A DNA stretch of 45,394 nucleotides from a bacterium (GCA_030604405.1 JAUVVY010000035.1:1-45394), one strand, 5' to 3'. Shown: positions 1-45,394, counted from the first letter of the stretch. Notes: generated by a model not told the origin, from the sequence alone. Numbers and translations: made by a program.

Positions 1-135
1 CCGCTGCATGTATTATACGGCCGGCGCGGTATGAACGCGCGGCCCACAACACCCGGCGTTCTGTAGGGCGGGGACTTGTGCCCCGCCGCTGCATGTATTA
101 TACGGCCGGCGCGGTACAAGCCCGCGCCCTACAAG
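1..135. repeat. GC-rich hairpin repeat cluster
   Basis: Two 31-bp identical direct repeats (1-31 and 86-116) flank a hairpin of the form GGCGGGG-acttgtg-CCCCGCC. The second repeat runs into another hairpin in which GGCGCGG pairs with CCGCGCC. The same two hairpin cores recur, in swapped order, at 32004-32072. The remaining bases to 236 show no gene or clear signal. Confidence 0.75.
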
Positions 136-236
136 AGAGCTTGTACACAATACAGCATGAGTTCTGAAAACAAGCACTAGAGAGCCTGACCCGCCGTCTC
201 CACGGCTGTGACGGACAAGCCCACGCAATGATGAGT

Positions 237-3200
237 TCAGATTGCGTCTGTCGCTACGTAGGCGAAGTTGGTCACTGAAACGGTGTCTCTGCCCTTCTCC
301 AGGCGCGTGATGGCGATCTCCTGGCCCGGTTCGACGCCGCTGTAGTCGTCGGTGAGAACGGTGCGAATGCTGTGCATTGAGGTGCCGAATTCGTTGCGGA
401 TGGTAGTGGCGCGAATTGCGCGCAGCGGCCCCAGCAGCCGCATATTTCCGGGCTCACCGGCATAGACTTTGAACGTGCGCCTTTTGCTGTCCAATATCAG
501 TGGCGGCTCCACGACTATGCCGTCGTCGCTCACCGAACGCACCAGCAGCCAGTTGTCCATCAGGTGCGGCTGGTCGTCGAGGTGGATCAGATACTTGTTG
601 TCACCGAGAGCCTCGACTGACTTGATGGCGAATGTGGAGCGGTCCTCAGCATGTTGGACGATGATCGGCTGGCCTGCCATCACTTCGCCGACCGGGAAAG
701 CAGCCTCGGCCTGGATAGTCAGAGTGTCATCGGGGTCGCTGAAGTCCAGCAGGCGGCCCGTGAATTCGGCAGAGCCCTCGAGGGCGAGCTCAAAGCCGTC
801 GGCCTTGAGGTAGGTGCCGCCGGCCAGCAGCAGCTTGGCGCGCCCCTCATTGGTATAAGATATTACGGCCACATCCGCGTCAGTCGAGATCGTGTGCTCC
901 GCGTCATTTACCACGACCTGCGAGGGTTTGTTCGGGCCACCATAGGCGATTACATAATCGGTGCCGTAGATCGTCTCGACGGCCAATGCCACCGTGTACT
1001 GGTCATCAACACCTGGCTCCAGGCGCCGGACGCTCTTGATGAACGGGCTGTCCCTGTACGGCTCCATGACTGCGACGAAGTTGTCAACCTTTTCGGTGTT
1101 GGGCCGGCGTACGCAGACGATTTTCATCTTGCGACCGATGTCCTCGTTTTTGAAATGCCGCTGGGCCGGGCCATCGCCAATGATGACCTCGGAGGAGTCG
1201 GGCTGGAAGCCCGACCTACGCGGGGCGTCAACCATCCACAGCCGCAGGAACACGTCCTCATGGACGAGGGGAGAGTCGGGCTGGAAGCCCGACCTACGCG
1301 GGGCCGGCTGGCCGCGATAGTCGTCAATCCGCGACCACGTGGCCTGCCACGGCCCCTGTGCGACGCCGGTTGAAAGCCCCCGGATATTGCGCGCTCCGAA
1401 GTACTTGGAGGCGCTGAAAGTCCAGCCGCTGTAGTCGTAGAGGCTCTGGTCCGGGTCTTCGACCTTCGTCAGGTCTATGCTCTGTGTGTCAAAGGCGAGG
1501 CCGTGAGAGTGGAAATAGTAATCATGGGTCTGGCCGCCGCGGCCGCGGGCAATGTCAATAATGTACTGGTGGTCCTCCGAGGGGGTCATGAGCAGGACCT
1601 GTCGGCTCATCTCACCGGTCTCGCCGTTGTCAAAAGCCGCCCAGTCGGCGGCGTCATATTCGGCGGAGTCGGCCACCTGGCAGTGGGGTGCGATGAGGAA
1701 ATGCTTGCGCAAGTCGCCACGGATTCTGGTTGTGCCGCTGGGGTTGCCGTCCGGCTTGCGCAGGACCAGGCAGTTGTGGCCGGCGTGTGACTTGAGCCAC
1801 GCTCGCAGGAAATGGTCGGAGCCGAGATAGCCGAGGTCGGAGGCAAGCTCCTGGTTGTGAGCGTGGATTACGAGGTCCATGACGGCATTATGGAGGTGAC
1901 CGCAGGCCTTGGTGAAGTTGAGCGACACGACGGTGGGCGACTCGGCAGGCCCGGCCCGCAGAATCGCCTTGCGGCGGTCGTGCACAAGCACCGGCGGCAG
2001 CTTCACGTTGCGGTTGAAGCTCACGCCGACCGTCCCATCATCTCGCCTGGTAATGTCGAGGTATTTGTGGTGCTTTTCAGGTATCCCGCCGCCATATCTC
2101 TCCATGTATGCCAACTGAGTGGTGCTGCGCCTGCCGGCGCTATATACGGAATCTTCCCAGGCTATGTAGTAGTCGTCCTCGGTTGCGTAGTAGAGCATCT
2201 TGCTCACGAGGTCCCTGTAAACAGGCATCTTGAACAGGTTGATTCCGTCTGCCTCGTCATAGTACGGGGCGCTTTGGTCGAAGTCACCCTTCATGCCATG
2301 CAGGACCTGCATAATGCCAGTGAGGGAGGGAGTGTAGGTGGGTGAACCCTCAGCGCCGAGGCCGTCTTGTGAGAGATGGTTGCGGTAGAAGTAGTACACG
2401 TCCCTGGCCACATTAGCGAGTATCTTGTCGTCGCGCAGCATCAGCCCCATCCGCACCACGGGCGTAAGCGTCGAGCTGGCCAGGTTGTCGCCCGCTGCCA
2501 CCATGGTGTAGGGGCGAAGCTCCATTTCGACACATCCGCGTTTGAGATAGAATGCGACCGGGTCCTGCCCCATCGCCACGCGCTCTTTGTCGCCCGGCAC
2601 TGATACCGCCGAGCGCTGGCAGATGCGTCGCAGGTCGTCCTCGTCTTCGCTAAAGGCCTCCCGCAGCATGCAATTGGCCTCGAGCAATGTCCTCGCCTGG
2701 CCGGCCCGCCAGTTCCAGGCCCCGATGAACGGGCCGTAATAGCCGAATGGTCGGCTCTTGACCCGGTCCTCGAACAACGGATCACCCACTGTCGTGTCGC
2801 TCGCATTGAACGGCCGGAAGCCGGTCAGCTCTTCGTATTGCCATTTGTCGCCTTCCGAGGGCTGATAGAAGTCTTCCATGCGGCTTTGGAATTGCTGCGG
2901 TGTGATACCCTCGGCAGCAGCCAGGTAATCATCGCCCAGGTACGCCCGCGAAGTGCAGAGCATGATCAGCTTGGCCTTGCGGGCGTAGGTATCGGCCAGC
3001 TTGTACTCGTCACTGTCCGGCGGGAAGAGCTTGGTAGCGTAGTGCCAGGCCAGTGCCAGGGTCTGCACCGGCGTGCGCTGCAAGTGCAGGATGGCATTGA
3101 CATAATACTTGCCCATGAAATAGAAGCGCCTGCCGCCGCCGGCGTCACCGTGGGTGCTGCCATCCCAGCGATCGTGCGGGATGTTGTCGTGGGCCTGCGA

Positions 3201-4274
3201 CCACGCCTCGTCATGAGTCCGCGCCCACACCTCGTCGGTCGGCGCGCAGCCGTAGCCATCATCCGGATAGTCGGGGTTTGGGTAATAGTAATACTCGCGC
3301 CCCTCGGCCTTGCAGTGCCTGCACACCAGCTTCCACGGCTCTTCGATGCTCCACGAGAAATCGTTGTAATAGCGTGTCTTGAAGGGGTGTATGGGGCAGG
3401 TGACGGTATAGACGCCGCGCGGCTCGAAGCTCTTGTAGAACTGCCGGTACCATTCATCAGGCCTCTCCGCAAGTTTCTTGGAGGTGCTGAGTGTGCCATT
3501 TACCCGCGAAATCGCCGACTTATCACCAGCACGGTAGTCAGCCAGCACTTCCTCGAGGGGGGTATTGCCGACCAGGAGTGCGGGCTTTTCGGGAATCTCT
3601 ATCCGCGGCAGGTCATCGGCGGTCATGCCCTTCACGGTCTCCTTTTCAATGGTGACTTCGTCAATACACACGCGGCCCAGTTCCAGGCCATCGTTCTTGT
3701 ACCCATGCACCTGAAACATTACTGCATATTTCCTGGTCTCGCCAGGGACAGCGACAGTAGCCTCGTAGTGAGTCCACTCATCAGTCCTGGGCACCTTCAC
3801 GAGCGACGGCCTGCCGCAGCGATCTGCCGCTTTCGCCGCGTCGGTACGCCAGCACTGAACGGACGCGCTGACCTCAGACGCCTCGCTCTTTATCCAGAAG
3901 CCGACCTTGTAGGCGTTCGCGGACGGCGCGGCCCGGTAGTATTTGGCATCGGCGGGCGGCTCATTGACCAGAGCATCGGCGCCGCTTGTGCCGCTGGCGC
4001 TGCCTTGAACCAGGGCGCAACTGAGGTAATCCTCGCCAGCGCGATCGCCCGTCTCGATTGGCCTGAATGGCGCTGGGATGAAGTAAGCAGCCTTGCCCTT
4101 GTAACCCTCTTCCAGTGAGCCCCATTCGCCGACTGCATCGTAGGTGCCCCAGCCGACCGGCTTGCCATTTGCCACCTGCTCGCAGTTGCCGTTGTGAGAC
4201 AGGTCCTGCGCGGCCGCAGTGGCGCTGAGAAGCACCAGGGCGGCAAGCATAACGTAAAGACGATTGCTAAACAT
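237..4274 (-). CDS. Large secreted heparinase II/III-like protein
   Basis: 1345 residues, secreted or cell-surface. A signal peptide (about residues 1-22, ending ATAAAQ) is followed by a jelly-roll-like, carbohydrate-binding-type region (about 25-215). Next comes a segment with spaced cysteines (TCPIHPF near 292 and CRHC near 318), then a long helical part typical of an alpha-toroid. A heparinase II/III-type beta-sandwich follows, with the histidine-rich stretch CGHLHNAVMDLVIHAHNQ and HAGHNCLVL. Members of this broad family cleave or bind acidic polysaccharides; the substrate here is unknown. At 1345 residues it is much longer than typical members of about 650. Two short peptides (PRRSGFQPDS) near residues 990-1030 are translated palindromic repeats. 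The C-terminal 100 residues closely match the remnant at 4347-4800, so this gene was once partly duplicated. The catalytic class is an inference. Confidence 0.8.
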   Translation of the reverse strand: MFSNRLYVMLAALVLLSATAAAQDLSHNGNCEQVANGKPVGWGTYDAVGEWGSLEEGYKGKAAYFIPAPFRPIETGDRAGEDYLSCALVQGSASGTSGADALVNEPPADAKYYRAAPSANAYKVGFWIKSEASEVSASVQCWRTDAAKAADRCGRPSLVKVPRTDEWTHYEATVAVPGETRKYAVMFQVHGYKNDGLELGRVCIDEVTIEKETVKGMTADDLPRIEIPEKPALLVGNTPLEEVLADYRAGDKSAISRVNGTLSTSKKLAERPDEWYRQFYKSFEPRGVYTVTCPIHPFKTRYYNDFSWSIEEPWKLVCRHCKAEGREYYYYPNPDYPDDGYGCAPTDEVWARTHDEAWSQAHDNIPHDRWDGSTHGDAGGGRRFYFMGKYYVNAILHLQRTPVQTLALAWHYATKLFPPDSDEYKLADTYARKAKLIMLCTSRAYLGDDYLAAAEGITPQQFQSRMEDFYQPSEGDKWQYEELTGFRPFNASDTTVGDPLFEDRVKSRPFGYYGPFIGAWNWRAGQARTLLEANCMLREAFSEDEDDLRRICQRSAVSVPGDKERVAMGQDPVAFYLKRGCVEMELRPYTMVAAGDNLASSTLTPVVRMGLMLRDDKILANVARDVYYFYRNHLSQDGLGAEGSPTYTPSLTGIMQVLHGMKGDFDQSAPYYDEADGINLFKMPVYRDLVSKMLYYATEDDYYIAWEDSVYSAGRRSTTQLAYMERYGGGIPEKHHKYLDITRRDDGTVGVSFNRNVKLPPVLVHDRRKAILRAGPAESPTVVSLNFTKACGHLHNAVMDLVIHAHNQELASDLGYLGSDHFLRAWLKSHAGHNCLVLRKPDGNPSGTTRIRGDLRKHFLIAPHCQVADSAEYDAADWAAFDNGETGEMSRQVLLMTPSEDHQYIIDIARGRGGQTHDYYFHSHGLAFDTQSIDLTKVEDPDQSLYDYSGWTFSASKYFGARNIRGLSTGVAQGPWQATWSRIDDYRGQPAPRRSGFQPDSPLVHEDVFLRLWMVDAPRRSGFQPDSSEVIIGDGPAQRHFKNEDIGRKMKIVCVRRPNTEKVDNFVAVMEPYRDSPFIKSVRRLEPGVDDQYTVALAVETIYGTDYVIAYGGPNKPSQVVVNDAEHTISTDADVAVISYTNEGRAKLLLAGGTYLKADGFELALEGSAEFTGRLLDFSDPDDTLTIQAEAAFPVGEVMAGQPIIVQHAEDRSTFAIKSVEALGDNKYLIHLDDQPHLMDNWLLVRSVSDDGIVVEPPLILDSKRRTFKVYAGEPGNMRLLGPLRAIRATTIRNEFGTSMHSIRTVLTDDYSGVEPGQEIAITRLEKGRDTVSVTNFAYVATDAI
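1197..1223. repeat. In-gene palindromic repeat, copy 1
   Basis: A 27-bp unit with a GTCGGGCT-gga-AGCCCGAC stem followed by a CTACGCGG tail. It is identical to 1275-1301 and 7342-7368. It lies inside the large heparinase-like gene and is translated in frame on the minus strand as PRRSGFQPD. In the remnant at 4347-4800 the corresponding protein position reads LWMVDEPGTEVIVG, without the repeat peptide, so this copy looks inserted. Confidence 0.85.
1275..1301. repeat. In-gene palindromic repeat, copy 2
   Basis: Second identical 27-bp copy, 51 bp from the first and in the same orientation. It is also translated in frame as PRRSGFQPD. In the remnant at 4347-4800 the same position reads directly into QLVHDSVF, so this copy too appears to be an addition. 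Confidence 0.85.
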
Positions 4275-4346
4275 GCGATCAATCCTCCTCGGAGGCCGGC
4301 TTCAACAATGTATTGCATACTGAGGTCGTGTCAATGGGCCCAAGCC

Positions 4347-4800
4347 TTATTCGCGGTTGTAAGTGCTGTACGCGTAGTTCGTAACGAAAACGGTGTCATG
4401 GCCCTTTTCGAGGCGGGTGATGGCGATCTCCTGGCCGGTCTCTGTGCCACTGTATTCGTCAGTAAGGATCTTGTGCAGACTGTATATTCCTGCGCCCCAT
4501 TCGTCGGAGATGGTTTCGGTGGCTGTGCCGCGCAGAGGCCCGAGTAAGTGCATTTTCCCCGGCTCGCCAGCATAGACCTTGTATGTCCGCTGCTTGAGGT
4601 CCAACGCCGGAGGCGGCTCAACTGTAATGCCGCTGCCGTCCACATCCGTGACCAGCAGCCAGTTATTCATCAATAGCGCTAGGCCGGAGCCGTGCCGACG
4701 ATGACTTCGGTCCCAGGCTCGTCCACCATCCACAGCCGCATGAAAACGCTATCGTGGACCAACTGCCCGACGGTGTTCTCCCTCACCCGACGCCAATATC
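4347..4800 (-). pseudogene. Decayed C-terminal copy of the heparinase-like gene
   Basis: Two blocks of protein similarity to the gene at 237-4274 lie side by side in different frames. Reading on the minus strand, about 4683-4790 encodes LVHDSVFMRLWMVDEPGTEV, matching LVHEDVFLRLWMVD near residue 1005. A stop at 4679-4681 follows. Then 4347-4676 encodes MNNWLLV through QEIAITRLEKGHDTVFVTN, matching the last 105 or so residues. Roughly 190 codons between the blocks are missing and the frame is broken at the junction. It is a remnant of a tandem paralogue with an internal deletion. Its upstream end stops where a replication-protein fragment begins. Confidence 0.8.
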
Positions 4801-4815
4801 CCCCCACCATAGCCA

Positions 4816-5022
4816 TCAAGCGGCCGCGAGGTCGTTGAGAGTGGCGGCCGTGAGGGGTTCGTGCCAGCCGAAAGTGCGGCGGGCGAGGACTAAGACGACT
4901 TTCAGTTGGGACTCGCTGAGGCGGGGTAGAAGCACCTCGCAGACCTCGTTGGGCATCTGGGTGTAGTTGGGGGCTTGGAGGCCGGGGTAGCTGGCCCAGA
5001 AGGGGTCGGGCGGCTTGGCCAT
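4816..5022 (-). pseudogene. N-terminal fragment of phage-type replication protein
   Basis: 68 codons with a good ribosome binding site (GAGGTG, 6 bases before ATG). The segment YTQMPNEVCEVLLPRLSESQ followed by LKVVLVLARRTFGW resembles the N-terminal helix-turn-helix domain of phage replication protein O/replisome organisers, whose typical form is NYTQVPNE...LSxxELKVxLYIxRRTFGW. Family members are usually 200-300 residues, so only the first domain remains and it ends in LNDLAAA. No helicase loader, integrase or capsid gene is nearby. It could be a leftover of a lost mobile element or, less likely, a standalone small DNA-binding protein. Confidence 0.6.
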
Positions 5023-5110
5023 AGTCGCACCTCAAGCGTTGGCCGCGGCACGCCAGTGGACTATCTCGCGGCTTGCAGGCACGGCGGTGGGCTCTGCCTT
5101 GCGGACAGTG

Positions 5111-5761
5111 TTACGGGCTGGTTCTATATTCTCCACTCGCCCATTGCCCCGGTGTGCCGCCCTTCGCATGACCATCGCAGAAGCCTACATTGGCCCTGCC
5201 GTTATGGTCGTAACGGGTACGCTGGCTCCCATCTTGAAATCCCCAGGAATACGACCAGCCAAACCACTTCTGGGCTGTCCCATGCCAGTACTTGCCCTCA
5301 GTGATGAGCATGGTCTGGGCCGGCCACCTGACCTCCGAATCTTTCTTGAGGTAGCTGGGGAACCGGGAGAGTCGGACGTTGATGGCATAGTGTGAGTATG
5401 CCCCCATGTACCATGCGGGCTCAATTCGCGCCCCCGGACATTGCCATATGCTGTAGCTACTCCCTACCCATGTCTGTCCCTGGACACCGGCCCTAATGTA
5501 GGGATCGATCGCATAGACCCAGTAGATGTTGTTGCCGTACACTATTCCGGCGGGCACTCGGTAGTTTTGGATCGGATAGAAGCCGTCGTAGTCCTGGGTG
5601 TACATGAGGATTCCGAGCGTAATCTGCTTGACGTTTGACAGACATGAAGCTTCCCATGATTTGGCGCGGGCGCGAGCGAATACCGGAAAGAGTATCGCCG
5701 CCAGGATCGCAATTATTGCTATCACCACCAGCAATTCGATAAGCGTAAAACCCTTTCTCAT
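5111..5761 (-). CDS. DUF1559-type prepilin-like protein (H-X9-DG)
   Basis: 216 residues. The N-terminus MRKGFTLIELLVVIAIIAIL is a type IV prepilin/pseudopilin leader: cleavage by prepilin peptidase is expected after Gly4 with methylation of Phe5, and the hydrophobic helix anchors it in the membrane or a pilus-like fibre. The AAILFPVFARAR continuation is typical of Armatimonadota-like members. The C-terminal domain has the H-X9-DG signature (H-NGRANVGFC-DG near residue 190), which defines the DUF1559 group present in many copies in Planctomycetota and Armatimonadota. The start is supported by GAAGGTG upstream and a good promoter at 5808-5836. There is no secretion-system gene next to it, so it is probably one of many dispersed paralogues. 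Its function is not known. Confidence 0.9.
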   Translation of the reverse strand: MRKGFTLIELLVVIAIIAILAAILFPVFARARAKSWEASCLSNVKQITLGILMYTQDYDGFYPIQNYRVPAGIVYGNNIYWVYAIDPYIRAGVQGQTWVGSSYSIWQCPGARIEPAWYMGAYSHYAINVRLSRFPSYLKKDSEVRWPAQTMLITEGKYWHGTAQKWFGWSYSWGFQDGSQRTRYDHNGRANVGFCDGHAKGGTPGQWASGEYRTSP

Positions 5762-5807
5762 TACGACACCTTCTCTCTCTGCTCAAGTTGACTACCCAAC
5801 GAACAGT

Positions 5808-5836
5808 ATTCTACCCCGTCCCCGACAAAATGTAAA
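5808..5836 (-). promoter_or_regulatory. Sigma70-like promoter of the prepilin gene
   Basis: On the minus strand TTTACA and TAGAAT are separated by 17 bases. Each hexamer matches the consensus at 5 of 6 positions. The -10 box ends about 45 bases before the prepilin ATG, with only a ribosome binding site in between. Confidence 0.6.
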
Positions 5837-5870
5837 TGGGGTTTTGCAAGAGTCTCGTGATGTTACATTG

Positions 5871-5959
5871 GGAAATTGGGGACAGTCACGTATTTCTTGC
5901 GATTTCTCTAAGTTGCACTCCTACTCCTGAGCAGAAATAGGTGACTGTCCCCAATTTCC
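5871..5959. repeat. 89-bp MITE-like palindromic element, copy 1
   Basis: Perfect 19-bp terminal inverted repeats (5871-5889 and 5941-5959; left arm GGAAATTGGGGACAGTCAC). The pairing continues for 7 more bases after one G-G mismatch, and the centre of about 35 bp is shared with the copies at 14712-14799 (inverted) and 37309-37394. It sits in the divergent gap between the prepilin gene and aroA. It encodes nothing and resembles REP/MITE elements mobilised in trans. Confidence 0.9.
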
Positions 5960-6050
5960 AGCTTGCATTGTGAGGCTTGTTCAAGTAATCTTTTACAGTC
6001 AAATATTCCATCCGCCCGGACGTCTCACCTTCCCATAGGATGTCGTCACA

Positions 6051-7334
6051 ATGGAGTTGCGAGTAAGAAGATCACAATTGAACGGCTGCGCCGCGATGCC
6101 GGCGTCGAAGTCCCATACTATCCGGGCTCTCGCCATCGCTGGATTGGCCGAGGGGGAAAGCCGTCTGATCAGGCCGCTGCGCTCTGCTGACACCGAAGCG
6201 GCCGTGCGAGCCATAGACGCTATCGGCGCGGGGACTCAGGACGACGCACAAGACATCATCGTCAGCGGCGTCGCTGGGCGTCCGCAAGCACCCGACCATG
6301 TCATAGACGTGGGCAACTCCGGCGTGACCCTACGGACGATCTCTGCCACCGCTGCGCTGATTGAGGGGACGACACATCTTACCGGCGACGAGCAGATACA
6401 GACGCGGCCCATTGGGCCGCTGCTGGGTGCTCTCAATCAACTCGGCGCGGAGGCGGTTTCCGACCGTGACAACGGCTGTGCGCCGGCCACGATATCAGGG
6501 CCTATGCGCGGCGGAAACTGCGCCATCGAATGCCCAACGTCGCAGTTTCTGAGCGCGCTTCTGATTAATTGTCCACTGGCACCAGGCGCTACACACATTC
6601 ACGTGACGCTTCTGCACGAGCGCCCCTTTGTGTACATGACCCTTGATTGGCTCGACCGCCAGGGAATCGCGTACGAGGCCCAGGGACTCGAGCATTTCGA
6701 GATACCGGGCGGACAGATGTACAGGGCCTTCGAGCGCCAGATACCGGCAGACTTCTCATCCGCGACATTCTTCATGTGCGCGGCGGCAGTGACCGGCTCG
6801 GAGATCACCCTGACCGGCCTCGATATGGCTGACCCACAGGGCGACAAAGCCGTGGTGGATATGCTGCGGCAGATGGGCGCAGAGATCGAGATTGACGGGC
6901 TGGAAATGACTGTGCGAGGCGGGAGTCTGCGCGGCTGCGAGTTTGATCTCAATGCCACGCCCGACGCACTGCCCGCCCTCGCTGTTGCCGCGTGTTTCGC
7001 CGAGGGCGAAACGGTTTTGGACAATGTGCCCCAGGCACGCATCAAGGAAACTGACCGCATAACAGTGATGGCCGCAGAGCTGGGAAAGATGGGCGCTGAT
7101 ATCGAGGAGTTGCCCGACGGGCTTGTGGTCAGAGGCAGCCAAATGCGCGGGGCCGAAGTCGAAGGTCATGGCGACCATCGGGTTGTCATGGCCCTGGCGC
7201 TCGCGGGCATGGCTGTCGCGGGAGAGACGATAATTTCAACCGCCGAGTCGGTGGCAGTAACCTTCCCCAACTTCGTGGAGCTGATGCAGGGACTTGGTGC
7301 AAACATCGAGACGGCCGGCCCTTCGCAGACATGA
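6051..7334 (+). CDS. aroA: 3-phosphoshikimate 1-carboxyvinyltransferase (EPSP synthase)
   Basis: 427 residues, the usual length. It transfers the enolpyruvyl group of PEP to shikimate-3-phosphate, step six of the cytosolic shikimate pathway. Visible motifs are PASKSHTIRALAIAGLA near residue 17 (substrate lysine and serine), GNSGVTLR near 88 (PEP loop), TRPIGPLL, PTSQFLSALL, the catalytic aspartate in NATPDALPALAV near 303, KETDRI near 333 (catalytic Glu/Lys) and HGDHRVVMALALAG near 372. All key residues appear present. The SSQ motif is TSQ here. aroC follows on the same strand after 73 bases, so the two are probably co-transcribed. An AGGATG ribosome site precedes the ATG. Confidence 0.96.
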   Translation: MELRVRRSQLNGCAAMPASKSHTIRALAIAGLAEGESRLIRPLRSADTEAAVRAIDAIGAGTQDDAQDIIVSGVAGRPQAPDHVIDVGNSGVTLRTISATAALIEGTTHLTGDEQIQTRPIGPLLGALNQLGAEAVSDRDNGCAPATISGPMRGGNCAIECPTSQFLSALLINCPLAPGATHIHVTLLHERPFVYMTLDWLDRQGIAYEAQGLEHFEIPGGQMYRAFERQIPADFSSATFFMCAAAVTGSEITLTGLDMADPQGDKAVVDMLRQMGAEIEIDGLEMTVRGGSLRGCEFDLNATPDALPALAVAACFAEGETVLDNVPQARIKETDRITVMAAELGKMGADIEELPDGLVVRGSQMRGAEVEGHGDHRVVMALALAGMAVAGETIISTAESVAVTFPNFVELMQGLGANIETAGPSQT

Positions 7335-7341
7335 CAGAGAT

Positions 7342-7368
7342 GTCGGGCTGGAAGCCCGACCTACGCGG
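7342..7368. repeat. Palindromic repeat between aroA and aroC
   Basis: Third identical copy of the 27-bp GTCGGGCTGGAAGCCCGAC plus CTACGCGG unit found twice inside the gene at 237-4274. Here it lies in the aroA-aroC gap, where it would form a hairpin in the mRNA. A truncated copy (GTCGGGCTGGAA) lies at 45267-45278 after argS. Confidence 0.85.
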
Positions 7369-7407
7369 CAAGGTCGGTAATCACTAGCACCCCAGGAGGA
7401 GACAGAA

Positions 7408-8538
7408 ATGCTAGGTAATACGTTCGGCAGGATGTTCCGAGTGACAACTTGTGGTGAGTCTTACGGCAAGGCGCTGGCAGCCATTTGCGACGGCGTGCCG
7501 CCCGGCCTGGAGCTTTGTGATGCCGACATTCAGGAGGAGCTCGACAAGCGCCGCCCGGGCCAGAGCGCCATAGACTCTCCGCGGCAGGAGACCGACCAGG
7601 TACAGCTATTCTCCGGCATGCTCAACGGCTATACCACCGGCGCCCCGGTCGGCATGATTATCTACAACGTGGACACGCTGCCCCAGCACGTCAAGGAGTA
7701 CGAGGACGCTAAGGACCTGATCCGGCCCGGCCATGCGGAGTACACCTACCGCATCAAGTACGGGGATTACGTTGACTGGTGCGGGGCGGGCCGGGCCAGC
7801 GGGCGTGAGACGGCCGCGCGTGTGGCCGCCGGGGCGGTGGCGAAGAAGATACTGGCGCGCGAAGGCATCAGAGTGGTCGCCTACGTCAAAAAGCTCATGG
7901 ACATGGAGGCCGATGTGTCGGGGCTGAGCTTCGATGAGCGCGAGGAGAACTCCCTGAAGAATGAAATCTTCTGCCCTGATCTGAAAACCGCCGAGCAGAT
8001 GATAGAGTACACCAAGCAGGTCAAAGACGAGGGTGACACCGTCGGTGGCGTCGTCGAAATCCTGGCCGTGGGCGTGCCTCCGGGTCTGGGCGAGCCGGTC
8101 TTTGATAAGCTCAGCGCCGGCCTGGCACATGCGCTGATGAGCATCCAGGCCGTCAAGGGCTGCGAGATCGGCGCGGGCTTTGGCGTGACGACGATGAAGG
8201 GCTCGGAATGTAACGATATACCCTACATGAAAGACGGCAAGATCCGCTTCCGTACCAATAACTCCGGCGGAATGGACGGCGGCATTTCCAACGGCGAGGA
8301 TATTATCGCACGCATCGCCGTCAAGCCGACCTCCACCATCTCAATCGCCCAGCGGACGGTCAACATGGCCACGATGGAAGAGGCCGAACTGGAGGCCATC
8401 ACTCGCCGCGATGCGACGATCTGCGGGCGGATATGTGCAGTGGCAGCGGCCATGACGCGCCTGACGATCCTCGACCACCTGATGATGTGGCGCGGCTATG
8501 ACGCTGTCTCCGGCATCGAGCACAAGCTCGGCTGGTAA
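7408..8538 (+). CDS. aroC: Chorismate synthase (divergent active-site motif)
   Basis: 376 residues. It converts EPSP to chorismate using reduced FMN, the last shikimate step. Family motifs are RVTTCGESYGKALA (10-23), RPGHAEYTYRIKYGDYVDW (106 on), GRASGRETAARVAAGA, GAGFGVTTMKGSE, NNSGGMDGGISNGEDI and KPTSTI. The first motif is normally GESHG; here the histidine, one of two invariant catalytic histidines, is Tyr19. The second (His109) is kept. The usual C-terminal GRHDP...PRAVP block reads TRRDATICGRICAVAAAM. The rest of the fold is intact, so this is probably a divergent but working enzyme. Ribosome site AGGAGGA is 7 bases before the ATG, and an intrinsic terminator follows at 8578-8617. Confidence 0.92.
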   Translation: MLGNTFGRMFRVTTCGESYGKALAAICDGVPPGLELCDADIQEELDKRRPGQSAIDSPRQETDQVQLFSGMLNGYTTGAPVGMIIYNVDTLPQHVKEYEDAKDLIRPGHAEYTYRIKYGDYVDWCGAGRASGRETAARVAAGAVAKKILAREGIRVVAYVKKLMDMEADVSGLSFDEREENSLKNEIFCPDLKTAEQMIEYTKQVKDEGDTVGGVVEILAVGVPPGLGEPVFDKLSAGLAHALMSIQAVKGCEIGAGFGVTTMKGSECNDIPYMKDGKIRFRTNNSGGMDGGISNGEDIIARIAVKPTSTISIAQRTVNMATMEEAELEAITRRDATICGRICAVAAAMTRLTILDHLMMWRGYDAVSGIEHKLGW

Positions 8539-8577
8539 CGGCCCGACTGACGCGACGAACACAGTGATCCGATCCCA

Positions 8578-8617
8578 CGTGGGGCTGAAGGCAGACTTCG
8601 GCCCCGCGTTTTTCTTT
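8578..8617 (+). terminator. Rho-independent terminator after aroC
   Basis: A 13-bp stem (8578-8590 with 8596-8608, two G-U pairs) has a 5-base loop and is followed by TTTTTCTTT. It lies 40 bases after the aroC stop and before the next gene's ribosome site, so it separates the aro unit from the downstream cluster. Confidence 0.9.
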
Positions 8618-8710
8618 GCAGGACAAATGCGCACGCAGAGGGAACCCAAAGGCAGGCACGGGCATCACGCGGCTGCCCGCAAGCAAGGTACGTTCGGAGG
8701 AAATAGAACC

Positions 8711-9712
8711 GTGGACAAGCTGCTTGTCGTAGGCTGTGGTTCGATCGGAGAACGGCACATCAGGTGCCTGGGCAGTTGCGCGGATGTTCAGGTGACACCG
8801 TGCGATCCCAGAGCAGAGCGCCTGGAGCAGATGCAGAACCTGTACGGGACCCAGCCTGGGCTGAGCGACTATGCCGAGGCGGACCTGGACGAATTCGACG
8901 CCGTGCTGATATGCACCCCGAGCGACCAGCACATCCCCCAATCGCAGCGCGCCGTAGAGCACAACTGCCACGTGTTCGTCGAAAAGCCGATGTCAGTGAA
9001 TATGGAGGGCGTTGATGAGCTGATTGACTCCGCAGCGGAGCGCGACCTGGTGCTGCAGGTGGGCTACACGCTGCGCCACCATCCGCTGCTTCAGCGGGCC
9101 AATGAGTCAGTCGAGCGGGGTGCGATCGGCACCGTCTATATGGCCGACATTCACTGCGGCGCGTACATCGGCGACGCCCGGCCTGAATACGCCAGGCTCT
9201 ACTCGGCCCGTCGCGCGACCGGCGGAGGTGTCCTCTACAACGCTTCCCACGAGCTGGACCTGATCAACTGGCTGCTGGGGCCGGTTGCAGAAGTCGCGTG
9301 TCTGACGGAGCATTTCATGCTCGACGTGGACGCTGACGTTGATGACGGAGCAGTGCTGGCTATGCGCACGGAAAGCGGCGCACTTGTCAACATGTTCTGC
9401 AATGACATTCAGCGCAACTACAAGCGCGGCGGGCAGATTATCGGCGCAGACGGCACGGTCGAATATAGCTACGACGAAAGCCGCGTGTCGCTTTACGATG
9501 CAGGCACGCGTAAGTGGACGCACGAGCAACGGCAGTACGAGCGCGACGACTTCTACATCAACCAGATGCGCAACTTCTGCGCCGCCATCCGCCGCCAGGA
9601 ACAACCGGCAGTAACCGGCAAGGACGGCAAACTTGCTCTCGCCACGGCACTGGCCGGCTATAAGTCGGCGGCTGAAAAGCGCTTTGTAAGCATCAAGGAA
9701 GTGCTATCATAA
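8711..9712 (+). CDS. Gfo/Idh/MocA family oxidoreductase
   Basis: 333 residues. A predicted NAD(P)-dependent dehydrogenase acting on a sugar, inositol or sugar-acid type substrate, cytosolic. An N-terminal Rossmann fold has VVGCGSIGERHI (about 6-17), CTPSDQH near 72 and the family's EKPMS motif near 95. The C-terminal alpha/beta domain contains the GGGVLYNASHELDLINWLLG segment carrying the usual active-site histidine. The GTG start at 8711 is chosen because GGAGG lies 9 bases upstream; the open frame extends further up through the terminator at 8578-8617 and cannot be coding there. A paralogue follows after 26 bases, so the pair is probably one transcript. The substrate cannot be told from sequence. 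Confidence 0.88.
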   Translation: MDKLLVVGCGSIGERHIRCLGSCADVQVTPCDPRAERLEQMQNLYGTQPGLSDYAEADLDEFDAVLICTPSDQHIPQSQRAVEHNCHVFVEKPMSVNMEGVDELIDSAAERDLVLQVGYTLRHHPLLQRANESVERGAIGTVYMADIHCGAYIGDARPEYARLYSARRATGGGVLYNASHELDLINWLLGPVAEVACLTEHFMLDVDADVDDGAVLAMRTESGALVNMFCNDIQRNYKRGGQIIGADGTVEYSYDESRVSLYDAGTRKWTHEQRQYERDDFYINQMRNFCAAIRRQEQPAVTGKDGKLALATALAGYKSAAEKRFVSIKEVLS

Positions 9713-9738
9713 TCTGCAAATGAGCGGAGTGTAAAAGG

Positions 9739-10734
9739 ATGGAGAAGATCAAAGTAGCTGTTGCTGGCCTGGGGCGTATGGGAGCCGAATTCCATTGTAA
9801 AGCCCTGGACCGCCTCGATCAATTCGACCTGGTCGCCGGCTGCGATCCGACGCCGCAGACACTGCAGGCGGTCGCAGAGCAATTTGACCTGCGCGGGTAC
9901 GAGACCCTGGAAGAAATGCTGAATGACGCGGACATTGATCTGGTCGTGGTTGCGACACCTTCTGCGATGCATCATGACCATGTCATCAAGGTCCTGAAGG
10001 CCGGCAAGCATTGCCTTACCGAGAAGCCGCCAGCGATGAACGTCGCCCAGTGGGACGAGATGGGCGAGGCGGCATCCAAGGCCGGAAAGACGCTGTGCTG
10101 CTTCCAGAACGCGCGCTGGTTTCCGCACCAGTTGCAGGCGGTGAGGCTTGTCGAGAGCGGCACGCTGGGCGACATATTGGCGATAAAGCTGATTAGTCTC
10201 GGCTATTCGGACATCATGCGCACCTACGGGGTTGAGGAGTACCGTCCGCAGTGGCGGGCCGAAAAACGCTACGGCGGCGGGCTGCTCTACGACTTCGGCC
10301 CGCACCACATTGACCGCGTGCTGCAGATACTCGGCCACGCGCCTGTTAAGGATGTCTATGCCGACCTCTCAACCGGCGTGTGGAGCGATGAGGTCGAGGA
10401 CGGTTTCGTGGTAGTCGTCCGCTTCCAGAACGGTGTGACAGCCCACATCGAGCAGAATGTGACCATCAGGGCCAACCTGAACACATTCATAGTCGTCGGT
10501 TCCGACGGCACCTTCCAGGACGGCGTGGTGCGCAGCGGTCAGCCCGGCGGACTCGTGGAAGAAGAGATCGAGACGATTGACAGAAGCTCCGACGAATACT
10601 ATCTGGCCCTGCACAGGCATCTGACCGAGGGCAAGCCGCCGCCAGTGCCGTGGGAGCACACGCGGCAGATGATGCGCATACTCGACGCTGCATTCCAAAG
10701 CGCCGCAACGAGACAGGTCGTAAGCCTGGACTGA
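9739..10734 (+). CDS. Gfo/Idh/MocA family oxidoreductase, second paralogue
   Basis: 331 residues. It has a Rossmann motif VAVAGLGRMGAEFHCKAL at the N-terminus, VVVATPSAMHHDHV near 73, TEKPPAMN near 95 (the EKP lysine is catalytic in the family) and GGGLLYDFGPHHIDRVLQIL near 180 with the active-site histidines. It shares the fold but only limited sequence with the preceding gene, so this is an old pair rather than a recent duplication. Two dehydrogenases next to a symporter suggest successive or alternative oxidation of an imported sugar or sugar acid. The stop codon directly touches a half-copy of the palindromic element at 10735. Confidence 0.88.
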   Translation: MEKIKVAVAGLGRMGAEFHCKALDRLDQFDLVAGCDPTPQTLQAVAEQFDLRGYETLEEMLNDADIDLVVVATPSAMHHDHVIKVLKAGKHCLTEKPPAMNVAQWDEMGEAASKAGKTLCCFQNARWFPHQLQAVRLVESGTLGDILAIKLISLGYSDIMRTYGVEEYRPQWRAEKRYGGGLLYDFGPHHIDRVLQILGHAPVKDVYADLSTGVWSDEVEDGFVVVVRFQNGVTAHIEQNVTIRANLNTFIVVGSDGTFQDGVVRSGQPGGLVEEEIETIDRSSDEYYLALHRHLTEGKPPPVPWEHTRQMMRILDAAFQSAATRQVVSLD

Positions 10735-10771
10735 GGAAATCGCAATAAATAGGTGACTGTCCCCAATTTCC
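10735..10771. repeat. Half copy of the MITE-like palindrome
   Basis: The right arm (GTGACTGTCCCCAATTTCC at 10753-10771) and part of the centre of the family seen at 5871-5959, starting on the base after the preceding stop codon. The left arm is missing. It lies in the leader of the symporter gene, 12 bases before its ATG. Confidence 0.8.
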
Positions 10772-10783
10772 GAGAGGACATGT

Positions 10784-12508
10784 ATGGACTCCCCGGTATT
10801 CCTGACCAACTTCAGCACTCTGGACTGGATCATCGTCATCGTCTATCTCGTTGGCACCGTGATCAAGGGCGTGTGGGTCAACCGCTATGTCGGCGATCTG
10901 TCCGATTTCATTATCGCCGGCCGCGGTCTGCGCATCTACCTGGCAATCGCCACCATGACCGGCACGGAGATCGGGCTGGTCACGATAATGTACAATGCCC
11001 AGGAAGGCTTCACGCGGGGCCTGTCTGCCTACGTCATCGGCCTCTGCTGGCTCGTGGGCATGCTGCTGATTGGGCTGACGGGGTTCATCGTCTATCCGCT
11101 GCGCAAGTTTGAGATCATGACCATCCCGGAGTACTACGAACTCCGCTACGGCATCCGCACGAGGGTCGTAGGTGGCGTCATTCTGGCGCTGGCCGGTATT
11201 CTCAACATGGGCCTGTTCCTGCAAGCGGGTGCTCGCTTCATGACCGGCATGTTAGGCATCGGCACCGGCTTCGGCCTGAAGGTACTGATGACGGGGATGC
11301 TGTTTATGGTTTTGCTATACACCACCTTCGGGGGCATGGTCTCGGTCGTGATCACCGACTACGTGCAGTTTGTGGTTCTGGGCGTGGCGATGGTGATCGC
11401 AACCGTCTGGGCCGTCGGGCACGTCGGCTGGGACAATATCGTTGACACCGCCGTTGCCCAGCACGGGCCGAGCGGCATGAACCCGGTTGCCACCGACGGG
11501 TACGGCTGGTGGTATGTGGTGTGGATGGTTTATCTGGCCGTCGCCGGCGGAGCACTGTGGGCCACAGCTACCACCCGCGCGCTGGCCGCCCGTAGTCCTA
11601 AGACCGCTCAGAGGCTGTACGGCTGGACATCAATCACCTTTTTCGCCCGCGTTGTCATACCGGTCACCTGGGGTGCAGCGGCCCTGGCCTTCATCACCGC
11701 TACGCCCGAACTCGCCGCCGCCTTCCTGGGCGATGGGCCTGACAGGCTCAACAGCCAGTACGCCATGCCCGTGTTCTTCGCCCGGCTCTTGCCATCAGGC
11801 TTCCTGGGCATCCTGGCCGCCGGCATGATGGCCGGCTTCATGAGCACCCATGACAGCTACCTGCTCTGCTGGGCCTCGGTAATCACTCAGGACGTTATCG
11901 CGCCTTTGTACCGGGTCGGGCCGCGCGGCCGACGGATTGCCGGGGCTGTCTCCGCTACGCTTGGGGGCGCGGCTGTGGCTGGAATTGCCTATGGCGTGCT
12001 CAACCTGTTCGCGACCCCAACTGTGCCTGGGGTAGTCCTGGGCTTCCTGGCCGGCGTGCCGTGCGCGGCATGGCTGCTGCGGCGGGTTCCGCAAGTGCTG
12101 GAAGCGCCAGACCTATCCGAGCGAGGCCGGTTCATCATCACTCGCACGGTCATCGTTCTCATCGGCGTTTTCCTGCTGGTGTGGGGCTTGTGGTACGAGG
12201 CCCCGATGACGTTGTGGACATACATGGCGGTAACCGGGACTATTTACCTGGCCGGCGCGATGGCCTGCATAGGGTTTGGTCTATACTGGAGACGAGCCAA
12301 CGAGACGGGGGCCCTGATCGCACTTGTCGCCGGGCTCATCGCCGTCCTCGGCATCCTGCCGTGGGAGACCTGGGGCATCGAATGGATAACCTCGACCAAA
12401 ACCTCGGTGGCCGCCATCATCGCGGCCGCCGTGGGTCTCGTCGCAGGCTCTCTGCTGTTCAAGTCGCGGACCGCCGCAAAGGCGTCGGACCATGAGGAGG
12501 AGTCATAA
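10784..12508 (+). CDS. Sodium:solute symporter (SSS) family transporter
   Basis: 574 residues, inner membrane, about 13 predicted hydrophobic helices. It is expected to couple sodium influx to import of an organic solute. Family features are DFIIAGRGLRIYLAIATMTG near 45, followed by TEIGL (helix TM1-2, SSS-like), the YPLRKFEIMTIPEYYELRYG segment near 105, TTFGGMVSVVITDYVQF near 185 and GILAAGMMAGFMSTHDSYLL near 345. The C-terminus ends in a charged cytoplasmic tail (SDHEEES). The ribosome site GAGAGGA supports the ATG. The stop codon abuts the ATG of the 56-residue protein at 12509. The neighbours (dehydrogenases, sialidase-fold protein) point to a sugar or sugar acid substrate, but this is inference. 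Confidence 0.9.
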   Translation: MDSPVFLTNFSTLDWIIVIVYLVGTVIKGVWVNRYVGDLSDFIIAGRGLRIYLAIATMTGTEIGLVTIMYNAQEGFTRGLSAYVIGLCWLVGMLLIGLTGFIVYPLRKFEIMTIPEYYELRYGIRTRVVGGVILALAGILNMGLFLQAGARFMTGMLGIGTGFGLKVLMTGMLFMVLLYTTFGGMVSVVITDYVQFVVLGVAMVIATVWAVGHVGWDNIVDTAVAQHGPSGMNPVATDGYGWWYVVWMVYLAVAGGALWATATTRALAARSPKTAQRLYGWTSITFFARVVIPVTWGAAALAFITATPELAAAFLGDGPDRLNSQYAMPVFFARLLPSGFLGILAAGMMAGFMSTHDSYLLCWASVITQDVIAPLYRVGPRGRRIAGAVSATLGGAAVAGIAYGVLNLFATPTVPGVVLGFLAGVPCAAWLLRRVPQVLEAPDLSERGRFIITRTVIVLIGVFLLVWGLWYEAPMTLWTYMAVTGTIYLAGAMACIGFGLYWRRANETGALIALVAGLIAVLGILPWETWGIEWITSTKTSVAAIIAAAVGLVAGSLLFKSRTAAKASDHEEES

Positions 12509-12679
12509 ATGGACCTGGCTGAACTCACCATCGGAGACGTATGGCTCGTGGTGCTGGGCGTTGCGCTGTTGGCCTTTGGATTGATGGTGGCCATCTGTGG
12601 GGTCGGGGGCTTTAATGACATACTCAGCCTGTTCCGCACATTGCGCGAGGACGACGACGAGACTGCGTCTGAGCAATGA
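12509..12679 (+). CDS. 56-residue small membrane protein coupled to symporter
   Basis: The ATG follows the symporter TAA with no base between, and GAGGAGG lies 9-15 bases upstream, so translation is coupled. The product has a short N-terminus (MDLAELTIGDVW), one hydrophobic helix (about residues 11-34, LVVLGVALLAFGLMVAICGV) and an acidic tail (REDDDETASEQ). I do not recognise a family. Some SSS transporters are known to be paired with small accessory membrane proteins (for example DUF485 or DUF997 types). The position suggests a similar role for this unrelated-looking peptide, but that is inference. Confidence 0.75.
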   Translation: MDLAELTIGDVWLVVLGVALLAFGLMVAICGVGGFNDILSLFRTLREDDDETASEQ

Positions 12680-12736
12680 GCCGTCTCGCTCCTTATCGTG
12701 CCATCGCCCTCTACACAAACGTAGTGAGGTATTCAC

Positions 12737-14707
12737 TTGGCAACTGAGGCCAGACCCATCCCTGAAGGCAGCGAGGACGAACGCCCCGCAATAACAGGGC
12801 GGGCGCTGGTAGTCGGTATCATCGGCGTCGCCTTCGTCGGCCTGGGTTTCCCATACGCGAACCTCGTAGTCCAGGGCACCCGTCCCGCCAATACCGCGCT
12901 GGGTTTCGGCGTGGTGTTTGTCTTTCTGGTGCTGGTTGCGATCGTCAACCCTCTGCTCAGTATTGCGCGCAGGCGGGCGTTTCTGTCGCGGCCCGAATTG
13001 ATTGTGGTCTTCATCATGCTGCTGATCGCCTCAGCGGTGCCAACGTGGGGGATGATCGGCCAACTCATCCCGATCATGACCGGGGCGCAGTACTACGCAA
13101 CTCCTGCCAACCGGTGGGCGGAGGACATTGTCACCCAACTGCCCGACTGGGCGGTGCCGAAAGACCCGTACCTGGTGGACAATTTCTACGAAGGCCTGCC
13201 ACGCGGTGACGCCATCCCCTGGGAGGGCTGGGTAGTTCCGCTGCTTGCGTGGTCGGTGTTCATCGCGGGTCTTTACGCGGCCACTTTGGGCATCACACTG
13301 CTGTTTCATCGCCACTGGTCAGACCACGAGCGGCTTGTCTATCCGTTGATGCGCCTGCCGATCGAGATGGCGCGAGGCGTAGGCGACAGGCAGATGCTTG
13401 CCGACCTGTTCGGCAACAAGCTGATGTGGACTGGCTTTGCCGTCGCCTTCCTGATCAGTTCGTATGTGGCGCTGACCTACTATGCAAAAACGCTTCCCTT
13501 ACTGCACCTGCGCACCACTCTCAATGTGCCGATTCAGAGCGAGAACATCTATTTCCGCTTGTGGACTAACCCCTCGGTCATCGCCTTTACATACCTGATC
13601 CACACCGACCTGGCGTTCAGTCTGTGGTTTTTCTCGATTTTCACGCAGTTTCAGAATCCGCTGATGCGGATATGGGGCATCGGTCTGGGAGCCAGAGAAG
13701 TGTATGGCGCAGGCACGCCGGCGATCTCGAGTCAGACGATGGGCGCGATGATCGTGCTGGTGGTCTATGGCTTCTACACAGCCAGGCGGCCGATCATTGA
13801 TATCTTCAAAAAAGCGTTTTCTGGCACGCCAACAGACCGGAATGAAGAGGGTGCCGCCGCCCCGCAGATTATCGTCGGCTGTCTGTTGCTCGGCTTTACC
13901 GTTATGATCGGCTGGCTTTATCTGGCAGGCCTCAACGTAATGAGCATTGTCGTCTTTCTGTTCGGAGCATTCGTCACGTTCATCGCTCTGACAAGAGCCA
14001 CGATCCAGGGCGGTGTGCCGGTGTCGAGGGCCGCGTTGGTACCGCAGTCCTTTACCGCCTCGATACTCGGCAGCCGCTACATCGGCCCGGCCGGGCTGGC
14101 AACACTGGGCATGACGTTTGTCTGGGTTGCGGACATTCGCGTGTTTATGATGCCCTTTACGGCACACGCGGCGAAGCTTTGGAGTGAGATCAAGGGCAAG
14201 CAGCGCGGTTTCGTGCCTATTGTTGTCGTCGCCATCATTCTCTGTGGCATTCTGGCCACGGTTATCACCATCTACGAGGGATACAACGAAGGCGCCGTGT
14301 GGCTGAGCAGTTGGCTGTTCACGGGATGCCCAAAACAGGCGTACCTGTTCGTGGACAACCACATACATAACCCACAGGGCCCATCTCCCGGCAAGATGTT
14401 GTTTTTGTGCATCGGCGCCGGCGTGATGTGGCTGCTGACGGTGCTGCACTACCAGTTGCCGCGCTGGCCGTTCCATCCGCTCGGCTTCGCTATCGGTCCT
14501 ACCACGCCGGTCATTGATCTGTGGTTCTCCATATTCCTCGGCTGGCTAATCAAGTCGTTGGTACTGCACCTGGGCGGCTACCGGGCATTTCGCGTCGGCA
14601 TAATGGTGTTCATGGGGATCATCCTGGGGCAGTTCACTGCATGCGGCGTCTGGGCGATAGTTGACGCCCTCGCCGGCACTACCGATAACATGATATTCGT
14701 GTATTGA
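12737..14707 (+). CDS. Large multispanning membrane protein, DUF6785-like
   Basis: 656 residues with at least 12 hydrophobic segments. It opens with a charged cytoplasmic stretch (ATEARPIPEGSEDERP) and has long hydrophobic runs from residue 24 to the end. Recognisable pieces are FLSRPELIVVFIMLLIASAV near 82, then PTWGMIGQL, and HWSDHERLVYPLMRLPIEMA near 195. These match my memory of the DUF6785/DUF6784 proteins common in Armatimonadota and related genomes, which have no established function and look like transporters. The start is a TTG at 12737 with GTGAGGT upstream; no better start is visible. Co-direction with the SSS symporter and dehydrogenases suggests a role in solute transport. Confidence 0.7.
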   Translation: MATEARPIPEGSEDERPAITGRALVVGIIGVAFVGLGFPYANLVVQGTRPANTALGFGVVFVFLVLVAIVNPLLSIARRRAFLSRPELIVVFIMLLIASAVPTWGMIGQLIPIMTGAQYYATPANRWAEDIVTQLPDWAVPKDPYLVDNFYEGLPRGDAIPWEGWVVPLLAWSVFIAGLYAATLGITLLFHRHWSDHERLVYPLMRLPIEMARGVGDRQMLADLFGNKLMWTGFAVAFLISSYVALTYYAKTLPLLHLRTTLNVPIQSENIYFRLWTNPSVIAFTYLIHTDLAFSLWFFSIFTQFQNPLMRIWGIGLGAREVYGAGTPAISSQTMGAMIVLVVYGFYTARRPIIDIFKKAFSGTPTDRNEEGAAAPQIIVGCLLLGFTVMIGWLYLAGLNVMSIVVFLFGAFVTFIALTRATIQGGVPVSRAALVPQSFTASILGSRYIGPAGLATLGMTFVWVADIRVFMMPFTAHAAKLWSEIKGKQRGFVPIVVVAIILCGILATVITIYEGYNEGAVWLSSWLFTGCPKQAYLFVDNHIHNPQGPSPGKMLFLCIGAGVMWLLTVLHYQLPRWPFHPLGFAIGPTTPVIDLWFSIFLGWLIKSLVLHLGGYRAFRVGIMVFMGIILGQFTACGVWAIVDALAGTTDNMIFVY

Positions 14708-14711
14708 GTCG

Positions 14712-14799
14712 GGAAATTAGGGACAGTCACCTATTTCTGCAGATGAGTAGGAGTGGAATTCACGGAAATCGCGAGAAATGGGTGACAGTCCCCAATTTC
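14712..14799. repeat. MITE-like palindromic element, copy 3 (inverted)
   Basis: Arms at 14712-14738 and 14774-14799 form a long inverted repeat with a few mismatches (left arm GGAAATTAGGGACAGTCACC). The centre is the reverse complement of the centre at 5890-5940, so this copy is inserted in the opposite orientation. It lies between the DUF6785-like gene and the sialidase-fold gene. Confidence 0.85.
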
Positions 14800-14825
14800 G
14801 TAGTTCCAGCTAAGGAGTGAGCGCA

Positions 14826-15848
14826 TTGTCTCAAGAGATAGAACTGACACTGATACAGTCGCCTCCGGAGGTTGAGCGCAACACCGATGATGGCGACATC
14901 GTGCAGCTTGCCGACGGGCGGCTGCTATTGGTCTGGGCAGACTACCATGCCGGCAGTTTTCCCGAGGCGCCCACCCGCGTCGCCGCGATGACCTCCAATG
15001 ATGCGGGGCAAACCTGGGGCGAGCCCTATACCCTCGTGGAGAACCCAACTCAGGAGAGCCTGATGTGCTTCAGCCTGCTGCGCATCAGCTCCGGTGACAT
15101 TCTGTTTTTCTACGGCCGCAGAAACTCCAGCTCAGACTTTCAGGTGTTCGTGCGCAGCTCCGGAGATGAAACGCAGACCTGGAGCGAGCCGGTGATGGTT
15201 ACCGAAGGTGACGGCTATTGCGTGATGATCAACGCGCGCGTCATAGAGCTTTCATCAGGGCGGATTATCGCGCCGCTCGAGCGCACAGACGACTGCTCAG
15301 TAATCAATCATGTCCTTGTCTCGACTGTCTTCTACTCCGACGACGGCGGCCGAAGTTGGACGAAAAGCGAGACAGACATCGCTTGCGCCAAACGCGGTGC
15401 CATGGAGCCGGGGGTAGTGGAGCTGACGGACGGCCGTCTGCTGATGATCATCCACACCGAACTCGGCCAGATATATCGCTCATACTCCAGTGATGAGGGC
15501 CTAACCTGGACCGACGCTGAGCCGATGGGCATAGCAGCGGCCGTGTCAGCCCACTCCGCCATCAGCCGTATCCCGGCGACGGGCGATCTGCTGCTCATCT
15601 GGGACCAGGGCGCCGAGGACTCGCCGCTCTCGCTCACAGCGGCCGTCTCCTCGGACGAGGGCGAGACCTGGCACCATAAGCGTGACCTGGAGCCCGCAGG
15701 GCCTCACACCTACGCCTACCGCAGCGTCAACTTCGTGGAGGATCGCGTCCTGCTGACCTATTGGGTCACTGATAAGCAAGCCGAACCCGCGCGGCTATAC
15801 ATGAAGTTCCGCAGCCTGCCGGTGGCGTGGCTCTACGCAAGGGAATAA
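14826..15848 (+). CDS. Sialidase-fold (BNR repeat) protein
   Basis: 340 residues forming a six-bladed beta-propeller of the exo-alpha-sialidase superfamily. Four Asp-box motifs are visible (SNDAGQTW, SDDGGRSW, SSDEGLTW, SSDEGETW), roughly evenly spaced from residue 60 to 280. There is no signal peptide, so it is probably cytosolic and may act on an imported oligosaccharide or sugar derivative. The start is taken as TTG at 14826 because AAGGAG ends 9 bases before it; the alternative GTG at 14817 overlaps that site. The usual sialidase arginine triad cannot be assigned by eye, so true sialidase activity is unproven. It ends the plus-strand cluster. Confidence 0.8.
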   Translation: MSQEIELTLIQSPPEVERNTDDGDIVQLADGRLLLVWADYHAGSFPEAPTRVAAMTSNDAGQTWGEPYTLVENPTQESLMCFSLLRISSGDILFFYGRRNSSSDFQVFVRSSGDETQTWSEPVMVTEGDGYCVMINARVIELSSGRIIAPLERTDDCSVINHVLVSTVFYSDDGGRSWTKSETDIACAKRGAMEPGVVELTDGRLLMIIHTELGQIYRSYSSDEGLTWTDAEPMGIAAAVSAHSAISRIPATGDLLLIWDQGAEDSPLSLTAAVSSDEGETWHHKRDLEPAGPHTYAYRSVNFVEDRVLLTYWVTDKQAEPARLYMKFRSLPVAWLYARE

Positions 15849-15888
15849 CTCCTACGCCTACGGGGCGCTACTGACAAGCTCATCTGTG

Positions 15889-16677
15889 TCAGTCAGTGGC
15901 TGCGGCGCAGGCGGTCAGGAAATCCGCTGATGTGGCCGTGAAGCCAATAATCATCTCGGTGTCCAGAATCGCCGCCTCAGTCAGCCACATTCCGTCAAGA
16001 GTATGCGCCGCCTCGATAGCAGTGGTGCCGTCGCGCAGGAGAATGACGTTGTACCCCCGCTGGTTGAGAGCCCGTGTACCGTAGTCGCGTCCGGGCACGC
16101 ACATATTGGCCGCGAACCCGCCATAGACCAGGTGCATGATGCCCTCGTGGCGGCAGAGGCGGTGCAACTGGTCGCCGGTGGCGATGACGAAATCGTCCGG
16201 CTGTGGTTCCAGGCAGTCAACTATCCTCCGCTTCGACAGCTCTTCCTCGCGCCACTTCTTCATGCGCGGTACTTCCTCCTTACCGAACTGCTCATACTCG
16301 CCCTGGCGCTTGCGCATGTCCTCAGGAGGCCAGTCCGGCTGCGGCTGCTCCGCGTCGAACAACTCGGCATCGGCGGCGTATTTCGTCCATTGCGCGTATA
16401 GCTTCGCCTGTCCGGGAGACGGGGCGTGGATGACGGCGACTCCCAGCTTGCGGCAGGCCTCGGCCACCGGCGCCAGCACAGTCTCACAGATCTCCTCGCC
16501 GCGCTCCAGGTGACTGAGATACGGGTGGATGTGCCAGCAGTCCACCAGCACCAGCCCCATCTGCTCGGCTGGTATGGCTAATTCCCTGGTGGCGAAATCG
16601 AAATTGCTTTCAATGTACTCTTCGTCCCCCGGGGGACCCAACCGGTAATACCGAACCGACAGCTTTATGCCCGACAT
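15889..16677 (-). CDS. Isochorismatase-like cysteine hydrolase
   Basis: 262 residues. Isochorismatase-like fold with a nucleophile-type aspartate in LVLVDCWHIHPY (Asp46) and the catalytic cysteine in VYGGFAANMCVPGRDYG (Cys193), followed by ALNQRGYNVILLRDGTTAIE. Family members hydrolyse amides, ureas or vinyl ethers. The segment that usually carries the third residue (Lys, in a VIxKxxxSAF context) is shortened here to VIATGDQLHRLC, so the canonical lysine is not where expected. The ATG at 16677 is chosen for GGAGG 6 bases upstream; the open frame extends 45 codons further without support. It is divergent to the SDR gene. Substrate unknown. Confidence 0.8.
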   Translation of the reverse strand: MSGIKLSVRYYRLGPPGDEEYIESNFDFATRELAIPAEQMGLVLVDCWHIHPYLSHLERGEEICETVLAPVAEACRKLGVAVIHAPSPGQAKLYAQWTKYAADAELFDAEQPQPDWPPEDMRKRQGEYEQFGKEEVPRMKKWREEELSKRRIVDCLEPQPDDFVIATGDQLHRLCRHEGIMHLVYGGFAANMCVPGRDYGTRALNQRGYNVILLRDGTTAIEAAHTLDGMWLTEAAILDTEMIIGFTATSADFLTACAAATD

Positions 16678-16861
16678 TTGCGTTCCTCCCTTGTCTGAAA
16701 CCACTTTTCTATCCCGGCAAGCCACTAGCCGGCGCCCCTGATGGCTATCGTGGTCTGCGCAGGCAAGATCCTGCTTACAAACACTTCGCCGTCGCTTGCG
16801 GGAACCCTTCAAGGCAGGTTAGTGCTGAAGTGAAGAGGAATTGAGCAAAGAGGTGATAAGC

Positions 16862-17662
16862 ATGGCAAACGAAAATGAAGTCAGAACAGTGCAGCAACTC
16901 TACGACATCAAGGACAAGGTCGCGCTGGTGACCGGCGGCTACGGTCTCTACGGGCGCTGGCTGTCCCAGGCGATGGCCGAGGCAGGAGCGCATGTGATCG
17001 TGGCTTCGCGGAACGTGGAGCGGTGCAAACAGTACGCCGAAGAACTGCAGCAGGCAGGCGGCAGCGCGACCGGAGCCCAGCTCGACCAGGGAGATGAGAC
17101 CTCCATCCTGGCCCTGCGCGACCACATTGACGACGCCTTCGGACGGCTCGATATATTTATCAATAACGCGGTGGGCAGATTTCCGGTGAAGAACCTGCTG
17201 GAGACGGAGACGGATTACTGGCCCGACTACATGCAGGTCAACGCGACTGGCGTGCTGATGATGTGCAAGCATCTGGGTCAGTACATGTATGAGGCCGGGA
17301 GTGGCTCGATAATCAATATCAGCTCGATTTATGGGGTGGTCGGCCAGACCTTCCCGATATACGAGGGCACAGACGTCACCTCGCCGGCGGACTACGCATT
17401 CGTCAAGGGAGGGATGATCAACCTGACCCGGTCGATGGCGACTCTGCTGGCACCAAGAGTGCGTGTCAACTGTCTGGCTCCCGGCGGGCTTTTCAACGAC
17501 CAGGACCCGCTATTCGTGAAGCGTTATGAGGAGCACTGCCCGCTGGGGCGGATGGCAGGGCCGGAGGATATCAAGGGCCCGGCGGTTTTCCTGGCGTCCG
17601 ATGCGTCACAGTACCTGACCGGGCAGATTATCGGGGTCGAAGGCGGCTGGACGGCCTGGTAG
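16862..17662 (+). CDS. Short-chain dehydrogenase/reductase
   Basis: 266 residues, classical SDR, cytosolic. The cofactor loop is TGGYGLYGRWLSQAMAEAGA (24-43), the NNAVG motif is at 101-105, the catalytic serine is in INISSIYG (151-158) and the YxxxK pair is Tyr178 and Lys182. It ends with the usual TGQIIGVEGGWTAW C-terminus. It probably oxidises or reduces a hydroxyl/keto group on a small sugar-like or acyl substrate. The ATG at 16862 is chosen for GAGGTG 8 bases upstream; the TTG at 16841 is less likely. The 184-bp gap to the divergent hydrolase gene holds the promoters of both, but I could not pick out clear boxes. Confidence 0.9.
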   Translation: MANENEVRTVQQLYDIKDKVALVTGGYGLYGRWLSQAMAEAGAHVIVASRNVERCKQYAEELQQAGGSATGAQLDQGDETSILALRDHIDDAFGRLDIFINNAVGRFPVKNLLETETDYWPDYMQVNATGVLMMCKHLGQYMYEAGSGSIINISSIYGVVGQTFPIYEGTDVTSPADYAFVKGGMINLTRSMATLLAPRVRVNCLAPGGLFNDQDPLFVKRYEEHCPLGRMAGPEDIKGPAVFLASDASQYLTGQIIGVEGGWTAW

Positions 17663-17718
17663 CACACAACAAAGCGCGAAACACCGGTCGTGGCCTGAGC
17701 TAGTCATACTTGCGGCGG

Positions 17719-18138
17719 CTACTTGATGGCGCTGACATACCAGGCGTCCTCAATCTTGATAAGGTTGAGCTCGCCGGCACGGCCGCCTTTGAGCTGCGCG
17801 ATGGCGCTATCGCCCGTCTCGATGATGTTGTCAACTTCAGTTCCACGGAGGAAATGCAGCTTCCAGTAGTCCAGTTCCTTGGCGCGTTTTTCAGCGAATT
17901 TGGCCTCTTTGATTATTAGGTTCTTCTGGCTGGTGGCAAAGGTGTCCCAGTCCGGATTCTGCTTGCGGGCGTAAGTGACATAGTCCCAGTGCTGCGCCGC
18001 CGCCAGAGTATCCCCGCTGACCATCGCAGCCACGAAGGTGTCAGCGACGCCTTCAGCGCTTGGTTTGCCGCAGCCACAAGCGCCAATAAGTCCCCACATG
18101 AGAGCAATAATGAGTCCGCTCCGCACCAATAATCTCAC
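17719..18138 (-). CDS. Small lipoprotein
   Basis: 139 residues. A lipoprotein signal peptide with lipobox LIGAC (cysteine 21) is followed by a domain of about 115 residues rich in helix, then strand, ending NLIKIEDAWYVSAIK. This layout resembles small NTF2-like/DUF4878 lipoproteins, but I do not claim the family. It starts with GTG; its AAGGAG site overlaps the stop of the methyltransferase gene upstream, 6 bases away, so the two are translationally linked. Function unknown. Confidence 0.8.
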   Translation of the reverse strand: MRLLVRSGLIIALMWGLIGACGCGKPSAEGVADTFVAAMVSGDTLAAAQHWDYVTYARKQNPDWDTFATSQKNLIIKEAKFAEKRAKELDYWKLHFLRGTEVDNIIETGDSAIAQLKGGRAGELNLIKIEDAWYVSAIK

Positions 18139-18144
18139 AACGCT

Positions 18145-18912
18145 TCACTCCTTCAGCGCCACATAATAGACGCGGGTGCTACGGGTGGTTACGGCCCTGA
18201 AGCCGTACGCCGAATACGACTCGAATCTGCTAAAGCCTGCCGGGCGCAGCATGCAGAGCACCTCGTCGTTGCTGTAGGCGCGCTGATAGTGGGTTTCCCG
18301 GAAAGGCTTAGGGCCGCCGTCGCCGTTCCAGTAATACAGCATGTCAACCCTGCAGATGCGGGTCCTGGGGTCCCAACTCGCCTCCCAACTGTACTGCAGC
18401 GGCTCACTGCTGCGCATGTTGTGCTGAGTGAACAGGCCGGCGGCAAGCGCGCGCTCAGTATTGAGGTCAAATATCAAGAGCCCGCCGAGCCGCAGGACCC
18501 GGTAAGCTTCGCGCAGACATGCAGCGAGTTGTCGTGGGTCCAATATGTAGTTGAGACTGTCATACAGGCTGACTATGAGATCGAAACTCTCATCGGCCAG
18601 CGCCATCTGCGCGGCGTCGCAGACTAGCGCGGGTAGTGGCGGACTCTGACGTGCGCAGTGGTACACCATCGGCTCGGACAGGTCAGCCCCGCGCGCGTCA
18701 TATCCGCGCTTGATCATCTCGCTGCCAACTCTGCCCGTGCCGCAAGCCAGGTCCAGTACCGTAACCGGCTGCTTGTCCCAGCGCTTCAGCAGTCTCTCCA
18801 CGTAGTCCACCCAGCGGGCATACGGGACGCTGCGCATCAGGTAGTCGTAGTAGTCCGCAACTTCGTCGAATTCTCCAGCTCCCGGCCGGGTATAATCTGG
18901 TTGCTGCGTCAT
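18145..18912 (-). CDS. Class I SAM-dependent methyltransferase
   Basis: 255 residues. Rossmann-type methyltransferase with motif I VLDLACGTGRVGSEMIKRGY (53-72), an acidic loop ADLSEPMV after it, CDAAQMALADESFDLIVSLY (motifs II-III) and LREAYRVLRLGGLLIFDLNT (motif IV-V). The C-terminal third, with ETHYQRAYSNDEVLCMLRPA followed by GF, matches UbiE/Methyltransf_25 proteins of unknown substrate. The start at 18912 (ATG, AGGAAG upstream) is preferred over the GTG at 18963, which lacks a ribosome site. It is followed by a lipoprotein gene in the same transcript. Confidence 0.87.
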   Translation of the reverse strand: MTQQPDYTRPGAGEFDEVADYYDYLMRSVPYARWVDYVERLLKRWDKQPVTVLDLACGTGRVGSEMIKRGYDARGADLSEPMVYHCARQSPPLPALVCDAAQMALADESFDLIVSLYDSLNYILDPRQLAACLREAYRVLRLGGLLIFDLNTERALAAGLFTQHNMRSSEPLQYSWEASWDPRTRICRVDMLYYWNGDGGPKPFRETHYQRAYSNDEVLCMLRPAGFSRFESYSAYGFRAVTTRSTRVYYVALKE

Positions 18913-18984
18913 CAGCGCGGTACTTCCTGTGTCGTCGGTTGGTGCGGTCGCGAGGGCCGCCACACAGTGTTGCTCGCCGCCAGT

Positions 18985-21144
18985 CTAGTTGGCCCTTCTC
19001 GGCTCACTAGAGCCGATCTGCAAGTACTTCATCACCGTTTGCTGGCAGGGGAGGTCGGCGCGGAACTGCTCGCCGTAATCACCGCGCGGCCAGGTTACGC
19101 GCAAGGCGACCATGAAGCGGCCGGCCCGCGCCGTGGAGGGGCCGGTAACGCGCCCCTCAAACGGCACCAAAATCGTCTCCTTCGGTCCCAGTCCCTTGAT
19201 GCGCCGCTGTTGCTTGCCGGTGCTCTCGATTAGTGGGGTGTCCATCAGCTTCGCGGATATGTCGGTGATTTCCTTGCTTGACAGGTTCTCGATCGAGAGG
19301 TCTGCCGTAAAAGCCGATCCGCTGCCGCGTTGCAAGCTCTGGAGGCTGACGCGCAGAGGATGAACGCCCCAGTTATTGCGTATAGTAGTGAACGCCGCGG
19401 CGCCGGCCAGACCCCACTCCCTGCCCGGGTACGGTCCGCGGTCGCCCCATACCGCCGCACGGCTGATGTCGTGCCAGAATGCGCCCCGCGTCATCGCATC
19501 TCCAGGCTGATACCCCTGGTGCGCTGTGACGATGCGATCATAAAGCTCCTCAGGCGCGGCAGGCACCAGCATCTTCTGATGCCAGTAGAAATCCACCTGG
19601 TCGCCGACAGCTATGTTGACCTGGTCGGGCCGCAGATACTCGTTCCACTCCCTCGTCATGGTGTCGAACATCTGTCGGTTCTTCACCTGGTAAAGCATCG
19701 GCGCCAGCAGGCCCACGCCTGCGTCGGTGAGCATCACCGGATCCTGGCCATGCTGCACGCCGTGGCGCCAGCTCAGTACGAAGATCCAGATCGGCTTGGT
19801 AGCCTGTGACTTCTCCTTTATCTTGCGCAGAATGTGAGCGCCGATGTGGGCCCGCCACCAGTTCCAGCAATCGTAAAAGTCGGCGTCGCTCTGCCACTGC
19901 TCTTCCACCCTGACGACCACATGCCGCTGCCTCTGGCTGGTGGTGTAGCTGTCCCATCGCTCAGGCAAGCGCACCGGCATCTCGCGGGCAAATCTGTCCA
20001 CCATTTCGTAGCCGCCACGATCAGTGCGGAAATAGTCAAAGCCGATGAAATCCACGTTTTCATGCTGCTGCATCTCAGCGGCAAAATCGGCCAGATGCTC
20101 GATGCGCCGTTCGTCCAGCAGGGAGATGAACTCGCGCTCCAATCTCTCGCCGGTGCTGCGGCTGACGTCCAGGGCGAAATCGTAAGGCGGCTTCTTCGCC
20201 TTGCTGCCTGTAGGATTCCTCGCCGTGGGTGTGGGATAAGTTGCATACGCGACGGCCCATGCGCCGAACTTGATGCCGCGCCGGTGCGCCTCGGCGGCGA
20301 GCTTGGGAATGGCCTCGAGGTTGACCGAGTTGAAGGGCTGCTCCATCGTCAACTTGCCCTGGTACACTTCGGTAACCGCGCCCCGGAACCAAAAAGTATC
20401 GGCGCCAATGAACTCGCACCAGTCCAGCATGGTCTTCCAGTCGCCGGTGCCGCCTTCGGGCTTGGGGATGCCGGTGGCACGGAAGTCCGGCTCCCAGGTG
20501 GCGATGCAAGTACCAGGTGCAAATTCGGGCTTCTCGGCAGCGAGAATCTCAAAGCGCACCCGCGCCACACACCATGTTTTGCCCCCTATCTTAGCAGGCT
20601 GTTCGTCCTTGGCTTGTCTCTGCTCCTGCTCTGTGCGCCACGGCCAGTTCTCCGCGCCGGCTATCTCGATGCGCGTCTCGGCGGCGTAGTGTCCCGGCTT
20701 GGCGTTCCAGGGCACCGGCCAGTAGGTCGAGTACTGCTGCTTGCTGCGGTTATACTTGAGGCGTACTTTGTTCACATTGCCGATGGTGGTCACTACCTCG
20801 CCGTCGCAAGTGACAGTGACAAGCAGGTCTTCATCGGCGATGACCGGCCGTCCCTGGTGATCCACCAGCGTAGCGCGCAGCTCGACCAGAGCATAGCGGA
20901 AATAGGCTTGCTTGTTAGCGGCCAATTCGAGGGGGAAAAGAACGCTGGGCTGTGTTTGCTGTGGGCGCTTGCCGACCCGGGCGAGCCAGTTTGCGGCCGG
21001 GCCGCGAAAGGCGATGAGCACAACTATCAGAGAGATGACCACCACCAGGCAGCAGCAGCAACTCGAGCGCTGCTGGGCCTGGCGCTGGCGGCGCAAGCTG
21101 CTGGGCGACTGCTGGTTGACCAGTCTCAAGGGCTCTTGGCGCAT
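18985..21144 (-). CDS. Membrane-anchored TIM-barrel protein, glycosidase-like
   Basis: 719 residues. A basic N-terminus is followed by four consecutive cysteines (29-32) and one membrane helix (about 29-46), so the rest lies outside the membrane. A beta-sandwich (about 70-205) precedes a predicted TIM barrel (about 210-590). A signature DFIGFDYFRTDRGGYEMVDR (374 on) resembles the strand-end acidic motif (DYIRYP type) of GHL10/DUF187-like putative glycoside hydrolases, with Asp379 a candidate active-site residue. Another barrel strand is AGVGLLAPMLYQVK. A C-terminal beta domain (about 600-719) follows. Its neighbours are a polysaccharide deacetylase lipoprotein and a methyltransferase, consistent with extracellular glycan processing. 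The ribosome site is weak. Glycosidase activity is inference. Confidence 0.65.
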   Translation of the reverse strand: MRQEPLRLVNQQSPSSLRRQRQAQQRSSCCCCLVVVISLIVVLIAFRGPAANWLARVGKRPQQTQPSVLFPLELAANKQAYFRYALVELRATLVDHQGRPVIADEDLLVTVTCDGEVVTTIGNVNKVRLKYNRSKQQYSTYWPVPWNAKPGHYAAETRIEIAGAENWPWRTEQEQRQAKDEQPAKIGGKTWCVARVRFEILAAEKPEFAPGTCIATWEPDFRATGIPKPEGGTGDWKTMLDWCEFIGADTFWFRGAVTEVYQGKLTMEQPFNSVNLEAIPKLAAEAHRRGIKFGAWAVAYATYPTPTARNPTGSKAKKPPYDFALDVSRSTGERLEREFISLLDERRIEHLADFAAEMQQHENVDFIGFDYFRTDRGGYEMVDRFAREMPVRLPERWDSYTTSQRQRHVVVRVEEQWQSDADFYDCWNWWRAHIGAHILRKIKEKSQATKPIWIFVLSWRHGVQHGQDPVMLTDAGVGLLAPMLYQVKNRQMFDTMTREWNEYLRPDQVNIAVGDQVDFYWHQKMLVPAAPEELYDRIVTAHQGYQPGDAMTRGAFWHDISRAAVWGDRGPYPGREWGLAGAAAFTTIRNNWGVHPLRVSLQSLQRGSGSAFTADLSIENLSSKEITDISAKLMDTPLIESTGKQQRRIKGLGPKETILVPFEGRVTGPSTARAGRFMVALRVTWPRGDYGEQFRADLPCQQTVMKYLQIGSSEPRRAN

Positions 21145-21177
21145 GGTATTGTACGCATCCGTGTCACAACCGCCAGA

Positions 21178-22248
21178 TCACGGCCGGCACACGATGACCC
21201 ATGACCTCTCTCGCGAGGGGCTGCCCGGATGCTGGAGCCGGACATTGTTGGCCCCTTTGCTCAGCGTCGTGGTGATGACTATCTCGTTAGTCTCCTCACT
21301 CACACTCAGGTTCGTGCCCTTGCCCGCCTCGACCGACAAGGCGGAGGGGTTGACATCATCGTCGAGCACACGGGCGCGGATTTCAATGTCGGTCTGGCTG
21401 ACCACCTGGCCAATTGATGGGGAGAGGCCGGCCAGATGCAGCGGCTCCTGGGCCAGCCATCGCTTGAAGGTCCTGAGCGAATTGTCCCGCACTACCATCT
21501 GCCGGGGCAGACGCCAGGGATTTGATTGCTCGTCAACCGCGCCTCTGTCAATCGAGAAACCGAGCCGATAGCCCGCCTCGCGGACCGCCGACATGACGAA
21601 TTCGTCATAATTCCCGTACGGGTACGCCACCGCGACTACCTGCTCACCAATCATCTGTTCGATCTGCTCTTTGGATTCAGTGAGTTCTTTGACGACACTG
21701 GCCTCATGCTCTTCGACGCTCTGGCTCTCGGCGCGTTTCGTCAGGTTGGCGTGGGTGACAGTGTGGGCGCCAATCTCGTATCCCCTGGAGTGCAGGTCGC
21801 GTACGTGCTGCCAGCTCATCTGGGTCTCGCCGCCCATGGATCCGGTATTGAGGAAAAGAGTGGCCTTGAAGCCGTATTTCTCCATTATCGGGCAGGCATT
21901 CTCATATACGCAGAGGTTGCCGTCATCAAAGCTGAGCAGCACGGACTTTGCGGGGATGTCCTCTGTGCCGCCGAGATAGTCGGCGAGCTGTTTGCAGGTG
22001 ATGCTCTCAAAGCCCTCATCGGCCAGAGTCTGCATCTGCTCTTCGAAATCGGCGCTGCGGTGAAAGTAGAAGTTTTCGGTCTCCGGCTCGACGCCGTGAT
22101 AGCAGAAAACGTGGACTGTGCGCGAGGGTAAGGGAGGCTTTTCCGGCTGCATGGGTTCGCCGATTTCGCCCGGCTTGCCGCGCCCACAGCCGACAAGCGC
22201 TGCTACTGCGATGATTGCTACGATCAGACGTATCCGCTTGTCCATCAT
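21178..22248 (-). CDS. Polysaccharide deacetylase lipoprotein (CE4)
   Basis: 356 residues. A lipoprotein signal (lipobox ALVGC, Cys21) places it on the cell surface. The NodB-homology domain shows SFDDG (106-110, catalytic base and metal aspartates), HTVTH (162-166, metal histidines) and YPYG (209-212). A C-terminal beta domain of about 90 residues follows. Such enzymes remove N- or O-acetyl groups from peptidoglycan or extracellular glycans. It is followed 33 bases later by the membrane-anchored TIM-barrel gene, and the two probably act on the same polymer. The start MMDKRIRL is supported by the signal peptide. Confidence 0.9.
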   Translation of the reverse strand: MMDKRIRLIVAIIAVAALVGCGRGKPGEIGEPMQPEKPPLPSRTVHVFCYHGVEPETENFYFHRSADFEEQMQTLADEGFESITCKQLADYLGGTEDIPAKSVLLSFDDGNLCVYENACPIMEKYGFKATLFLNTGSMGGETQMSWQHVRDLHSRGYEIGAHTVTHANLTKRAESQSVEEHEASVVKELTESKEQIEQMIGEQVVAVAYPYGNYDEFVMSAVREAGYRLGFSIDRGAVDEQSNPWRLPRQMVVRDNSLRTFKRWLAQEPLHLAGLSPSIGQVVSQTDIEIRARVLDDDVNPSALSVEAGKGTNLSVSEETNEIVITTTLSKGANNVRLQHPGSPSRERSWVIVCRP

Positions 22249-22263
22249 ACCTACAGTCTTTCG

Positions 22264-23514
22264 TCAGAGTTGCAGCATTTCCACGGTATTTGCCGCCGCC
22301 TGGCCGAATGCGCTGACGACGCGCTCGATTTCAGCCTCGGCTATCAGTGCAGGCGGTTCCAGACGCACCACTTTCGGCTGATTGAGTGTAAATGCAGTGA
22401 TAATATTTTCCTGGATCAGGCCGGCAATGACCAAATTGGCGATGTCCGGGTCCGTGAACTCGACACCGACCAGCAGGCCCCTGCCGCGCACACCTGCAAT
22501 GACATTGTCAAATTCGGCGGCGACCTGCTGCATTCCTGCCAGCAGTTGCTCGCCACGCCGGGCGCAAAGGCCCGTAATATCTTCCTCCTGCAGCACGTCC
22601 AGGGCGGCTGTGCAGGCTCTGCATGCCATCGGGTTGCCGCCGAAAGTCGTGGTATGGATATACGGGTTATCACTGAATATGTCCCAGACTTCCGCCCTCG
22701 CAGCAAATGCCCCGATCGGCATCATACCCCCGCCGAGCGCTTTGCCCAGAGTCATGATGTCAGGCACCACGCTCTCATAGTCGCAGGCCCAGAGTTTGCC
22801 GGTGCGCCCGAGGCCGGTCTGTATCTCGTCCAGTATCAGCAACGCTCCATTGTCATCACAGATCTCCCTGGCGGCCTGGAGATAGCCATCGGCCGGAACG
22901 AGGATGCCATTTTCGCACTGTATCGGCTCCAGCAGCACCGCGGCGGTATTGTCATTGACGGCCGCGGCCAGCGCTCCGGCGTCGCCAAAAGGCACATGCT
23001 TGAAACCAGCCAACAATGGCTCAAACGGCGTCTTATAGACATCGCGCCCGGAGGCCGAAAGCGCACCGAAGGTTTTGCCATGGAATCCGCCTTCGGCGCA
23101 TACGAACTCAGGCCGGCTTGTGTGCATGCGCGCCGCCTTCAAGGCCCCCTCTACGGCTTCAGCGCCACTGTTACAGAAGAAAACGTATTGGATGTCGCCG
23201 GGGCAGAGCGCAGCCACCTGCTCGGCCGCTTCGGCCATCACCGGGTCGAGCAGAATGTGACTGCTGAGTGCCATAAGTTCAAGCTGGTCTTTGAGGGCGG
23301 CGACCACTTTCGGGTGCCGGTGGCCGATGGTGAATACGCCCGGCCCGCCGAGACAGTCCAGATACGCCTCGCCCTCCGGTCCATAAACGTAGCAGCCTTC
23401 GGCGCGGTGCTCAGTTGTCTCCAGGCCCATGAACTTGGTGAGTGTGGCGATGCCGGGGTTTACGTGGTCATTGTAGCGGGCGAATGTCTGCTCGAAGATC
23501 TCGCGGGAATCCAT
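22264..23514 (-). CDS. Class-III PLP-dependent aminotransferase
   Basis: 416 residues. Fold-type I aminotransferase of the acetylornithine/putrescine/4-aminobutyrate group. Visible motifs are CNSGAEAVEGALKAAR (114-129, PLP phosphate), Asp229-Glu230 in LILDEIQTGLGRTGK, and the PLP lysine Lys258 in TLGKALGGG; GGFHGKTFGALS is the ring-stacking region. The overall resemblance is closest to putrescine aminotransferase (PatA-like) proteins, but substrate cannot be fixed by eye. GGGAGAAG precedes the ATG. It lies 15 bases upstream of the deacetylase gene on the same strand, so it may be the first gene of that unit. The stop codon is followed at once by the deacetylase leader. Confidence 0.9.
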   Translation of the reverse strand: MDSREIFEQTFARYNDHVNPGIATLTKFMGLETTEHRAEGCYVYGPEGEAYLDCLGGPGVFTIGHRHPKVVAALKDQLELMALSSHILLDPVMAEAAEQVAALCPGDIQYVFFCNSGAEAVEGALKAARMHTSRPEFVCAEGGFHGKTFGALSASGRDVYKTPFEPLLAGFKHVPFGDAGALAAAVNDNTAAVLLEPIQCENGILVPADGYLQAAREICDDNGALLILDEIQTGLGRTGKLWACDYESVVPDIMTLGKALGGGMMPIGAFAARAEVWDIFSDNPYIHTTTFGGNPMACRACTAALDVLQEEDITGLCARRGEQLLAGMQQVAAEFDNVIAGVRGRGLLVGVEFTDPDIANLVIAGLIQENIITAFTLNQPKVVRLEPPALIAEAEIERVVSAFGQAAANTVEMLQL

Positions 23515-23580
23515 GTCGGTTCTTCTCCCTGGCCGCCAAGGAGCGTGTCAAGACGGCGGCCGAGTGGCGGATATGGCAAA

Positions 23581-23606
23581 GCCGCCCGCGAATCAAAGTG
23601 GGCGGC
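23581..23606 (-). terminator. Possible terminator hairpin
   Basis: A 7-bp GC stem (GCCGCCC and GGGCGGC, 12-base loop) is followed on the minus strand by TTTG. It lies in the 332-bp gap 23515-23846, 240 bases after the last gene of the nuclease cassette. The T-run is short. The rest of this gap holds the 151-bp repeat element and nothing else that I see. Confidence 0.3.
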
Positions 23607-23675
23607 CTGCGTTCAGCGTTTGCATTGGCACGACAACCACCACCCACTCTGCGAGTGACCGTAGTGACGTCAATG

Positions 23676-23826
23676 CTAGTACTCCAACGACAGTTGCCGG
23701 TAGTGTGTCATTCTGAGCGACTGGAAGCAGCGGAGAATCCCGTTCCGGGCCTCTCCTCGCGCATGGCACGACCGGATTCTTCGGCGCTACACGGCCCAGA
23801 ATCACAAAGCCTCGTTGTAGCACTAG
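23676..23826. mobile_element. 151-bp MITE-like element, left copy
   Basis: It begins CTAGTACTCCAAC and ends GTTGTAGCACTAG, giving imperfect terminal inverted repeats of about 12 bp, with further internal palindromic pairing (CCGAAGAA/TTCTTCGG type). By hand alignment it matches the element at 26336-26486 without gaps, with about 21 differences in 151 positions. Both are in the same orientation. It encodes no protein and no transposase is in the window. It ends 20 bases before the last stop codon of the nuclease cassette. Confidence 0.85.
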
Positions 23827-23846
23827 TCACTTGACCTTTATCGCAT

Positions 23847-24287
23847 TCATGGGGGCAGAGCTACGTCGCCGCGGACCTCGATGCCGCGGTGTTCGTAGAG
23901 GAACAGAACCAACCCCGCTGGCGGCGGTTCAGGGCATTCCCCAGCGAACGCGACTCCCGTTACAAGATTCGCTTCTTCAACGCGCTCTACCCTTGCAGCT
24001 CTGCGGATATCATCGTGGTAGGCGTCGCTCGCGAGCCGGGCGAGCTTCCGGACGTCGGCAACAGAGTACGCTGGCTTTGACTCGACCACCAGCAGGTCCG
24101 TGCCCCTCAGAGCAACGATGTCCGGGACTATTGCGTCTGGCGCCCGCTGGCCCGGGACAACTCTGCGGAAGCGAGGTCCCCCTTGCGTGCCCGGGTAGTG
24201 CACGCTGGACAGCTCCCAGCCCCTTTCTTCCAGCCGGTCTGCCAGCGTACGCGTTATCTCTTCCTCGGCGACCTCGCCGCGGCTCAT
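23847..24287 (-). CDS. Small PD-(D/E)XK nuclease-like protein
   Basis: 146 residues with no recognised family. After a helical N-terminus (SRGEVAEEEITRTLADRLEE) a nuclease-like core reads VPDIVALRGTDLLVVESKPA. The Pro55-Asp56 pair and Glu69-x-Lys71 fit the PD-(D/E)XK metal-binding pattern. A helix (VADVRKLARLASDAY) and strands follow. It is the last gene of the methyltransferase cassette, 104 bases after the larger nuclease-like gene. It may be a restriction subunit, a nicking/Vsr-like partner or a specificity helper. The start is the ATG at 24287 with AAGGAT upstream; the frame is open 50 codons further, but an ATG at 24368 touches its AGG site and is unlikely to be used. Confidence 0.6.
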   Translation of the reverse strand: MSRGEVAEEEITRTLADRLEERGWELSSVHYPGTQGGPRFRRVVPGQRAPDAIVPDIVALRGTDLLVVESKPAYSVADVRKLARLASDAYHDDIRRAARVERVEEANLVTGVAFAGECPEPPPAGLVLFLYEHRGIEVRGDVALPP

Positions 24288-24391
24288 ATGATGACCCCAT
24301 CCTTGAAGATGATAATGTTGGCAAACGCGCAGATGGTTCGGATCTCCTTTTGCTTTGTGTACCGACATCCCTCCCGCAGATGGAGCGAGTA

Positions 24392-25438
24392 CTAAGGATT
24401 CAGGTTCGCGTCGTCCGCCTCCTTGCGCAGAGGACAATCGCGCTCATGGTATCTCTGTGCTTTACCCACTACTTGGCTGATGGAGGCTTCCCTGAAGTGG
24501 ATCGCCAGGCTGCGGAACCTGTGTTGGCGGGTGGGCCCGTTGCGGCACCGCAGGTAGTCCACGGCTGTCAGCGCCCCAGCGTACGGATCGCTGCGCAAGC
24601 TCTTCGAGTAGTTGTGATGGATGACCGTCTGCCCACGAGCTTTCATCTCGTCGGGGAAGCTGGGTATCCACACCCCTGTGCGCTGCCGGATCATTCCCCG
24701 CACTTGGTTCAGATCGTCGAACGTAGTGCACGAAGTAAGTGGCGACCAACGCCGCCGATTGCCGCCCCGAGCATGAAACCATCCCGACATCCTGTCCTGG
24801 TGCTCAGCGTAGTACTCGGTGAACACCATTTTAGAGAACGGTTCATTCGCAAGGTGGTGCTCCACAGCTAGGTTGACGAATGCCCACATCTGCTCGATCT
24901 CGGGGGCGCCCGCGCGTGGCAGGCAATAGCCCCTTTTCTCACACACCAGGTATCCCTGTTCCGCGTCACCACGCTCCTTGTCTGCGGGCCAGAGGAAGCC
25001 CAAGGCCGGAACACCGTGGAAACGTGACATCTGGACGAGCGTCTTGAAGACCAATGGATTGTACTCATCCCAGCGTCCCTTCCCTGCGCGCAGCACCCAC
25101 CTGCGTTGAGGAAAAACGTACGCGAACGGGACACCGTACTCAAGGGACGCAACAACCCGCGCCATGGGTTGAAAGCAGTCATGACCTGTCGGTGCGTGCG
25201 CAGAGAATTCCAGGCCTACGATGGGTTTCTCGGGCTTCCCTGAGGTCACAATGACGTCGGGCTTGTCCAGGTAGAGGATGTCCTGGATCAGTTTCGGGTT
25301 TGCTGCGAAGTCGCTTCCCTTCTCGCCGATCTGGCGGAATTCACAGGAGTACTGCTGCAGGGACGTGTGTCGGACGACGAACTCAGCCAGGTGTCTGGCC
25401 TCTCCGTACCACACGGTGAAGCGAGGGCGGCGCGGCAT
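24392..25438 (-). CDS. Predicted restriction endonuclease-like protein
   Basis: 348 residues, not matched to a known named enzyme. A nuclease-like core near the N-terminus reads IQDILYLDKPDVIVTSGKPE with Pro60-Asp61, then VGLEFSAHAPTGHD with Glu77-x-Ser79. That is PD-(D/E)XK geometry with serine in place of the usual lysine. The remainder (100-348) is alpha/beta with many aromatic and basic residues and could hold target recognition. The gene lies 3 bases after the DNA methyltransferase stop, with GGGGGAG upstream of its ATG. By position it is the expected restriction partner of that methyltransferase, which is the main reason for the call. Confidence 0.6.
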   Translation of the reverse strand: MPRRPRFTVWYGEARHLAEFVVRHTSLQQYSCEFRQIGEKGSDFAANPKLIQDILYLDKPDVIVTSGKPEKPIVGLEFSAHAPTGHDCFQPMARVVASLEYGVPFAYVFPQRRWVLRAGKGRWDEYNPLVFKTLVQMSRFHGVPALGFLWPADKERGDAEQGYLVCEKRGYCLPRAGAPEIEQMWAFVNLAVEHHLANEPFSKMVFTEYYAEHQDRMSGWFHARGGNRRRWSPLTSCTTFDDLNQVRGMIRQRTGVWIPSFPDEMKARGQTVIHHNYSKSLRSDPYAGALTAVDYLRCRNGPTRQHRFRSLAIHFREASISQVVGKAQRYHERDCPLRKEADDANLNP

Positions 25439-25441
25439 TCA

Positions 25442-26239
25442 TCACTCCCCCTTTACCAGTCGCTCCATGTGCTTGTTCAACTCGCTCTCCGCCAGTTCGC
25501 AGTACTTCTCGCTGATGTCATAGCCTATCCCCTTGCGGCCAGCCTTGCGCGCAGCGATCACTGTTGTTCCCGTGCCAAGGAAAGGATCGAGGACGACCTC
25601 ATCGGGATAGGAGAACAGATAGATCAACCGTTCAGCTAACTCAAGCGGGAATGGCGCGGGATGGCCCTTCGTCTTGGACACGTCAAGCTCCCAGACGCTC
25701 CAAGCGACGCGTTTGATGAAGTTCTCCGACAGCCTGTCGTGCTTGGGGGGCTCGAACGCGCCCTCGCGCTGGAACACCAGTACGAACTCGTGTTGGATGT
25801 TGATGGCCGCACAACAAGGATAAGGATTGTCCTTCAGGAACTGGGTCGTCCCCCGTTGCCACAGTCCTTGTGTGCCCTTGGGCTTCTTCCAGATGAACTC
25901 CTTGCCTAGCGTGAACCCGTGCTTTCCGAAAATCTCGATGCTGTCGGCGGGTATGTGCTTCAGGTCGCCGTGCGAGACACGCGTGCCGATGACCCAGCAC
26001 AGGAAGCGGCCAGGCGCGAGTATCCTTTTACACTCGGTCGCCACGAGATGCAGTTGCCCAAGGTACTCCTCATACGACTCGCCAAGCCCGATCTGCTTGC
26101 TGTTGCGATAGTTCTTGATATCCCAGTAAGGCGGGCTCGTGACAATCAACTGCACGGACTGGCGGCTCAATGCCTCCATATTGCGGGCATCTCCGCAGTA
26201 GATGGTCACTGCCTCGTCCTGGTAGACAGGTCCTTTCAT
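25442..26239 (-). CDS. Site-specific DNA methyltransferase, beta class
   Basis: 265 residues. It transfers a methyl group from SAM to an amino group of adenine or cytosine in a specific DNA site. Motif IV TSPPYWD (34-40) precedes motif I DPFLGTGTTVIAA (218-230), the order of beta-class enzymes. An SPPY motif is most often found in N4-cytosine methyltransferases, though N6-adenine is possible. IGLGESYEEYLGQLHLV and WVIGTRVSHGD are typical of type II stand-alone enzymes. The ATG at 26239 has GGGGAGA upstream; the frame is open 27 codons further. It is the first gene of the three-gene cassette, with a 151-bp repeat element 97 bases upstream, which would hold or border the promoter. Confidence 0.9.
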   Translation of the reverse strand: MKGPVYQDEAVTIYCGDARNMEALSRQSVQLIVTSPPYWDIKNYRNSKQIGLGESYEEYLGQLHLVATECKRILAPGRFLCWVIGTRVSHGDLKHIPADSIEIFGKHGFTLGKEFIWKKPKGTQGLWQRGTTQFLKDNPYPCCAAINIQHEFVLVFQREGAFEPPKHDRLSENFIKRVAWSVWELDVSKTKGHPAPFPLELAERLIYLFSYPDEVVLDPFLGTGTTVIAARKAGRKGIGYDISEKYCELAESELNKHMERLVKGE

Positions 26240-26335
26240 TCTCCCCGTCCCCTTGTTGAGATGACTCACCATTGCACGATTCGGCCGGGCCTGCGACTCT
26301 GACCACTGCCGCGTTGCCATCTTGGGGAACTGGTG

Positions 26336-26486
26336 CTAGTGCTACAAGCAGAGTTGTCGGTGGTGTATCATTCTGAGCGACTGGAAGCACCGAAGAAGCC
26401 CGTTCCGGGCCTCTCCTCGCCTATGGTACGACCGGATTCTTCGGCACTACACGCCCCAAAATGAGGAAGCCTCGTTGTAGTACTAG
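26336..26486. mobile_element. 151-bp MITE-like element, right copy
   Basis: It begins CTAGTGCTACAA and ends TTGTAGTACTAG; the two ends are 12-bp inverted repeats with one mismatch. Length and orientation are identical to 23676-23826 and the sequence agrees at about 86% of positions. It lies between the methyltransferase gene and tRNA-Pro. No obvious target duplication flanks either copy apart from the CTAG ends themselves. Confidence 0.85.
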
Positions 26487-26521
26487 GAACGGTCGGGCGC
26501 GGAATCGCCCTAACCGTTGTC

Positions 26522-26599
26522 TGGTCGGGGCGGCCGGACTTGAACCGGCGACCTTTGGTCCCCCAGACCAACGCGCTAGCCAAACTGCGCCACGCCCCG
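26522..26599 (-). tRNA. tRNA-Pro (anticodon GGG)
   Basis: The cloverleaf is complete. The acceptor stem CGGGGCG pairs with CGCCCCG, the D arm has GCGC/GCGC, and the anticodon stem TTGGT/ACCAA encloses a CTGGGGG loop giving anticodon GGG (reads CCC and CCU). The T arm is GCCGG-TTCAAGT-CCGGC, the discriminator is A, and CCA is encoded. It lies 11 bases after the HU stop on the same strand, so it is probably co-transcribed. Its 3' end points toward the repeat-bracketed nuclease cassette, a common position for integrated DNA. Confidence 0.96.
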
Positions 26600-26610
26600 A
26601 CCCAATCGTC

Positions 26611-26895
26611 TTACTTGACAGCTTCCTTGAGTGCCTTTCCTGCTTTGAAGGCGGGCACCGTGGTGGCAGGTATCGTGATGGTCTCGCCAGTCTGCAGATT
26701 CTTGCCCATGCGTTCCCTGCGGTAGCGAGTCTCGAATGTCCCAAAACCTGTCAACTGAACACGTTCGCCGCGCTGCAAAGATTCAGTGACTGCTTCCAGT
26801 ACAGCCTCCAAGGCACTTTGCGCATCCTTCTTGGTAAGGCCTGTCTTTTCGGCAACAGCATCAACGATGTCGGACTTGCCAGCGGTAACCGCCAT
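26611..26895 (-). CDS. hup: HU-family DNA-binding protein
   Basis: 94 residues, the normal HU/IHF size. It forms a dimer that bends DNA and compacts the nucleoid. It has the N-terminal helices (GKSDIVDAVAEKTGLTKKDA) and the signature GFGTFETRYRRERMGKNLQT followed by GETITIPATTVPAFKAGKAL, with the arm loop and conserved IPA replacing the intercalating proline region. GGGAGGTG is 5 bases before the ATG. It is followed by tRNA-Pro. I saw no clear promoter in the 81 bases before it, which also hold the end of gpsA. Confidence 0.95.
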   Translation of the reverse strand: MAVTAGKSDIVDAVAEKTGLTKKDAQSALEAVLEAVTESLQRGERVQLTGFGTFETRYRRERMGKNLQTGETITIPATTVPAFKAGKALKEAVK

Positions 26896-26944
26896 GGCGC
26901 ACCTCCCAGATTTTATGGATACCCGTTTTGTATTTCGCTCAATG

Positions 26945-26976
26945 GCCTGCCAATTCCTGCACGGCAGGCAGTTTTT
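26945..26976 (+). terminator. Hairpin with T-run opposite to the genes
   Basis: GCCTGCC pairs with GGCAGGC (11-base loop) and is followed on the plus strand by AGTTTTTC, the layout of an intrinsic terminator for rightward transcription. All genes here run leftward. It would stop antisense transcription entering gpsA from the right-hand side of HU, or is fortuitous. Confidence 0.3.
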
Positions 26977-28038
26977 CTACCAGTCGCCGACTTCCGGGCC
27001 GTGCCATGGCTCATGCTCGGTCCGCTGCCGGCGGCTCATCAGTCGCCGGGCAATCGTCTGCGGCGAGCCGCCCTCGTACAGTATTTCATACACGGCCTGA
27101 GTTATGGGCGCCTCGACATCGGCCTGTTCGGCCTTCTGCTTTGCAGCATGGACCGTATAGTACCCCTCGGCCACATCGTGCATACTGTCAAGGATGTCGC
27201 CGACCCGCTCGCCACATCCGATCCGATAACCCAGATTCCAGTTGCGGCTCAATCTGCTGTTGCACGTAGCAATCAGGTCGCCGACGCCGGCTATACCCCA
27301 CAACGTCCCCGGCATCGCTCCCAGAACCTGGCCCAGTCGGCACATCTCGGCAAGGCCCCTGGTGATCAGGGAGGCCTTCGCATTATCGCCATAGCCCAGG
27401 CCATTGCTCATCCCGGCACCTATGGCAATAATATTTTTCAGCGCTCCTCCCAACTCCACGCCGATTATATCACAATTCGTGTAAACCCGAAAGAGGTTAT
27501 TGTTCAAAAGGCCCTGGGCGCGTTCGGCTGCCGCCCGGTCAGGGCTGGCAACAACGCTCACCGCCGGCATCCCCTGGGCGATTTCCTTGCTGAGATTCGG
27601 CCCTGAAAGCGCGACCAGTGCATCCGGGTCGGGAGGTCGCAACTCCTCGGTAAGTACCTCGCTCATGCGCTTGCTGGTGTCCCGCTCCAGACCCTTGGTG
27701 GCGCAGATGAGCAGCGCCTCATCGGCCATTTTCCCGGCCATCTGCGCGCTGACATCCCGCAACCCCGGCGACGGCACGGCAATGATAACGGCTTCAGCGC
27801 CGGTCAGTACGACATTCAAGTCCGAATCGGTGGCGACGGTATCGGGCAGCTTGAAGCCTGGCAGATAGCGGGTGTTTTCACGGGTGATCTGGATCTGCTC
27901 GGCCGCTTCGGCGCGCCGTGCCCACAGCCGCACACGGCAGCCCTGCTGGCCCAGCATCCGCGCCAGCGTCGTACCCCACGCGCCGGCGCCGATCACCGCA
28001 CAGGTCACGTTTTCAGCCCTCGTCCGCCTGCTGTTCAT
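26977..28038 (-). CDS. gpsA: NAD(P)-dependent glycerol-3-phosphate dehydrogenase
   Basis: 353 residues, slightly longer than usual (about 330) because of an extra C-terminal tail (RRQRTEHEPWHGPEVGDW). It reduces dihydroxyacetone phosphate to sn-glycerol-3-phosphate, the backbone for phospholipids, in the cytosol. The Rossmann motif is VIGAGAWGTTLARML (15-29). SGPNLSKEIAQG binds substrate and the catalytic lysine is in ELGGALKNIIAIGAGM; AGVGDLIATCNSRLSRN follows. The start overlaps the end of plsY by 26 bases, so the two are translationally coupled, which fits since PlsY uses its product. Confidence 0.95.
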   Translation of the reverse strand: MNSRRTRAENVTCAVIGAGAWGTTLARMLGQQGCRVRLWARRAEAAEQIQITRENTRYLPGFKLPDTVATDSDLNVVLTGAEAVIIAVPSPGLRDVSAQMAGKMADEALLICATKGLERDTSKRMSEVLTEELRPPDPDALVALSGPNLSKEIAQGMPAVSVVASPDRAAAERAQGLLNNNLFRVYTNCDIIGVELGGALKNIIAIGAGMSNGLGYGDNAKASLITRGLAEMCRLGQVLGAMPGTLWGIAGVGDLIATCNSRLSRNWNLGYRIGCGERVGDILDSMHDVAEGYYTVHAAKQKAEQADVEAPITQAVYEILYEGGSPQTIARRLMSRRQRTEHEPWHGPEVGDW

Positions 28039-28663
28039 CTTCCGCGTCCTCTTGGAGCTCTTTGGCCTTCTGGCCGACTTTGGTCTCGGTGCCGCTCAGG
28101 AGCCGGCCAATATTTGGCGCGTGGCGCACCGCAATCAGCAAGCCCATAGCCAATATGCATACCAGCAGTTCTATATCGGCAGTGCCATTGAAAAGCCAGT
28201 AAAGCGGAGTTGCGGACAGCGCCGCCAGTATCGAACTCAGAGAGATGTATCTGGTGACGAATGTGAGAACGATCCAGATGGACAATGCCAACACCCCCAC
28301 ACGCCAGTCCAGTGCCAGCAGCACGCCCAGACTCGTAGCCACACCGCGACCGCCGGCGAAACGCAGATAGGGGGAGAAGCAGTGCCCCAGGATAGTCGCA
28401 AAGGCAGCGCCGGCGTACCACCAGCCGCCGAGATGCAGCAGTGTAGCGGCGACAAGCGTCGGCAACGCGCCTTTGGCGATATCAGCCAGCCAGACCACCA
28501 GAGCGGGCCTGGCACCCACTGTGCGCAGGACGTTGGAGGCGCCGATGTTGCCGCTGCCGTACTTGCGGATGTCATCAATGCCACAGGCGCGTGCGATCAG
28601 CAGGCCGACGGGAACGCCGCCGACCAAGAAGCAGCCGACAACCGCCGCAAGATTGGTGACCAT
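28013..28663 (-). CDS. plsY: Acyl-phosphate glycerol-3-phosphate acyltransferase
   Basis: 216 residues, inner membrane with several helices. It transfers an acyl group from acyl-phosphate to glycerol-3-phosphate, the first step of phospholipid synthesis. The three PlsY motifs are present: GSGNIGASNVLR near 37, FAGGRGVATSLGVLL near 103 and RHAPNIGRLLSGTETKVG near 177. The C-terminal tail is acidic (ELQEDAEDEQQADEG). The start at 28663 has AAGGAG upstream and overlaps nothing; the frame is open 26 codons further into the der end. It sits 7 bases after der and overlaps gpsA, giving a tight lipid-synthesis pair. Confidence 0.95.
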   Translation of the reverse strand: MVTNLAAVVGCFLVGGVPVGLLIARACGIDDIRKYGSGNIGASNVLRTVGARPALVVWLADIAKGALPTLVAATLLHLGGWWYAGAAFATILGHCFSPYLRFAGGRGVATSLGVLLALDWRVGVLALSIWIVLTFVTRYISLSSILAALSATPLYWLFNGTADIELLVCILAMGLLIAVRHAPNIGRLLSGTETKVGQKAKELQEDAEDEQQADEG

Positions 28664-28670
28664 CCGCCAT

Positions 28671-30041
28671 TCACTCCTTCGGGCGGTCGCGTTTCCCCCG
28701 GGCCCGCCAGATGAGTCGAATCGGCGTGCCCTCAAAACCAAAGGCTTCCCGCAACTGATTGCTCAGATAGCGCTTGTAAGAGAAATGTATCAGGGTCGGA
28801 TCATTGGTGAATATTACGAACGTCGGTGGGCCAGTGCGCACCTGTGTGGCATAGTAGAGCCGCGGCTGCCTTCCCTTCTTTGTCGGCGGGTGATGCGCGG
28901 CTATGGCGTCCCGCAGCACACGATTGAGCGGGCCGGTGTCAATGCGCCTTTCGAACTGCTCTCTGATTTGGCCGGCACGCTGCAGCAACTCGTCCACGCC
29001 CTCGCCGGTCAGTGCACAGGTATATACCAGAGGCGCATAGGAAAGGAACTTCAGCTCATGGCGCACGATCCGCTCGAAATCCTTGCGCAGAGTCTTTTCG
29101 ACCTTATTGTAGTCCAAATCCGGGTAATCTTCATCCGGCTCGGCGTATTTGGCCACCACGTCCCACTTGTTGGCCACGATGATGACGGCGCGTTCGGCCT
29201 CCATTACCTCGCCGGCCACGCGCGCATCGAGATTCACGATGCCCTCGCTGGCGTCAATCATCACCAGCACGATATGCGCACCTGCCACGGCTCGAAAGGT
29301 GCGCAGACTCGAGTAGTACTCGGTATCCTGCCGCCGTGAACGCTTCCGCAAGCCGGCAGTGTCAACGATGCGGTAGGTCTGCCCATCGCGCTCGAATACC
29401 TCGTCAACGGCGTCGCGCGTGGTGCCGGGGATCTCGCTGACAATGACGCGCTCCTCGCCAAGGATGGCGTTGACGAGGGCGCTCTTGCCCACATTGGGCC
29501 GCCCCACTACCGCCATGGCCAGCTCATCGGGCAGTTCGCCTGCCTCTTCCGGAGCCGGCAGAACGTCCTCTACAGCCTCCACCATCTCCATCAGTCCGCG
29601 CCCATGAATGGCGGAGACGTCAATGGGCGGCCCCATGCCCAGAGACAGAAAGTCGGCCGAATCAGCAGAAAGTTTCTCCATCTTGTTCGCGACCAGCACG
29701 CACGGCGTGCCGGTAGCCCGCACCACATCCACCACTTCATAGTCGAGGCTGGTCAGGCCCTCCTGGCCGTCCACCATCAGAATCAACGCATCGGCTTCCT
29801 GCAGGGCCATGATCGCCTGCTGCTTGACCTGCGTAATCAGTTCATCGTGCTCAGCGCCGGCCAGGCCGCCGGTGTCAACCAGCATCACCCGCCGTGTATC
29901 CAACTCCGCTTCGGCGTAGATGCGGTCCCTGGTGATGCCGTGCACGTCTTCAACCACCGCAGTCTGCTCGCCGACGAGGCGATTGAACAGCGCGGACTTG
30001 CCCACATTGGTCCGCCCGACTATGGCAACGATCGGTAGCAT
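28671..30041 (-). CDS. der: Ribosome-associated GTPase Der (EngA)
   Basis: 456 residues. Two GTPase domains in tandem followed by a KH-like domain, the hallmark of Der, needed for 50S subunit assembly. Domain 1 shows VGRTNVGKSALFNRL (8-22), DTGGL (57-61) and NKME. Domain 2 shows VGRPNVGKSALVNAIL, DTAGLRKRS and NKWD. The KH domain ends VIFTNDPTLIHFSYKRYL. Two small departures in domain 1: the P-loop proline is Thr and the G4 motif is NKME, not the usual NKxD. It is followed by plsY and preceded 3 bases away by leuD. Confidence 0.95.
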   Translation of the reverse strand: MLPIVAIVGRTNVGKSALFNRLVGEQTAVVEDVHGITRDRIYAEAELDTRRVMLVDTGGLAGAEHDELITQVKQQAIMALQEADALILMVDGQEGLTSLDYEVVDVVRATGTPCVLVANKMEKLSADSADFLSLGMGPPIDVSAIHGRGLMEMVEAVEDVLPAPEEAGELPDELAMAVVGRPNVGKSALVNAILGEERVIVSEIPGTTRDAVDEVFERDGQTYRIVDTAGLRKRSRRQDTEYYSSLRTFRAVAGAHIVLVMIDASEGIVNLDARVAGEVMEAERAVIIVANKWDVVAKYAEPDEDYPDLDYNKVEKTLRKDFERIVRHELKFLSYAPLVYTCALTGEGVDELLQRAGQIREQFERRIDTGPLNRVLRDAIAAHHPPTKKGRQPRLYYATQVRTGPPTFVIFTNDPTLIHFSYKRYLSNQLREAFGFEGTPIRLIWRARGKRDRPKE

Positions 30042-30044
30042 GAT

Positions 30045-30545
30045 CTATCCGCCGGCTCCCAGCCTGCTGCGCGTGAGATTAACCAGCCCGCCGGCCTCGA
30101 TGAGTTCGGCGACCGGGCCGGTCAGAGCGGCAAACCGCCACTCATCACCTGTTGTCAAGTCTCTGATCAGACCGTCGGTGAAATCCACTTCGACCTCGTC
30201 GCCGTCATCGATCGCGGCAGCAGCTTCTGCCTGCTCGATAATCGGCAGACCGATGTTGAAGGAGTTGCGGTAAAATATACGGGCGAAACTGGCCGCGATG
30301 ACACAGCTCACCCCGGCCGCCTTAATGGCGATCGGTGCATGCTCACGCGAGCTTCCGCACCCGAAGTTCTTGCCGGCTACAATGATGTCGCCTGGCTCGG
30401 CCCGAGAGACGAATTCAGTGTCAATGCCTTCCATGCAGTGCGAGGCCAGCTCGTCAGGATCGGTGGTCATCAGGTAGCGCGCCGGGATGATGGCGTCAGT
30501 GTCCACGTGGTCGCCGTATTTGTGTACTTTGCCCTTGGATATCAT
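30045..30545 (-). CDS. leuD: 3-isopropylmalate dehydratase small subunit
   Basis: 166 residues, the short archaeal/Thermotoga-like form. With LeuC it isomerises 2-isopropylmalate to 3-isopropylmalate in leucine synthesis. Motifs are [16 protein letters not shown] (11-26), [20 protein letters not shown] (around 60, substrate serine and arginine) and [18 protein letters not shown]. The ATG at 30545 has GGTGAG 5 bases upstream and lies 13 bases after leuC stop; an ATG 24 bases earlier (30569) overlaps leuC without a site. A HacB-like homoaconitase small subunit is the main alternative. Confidence 0.93.
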
Positions 30546-30558
30546 GTTCTCACCGCGC

Positions 30559-31824
30559 TTAGAGTTCATCAGGACTGCAGATTTTACCGGCCACTGCGGA
30601 GGCGGCGGCTAGGGCCGGGCTGGACAGATAGATTTCGCTTTCGGGATGGCCCATACGGCCCACGAAGTTGCGGTTGGTGGTTGCGATGGCCTTCTCGCCC
30701 TCGGCCAGCACGCCCATGTGCCCGCCCAGGCACGGCCCGCACGTCGGAGTGCTCACCATACAGCCGGCCTCCAGGAACGTCTCCACGAGGCCCTCTCTGG
30801 TCGCCTGCAGATGAATCTCCTGGCTGCCGGGGATGATGATGCAGCGTACGCCGGCAGCCACCTGACGGCCCTTGAGCACTTCGGCGGCAATTCGCAAGTC
30901 TTCCAGTCTCCCATTGGTGCATGCGCCGACGACCGCCTGGTGTATCGTGATGTCTCCGACTTGTGAAATCCCCCTGGCATTCTCCGGCAGGTGCGGGAAA
31001 CTGACCTGTGGCTCAATGTCGCCGGCATCCCACTCATGGACTCGTTCATACTCGGCATCTGTATCGCTGGCCAGGCACTCGTAGGCGCGTTGCGCCCGGC
31101 CTTTCACGAACTCCTCGACCTTCTCATCGGGCGCGATGATGCCGTTTTTTCCGCCGGCTTCGATGGCCATATTGCAGACAGTGAAGCGGCCGGCCATCGG
31201 CAGATTCTCGATGGCCGAGCCGGCAAATTCCATTGCGCGGTACAGCGCGCCGTCAACGCCGATCTTGCCGATAGTATATAGGATTATGTCCTTGCCGCCG
31301 ACCCATTTGCCAAGCTCGCCCGCGATGACGAACTTCAGCGTCGCCGGCACGCGAAACCAGGTCTCGCCGGTCGCCATCGCCGCGCCGGCATCCGAAGAGC
31401 CGACACCCGTCGAGAATGCGCCCAACGCGCCGTAGGTGCAGGTGTGGCTGTCGGCGCCGATAACCACGTCGCCGGGCAGCACCAGACCCTTGTCGGGCAG
31501 GATGATGTGCTCGATGCCGCTGCCGGCACCCTCGTAGTAGTTGGTCAAGCCTTGCTCGCGAGCGAACTCGCGCATCTGCTTGACAATCTGGGCGGTCTTG
31601 ATGTCTTTGTTGGGTGTCGAATGGTCGGCTACAAGGACGACCTTGTCGCGGTCGAATACCTGCGTCCCGCCCATATTGCCAAACTGCTCGATGGCGATCG
31701 GCGCGGTGATGTCATTTGCCAGCACCAGGTCGAGCTCGCAGGTCACAAATTCGCCCGGCCGCACGCTGTCTTTTCCAGCCGCCTTCGCCAGCAGTTTTTC
31801 GGTTATCGTCATGCCTGCAGACAT
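30559..31824 (-). CDS. leuC: 3-isopropylmalate dehydratase large subunit
   Basis: 421 residues, aconitase superfamily. It carries the [4Fe-4S] cluster that activates the substrate hydroxyl. The cluster cysteines are in [13 protein letters not shown] and [13 protein letters not shown]; the [20 protein letters not shown] segment (about 115 on) and [16 protein letters not shown] are diagnostic. It is the 420-residue HacA/LeuC2-type form, matching the short LeuD downstream. The transcript probably starts at the promoter at 31919-31947, with a leader of about 95 bases containing a possible attenuator. A homoaconitase or 2,3-dimethylmalate hydratase role cannot be excluded from sequence alone. Confidence 0.93.
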
Positions 31825-31874
31825 AGCCTTGCCTCGCTACAATGATGTTCTCCGTGTCTTCGAAGCTGGTTGCG

Positions 31875-31899
31875 AAAAAACGCCCCCTTACGGGAACGT
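31875..31899 (-). terminator. Possible attenuator hairpin in leuC leader
   Basis: On the minus strand ACGTTCCC pairs with GGGGGCGT (two G-U pairs) around a GTAA loop and is followed by five more T residues. It sits between the predicted promoter and leuC, so it could stop transcription early. No leucine-rich leader peptide is visible. Regulation is inference. Confidence 0.4.
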
Positions 31900-31918
31900 A
31901 TTGATGTGTGGTAGCCAT

Positions 31919-31947
31919 ATTCTACACGAAACGGCCCGCGTGGACAA
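31919..31947 (-). promoter_or_regulatory. Sigma70-like promoter of leuC operon
   Basis: TTGTCC and TAGAAT are separated by 17 bases on the minus strand (4/6 and 5/6 consensus matches). This is the only clear promoter in the 293-bp gap before leuC and fits the operon leuC-leuD-der-plsY-gpsA. Confidence 0.55.
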
Positions 31948-32003
31948 TACATTGGCGGCACCTGGGTGCATGTACCAATTGTCGGCAGCCGGAGTATAAC
32001 ACG

Positions 32004-32072
32004 ACCGGCGCGGTACAAGCCCGCGCCCTACAACAACCGCCGGTCTGTAGGGCGGGGACTTGTGCCCCGCCG
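32004..32072. repeat. GC-rich hairpin repeat pair
   Basis: Two hairpins, GGCGCGG-tacaag-CCGCGCC type (32007 on) and GGCGGGG-acttgtg-CCCCGCC (32051 on), each flanked by CTACAA or TGTAGG. Both hairpins are also found at 1-135 in the opposite order. The element lies in the gap between leuC and the YraN gene. Confidence 0.8.
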
Positions 32073-32117
32073 AATAGACCTACCGACAATCTTTACACCC
32101 ACCCCCGGCGCCTCGGC

Positions 32118-32618
32118 TCACAGGTCGTCGTCCGTCGCGGCGCTCTCTATGTGCTTGATGCTCCCCACCTTGTTCTTCTCCGCCCATTCGACGAGTAGTA
32201 AGTCCACGCGCAGGTTGCAGTCAAAGCGCCGCTTGTGTTTGGCATACTGCTTGAGCAGCCGCACCAGCTTGCTGCGTTTGTCCGAGGGCAGCGATTCTGC
32301 GGGCGTCAACTCGCCTGCGGGATACGACTTGACCTCGACGGCAATGAGGGTATTGTCGCGGAAGGCCACGATGTCGAGTTCGCCGCGTCTGCCCGGTGCC
32401 CACCAGTTGGTCTCAAGTATCTGGTAGCCGTGCTTTTCCAGATACCAGCGCCCCACGTTCTCGGCCCGGTCGCCGACTTCGCGGGTAGAAGGCTCTGGGG
32501 CATCGCCGGTGCCTTCCCACCCGGGCATGCGCTCACGCACGAATCTCGTCAGCCATGTTCCTATGGCGCACCACACACACGCCGGCCGGTCTGAGAAATC
32601 GTCTTTATTTGCCGACAT
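32118..32618 (-). CDS. YraN-family (UPF0102) nuclease-like protein
   Basis: 166 residues. The core GRRGELDIVAFRDNTLIAVE followed by VKSY (near 76-100) is the YraN signature: a PD-(D/E)XK fold with the ELD, and EVK as metal ligands. YraN proteins are predicted endonuclease-fold proteins; their role is not established. Usual family length is about 120; this one has about 45 extra N-terminal residues of low complexity with two cysteines. The start is unsupported by a clear ribosome site; a later start at MPGWEG is possible. It is followed on the same strand by no gene and lies 27 bases after the secreted paralogue pair. Confidence 0.85.
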   Translation of the reverse strand: MSANKDDFSDRPACVWCAIGTWLTRFVRERMPGWEGTGDAPEPSTREVGDRAENVGRWYLEKHGYQILETNWWAPGRRGELDIVAFRDNTLIAVEVKSYPAGELTPAESLPSDKRSKLVRLLKQYAKHKRRFDCNLRVDLLLVEWAEKNKVGSIKHIESAATDDDL

Positions 32619-32645
32619 TTATCTCCTGAATGGCGGAGCGTTATG

Positions 32646-33923
32646 TTACTCTTCAGGCGCTGGCGGCTCGGGTACGAGGCCCCTCTCCACCAGATCGTTA
32701 TATATCTCCTCTGCCTCGGCCGGGGTGTCGGCCGGGCCGATGGCAAACTGCATCTCCACGAATTCGTCGGTTTTCAGCTTGGCGGACGGCGAATGCAGTA
32801 TCATGGTGTCAAATCTGCTCTGGCTGAACCTGCAGTCGGACATCCATACCAGGCCCGGCTTGTCTTCGCTGCGCGGCGCCAGCCACACCCAGCCGACCTT
32901 GCCGATATCCAGGTATGCGTCCTTGGCCACGCCCTCCCATTCCTGCTTGCCCTCGGTCGGTGTGACAAAGTAGGCGCCCGGCAGCCAGCCCCAAAAGAAC
33001 TGCCCGTCGGCTTCGTTTTCACCGATGTTGTAGAGGCGACTGGTGACCAGCAGACAAGGCGTATCAGGCCGGATTGTCAGTTCGTACTCGATCCGCGCCC
33101 TGCCATCCGCAACGGGCTCCTGCTTATCATCCTGCAGACGCGTGGACTTGATAAGGACCGTTTTTGCTTCTGCGGTATCCTCGATCACCGCCACGTCGGT
33201 CAGTTCAAGAGGGTACACCCAGCCGCCCAAGGTGCCGGTCAGATAGAGCTGCATGCCAACGGGCAAGGCGATCTGCTTGCTGAGACCGGGCTCAAAGCTG
33301 AAGCCGCCGGCGCTGTTGGCCAGCGATATGCTCTGCATGTCGTCGCTGACCGATATGCCCACGACGGTGAAGCTCACAGGCCATGACCTGGCATTGCCCA
33401 GGGGCGCCATGTCGGTGAGCTTGAGCACGCCGTCATAGGTGCCTGCCTTCAGGCCCGACATCTTCGCCATCAGCCGCCCGGAGGTCTTCGGCGGGCCGAG
33501 ACCACTCGTATCAACATCCACCTCTGCCCCGGGCGCGCCCGTTAGACTGAACCTGGCATCGGCGGCAGATATGGGATTGTTGTCGTCCTTAATGCCCACG
33601 ATCACTTCGGCAGTGTCGCTGGTCAGGCAACCCAGGGCAAGCGTGTCCGTAGAGGACGGCCGGGAGGTGCCATTGACCTTCAATCCGCTCAGTTCTGGTG
33701 GCGTGGTATCGTCCAGCACCATCCACTCGGGCTTGTCAACAACGAGGATAGCTTCGCCACCGGGCGCGATCTGTGGGCCGATTTCGATCTGCAGCCGCCC
33801 GTCTTCTACCGGCGCCTCGATACTCGCCCAGGATCCGTCAGCCGCGCGGTAGTAAACCCTGTCACAATAGCCCGCTGCAACAGCCAGACATAGAACCAGC
33901 AGTGTCACGCCAAGCTTTTTCAT
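32646..33923 (-). CDS. Secreted protein, tandem paralogue B
   Basis: 425 residues with a signal peptide (MKKLGVTLLVLCLAVAAGYC). Beta-rich throughout; no family recognised. Shared signatures with paralogue A are VYYRAADGSWASIEAPVEDG near 23, PEWMVLDDT, DVDTSGLGPPKTSGR near 140, RSWPVSFTVVGISVSDD near 180, WGWLPGAYF, IGKVGWVWLAPR and the end PADTPAEAEEIYNDLVERGL. The C-terminal TPAEAE-IY-DLV-GL helix is conserved in both. ATG at 33923 (AAGGG upstream) is preferred over the GTG at 33935. It follows paralogue A by 4 bases and is probably co-expressed. Likely an extracellular or periplasmic protein with several immunoglobulin-like or sandwich domains. Confidence 0.75.
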   Translation of the reverse strand: MKKLGVTLLVLCLAVAAGYCDRVYYRAADGSWASIEAPVEDGRLQIEIGPQIAPGGEAILVVDKPEWMVLDDTTPPELSGLKVNGTSRPSSTDTLALGCLTSDTAEVIVGIKDDNNPISAADARFSLTGAPGAEVDVDTSGLGPPKTSGRLMAKMSGLKAGTYDGVLKLTDMAPLGNARSWPVSFTVVGISVSDDMQSISLANSAGGFSFEPGLSKQIALPVGMQLYLTGTLGGWVYPLELTDVAVIEDTAEAKTVLIKSTRLQDDKQEPVADGRARIEYELTIRPDTPCLLVTSRLYNIGENEADGQFFWGWLPGAYFVTPTEGKQEWEGVAKDAYLDIGKVGWVWLAPRSEDKPGLVWMSDCRFSQSRFDTMILHSPSAKLKTDEFVEMQFAIGPADTPAEAEEIYNDLVERGLVPEPPAPEE

Positions 33924-33927
33924 AGGA

Positions 33928-35202
33928 TTATTCACCCTTTTCGACCGGTGTCACCAGGCCCTTTGCGACCAGGTCCTCGTATATCTGCTCCGCCTCGGCG
34001 GGGCTGTCAGCCGGAGCGAACGCGAGCTTCATTGCGACGAATTCGCCAGGCTTGGTCGTGCCTCCGCTGCCGTACAACAGGATGCTCCCGCCCATGAATT
34101 CACCAAAGCTGTCCGCCGAGACCCACAGCAGACCGGGCTGCCCTTCCGTCCTGGGCGCCAGCCACAGCCAGCCCACTTTCCCGATAGTGCTGTATCTGGC
34201 CTTATCCCCGCCGCTGCTCCATTCCTGCTGACCCTCAGGGGTGCAATAGTAGGGACACGGGAGCCAGCCCCAGTTGGGGCTATTGCTGATATCCTTGTCA
34301 GATATGTTGATGGAGCGGGTGGTGACCAGCAACGCCGGCGTGTCGGAGCGCACTGTAAGCTCGTATTCCAACTTTCCAAGGCCTTCGGTCGGGTTGTCTT
34401 CAAGGTCCACAACATTGGCGGTGACCAGCACCGTCTTCTCCTGCTCAGTGTCCTTGATGATTTCAACGTCAGTGAACTCGCGCGGATACAGATACGTGCC
34501 CCCCATATTTGAGGTCAGCTTGGCCCACAGGCCGTTGGGCAGCAGAAGCTGCTGTTCCTTCGTCCCAGTCGCCATCAGATACCCGGCCCCGAGGCCGGCC
34601 AGCGATACGCTCTGCTTGTCATCACTGACTGAGATGCCCATGACGGTAAAGCTGACAGGCCAGCTTCTGGAATTACTCAGTGGGGCCATATCAGACAGCC
34701 TCAGCGTGCCCTGATACTGCCCGGCCTGCACCCCTGACATTTTCACCACCATGCGTCCCGAAGTCTTCGGGGGCCCGAGACCGCTGGTATCAACCTCAAC
34801 CGTCACATCGTGCGCATCCCCGAGGCGGAAGCTGGCGCCAGCGGCGTCTATCGGGTTCTTGTCGTCCTTGACGCCTATAACCACATCAGCCGTATCGCCA
34901 CTGAGGCACCCGAGCTGCAATGTATCGGTCGAGGTGGGCCGGGCCTCGCCGTTGACCTTCAGCCCCAACAGTGTAGGGGCATCGGTATCATCCAGCACCA
35001 TCCACTCGGGCTTGTTGATAACCAAGACGGCTTCCCCGTTAGGGGCAGCTTGCGGGCCGATCTCGATATGCAGCCGCCCGTCTTCGACCGCGGCCTCCAT
35101 GCTCGCCCAGGAGCCGTCAGCCGTCCGGTAATAGACCGTGTCACAGTAACCGACTGCGACAGTCAGGCAAATCACTAGCAACGTCACGCCAAGGGTTCTC
35201 AT
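33928..35202 (-). CDS. Secreted protein, tandem paralogue A
   Basis: 424 residues with a signal peptide (MRTLGVTLLVICLTVAVGYC). Clearly homologous to the next gene over its whole length (for example VYYRTADGSWASMEAAVEDG, PEWMVLDDT, DTSGLGPPKTSGRM, SRSWPVSFTVMGISVSDDKQ and IGKVGWLWLAPR). Differences cluster in the middle (residues 200-300), where B has a shorter loop. The start at 35202 has AGGTGG upstream; the open frame extends 25 codons further. Two adjacent paralogues with the same domain order are a recent tandem duplication. No enzyme motif is visible. Confidence 0.75.
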   Translation of the reverse strand: MRTLGVTLLVICLTVAVGYCDTVYYRTADGSWASMEAAVEDGRLHIEIGPQAAPNGEAVLVINKPEWMVLDDTDAPTLLGLKVNGEARPTSTDTLQLGCLSGDTADVVIGVKDDKNPIDAAGASFRLGDAHDVTVEVDTSGLGPPKTSGRMVVKMSGVQAGQYQGTLRLSDMAPLSNSRSWPVSFTVMGISVSDDKQSVSLAGLGAGYLMATGTKEQQLLLPNGLWAKLTSNMGGTYLYPREFTDVEIIKDTEQEKTVLVTANVVDLEDNPTEGLGKLEYELTVRSDTPALLVTTRSINISDKDISNSPNWGWLPCPYYCTPEGQQEWSSGGDKARYSTIGKVGWLWLAPRTEGQPGLLWVSADSFGEFMGGSILLYGSGGTTKPGEFVAMKLAFAPADSPAEAEQIYEDLVAKGLVTPVEKGE

Positions 35203-35273
35203 TGTCTTCACCACCTGCAATAGTCTCACTATGTATATGTTTGACGCCCGCGGCCGAGTACCTTCCTGCAATG

Positions 35274-35870
35274 TCATTTCCAGACCCGCCGCTCGCTCGT
35301 CCAGGCCCCCTTGTTTTCTGGTTCGATCTCGTGGCCCACCGACTCATCCGGGTCGAACAGCAGGTTGCGCCGCTTTATGATCTCATCCCGCAGTCCGGCC
35401 CATTCGTCGTAAACCTGCGGCGCCGAGCCCGGAGTAACGTAGGCAAGCCGCAAGGTGCTGACGCGGCCGCGGTCGCCGATCACGCGCATTGCCAGCCTGT
35501 GCCGCCGGCTGGGGGCCAGGCCACTGCCCCATGTGGTCAACTGGATAAGCGCAGCGATGTTCTCCCATGCGACGAACTCGCGCCTCCCCAGCCAGTCCTG
35601 AACTAAGACCCCACCGTAGCAGATTCCTACTTTGCTGTTGCGTTCGCGCAGAAAAGCCGAGAGTGCGAACAGGGCGACGGGAAGGCAAAGCGCGCCGGGC
35701 ATCGCCACGTATAGCGGATGTTCCGCCAGGTTGATGCGTCCCGCCACGATAATATATGCCGTCATCCCTGCCACAAGCAGCACCAGGAAGAAAACCATCA
35801 TAGCCTGCCAGTATCCGCCGGCTCCGGTGCGGTACACTTTTTCACATAGCCACAGCTCTGTCGGATTCAT
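35274..35870 (-). CDS. Small two-helix membrane protein
   Basis: 198 residues. Two hydrophobic helices lie near residues 22-44 (AMMVFFLVLLVAGMTAYIIV) and 56-73, followed by a soluble domain with VGICYGGVLVQDWLGRREFV and AWENIAAL, a pattern like a bacterial PH-domain membrane protein. The end is charged (SERRVWK). The ATG at 35870 is chosen for GGAGG 7 bases upstream; an earlier GTG overlaps it. A short remnant of a second copy of the C-terminus lies just upstream. The stop is 71 bases before paralogue A's start. Function unknown. Confidence 0.7.
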   Translation of the reverse strand: MNPTELWLCEKVYRTGAGGYWQAMMVFFLVLLVAGMTAYIIVAGRINLAEHPLYVAMPGALCLPVALFALSAFLRERNSKVGICYGGVLVQDWLGRREFVAWENIAALIQLTTWGSGLAPSRRHRLAMRVIGDRGRVSTLRLAYVTPGSAPQVYDEWAGLRDEIIKRRNLLFDPDESVGHEIEPENKGAWTSERRVWK

Positions 35871-35889
35871 CTTCACTCCTCCCAGACGC

Positions 35890-35979
35890 TTACTTCCACA
35901 TTCCCCGCTGGGCGGCGCGCAGGAACTGAGTCCGTCTCATCATCTCGTCGCGCAGCGTATGGCTGAATTGACTCCCCGG
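35890..35979 (-). pseudogene. C-terminal remnant of a paralogue of the membrane protein
   Basis: 30 codons between two stops on the minus strand read TLRDEMMRRTQFLRAAQRGM and end in WK. The neighbouring membrane protein has LRDEIIKRRNLL and ends in RRVWK, so this looks like the tail of a lost tandem copy. There is no start, and homology is limited to about 20 residues, so the call is tentative. The rest of 35871-36160 holds only the repeat at 36061-36112. Confidence 0.45.
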
Positions 35980-36060
35980 TTACAGACAGTTTACAGGCCG
36001 CAGCTGCCCTTCTCCCGATAGTAGCGATGCCACGCACACACCTGTATCCCTGGGCTGCCG

Positions 36061-36112
36061 TTCGACAGGCTCACGGTCCTGAGCTGAGTTCGCTTGCGAA
36101 CTCCCGTCGAAG
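36061..36112. repeat. Palindromic repeat (TTCGACAGG...CCCGTCGAA)
   Basis: Arms TTCGACAGG and CCCGTCGAA with an internal perfect hairpin GTTCGC-tt-GCGAAC. It is of the widely scattered TTCGACAGGCTCA type seen in many bacterial genomes. It lies 49 bases before the esterase-like gene. Confidence 0.65.
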
Positions 36113-36160
36113 GGGAAGCCCGGCCCACGCGAATGGGAAATGAAAGGAAGTAACACACAA

Positions 36161-37150
36161 ATGTACCGCCACATCTTAGCTTCCGCAATCTGTCTGCTGT
36201 TTGCAACTGCCGCCTGGAGTATCCCTGTCGAATGGAAAGAGTGGCTCCCCGAGCTCACCAGGCAGGATGATTTTTACTCATTCTGGAGCACCGCTACGTA
36301 CCAGTCCGCATTGGCCAAGGTGCCCGCTGCGTCAATAGCAAAGCCGTTTTCTAGCTTCGCCAGCGGCCGCCAGCAAACCTGTCGCGCGGAAATGACCGAG
36401 TGCAAGGACTCCACGCTTACGGTGCCGATCCTGCATCTTACCGACTGGTGGGCTGATGATGACTACATCGCTCCGCTGGAGGGCAAGGTAAGCCTGCATC
36501 TTACGCTGCTGCCGGGCTCTTCGCGCCGCGATGGCTGGGCCACGGCCGGCCTTCCGGACAGGGAAGCCTGTCCGCTCAGAGATGTCGTGCTAGCGGCCCG
36601 CCACAGCCTACGATATATCCTTTCACAGTCGGACGTTCACGAGCCGCGCGTCGGCATCATCGGCGAGGGCCTGGGCGGGGCCGTCGCAGTAGCCCTGGCC
36701 GCGCTGGAGCCGGACCTGGTCGCATTCATCGCCGTCCACGAGCCGGCACCCGGATTTCACTATCTGAAGATGGGCACACCCGCCGATGCGCCGACCGTGC
36801 TGCGCCCGCTGGACCGCATCAAGAGCGCCAACCGCAAGACTGATGAGGAACTCCGCCGCAGCATCACGTATTTCGATTTCTTTAACTTCGCCCCGGAGGT
36901 CAGGGCACCGACTCTGGTGACGATGAGCCGCGAAGACGAAGTGGCCACACCTGAACAGGTCCTGTCCATCTACAACCATCTTCGGTGCAAGAAGCAGTTG
37001 GTGGTGACTGATTACCAGGACCACCTCGGGCTCGAGGGCCGCGAAGACTTCTATGAGAGGACGTATTGCTGGCTGCAAAGCATCGGGTATGCACACGGTG
37101 GTGAGAGTCAGCAGCGCAGTGACCCAAAGATGTATCTGCTGCGCAAATGA
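36161..37150 (+). CDS. Secreted CE7-like esterase homologue lacking Ser nucleophile
   Basis: 329 residues with a signal peptide (MYRHILASAICLLFATAAWS). An alpha/beta-hydrolase domain resembles acetyl xylan esterase/cephalosporin deacetylase (CE7): WKEWLPELTRQDDFYSFWS near 25 and a DVVLAARHSL...VHEPRVGIIGEG helix-strand pair. The nucleophile elbow, normally GxSQGG, reads GEGLGG, so Gly170 replaces the serine; the DNA (GGC) confirms it. The acid (Asp260 in SREDEVATPEQV) and histidine (His289 in YQDHLGLEG) are kept. It may be a non-catalytic binding protein, or use another residue. AAAGGAAG lies 10 bases before the ATG. It faces a convergent gene with a terminator between. Confidence 0.8.
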   Translation: MYRHILASAICLLFATAAWSIPVEWKEWLPELTRQDDFYSFWSTATYQSALAKVPAASIAKPFSSFASGRQQTCRAEMTECKDSTLTVPILHLTDWWADDDYIAPLEGKVSLHLTLLPGSSRRDGWATAGLPDREACPLRDVVLAARHSLRYILSQSDVHEPRVGIIGEGLGGAVAVALAALEPDLVAFIAVHEPAPGFHYLKMGTPADAPTVLRPLDRIKSANRKTDEELRRSITYFDFFNFAPEVRAPTLVTMSREDEVATPEQVLSIYNHLRCKKQLVVTDYQDHLGLEGREDFYERTYCWLQSIGYAHGGESQQRSDPKMYLLRK

Positions 37151-37230
37151 GTTGAGACAGGGGAGGTAGTCGCGAACGCAGGTAGTGATGAGCAGGAGGA
37201 TGGTGGGCGAGGTTGTATGTGGTGCCCCCC

Positions 37231-37251
37231 AGGGGGGGATGGGTGGGGGTG
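37231..37251. other. G-tract run
   Basis: Starting after CCCCCC, the plus strand has runs of 7, 3 and 5 G separated by AT and T, enough for a four-tract G-quadruplex (the 7-run can give two). It lies between the esterase-like gene and its terminator. Whether it folds is unknown. Confidence 0.4.
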
Positions 37252-37257
37252 GCGAAA

Positions 37258-37290
37258 AGGGCCTGACCGGATAATGATCGGTCAGGCCCT
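37258..37290 (+). terminator. Strong hairpin after the esterase-like gene
   Basis: A perfect 12-bp stem, AGGGCCTGACCG (37258-37269) with CGGTCAGGCCCT (37279-37290), and a 9-base loop. It is followed by GCTCATATTCTTA, only moderately T-rich. It sits between two convergent genes and could serve both strands. Confidence 0.65.
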
Positions 37291-37308
37291 GCTCATATTC
37301 TTACGTTG

Positions 37309-37394
37309 AGATTGGGGACAGTCACCCATTTCTTGCGATTTCTGTAAGTTGCACTGCTGCTGCTCTGGAGAAATGGGTGACTGTCCCCAATTTC
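37309..37394. repeat. MITE-like palindromic element, copy 4
   Basis: Arms of about 25 bp (left GATTGGGGACAGTCACCCAT, right ending CTGTCCCCAATTT). The centre matches copy 1 (TTGCGATTTCTxTAAGTTGC). The element ends two bases before the stop codon of the heparinase-like gene at 37396, so it lies at its 3' end. Confidence 0.88.
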
Positions 37395-37395
37395 C

Positions 37396-39453
37396 CTACA
37401 GTTCTGTGCGCACGAAAGCGATGTCCTGCGTTTCGGCTTCGGCAGTTTGCGTCGGGCCGAAAGCGACCAGGTCAACGTAGTCAGGCCAGGCGACGCGAAG
37501 CGCACGGTCGTTGACGCGCGTCACCTGTGGCAGCTTTGCTCCTGGCTTGTGGGGATAGAGCAGCGCCAGGAACGCCGGAGGCTGATCCGTCTTCACCTCA
37601 GCCCGTAGCCGCGGATGGGTCTTCACCGAAGCAGTGGCGCTGGCCTTAGTTTCATTCATGTCGGTGGTTATCTCCGGCTCAATGCTCGCAAAAAGCAGCA
37701 CGTCCATCTGCCAACCGCTTGCCTCATCAACCACAACCGCATGCTCGCCTGACAGGTCGAATGCGTTGTTGGCGTGAATGTTCAGCAGCCACGTGTAGCT
37801 GTGCTCCGCTTCGTCGGCTTCAACCTCATCATAGACGACCGCATAAGGACCGTGGGGGCCACGGACGAAATAGACATGGCGGTCGAACTTCTTCAGCGCC
37901 TCATTATCGTACAAGTCCCCGGCGCGGCCACACGCGTACGTGGCTATCTCCCCGGGCTCATAGGCGATGATGCGTCCCTCGTTGCAGCGCACGGTCTGTC
38001 CCTTGCCGTCGAAGAGCAGGCTGTTGTGGTCATCGGTGTCACGCGCGCCGTAGCCTGAATCATAAGCCAGAATGCCATCTCCGCAGTACAGCGCAAAGTG
38101 ATTTGCATCGTACTGGGCGTGACCTTGATCCGGCTGGCCGCCGCTCAGAAATGAAAACAAGCAGCCTTCTTCGCCCCAGCCTGTGCGCATGCTGACCAGG
38201 CCGCGGCGCGAGAATTTGCTGCTCAGGGGCTTACCCAACTCATCAGGCGACTTGGCCTGCGGTGCCAGCGCGTGCCAGAGGATTATGTACGGCAGCACCG
38301 GCACCCAGCCGGACCAGGTGTCGCCGAAGACGTTGCTTTCATCGTGCCGCCAGCCGTCTGTCTGCTCCCACAGCCAGGTCAGCGCCGGATCGTCATACAC
38401 CCCGGCAAACAGGGGAAAGAAAACAGTGTGGGCCGAAAACCACGCGTCATTGATATTGTTGAAGAAATCGCCGTTTGGCCGCAGTTCGTAGAGGTAATAG
38501 TAAGGCACCTTCTGCAGCGCTGGGCCTTCAGAAAGATTCTTGCCTCCGGCCCGCCGCATCGCATCTATCAGGGCCGACCCGTAATACAGGCATGCGCTCG
38601 TATATCCCGGCCCTTCCAGCGCACCACCATCCTCCCCAATGCCGATTTCCAGAAAGCCCTCGATGCCCTCGAAGAAGGTGTTGACCCAGGCGTTTTCTTG
38701 CTCCGTCGAGTGGCCGCTCTCGCCGTAGATCGCCAGCGCCATCAGGCCACCGGCGGCGTTGCCGATGAGATGCATATTGTGGCCGAGGATGGCCGGGTAG
38801 CGATCCGACTCCTTGAGCTTGGTCATATAGGGGTATAGGTACGCGAGATAGGTGCCTGTGATGTATTCGCGCACCTCGGCGCGTTCCGGTTCAGTCAGGT
38901 GGTCGTAGAGCAGGTCGTAGAAGACCGCCAGCGAGCGGCTGGAGTGGCCGGCGTCCAGCGGCTGGCTGAGCCATCCGTTGTACTCGCGCCCGTAGTTCGT
39001 CCCGCCGATGCGGTCAATGACCCGCTCGCGAACGATCGTCAGTACAATATTTTTCGCGCCGTCAAGGTACTTTTGCTCGCCGGAAAGCACCCCGGCCCAG
39101 GCAAGCTCCTCATAGCGCTTGGTCAGCATCCAGGCCCCCGCGCGCACCTCCCACAGGTTGGCCTTCCCGCCGTCCCACCCGATCTCGTTGTGCTGCTGCT
39201 GCCAGTTGACATAATGTGGCGATTCGGGGTCGAGGTAGGAGTCGCATTTCTCCAGCAGCCGCCTGTAGGCGATCGCCTCGATCTCGTCATCGAGACGGCT
39301 GCGGACTATATCCAGTTCGGCCGCGGTGCAAAGCAAGCGCGGATGCTCGCCATTTTCAGCGTACAGCCTCTCGTCGCATCTGGCAACGGTAAGGCTCGAA
39401 AGCAGCGCACCTAGTACCAATGCGGGTACCCACAAACTCATCGCCTGGGGCAT
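37396..39453 (-). CDS. Secreted heparinase II/III-like protein
   Basis: 685 residues with a signal peptide (about 1-26). An alpha-toroid N-terminal part (HPRLLCTAAELDIVRSRL near 37, WEVRAGAWMLTKRYEELAWA near 100) is followed by a heparinase II/III beta-sandwich. Its core reads QGHAQYDANHFALYCGDG and DSGYGARDTDDHNSLLFDGK (near 430-470), matching the usual HxHxDxxxF...HNTVxVDG pattern with His-to-Gln/Gly changes, and GGTNYGREYNGWLSQP with the candidate catalytic tyrosine upstream. Expected to lyse or bind uronate-containing polysaccharide outside the cell. It is a clear relative of the gene at 237-4274 and lies 50 bases after a DegT aminotransferase gene. Confidence 0.85.
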   Translation of the reverse strand: MPQAMSLWVPALVLGALLSSLTVARCDERLYAENGEHPRLLCTAAELDIVRSRLDDEIEAIAYRRLLEKCDSYLDPESPHYVNWQQQHNEIGWDGGKANLWEVRAGAWMLTKRYEELAWAGVLSGEQKYLDGAKNIVLTIVRERVIDRIGGTNYGREYNGWLSQPLDAGHSSRSLAVFYDLLYDHLTEPERAEVREYITGTYLAYLYPYMTKLKESDRYPAILGHNMHLIGNAAGGLMALAIYGESGHSTEQENAWVNTFFEGIEGFLEIGIGEDGGALEGPGYTSACLYYGSALIDAMRRAGGKNLSEGPALQKVPYYYLYELRPNGDFFNNINDAWFSAHTVFFPLFAGVYDDPALTWLWEQTDGWRHDESNVFGDTWSGWVPVLPYIILWHALAPQAKSPDELGKPLSSKFSRRGLVSMRTGWGEEGCLFSFLSGGQPDQGHAQYDANHFALYCGDGILAYDSGYGARDTDDHNSLLFDGKGQTVRCNEGRIIAYEPGEIATYACGRAGDLYDNEALKKFDRHVYFVRGPHGPYAVVYDEVEADEAEHSYTWLLNIHANNAFDLSGEHAVVVDEASGWQMDVLLFASIEPEITTDMNETKASATASVKTHPRLRAEVKTDQPPAFLALLYPHKPGAKLPQVTRVNDRALRVAWPDYVDLVAFGPTQTAEAETQDIAFVRTEL

Positions 39454-39503
39454 GGTTCCAGCTCCCGTACGCGTATCATTTGAGGGCGCAAGAAACGGCG
39501 GCT

Positions 39504-40724
39504 TCAGCGCAATTCCTCTATGTTATCCGCGACCTTCTCGACGGCGCGGACGATGTCGTCCATGTCTTCGCGGGTGCCGAGCAGGTAGGTCTGGCTGAAG
39601 CTGATAAGCTCCTGGCACAGCCGCTCGGAGTTGGGCAGATACATGTCGCCGTAGTCGGGATACTCGATCATCTCGGTGATGCGACCAAAGCGCTTTTCGA
39701 CAAACAGTGGGTTCTTATAGAGCGGGTGCGGATAGCCGCCGCCGCAGCCAACGCCTTCGGCCCGAAGCGCCTCCATGAATCTTTCGCACGGCACACCGAA
39801 AACCTCCGCATCATACCGCACGCAGGGGCTATGGCGCGCAATGCGGGTCATATACGGATCGCGGCGCAGGGGCGTCAGGCCCGCAATCTGGCCGAGCTGG
39901 TCGTCCAGGTACAGCCCGTTTTCATGCCGCCGCTGTGTCTGTTCCTCGACCCGGCCAAGCTGGCACATCAGCACGGCGGCGTCGAACTCGGTTATGCGGA
40001 AGTTCCAGCCGCAGTAATGATGCTCGTAGAACGGCCGGCCCGGGATGCGGCCGATGTGGTGGTAGGAGAACGCCTTGCCCGCCAGCTCTTCGTCATTGGT
40101 CAAGACGATGCCACCTTCGCCGGCGGTCATGTGCTTGCCCTCCTGGAAACTTACTCCCCCGATGTCGCCGACCGCACCCAGCTTGCGGTCATTCCACGTT
40201 GCGCCCCAGCAGTGGGCGGCATCTTCAACTACGGCCAGGTCGTGCCGTTTGGCGATATCCAGGATGCGGTCCATGTCACAGGCCCGGCCGCTGAAATGCA
40301 CTGGCATGATGGCCGTGGTGCGGGGTGTGATCGCCGCCTCAATCGCGTCAGGGTCAATATTCCGCGTTTCCAACTCAACATCCACAAAGATCGGCACAGC
40401 GTTGTTCTGCAAGACTGAGGTTGCGCTTGCGATAAAGGTGTACGGCGGAACAATGACCTCGTCGCCGATGTCAACACCGGCAGCCTTCAGCGCCACGGTC
40501 AGCGCGGCAGTGCCGCTGGTTACGGCGACGCCGAACTTTGCGTCCTGGTACTCCGCAAAAGCCTTTTCGAACTTTTCGACTTGAGAGTCCTCGTACAGCC
40601 GGCCCCAGTGGCCGCTGCGTACCGTCGCCTGAAGAGCTTCGATCTCGCGTTCGTCCCATATCGGCCACGACGGCCAGGGCTCGGTGCGAACTTTCTCGCC
40701 TCCGTTGATAGCCAGCTTTGCCAT
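39504..40724 (-). CDS. DegT/DnrJ/EryC1/StrS-family aminotransferase
   Basis: 406 residues, PLP fold-type I. It typically aminates a nucleotide-linked keto sugar, or acts on a related ketone such as in aminocyclitol synthesis. VTSGTAALTVALKAAG near 68 holds the PLP phosphate site, Asp168 in VVEDAAHCWGA contacts the PLP nitrogen, and Lys197 in SFQEGKHMTAGEGGIVLTND is the Schiff-base lysine. The ATG at 40724 is chosen for AAGGAG 7 bases upstream; the frame extends 23 codons further. It lies 25 bases after mtaB and before the heparinase-like gene on the same strand. The substrate is unknown. Confidence 0.9.
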   Translation of the reverse strand: MAKLAINGGEKVRTEPWPSWPIWDEREIEALQATVRSGHWGRLYEDSQVEKFEKAFAEYQDAKFGVAVTSGTAALTVALKAAGVDIGDEVIVPPYTFIASATSVLQNNAVPIFVDVELETRNIDPDAIEAAITPRTTAIMPVHFSGRACDMDRILDIAKRHDLAVVEDAAHCWGATWNDRKLGAVGDIGGVSFQEGKHMTAGEGGIVLTNDEELAGKAFSYHHIGRIPGRPFYEHHYCGWNFRITEFDAAVLMCQLGRVEEQTQRRHENGLYLDDQLGQIAGLTPLRRDPYMTRIARHSPCVRYDAEVFGVPCERFMEALRAEGVGCGGGYPHPLYKNPLFVEKRFGRITEMIEYPDYGDMYLPNSERLCQELISFSQTYLLGTREDMDDIVRAVEKVADNIEELR

Positions 40725-40749
40725 TTTGTCATCTCCTTGAAAATGTCTT

Positions 40750-42147
40750 CTATTCCGCCAAGCGGCCAGACAGCCGCGAATCGTTGGCGGCATCTATTTC
40801 GACCTTGACCAGTTCGCCGGACCTCCCCGCTCCGCCTGCCACATCAACCTCCAAATAGTTGTCACTTATCCCCCGCACTGTTCCGTCCTCCTGCGGAGTC
40901 TGCAGCACGACCTCCAGGCACCTGCCGACCATGCTTTGCGCGAGCCGCTCTCGTTTCTGCTCAGAGATGTGGCGCAGGACATGGTTGCGGGCCTTGCGCA
41001 GCTCGTAATCAACCTGCTCAGGCATCTCGGCAGCCGGTGTCCCACGCCGCTCGGAGTAGGTGAACACGTGCAGGTACGAAAGCGGCAGGTCCTCAATGAA
41101 TTGACGCGTCGCTTCAAACTCTTCGTCCGTCTCGCCGGGGAAGCCAACCATCACGTCGGCGCCGATGCCGGTCGCCGGCTGCAACTGCATGATGTGCCTC
41201 ACTAATTCCCCATAAAAGGCCGTATCATAAGGGCGATTCATTCTCTCCAGCACGCTGTCACAGCCGCTTTGCAGCGGGATGTGCAGGTGCCGGCAGAGCT
41301 TGCCGGAGACAGCCAGCTCGCCATCGCCCTCAAGCACCCGCCCTAGTCCGTTGTTCGCCTTTGCCCCTCTCCCGCCGGGAGAGGGGTCGGGGGTGAGGGC
41401 GCCAACAAGCGCCTGGCCACCATCTCGCAGCATCTGGACGATTTCGGGGGTAATCTCGCGCGGCTCTATCGAACTCAAGCGCAGCCGCGGTATCGGCAAC
41501 TGGGAGACCAGGTTGATGAGTTGGGCCAGGTCAATGTCGCTGTCCAGGTCGCGACCGTATTGCCCCAGGTGGGTGCCGATGAAGACTATTTCAGGGCACC
41601 CGGCATCCACCAGCGCCTGGCATTGTGCCAGCACCTGCTCTGGCTCGACGCTGTGTGACGGCCCGCGCGCATCGGGAATGATGCAGTAGGCGCAGCGGGC
41701 GTTGCAGCCCTCCTGCACCTTCACAAAGGCCCGCGTGTGGCCGGAAAAGTCGGAGATAATCGGCCCGGCGTCGCCGTAAGAGGCAGCCGTATCAGATGCG
41801 CCCTCTGCAGCAGGCAGCAGTTGAGCCAGTCGGCTCTTGTCGGCGTTTCGCAGCAGCAGGTCTATCTCGGGAATCGCTTCCAGATCCGTGGGGGCCACTT
41901 CCACATAGCAGCCGGCCACCACGACGTAGGCTTTGGGGTTGAGGCGTTTGGCGCGGCGGGCCAGGCGTCGGGTATCGCGGTCGGTGCGGGAGGTGACGGT
42001 GCAACTGTTGATGATGCACAACCCAGCCCCGGCCTCGTAGTCAACCATCTGGTAACCGAGGCTCTCCAACTGTACCCTCATCTGCTCGCTCTCGTACTGG
42101 TTCAGCTTGCAGCCGAGGGTCTTGATGGCAGCGGTACGTCTGCTCAT
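40750..42147 (-). CDS. mtaB: tRNA t6A37 methylthiotransferase MtaB-like, with insertion
   Basis: 465 residues. Radical SAM methylthiotransferase that adds a methylthio group to t6A at position 37 of ANN-decoding tRNAs. The N-terminal UPF0004 domain has Cys13 in LGCKLNQYESEQM (CKLNQ separates MtaB from MiaB), Cys49 and Cys80. The radical SAM cluster is CNARCAYC (Cys148, 152, 155). The C-terminal TRAM domain starts near 400. Residues 245-281 (ALVGALTPDPSPGGRG...) are an added 37-residue segment, translated from an inserted palindromic repeat, between RDGG and the conserved KLCRHLHIPLQSG. Other MtaB proteins run straight through here. ATG at 42147 with AAGG upstream; the frame extends 55 codons further. 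Possibly functional despite the insert. Confidence 0.9.
   Translation of the reverse strand: MSRRTAAIKTLGCKLNQYESEQMRVQLESLGYQMVDYEAGAGLCIINSCTVTSRTDRDTRRLARRAKRLNPKAYVVVAGCYVEVAPTDLEAIPEIDLLLRNADKSRLAQLLPAAEGASDTAASYGDAGPIISDFSGHTRAFVKVQEGCNARCAYCIIPDARGPSHSVEPEQVLAQCQALVDAGCPEIVFIGTHLGQYGRDLDSDIDLAQLINLVSQLPIPRLRLSSIEPREITPEIVQMLRDGGQALVGALTPDPSPGGRGAKANNGLGRVLEGDGELAVSGKLCRHLHIPLQSGCDSVLERMNRPYDTAFYGELVRHIMQLQPATGIGADVMVGFPGETDEEFEATRQFIEDLPLSYLHVFTYSERRGTPAAEMPEQVDYELRKARNHVLRHISEQKRERLAQSMVGRCLEVVLQTPQEDGTVRGISDNYLEVDVAGGAGRSGELVKVEIDAANDSRLSGRLAE
41305..41415. repeat. Palindromic repeat inserted in mtaB
   Basis: 111 bases (37 codons) absent from usual MtaB genes. The core is a 10-bp hairpin CCCCTCTCCC-gcc-GGGAGAGGGG at 41364-41386 followed by TCGGGGGTGAGGGC. 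On the minus strand this gives the frequently seen peptide LTPDPSPGGRG. Length is a multiple of three and the frame is kept. Confidence 0.8.
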
Positions 42148-42334
42148 TGGCCGGGCCTTCCGACTCCCGGTGTCCACGGGATTTGGGGTGTAGGCGCCGC
42201 CTGCGCTGAGTTGCGCCTGTTTGAGGCGCTGTGCTATAATTCGCCCCACGTGTAGGACGGATAACAGCGTGTCCGTAACACACACGACCGGGACCTGGCC
42301 CGGCCGTTGCAAGTCATGCAGACAGGGGTAGAGC

Positions 42335-42526
42335 TTACGCCTTCTGGATTTTGTCGGCCCGGATGCAGGAGGTGCACACCCACGTGCGTTTCGATCCGCC
42401 GCGCGGCTGCTTCACCCTGATGCGCTGCAGGTTCGGCATGAATTTCCGCTTCGTATGCCGCTGGGAATTACTGACATTGGAACCAAACCCAGGCTTTTTT
42501 CCACAAACTCTGCAAACCTTTGCCAA
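42335..42526 (-). CDS. rpmB: 50S ribosomal protein L28, zinc-ribbon form
   Basis: 63 residues. L28 binds 23S rRNA in the large subunit. Typical sequence: AKVCRVCGKKPGFGSNVSNS, then HTKRKFMPNLQRIRVK. The two pairs CRVC (5-8) and CTSC (near 53) would bind zinc, the C+ form. The start is a TTG at 42526 with GGAG 4 bases upstream, giving the canonical MAK N-terminus; an ATG 51 bases upstream is in frame but adds a non-family tail. A promoter lies at 42625-42654. It is not linked to other ribosomal genes here. Confidence 0.92.
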   Translation of the reverse strand: MAKVCRVCGKKPGFGSNVSNSQRHTKRKFMPNLQRIRVKQPRGGSKRTWVCTSCIRADKIQKA

Positions 42527-42624
42527 GATACTCCAGTCCCTTCTGTGTTGCCGGGTGCTCATTTCGGCATGACGCATCTATTGAGGCGCCATTTATTGTT
42601 TCTAGATTGCTCCAGGAAAGTCAG

Positions 42625-42654
42625 AGTATAGCACACTGATGCGCGACGACGCAA
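42625..42654 (-). promoter_or_regulatory. Sigma70-like promoter of rpmB
   Basis: TTGCGT and TATACT are separated by 18 bases on the minus strand. The -10 box ends about 100 bases before the TTG start. The -35 overlaps the start of the divergent DUF1385 gene. Confidence 0.5.
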
Positions 42655-43514
42655 GCACCGAAAACGCAGCTTTCGAGCAACATGTGCCCTATGGGGAGCC
42701 ACAGCCGCCTTCACAGGTGCCGAGCCGCGCTGTGCCCGGGGCCCGACCAGGCAGGGTAAGCGGTACGGCTCTACCCCTTGGCGTACATCTTTCCAACGGG
42801 ACGTACGGCTCCGCCAGCAGCCTGCATCTGCTTCTCGGTGGAGCATATATCATAGCCCTGCTCGCCGTGGCCGTAGTCGCCACCTACATCGAGGCTTGGC
42901 TGCTGCAGCAGGCTTTCGGACTGTCCTTGCCGTGGGCGGCGCTGCAGGTTATCGCCGACCAGGGCATCGGCCTCGATTTACCTTTCGGGCGCTCGCTGAT
43001 TCACGCTCTCATCATGGTCAACTTCCTACTAGTCCTGCGCCTCTCGGCGCTCTCAGGCTATCATGCTGCCGAGCACAAGGTCGTCGCGGCTATGGAGCAT
43101 TTCGGTCATCTGCGCTACGACGATGTTGTCGAAATGCCTCGGGTACACGCCCGCTGCGGCACCGTGCTGCTCTTCGGTGTGCTGTTGGCGGCGCTGCTAT
43201 TCTTCTTGCTCTTGCCGGTGCATTTGGCCCTTGCGGTGCTGGGTGGCCTGCTTGGCTGGCGTTTTCGCTACCATACCGGCTACTTCGTGCAAAACTACCT
43301 CACTACCAAGCCACCGACGCCGGCGCAGTTGCGGGCCGGCATGAAGGCCGGACAGACCCTGCTCGACCGCTGGCGTCAGGACCCGGACCGGCGCGTGCCA
43401 TGGCTGCATTCGCTATGGGTACGCGGCCTGCCGCAGATGCTCATCGGCCTGATCCTGACCATGCATCTGCTTGACTATATCCACGCCAACTTACACATCT
43501 GGCTCGATTTCTAG
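42639..43514 (+). CDS. DUF1385 membrane protein
   Basis: 291 residues with four or more hydrophobic helices. The signature GYHAAEHKVVAAMEHFGHLR (about 140-159) followed by EMPRVHARCGTVLLFGVLL is the DUF1385 core (GxHGAEHKxxxAxE...RxHxRCGTxxL), possibly a metal site formed by the histidines and glutamates. DUF1385 proteins are often near prmC/prfA in other bacteria; here the partners are rpmB and argS. The N-terminal 60 residues are low complexity (prolines, alanines) and variable. The start is not well supported by a ribosome site. Function unknown. Confidence 0.85.
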   Translation: MRDDASTENAAFEQHVPYGEPQPPSQVPSRAVPGARPGRVSGTALPLGVHLSNGTYGSASSLHLLLGGAYIIALLAVAVVATYIEAWLLQQAFGLSLPWAALQVIADQGIGLDLPFGRSLIHALIMVNFLLVLRLSALSGYHAAEHKVVAAMEHFGHLRYDDVVEMPRVHARCGTVLLFGVLLAALLFFLLLPVHLALAVLGGLLGWRFRYHTGYFVQNYLTTKPPTPAQLRAGMKAGQTLLDRWRQDPDRRVPWLHSLWVRGLPQMLIGLILTMHLLDYIHANLHIWLDF

Positions 43515-43550
43515 GACGTTGCCGAAACACAGCCGCACAGAGGCAAGGCT

Positions 43551-45224
43551 ATGATACGCGATCGGATTGAGGAAGCGCTGGGCGAAGCACTGAGAGAAGT
43601 CGCCGAGGCCGAAGGTATCGCCGACTTTGAGTTGCCTGAAATTGAACTGACCGCCCCACCCAGCCCTGAGATGGGCGACTTCTCGACCAATATCGCCCTG
43701 GTCGCGGCCAAGCAGGCCAACATGCCCCCTCGACAGCTTGCGGAAGCTATAGCCGAGCAATTGAGAAAATCCAAACTCCCGCTTGAAAAGGTCGAAGTCG
43801 CCGGCCCTGGCTTCATCAACATGTTCATGGCCAGCAGTTGGTTCACCGACACCGTAGCGGAGATCCTCGAAAGCGGCCAGCGGTACGGCCGCAGTTCGGT
43901 GGGCGCCGGCACGAAGGTGCAGGTGGAATTCGTTAGCGCGAATCCGGTCGGGCCGATCCATATCGGCAATGCCCGTGCAGCGCCCTTCGGGGACTGCGTG
44001 GCCGCGATGCTGGAGGCTACCGGCCACGAAGTCGAGCGGGAGTACTACGTCAATGACGGCCCGTACAACACCCAGGCGCTGAATTTCGGCAGGTCTATCC
44101 AGGCCCGCTACCTGCAGGCGCTGGGCCGTGAAGTGGAATTCCCGGAGGACGGCTATCACGGCGATTACGTCACCGAGATGGGCCAGGGACTGGCAAACGA
44201 GCACGGTGAGAAGTACGCCGACCTGCCGCTTGATGATGAAGCGGCCTACAAATTCTTCAGCTTCTTGGTGGGTGAAATTGTGCAGCAGGCCCAACAGGAT
44301 CTGCAGGATTTCGGCATCGAGTTCGACGTCTGGTTCACCGAGAAGTCGCTGTACGACAATGGCGACATCGAGCGCGAGATCGCCGGCTTGACCGGAAAGG
44401 GGATGGCCTACGAGAACGAGGGGGCGACCTGGCTGCGGACGGAGGATTTCGGCGATGAGAGCGACCGGGTGCTGGTGCGCAGCGACGGCCGCCCGACCTA
44501 CATCGCCGCTGATGCTGCCTACGCTGCCAACAAATTCGCCCGAGGCTTCGACCGCCTCATATACATCTTCGGCCCCGACCATGCAGGCTATGTCCCGCGC
44601 CTGCAGGCCGTCCTGGCCGCGTGCGGCTTTGACCTCGAGCGCGTGGAGATCATCGTCTATCAGAACGTGCGCCTGATCCGGGGCGGGGAGACGGTCAAGC
44701 TCGCCAAGCGCAAGGGGCAGATATACTCGGTGCGCGATCTGATTGACGAGGTCGGCAGCGATGTCGCACGGTTTTTCTTCCTGATGCGCAGCAACGATTC
44801 GCACCTGGACTTCGACCTCGATCTGGCAGTCAAGCAGTCGGACGAGAACCCGGTCTATTACGTCCAGTACGCTCACGCCCGCATCTGCAGCATCGCCAAG
44901 CAGGCCGAGGCCCGCGACTTCGAGTTCGCGCCGGAGCCGCAACTGTCGCTGCTTGCTGACCCATTCGAGACAGCTCTGATGCGCAAGTTAGCGGACTATC
45001 CGCACGAGCTGCAACGCGCCGCCGAGGCCCGCGCACCGCACCGGCTGACGACCTACCTGCGCGAGCTGACCCAGCTCTTCCACCAGTTCTACACCAACTG
45101 CCAGGTGCTCAATGCCGATGACATAGCCATGTCAACGGCGCGCATGGCGCTGGCTGAGGCCACGCGCCAGGTATTGGCCAACTGCCTCGGCATCCTGGGC
45201 ATCACCGCGCCGGAGAGCATGTAG
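43551..45224 (+). CDS. argS: Arginyl-tRNA synthetase
   Basis: 557 residues, the usual length. It charges tRNA-Arg. The N-terminal Add-1 domain (1-110) is followed by the class I catalytic core with SANPVGPIHIGNARAAPFGD near 128 (HIGH motif in the HIGN form), YYVNDGPYNTQALNFGRSIQ near 165 and the KMSKS-equivalent VKLAKRKGQ near 382. The anticodon-binding DALR domain ends the protein (VYYVQYAHARICSIAKQAEA near 430, then ALMRKLADYP). The stop is followed by an unexplained 170 bases to the window end. It starts 37 bases after the DUF1385 stop and is probably co-transcribed with it. Confidence 0.95.
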   Translation: MIRDRIEEALGEALREVAEAEGIADFELPEIELTAPPSPEMGDFSTNIALVAAKQANMPPRQLAEAIAEQLRKSKLPLEKVEVAGPGFINMFMASSWFTDTVAEILESGQRYGRSSVGAGTKVQVEFVSANPVGPIHIGNARAAPFGDCVAAMLEATGHEVEREYYVNDGPYNTQALNFGRSIQARYLQALGREVEFPEDGYHGDYVTEMGQGLANEHGEKYADLPLDDEAAYKFFSFLVGEIVQQAQQDLQDFGIEFDVWFTEKSLYDNGDIEREIAGLTGKGMAYENEGATWLRTEDFGDESDRVLVRSDGRPTYIAADAAYAANKFARGFDRLIYIFGPDHAGYVPRLQAVLAACGFDLERVEIIVYQNVRLIRGGETVKLAKRKGQIYSVRDLIDEVGSDVARFFFLMRSNDSHLDFDLDLAVKQSDENPVYYVQYAHARICSIAKQAEARDFEFAPEPQLSLLADPFETALMRKLADYPHELQRAAEARAPHRLTTYLRELTQLFHQFYTNCQVLNADDIAMSTARMALAEATRQVLANCLGILGITAPESM

Positions 45225-45304
45225 CCAACGCTGAAACCGCGGCAATCGGCCATCCGCCAACAATGTGTCGGGCTGGAACTGTAGTTATGCAAATTTTGTA
45301 GGTT

Positions 45305-45394
45305 CTATGCACAGCCGGCGGCAGCAAAGACTTGGTCGATATCGTTGGTCGTTTCGTAAATCTTGATTAGAGCTCGCAGTTTTTCGCGCTCGGC
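45305..45394 (-). CDS. Partial C-terminal coding end at window edge
   Basis: From the right edge on the minus strand a frame stays open for 29 codons (AEREKLRALIKIYETTNDID, then QVFAAAGCA) and stops with TAG. It may be the C-terminus of a gene that continues beyond the window. Too short to assign. Confidence 0.3.
   Translation of the reverse strand, partial: AEREKLRALIKIYETTNDIDQVFAAAGCA

Follow-up and report, generated by a model that had tools for sequence, protein, structure and literature searches.

A restriction-modification operon between two IS701-type MITEs in an uncultured Armatimonadota bacterium, a candidate composite non-autonomous transposon

Organisation of the locus

The window (the whole stretch of DNA analysed, 45,394 nt, GCA_030604405.1 JAUVVY010000035.1:1-45394) originates from an uncultured Armatimonadota bacterium (genome G000), the assembly of which comprises 4.37 Mb in 96 contigs and is 97% complete. 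It contains a 2.8-kb package consisting of a three-gene DNA-defence operon between two 143-bp non-coding mobile elements (MITEs), with the following features:

23676..23679, no strand: left target-site duplication, CTAG, 4 bp (a single CTAG at the empty site of the relative G001, two in the window)
23680..23822, no strand: left MITE, 143 bp, imperfect long palindrome with ends TACTCCAACGA / TGCTACAACGAG (repeat comparison; fold z = -3.1)
23823..23826, no strand: inner CTAG of the left MITE (sequence; CTAG/CTAG flanks)
23847..24287, minus strand: predicted small PD-(D/E)XK nuclease subunit, 146 aa, Hjc-like (alignment of five homologues; weak Pfam Hjc match)
24287..24391, minus strand: detached C-terminal tail of the large subunit, 35 codons (frame open past the TAG; kept in 4/4 homologues)
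24392..25438, minus strand: predicted large restriction subunit resembling the type II nuclease BsmI, 348 aa as truncated (PADLOC PDLC03392; Foldseek)
25442..26320, minus strand: beta-class DNA methyltransferase with a TSPPYW motif (Pfam N6_N4_Mtase; 2zie; tblastn)
26336..26339, no strand: inner CTAG of the right MITE (sequence; CTAG/CTAG flanks)
26340..26482, no strand: right MITE, 143 bp, with ends TGCTACAAGCAG / TACTACAACGAG (repeat comparison)
26483..26486, no strand: right target-site duplication, CTAG, 4 bp (empty-site comparison with G001)
26522..26599, minus strand: tRNA-Pro(GGG), its 3′ end facing the unit from 35 bp away

A preliminary description of this DNA had placed three genes and no others between the repeats, and this holds, with all three on the minus strand and no transposase gene inside the unit. 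Its assignment of these genes to a beta-class methyltransferase and two PD-(D/E)XK-like proteins is supported by Pfam, PADLOC, the alignment of homologues and Foldseek; while the gene calls stand, the details of the cassette are here corrected by the BsmI-like nature of the large subunit, its E-x-S motif, a probable nonsense mutation and the CTAG around each repeat copy. Base composition does not distinguish the unit (59.1% versus 60.5% G+C), and a scan of the unit for promoters found none.

A predicted type IIT-like restriction-modification operon

The methyltransferase matches Pfam N6_N4_Mtase (4.1e-41) and the putative modification methylase 2zie (3.5e-40). It belongs to the beta class and its TSPPYW motif, which we take here to mark the m4C type, points to an m4C methyltransferase in the cargo. 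Homology to relatives starts at about the ATG at 26239 (tblastn), and this is probably the true start rather than 26320. In G260, another genome of the phylum, the homologous operon (L170:3944-6178, on G260:C508) encodes two methyltransferase domains within one long frame of 745 residues, which is what an asymmetric recognition site would lead one to expect.

The large subunit has no Pfam match. All five members of its family match PADLOC model PDLC03392 (type II nicking endonuclease, best 8.4e-9), and with the family profile a weak match to BsmI was obtained in the region of its P-D...E motif. BsmI also gave the sole Foldseek matches below 0.001, the truncated protein of the window scoring 1.7e-7 and the complete G027 homologue 2.2e-10; the models were of moderate confidence (mean pLDDT 60 and 66, respectively) and the TM-scores were below 0.5. 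As modelled, the large subunit thus resembles a BsmI-like type II nuclease, with E-x-S instead of E-x-K as active-site motif. The small subunit probably starts at 24287 and not at 24437, an upstream TTG start being disfavoured. Alignment of five homologues showed D56 and E69-S-K71 to be invariant, which is typical of PD-(D/E)XK nucleases, and four of the five members gave a weak match to Pfam Hjc (best 2.7e-4). This small second PD-ExK subunit is encoded beside the large subunit, with the same gene order in five genomes. Searches of the PDB with the single sequences of either subunit returned nothing, and only profile and fold searches matched.

The large subunit ends at an in-frame TAG (24392-24394), beyond which the reading frame continues for another 35 codons, and is 348 aa as truncated, compared with 378–384 aa in the relatives as read. 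The 35-residue tail is identical to that of the G027 homologue at 28/35 residues and is stop-free in all four homologues. The simplest reading is a recent nonsense mutation; a sequencing error at the TAG would be conceivable as well. Since the TAG removes a conserved tail, restriction may be failing in this genome, and is probably weakened or abolished. The TAG lies within CCTTAGTACTCG (window 24385-24400, minus strand), which resembles the YTAR-TACT of the MITE ends, probably by chance. Elsewhere in the genome, a weak match to the large subunit (G000:C58:80901-81173, locus L013; 28% identity, three stop codons) is possibly a decayed second copy, and no methyltransferase match was found in the 16 kb around it.

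Judged from its sequence, the cargo probably belongs to the type IIT restriction-modification systems, of which BtsI and BsrDI are examples. BtsI has a large subunit for recognition and nicking and a small second catalytic subunit (PMC2909958), and type IIT enzymes have been summarised in PMC4081073. Compared with BtsI, BsrDI and BsmI as described there, the window operon shares a BsmI-related large subunit and, as in BtsI, an adjoining small PD-(D/E)XK subunit. It differs from BsmI, a single chain of about 676 aa, in having two separate subunits with the large one truncated, and from BtsI, which has two methyltransferases, in having one. In type IIT systems a pair of methyltransferases, separate or fused, is the usual state, whereas there is one in the window operon and a two-domain frame in G260. 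The large subunit would bind an asymmetric site and cut one strand, the small subunit would cut the other, and the methyltransferase would protect the host.

The flanking MITEs

Self-comparison of the window gave direct repeats at 23674-23826 and 26334-26486 which are 86% identical and in the same orientation, as the earlier description of two 151-bp elements of about 86% identity had stated. Each 151-bp block (23676-23826 and 26336-26486) is a 143-bp MITE flanked by CTAG, and without the CTAG both are exactly 143 bp and are 85% identical over the 143 positions. Each MITE has imperfect inverted repeats at its ends (TACTCCAACGA / TGCTACAACGAG left, TGCTACAAGCAG / TACTACAACGAG right), and both MITEs are long imperfect palindromes, with DNA folding relative to shuffled sequences giving z = -3.1 for the left block (23676-23826) and a weaker z = -1.85 for the right. 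The inner CTAG of the left MITE is read as a relic of an earlier insertion of that MITE in a donor.

The whole 4.37-Mb genome contains these two copies only, one bounding each side of the unit. The two MITEs differ by about 15%, compared with a difference of about 6% between the flanks and the sister genome, so that the two copies had diverged from each other before they were inserted. Few genomes carry this MITE family: beyond G000, a scan of the phylum was clear only in G033 (one copy, in a genome labelled Candidatus Zipacnadia) and G041 (many copies), both Armatimonadota, while a pattern scan of genome contigs gave three loci only, all from two genomes already found, and no copy was found anywhere in the genus and family relatives searched. 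Copies of a sister subfamily in G041 are flanked by 4-bp duplications (TTAG/TTAG twice, CTAA/CTAA twice, TTAA/TTAA and CTAC/CTAC), which read by eye match in six of eight copies, and one further copy was separately found with TTAG/TTAG.

Two MITEs about 3.5 kb apart on contig C87 of G041 were considered as a composite around other cargo and rejected as such; each has its own matching duplication, so that they represent separate insertions. Many G041 contigs (C19, C20, C38, C40, C66, C67, C73 and C82) end inside IS701 elements or MITEs, which suggests that this genome may hold numerous unresolved copies of both.

Other repeats are also present in the window. An 88-bp palindromic repeat with ends GGGGACAGTCACC...GGTGACTGTCCCC occurs in three copies (5872-5959, 14713-14800 and 37308-37395) and is presumably of the kind that accompanies REP-associated tyrosine transposases; a GGGGACTGACA palindrome resembling it lies within MITEs of G041. 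A repeat with TGTAGGGCGGGGACTTGTGCCCCGCCG has three copies (window 1-134 and 31985-32072), and two tandem paralogous genes (32646-33935 and 33928-35277), for which no Pfam match was found, share stretches of 72–74% identity at a spacing of 1279.

Relationship to the IS701 family

The ends of the MITEs (CTAG-TACTACAACGAG...) match those of full-length IS701-family elements of the phylum, which are about 1.5 kb long, have ends of the form YTAG-TNNTACAAC and have matching duplications. Such elements are located at G009:C54, G051:C225 and G055:C84 (1514–1547 bp; duplications CTAG, CTAG and TTAG, respectively), have the ends TNNTACAACG or TNNTACAACC, and carry T-N-N-TACAAC(G/C) at both termini; the same search at the other DDE_5 loci examined gave no full-length IS701 element with such ends. 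We judged the MITE end TACTACAACGA to match the full-length ends TTCTACAACGA, TATTACAACG and TAGTACAACC, and pieces of an IS701-family (DDE_5) element at G041 contig ends start with YTAR-TACTACTACGACG. A single intact element with a transposase and exactly these MITE ends was not found, the best match being about 14/17 bases.

IS630 was considered as the origin of the MITEs, since IS630 elements are associated with CTAG, with TA as the duplication. It was rejected, because an IS630-type DDE_3 transposase was not found in G000, the G041 duplications are 4 bp long and the IS701 elements of the phylum have matching ends.

Hallmarks of the IS701 family are a 4-bp duplication, a length of 1400–1550 bp and the end consensus YACT-Y--YR (PMC2266710). 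The MITE end TACTACAACG fits this consensus if aligned at its first base (T), the printed version having three unconserved bases before it. Duplications of 4 bp and YTAR type are seen at the unit (CTAG) and in G041 (TTAG, TTAA and CTAA, plus one CTAC). The window copies thus share with the family the 4-bp duplication and the end motif, the IS701 members of the phylum also having YTAR-type duplications, and differ from it in lacking a transposase gene and in being 143 bp long. No match to a DDE_5 (IS701) transposase was obtained in the 97% complete G000 assembly, nor was an autonomous IS701 partner detected within it. From the IS701-like ends together with the absence of DDE_5 from G000, we infer that a transposase working in trans moved the unit and did not travel with it, probably having been supplied from elsewhere.

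The empty site in a sister species

The closest relative, G001, is a sister species in which the adjoining aminotransferase is 93% identical, and the order of the aminotransferase, tRNA-Pro and HU genes is as in the window. The junction in G001 reads GACGTCAATG-CTAG-GAACGGTCGG, with one CTAG and neither MITE nor cassette, whereas that in the window reads GACGTCAATG-CTAG-[unit]-CTAG-GAACGGTCGG. After removal of 2,807 bp (the unit plus one CTAG), the window aligns with G001 without gaps over 823 bp at about 94% identity. In the congeners G002, G003 and G004, too, no unit is present between these genes, G001 alone being close enough for alignment at the level of single bases. This is the one integration site known for the unit.

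Since the G001 junction holds just one CTAG, with both the MITEs and the cassette missing, the unit is read as having been inserted whole, element, cassette and element arriving together with a 4-bp target duplication. The earlier suggestion that the module moves through small non-autonomous elements gains support from this empty site, the movement itself being deduced from sequence comparison. The earlier description had proposed to ask whether an empty site has one copy of the element; the G001 site is devoid of it, and this speaks for the unit having transposed as a whole rather than having been captured at a resident copy. The unit does adjoin the 3′ end of a tRNA gene, as described before, but this link is incidental, since relatives that lack the unit show the tRNA and HU genes in the same order.

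Distribution and probable lateral transfer of the cassette

The large-subunit family was found in 5/291 genomes of the phylum including G000, and thus in only 4/290 others, scattered over families. Searches of plasmid and phage records gave no large-subunit match, and a search for related loci with the large subunit found nothing. By tblastn, the order of the three genes is conserved in G027, G006 and G009, and G260 has the double-methyltransferase frame, the large subunit and a small PD-ExK frame, arranged likewise. No MITE ends were found in the flanking sequence read at the cassettes of G027, G006 and G009, and the association of MITEs and cassette is, from these comparisons, specific in G000 yet not obligatory; the MITEs would thus carry the operon rather than be part of it.

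Identities of the three cassette proteins are 76/64/40% to G027, a member of another family, and 68/51/39% to G006 of the same family, whereas the adjoining aminotransferase shows the reverse (64% to G027, 71% to G006). This discordance, seen in pairwise identities rather than a tree, indicates that the cassette may have arrived by lateral transfer.

Origin of the unit

Our preferred interpretation, to which we assign a probability of about 0.78, is that positions 23680-26482 constitute a composite non-autonomous transposon, in which two divergent IS701-type MITEs surround a type IIT-like restriction-modification operon, moved by a transposase acting in trans. An IS701-family transposase encoded elsewhere, provided by the source cell or a vector, would have treated the outermost MITE ends as the termini of a single long element and integrated this at a CTAG site.

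The main rival supposes that a MITE first inserted at the CTAG and that the cassette followed by homologous recombination with a MITE on an incoming circle, which predicts the same final anatomy, outer and inner CTAGs included; homologous recombination has been put forward as one of two routes for integrons with flanking MITEs (PMC3934969). What speaks against it is solely the absence of the MITE in relatives, as neither the sister species nor the three other congeners have one at this site and none was found in the genus and family relatives searched; this scenario needs two events and a resident copy that left no trace, and we regard it as unlikely. An ancestral unit precisely lost from the sister species would leave the same single CTAG, but the unit is likewise missing here from the less closely related G002, G003 and G004, and the large-subunit family is confined to its five scattered genomes, which makes such a loss very improbable.

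Restriction-modification systems reportedly generate long target duplications on insertion (PMC3031569), and the genes might by such an insertion or by recombination have moved alone, with two MITEs landing later. We give this equally little credence, since the empty site shows MITEs and cassette to correspond to the whole insertion, the duplication is 4 bp rather than long, and G000 has no other MITE copies to supply two later insertions. Hardly any weight can be given to an island targeted by a site-specific integrase to the 3′ end of tRNA-Pro: this end is only 35 bp away, but none of the three genes in the unit was identified as an integrase gene, the duplicated CTAG lies outside the tRNA, and relatives that lack the unit have the same tRNA neighbourhood.

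The route by which a lone defence operon passes from one bacterium to a distant one, with no plasmid, phage or integrase involved, is often obscure. For the composite transposon proposed here, one such step appears to be caught: the site is filled in G000 and empty in its sister species, the insertion is accompanied by a 4-bp duplication, and the ends of the unit point to a transposase family undetected in the host. Whether IS701-type MITE pairs are a general vehicle moving small defence operons into genomes without the matching transposase is a speculative extension that we hold to be rather doubtful. If true, the cargo would end up not re-mobilisable until a matching transposase enters, and this would explain defence genes that are seemingly stranded without a mobile element. 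Non-coding elements of 143 bp are easily overlooked by annotation, so that genomes can directly be scanned for defence genes bracketed by MITE pairs.

Comparison with known composite elements

Described MITE composites carry antibiotic-resistance, resolvase or plasmid-replication genes (PMC4133298, PMC13367494, PMC3934969), and a search of the literature, with incomplete coverage of the relevant reports, gave no account of a MITE pair carrying a restriction-modification operon. The unit is similar to TIME-COMP elements (PMC4133298, PMC13367494) in that two transposase-less MITEs bracket unrelated genes as one unit with a target duplication. In TIME-COMP the MITEs are in direct or inverse orientation, the transposase acts in trans, movement was shown experimentally and most examples are on plasmids, whereas the window unit is located in an ordinary chromosomal gene neighbourhood, has restriction-modification cargo, and its movement is deduced from sequence. 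TIME-COMP elements are derived from Tn3, with 5-bp duplications and 38-bp ends, compared with IS701-type TACTACAACGA ends and 4-bp, mostly YTAR duplications here; as TIME proper is of Tn3-family origin, the unit is only TIME-COMP-like.

The pairs of 439-bp MITEs around Acinetobacter integrons (PMC3934969) likewise have a MITE at both ends, with the outer direct repeats as evidence of movement; these are resistance integrons with a 5-bp duplication and the same MITE at both ends, whereas the window MITEs are about 15% apart. Restriction-modification systems flanked by IS elements are also known, PaeR7I having moved with IS copies (PMC3031569), and PluTI is cited in a passage of the same paper as a restriction-modification system on a putative mobile element. 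As far as that passage describes them, PaeR7I and PluTI share with the window unit a restriction-modification operon on a transposon-like unit, but the brackets of PaeR7I are IS copies, whereas those described here are complete non-autonomous MITEs.
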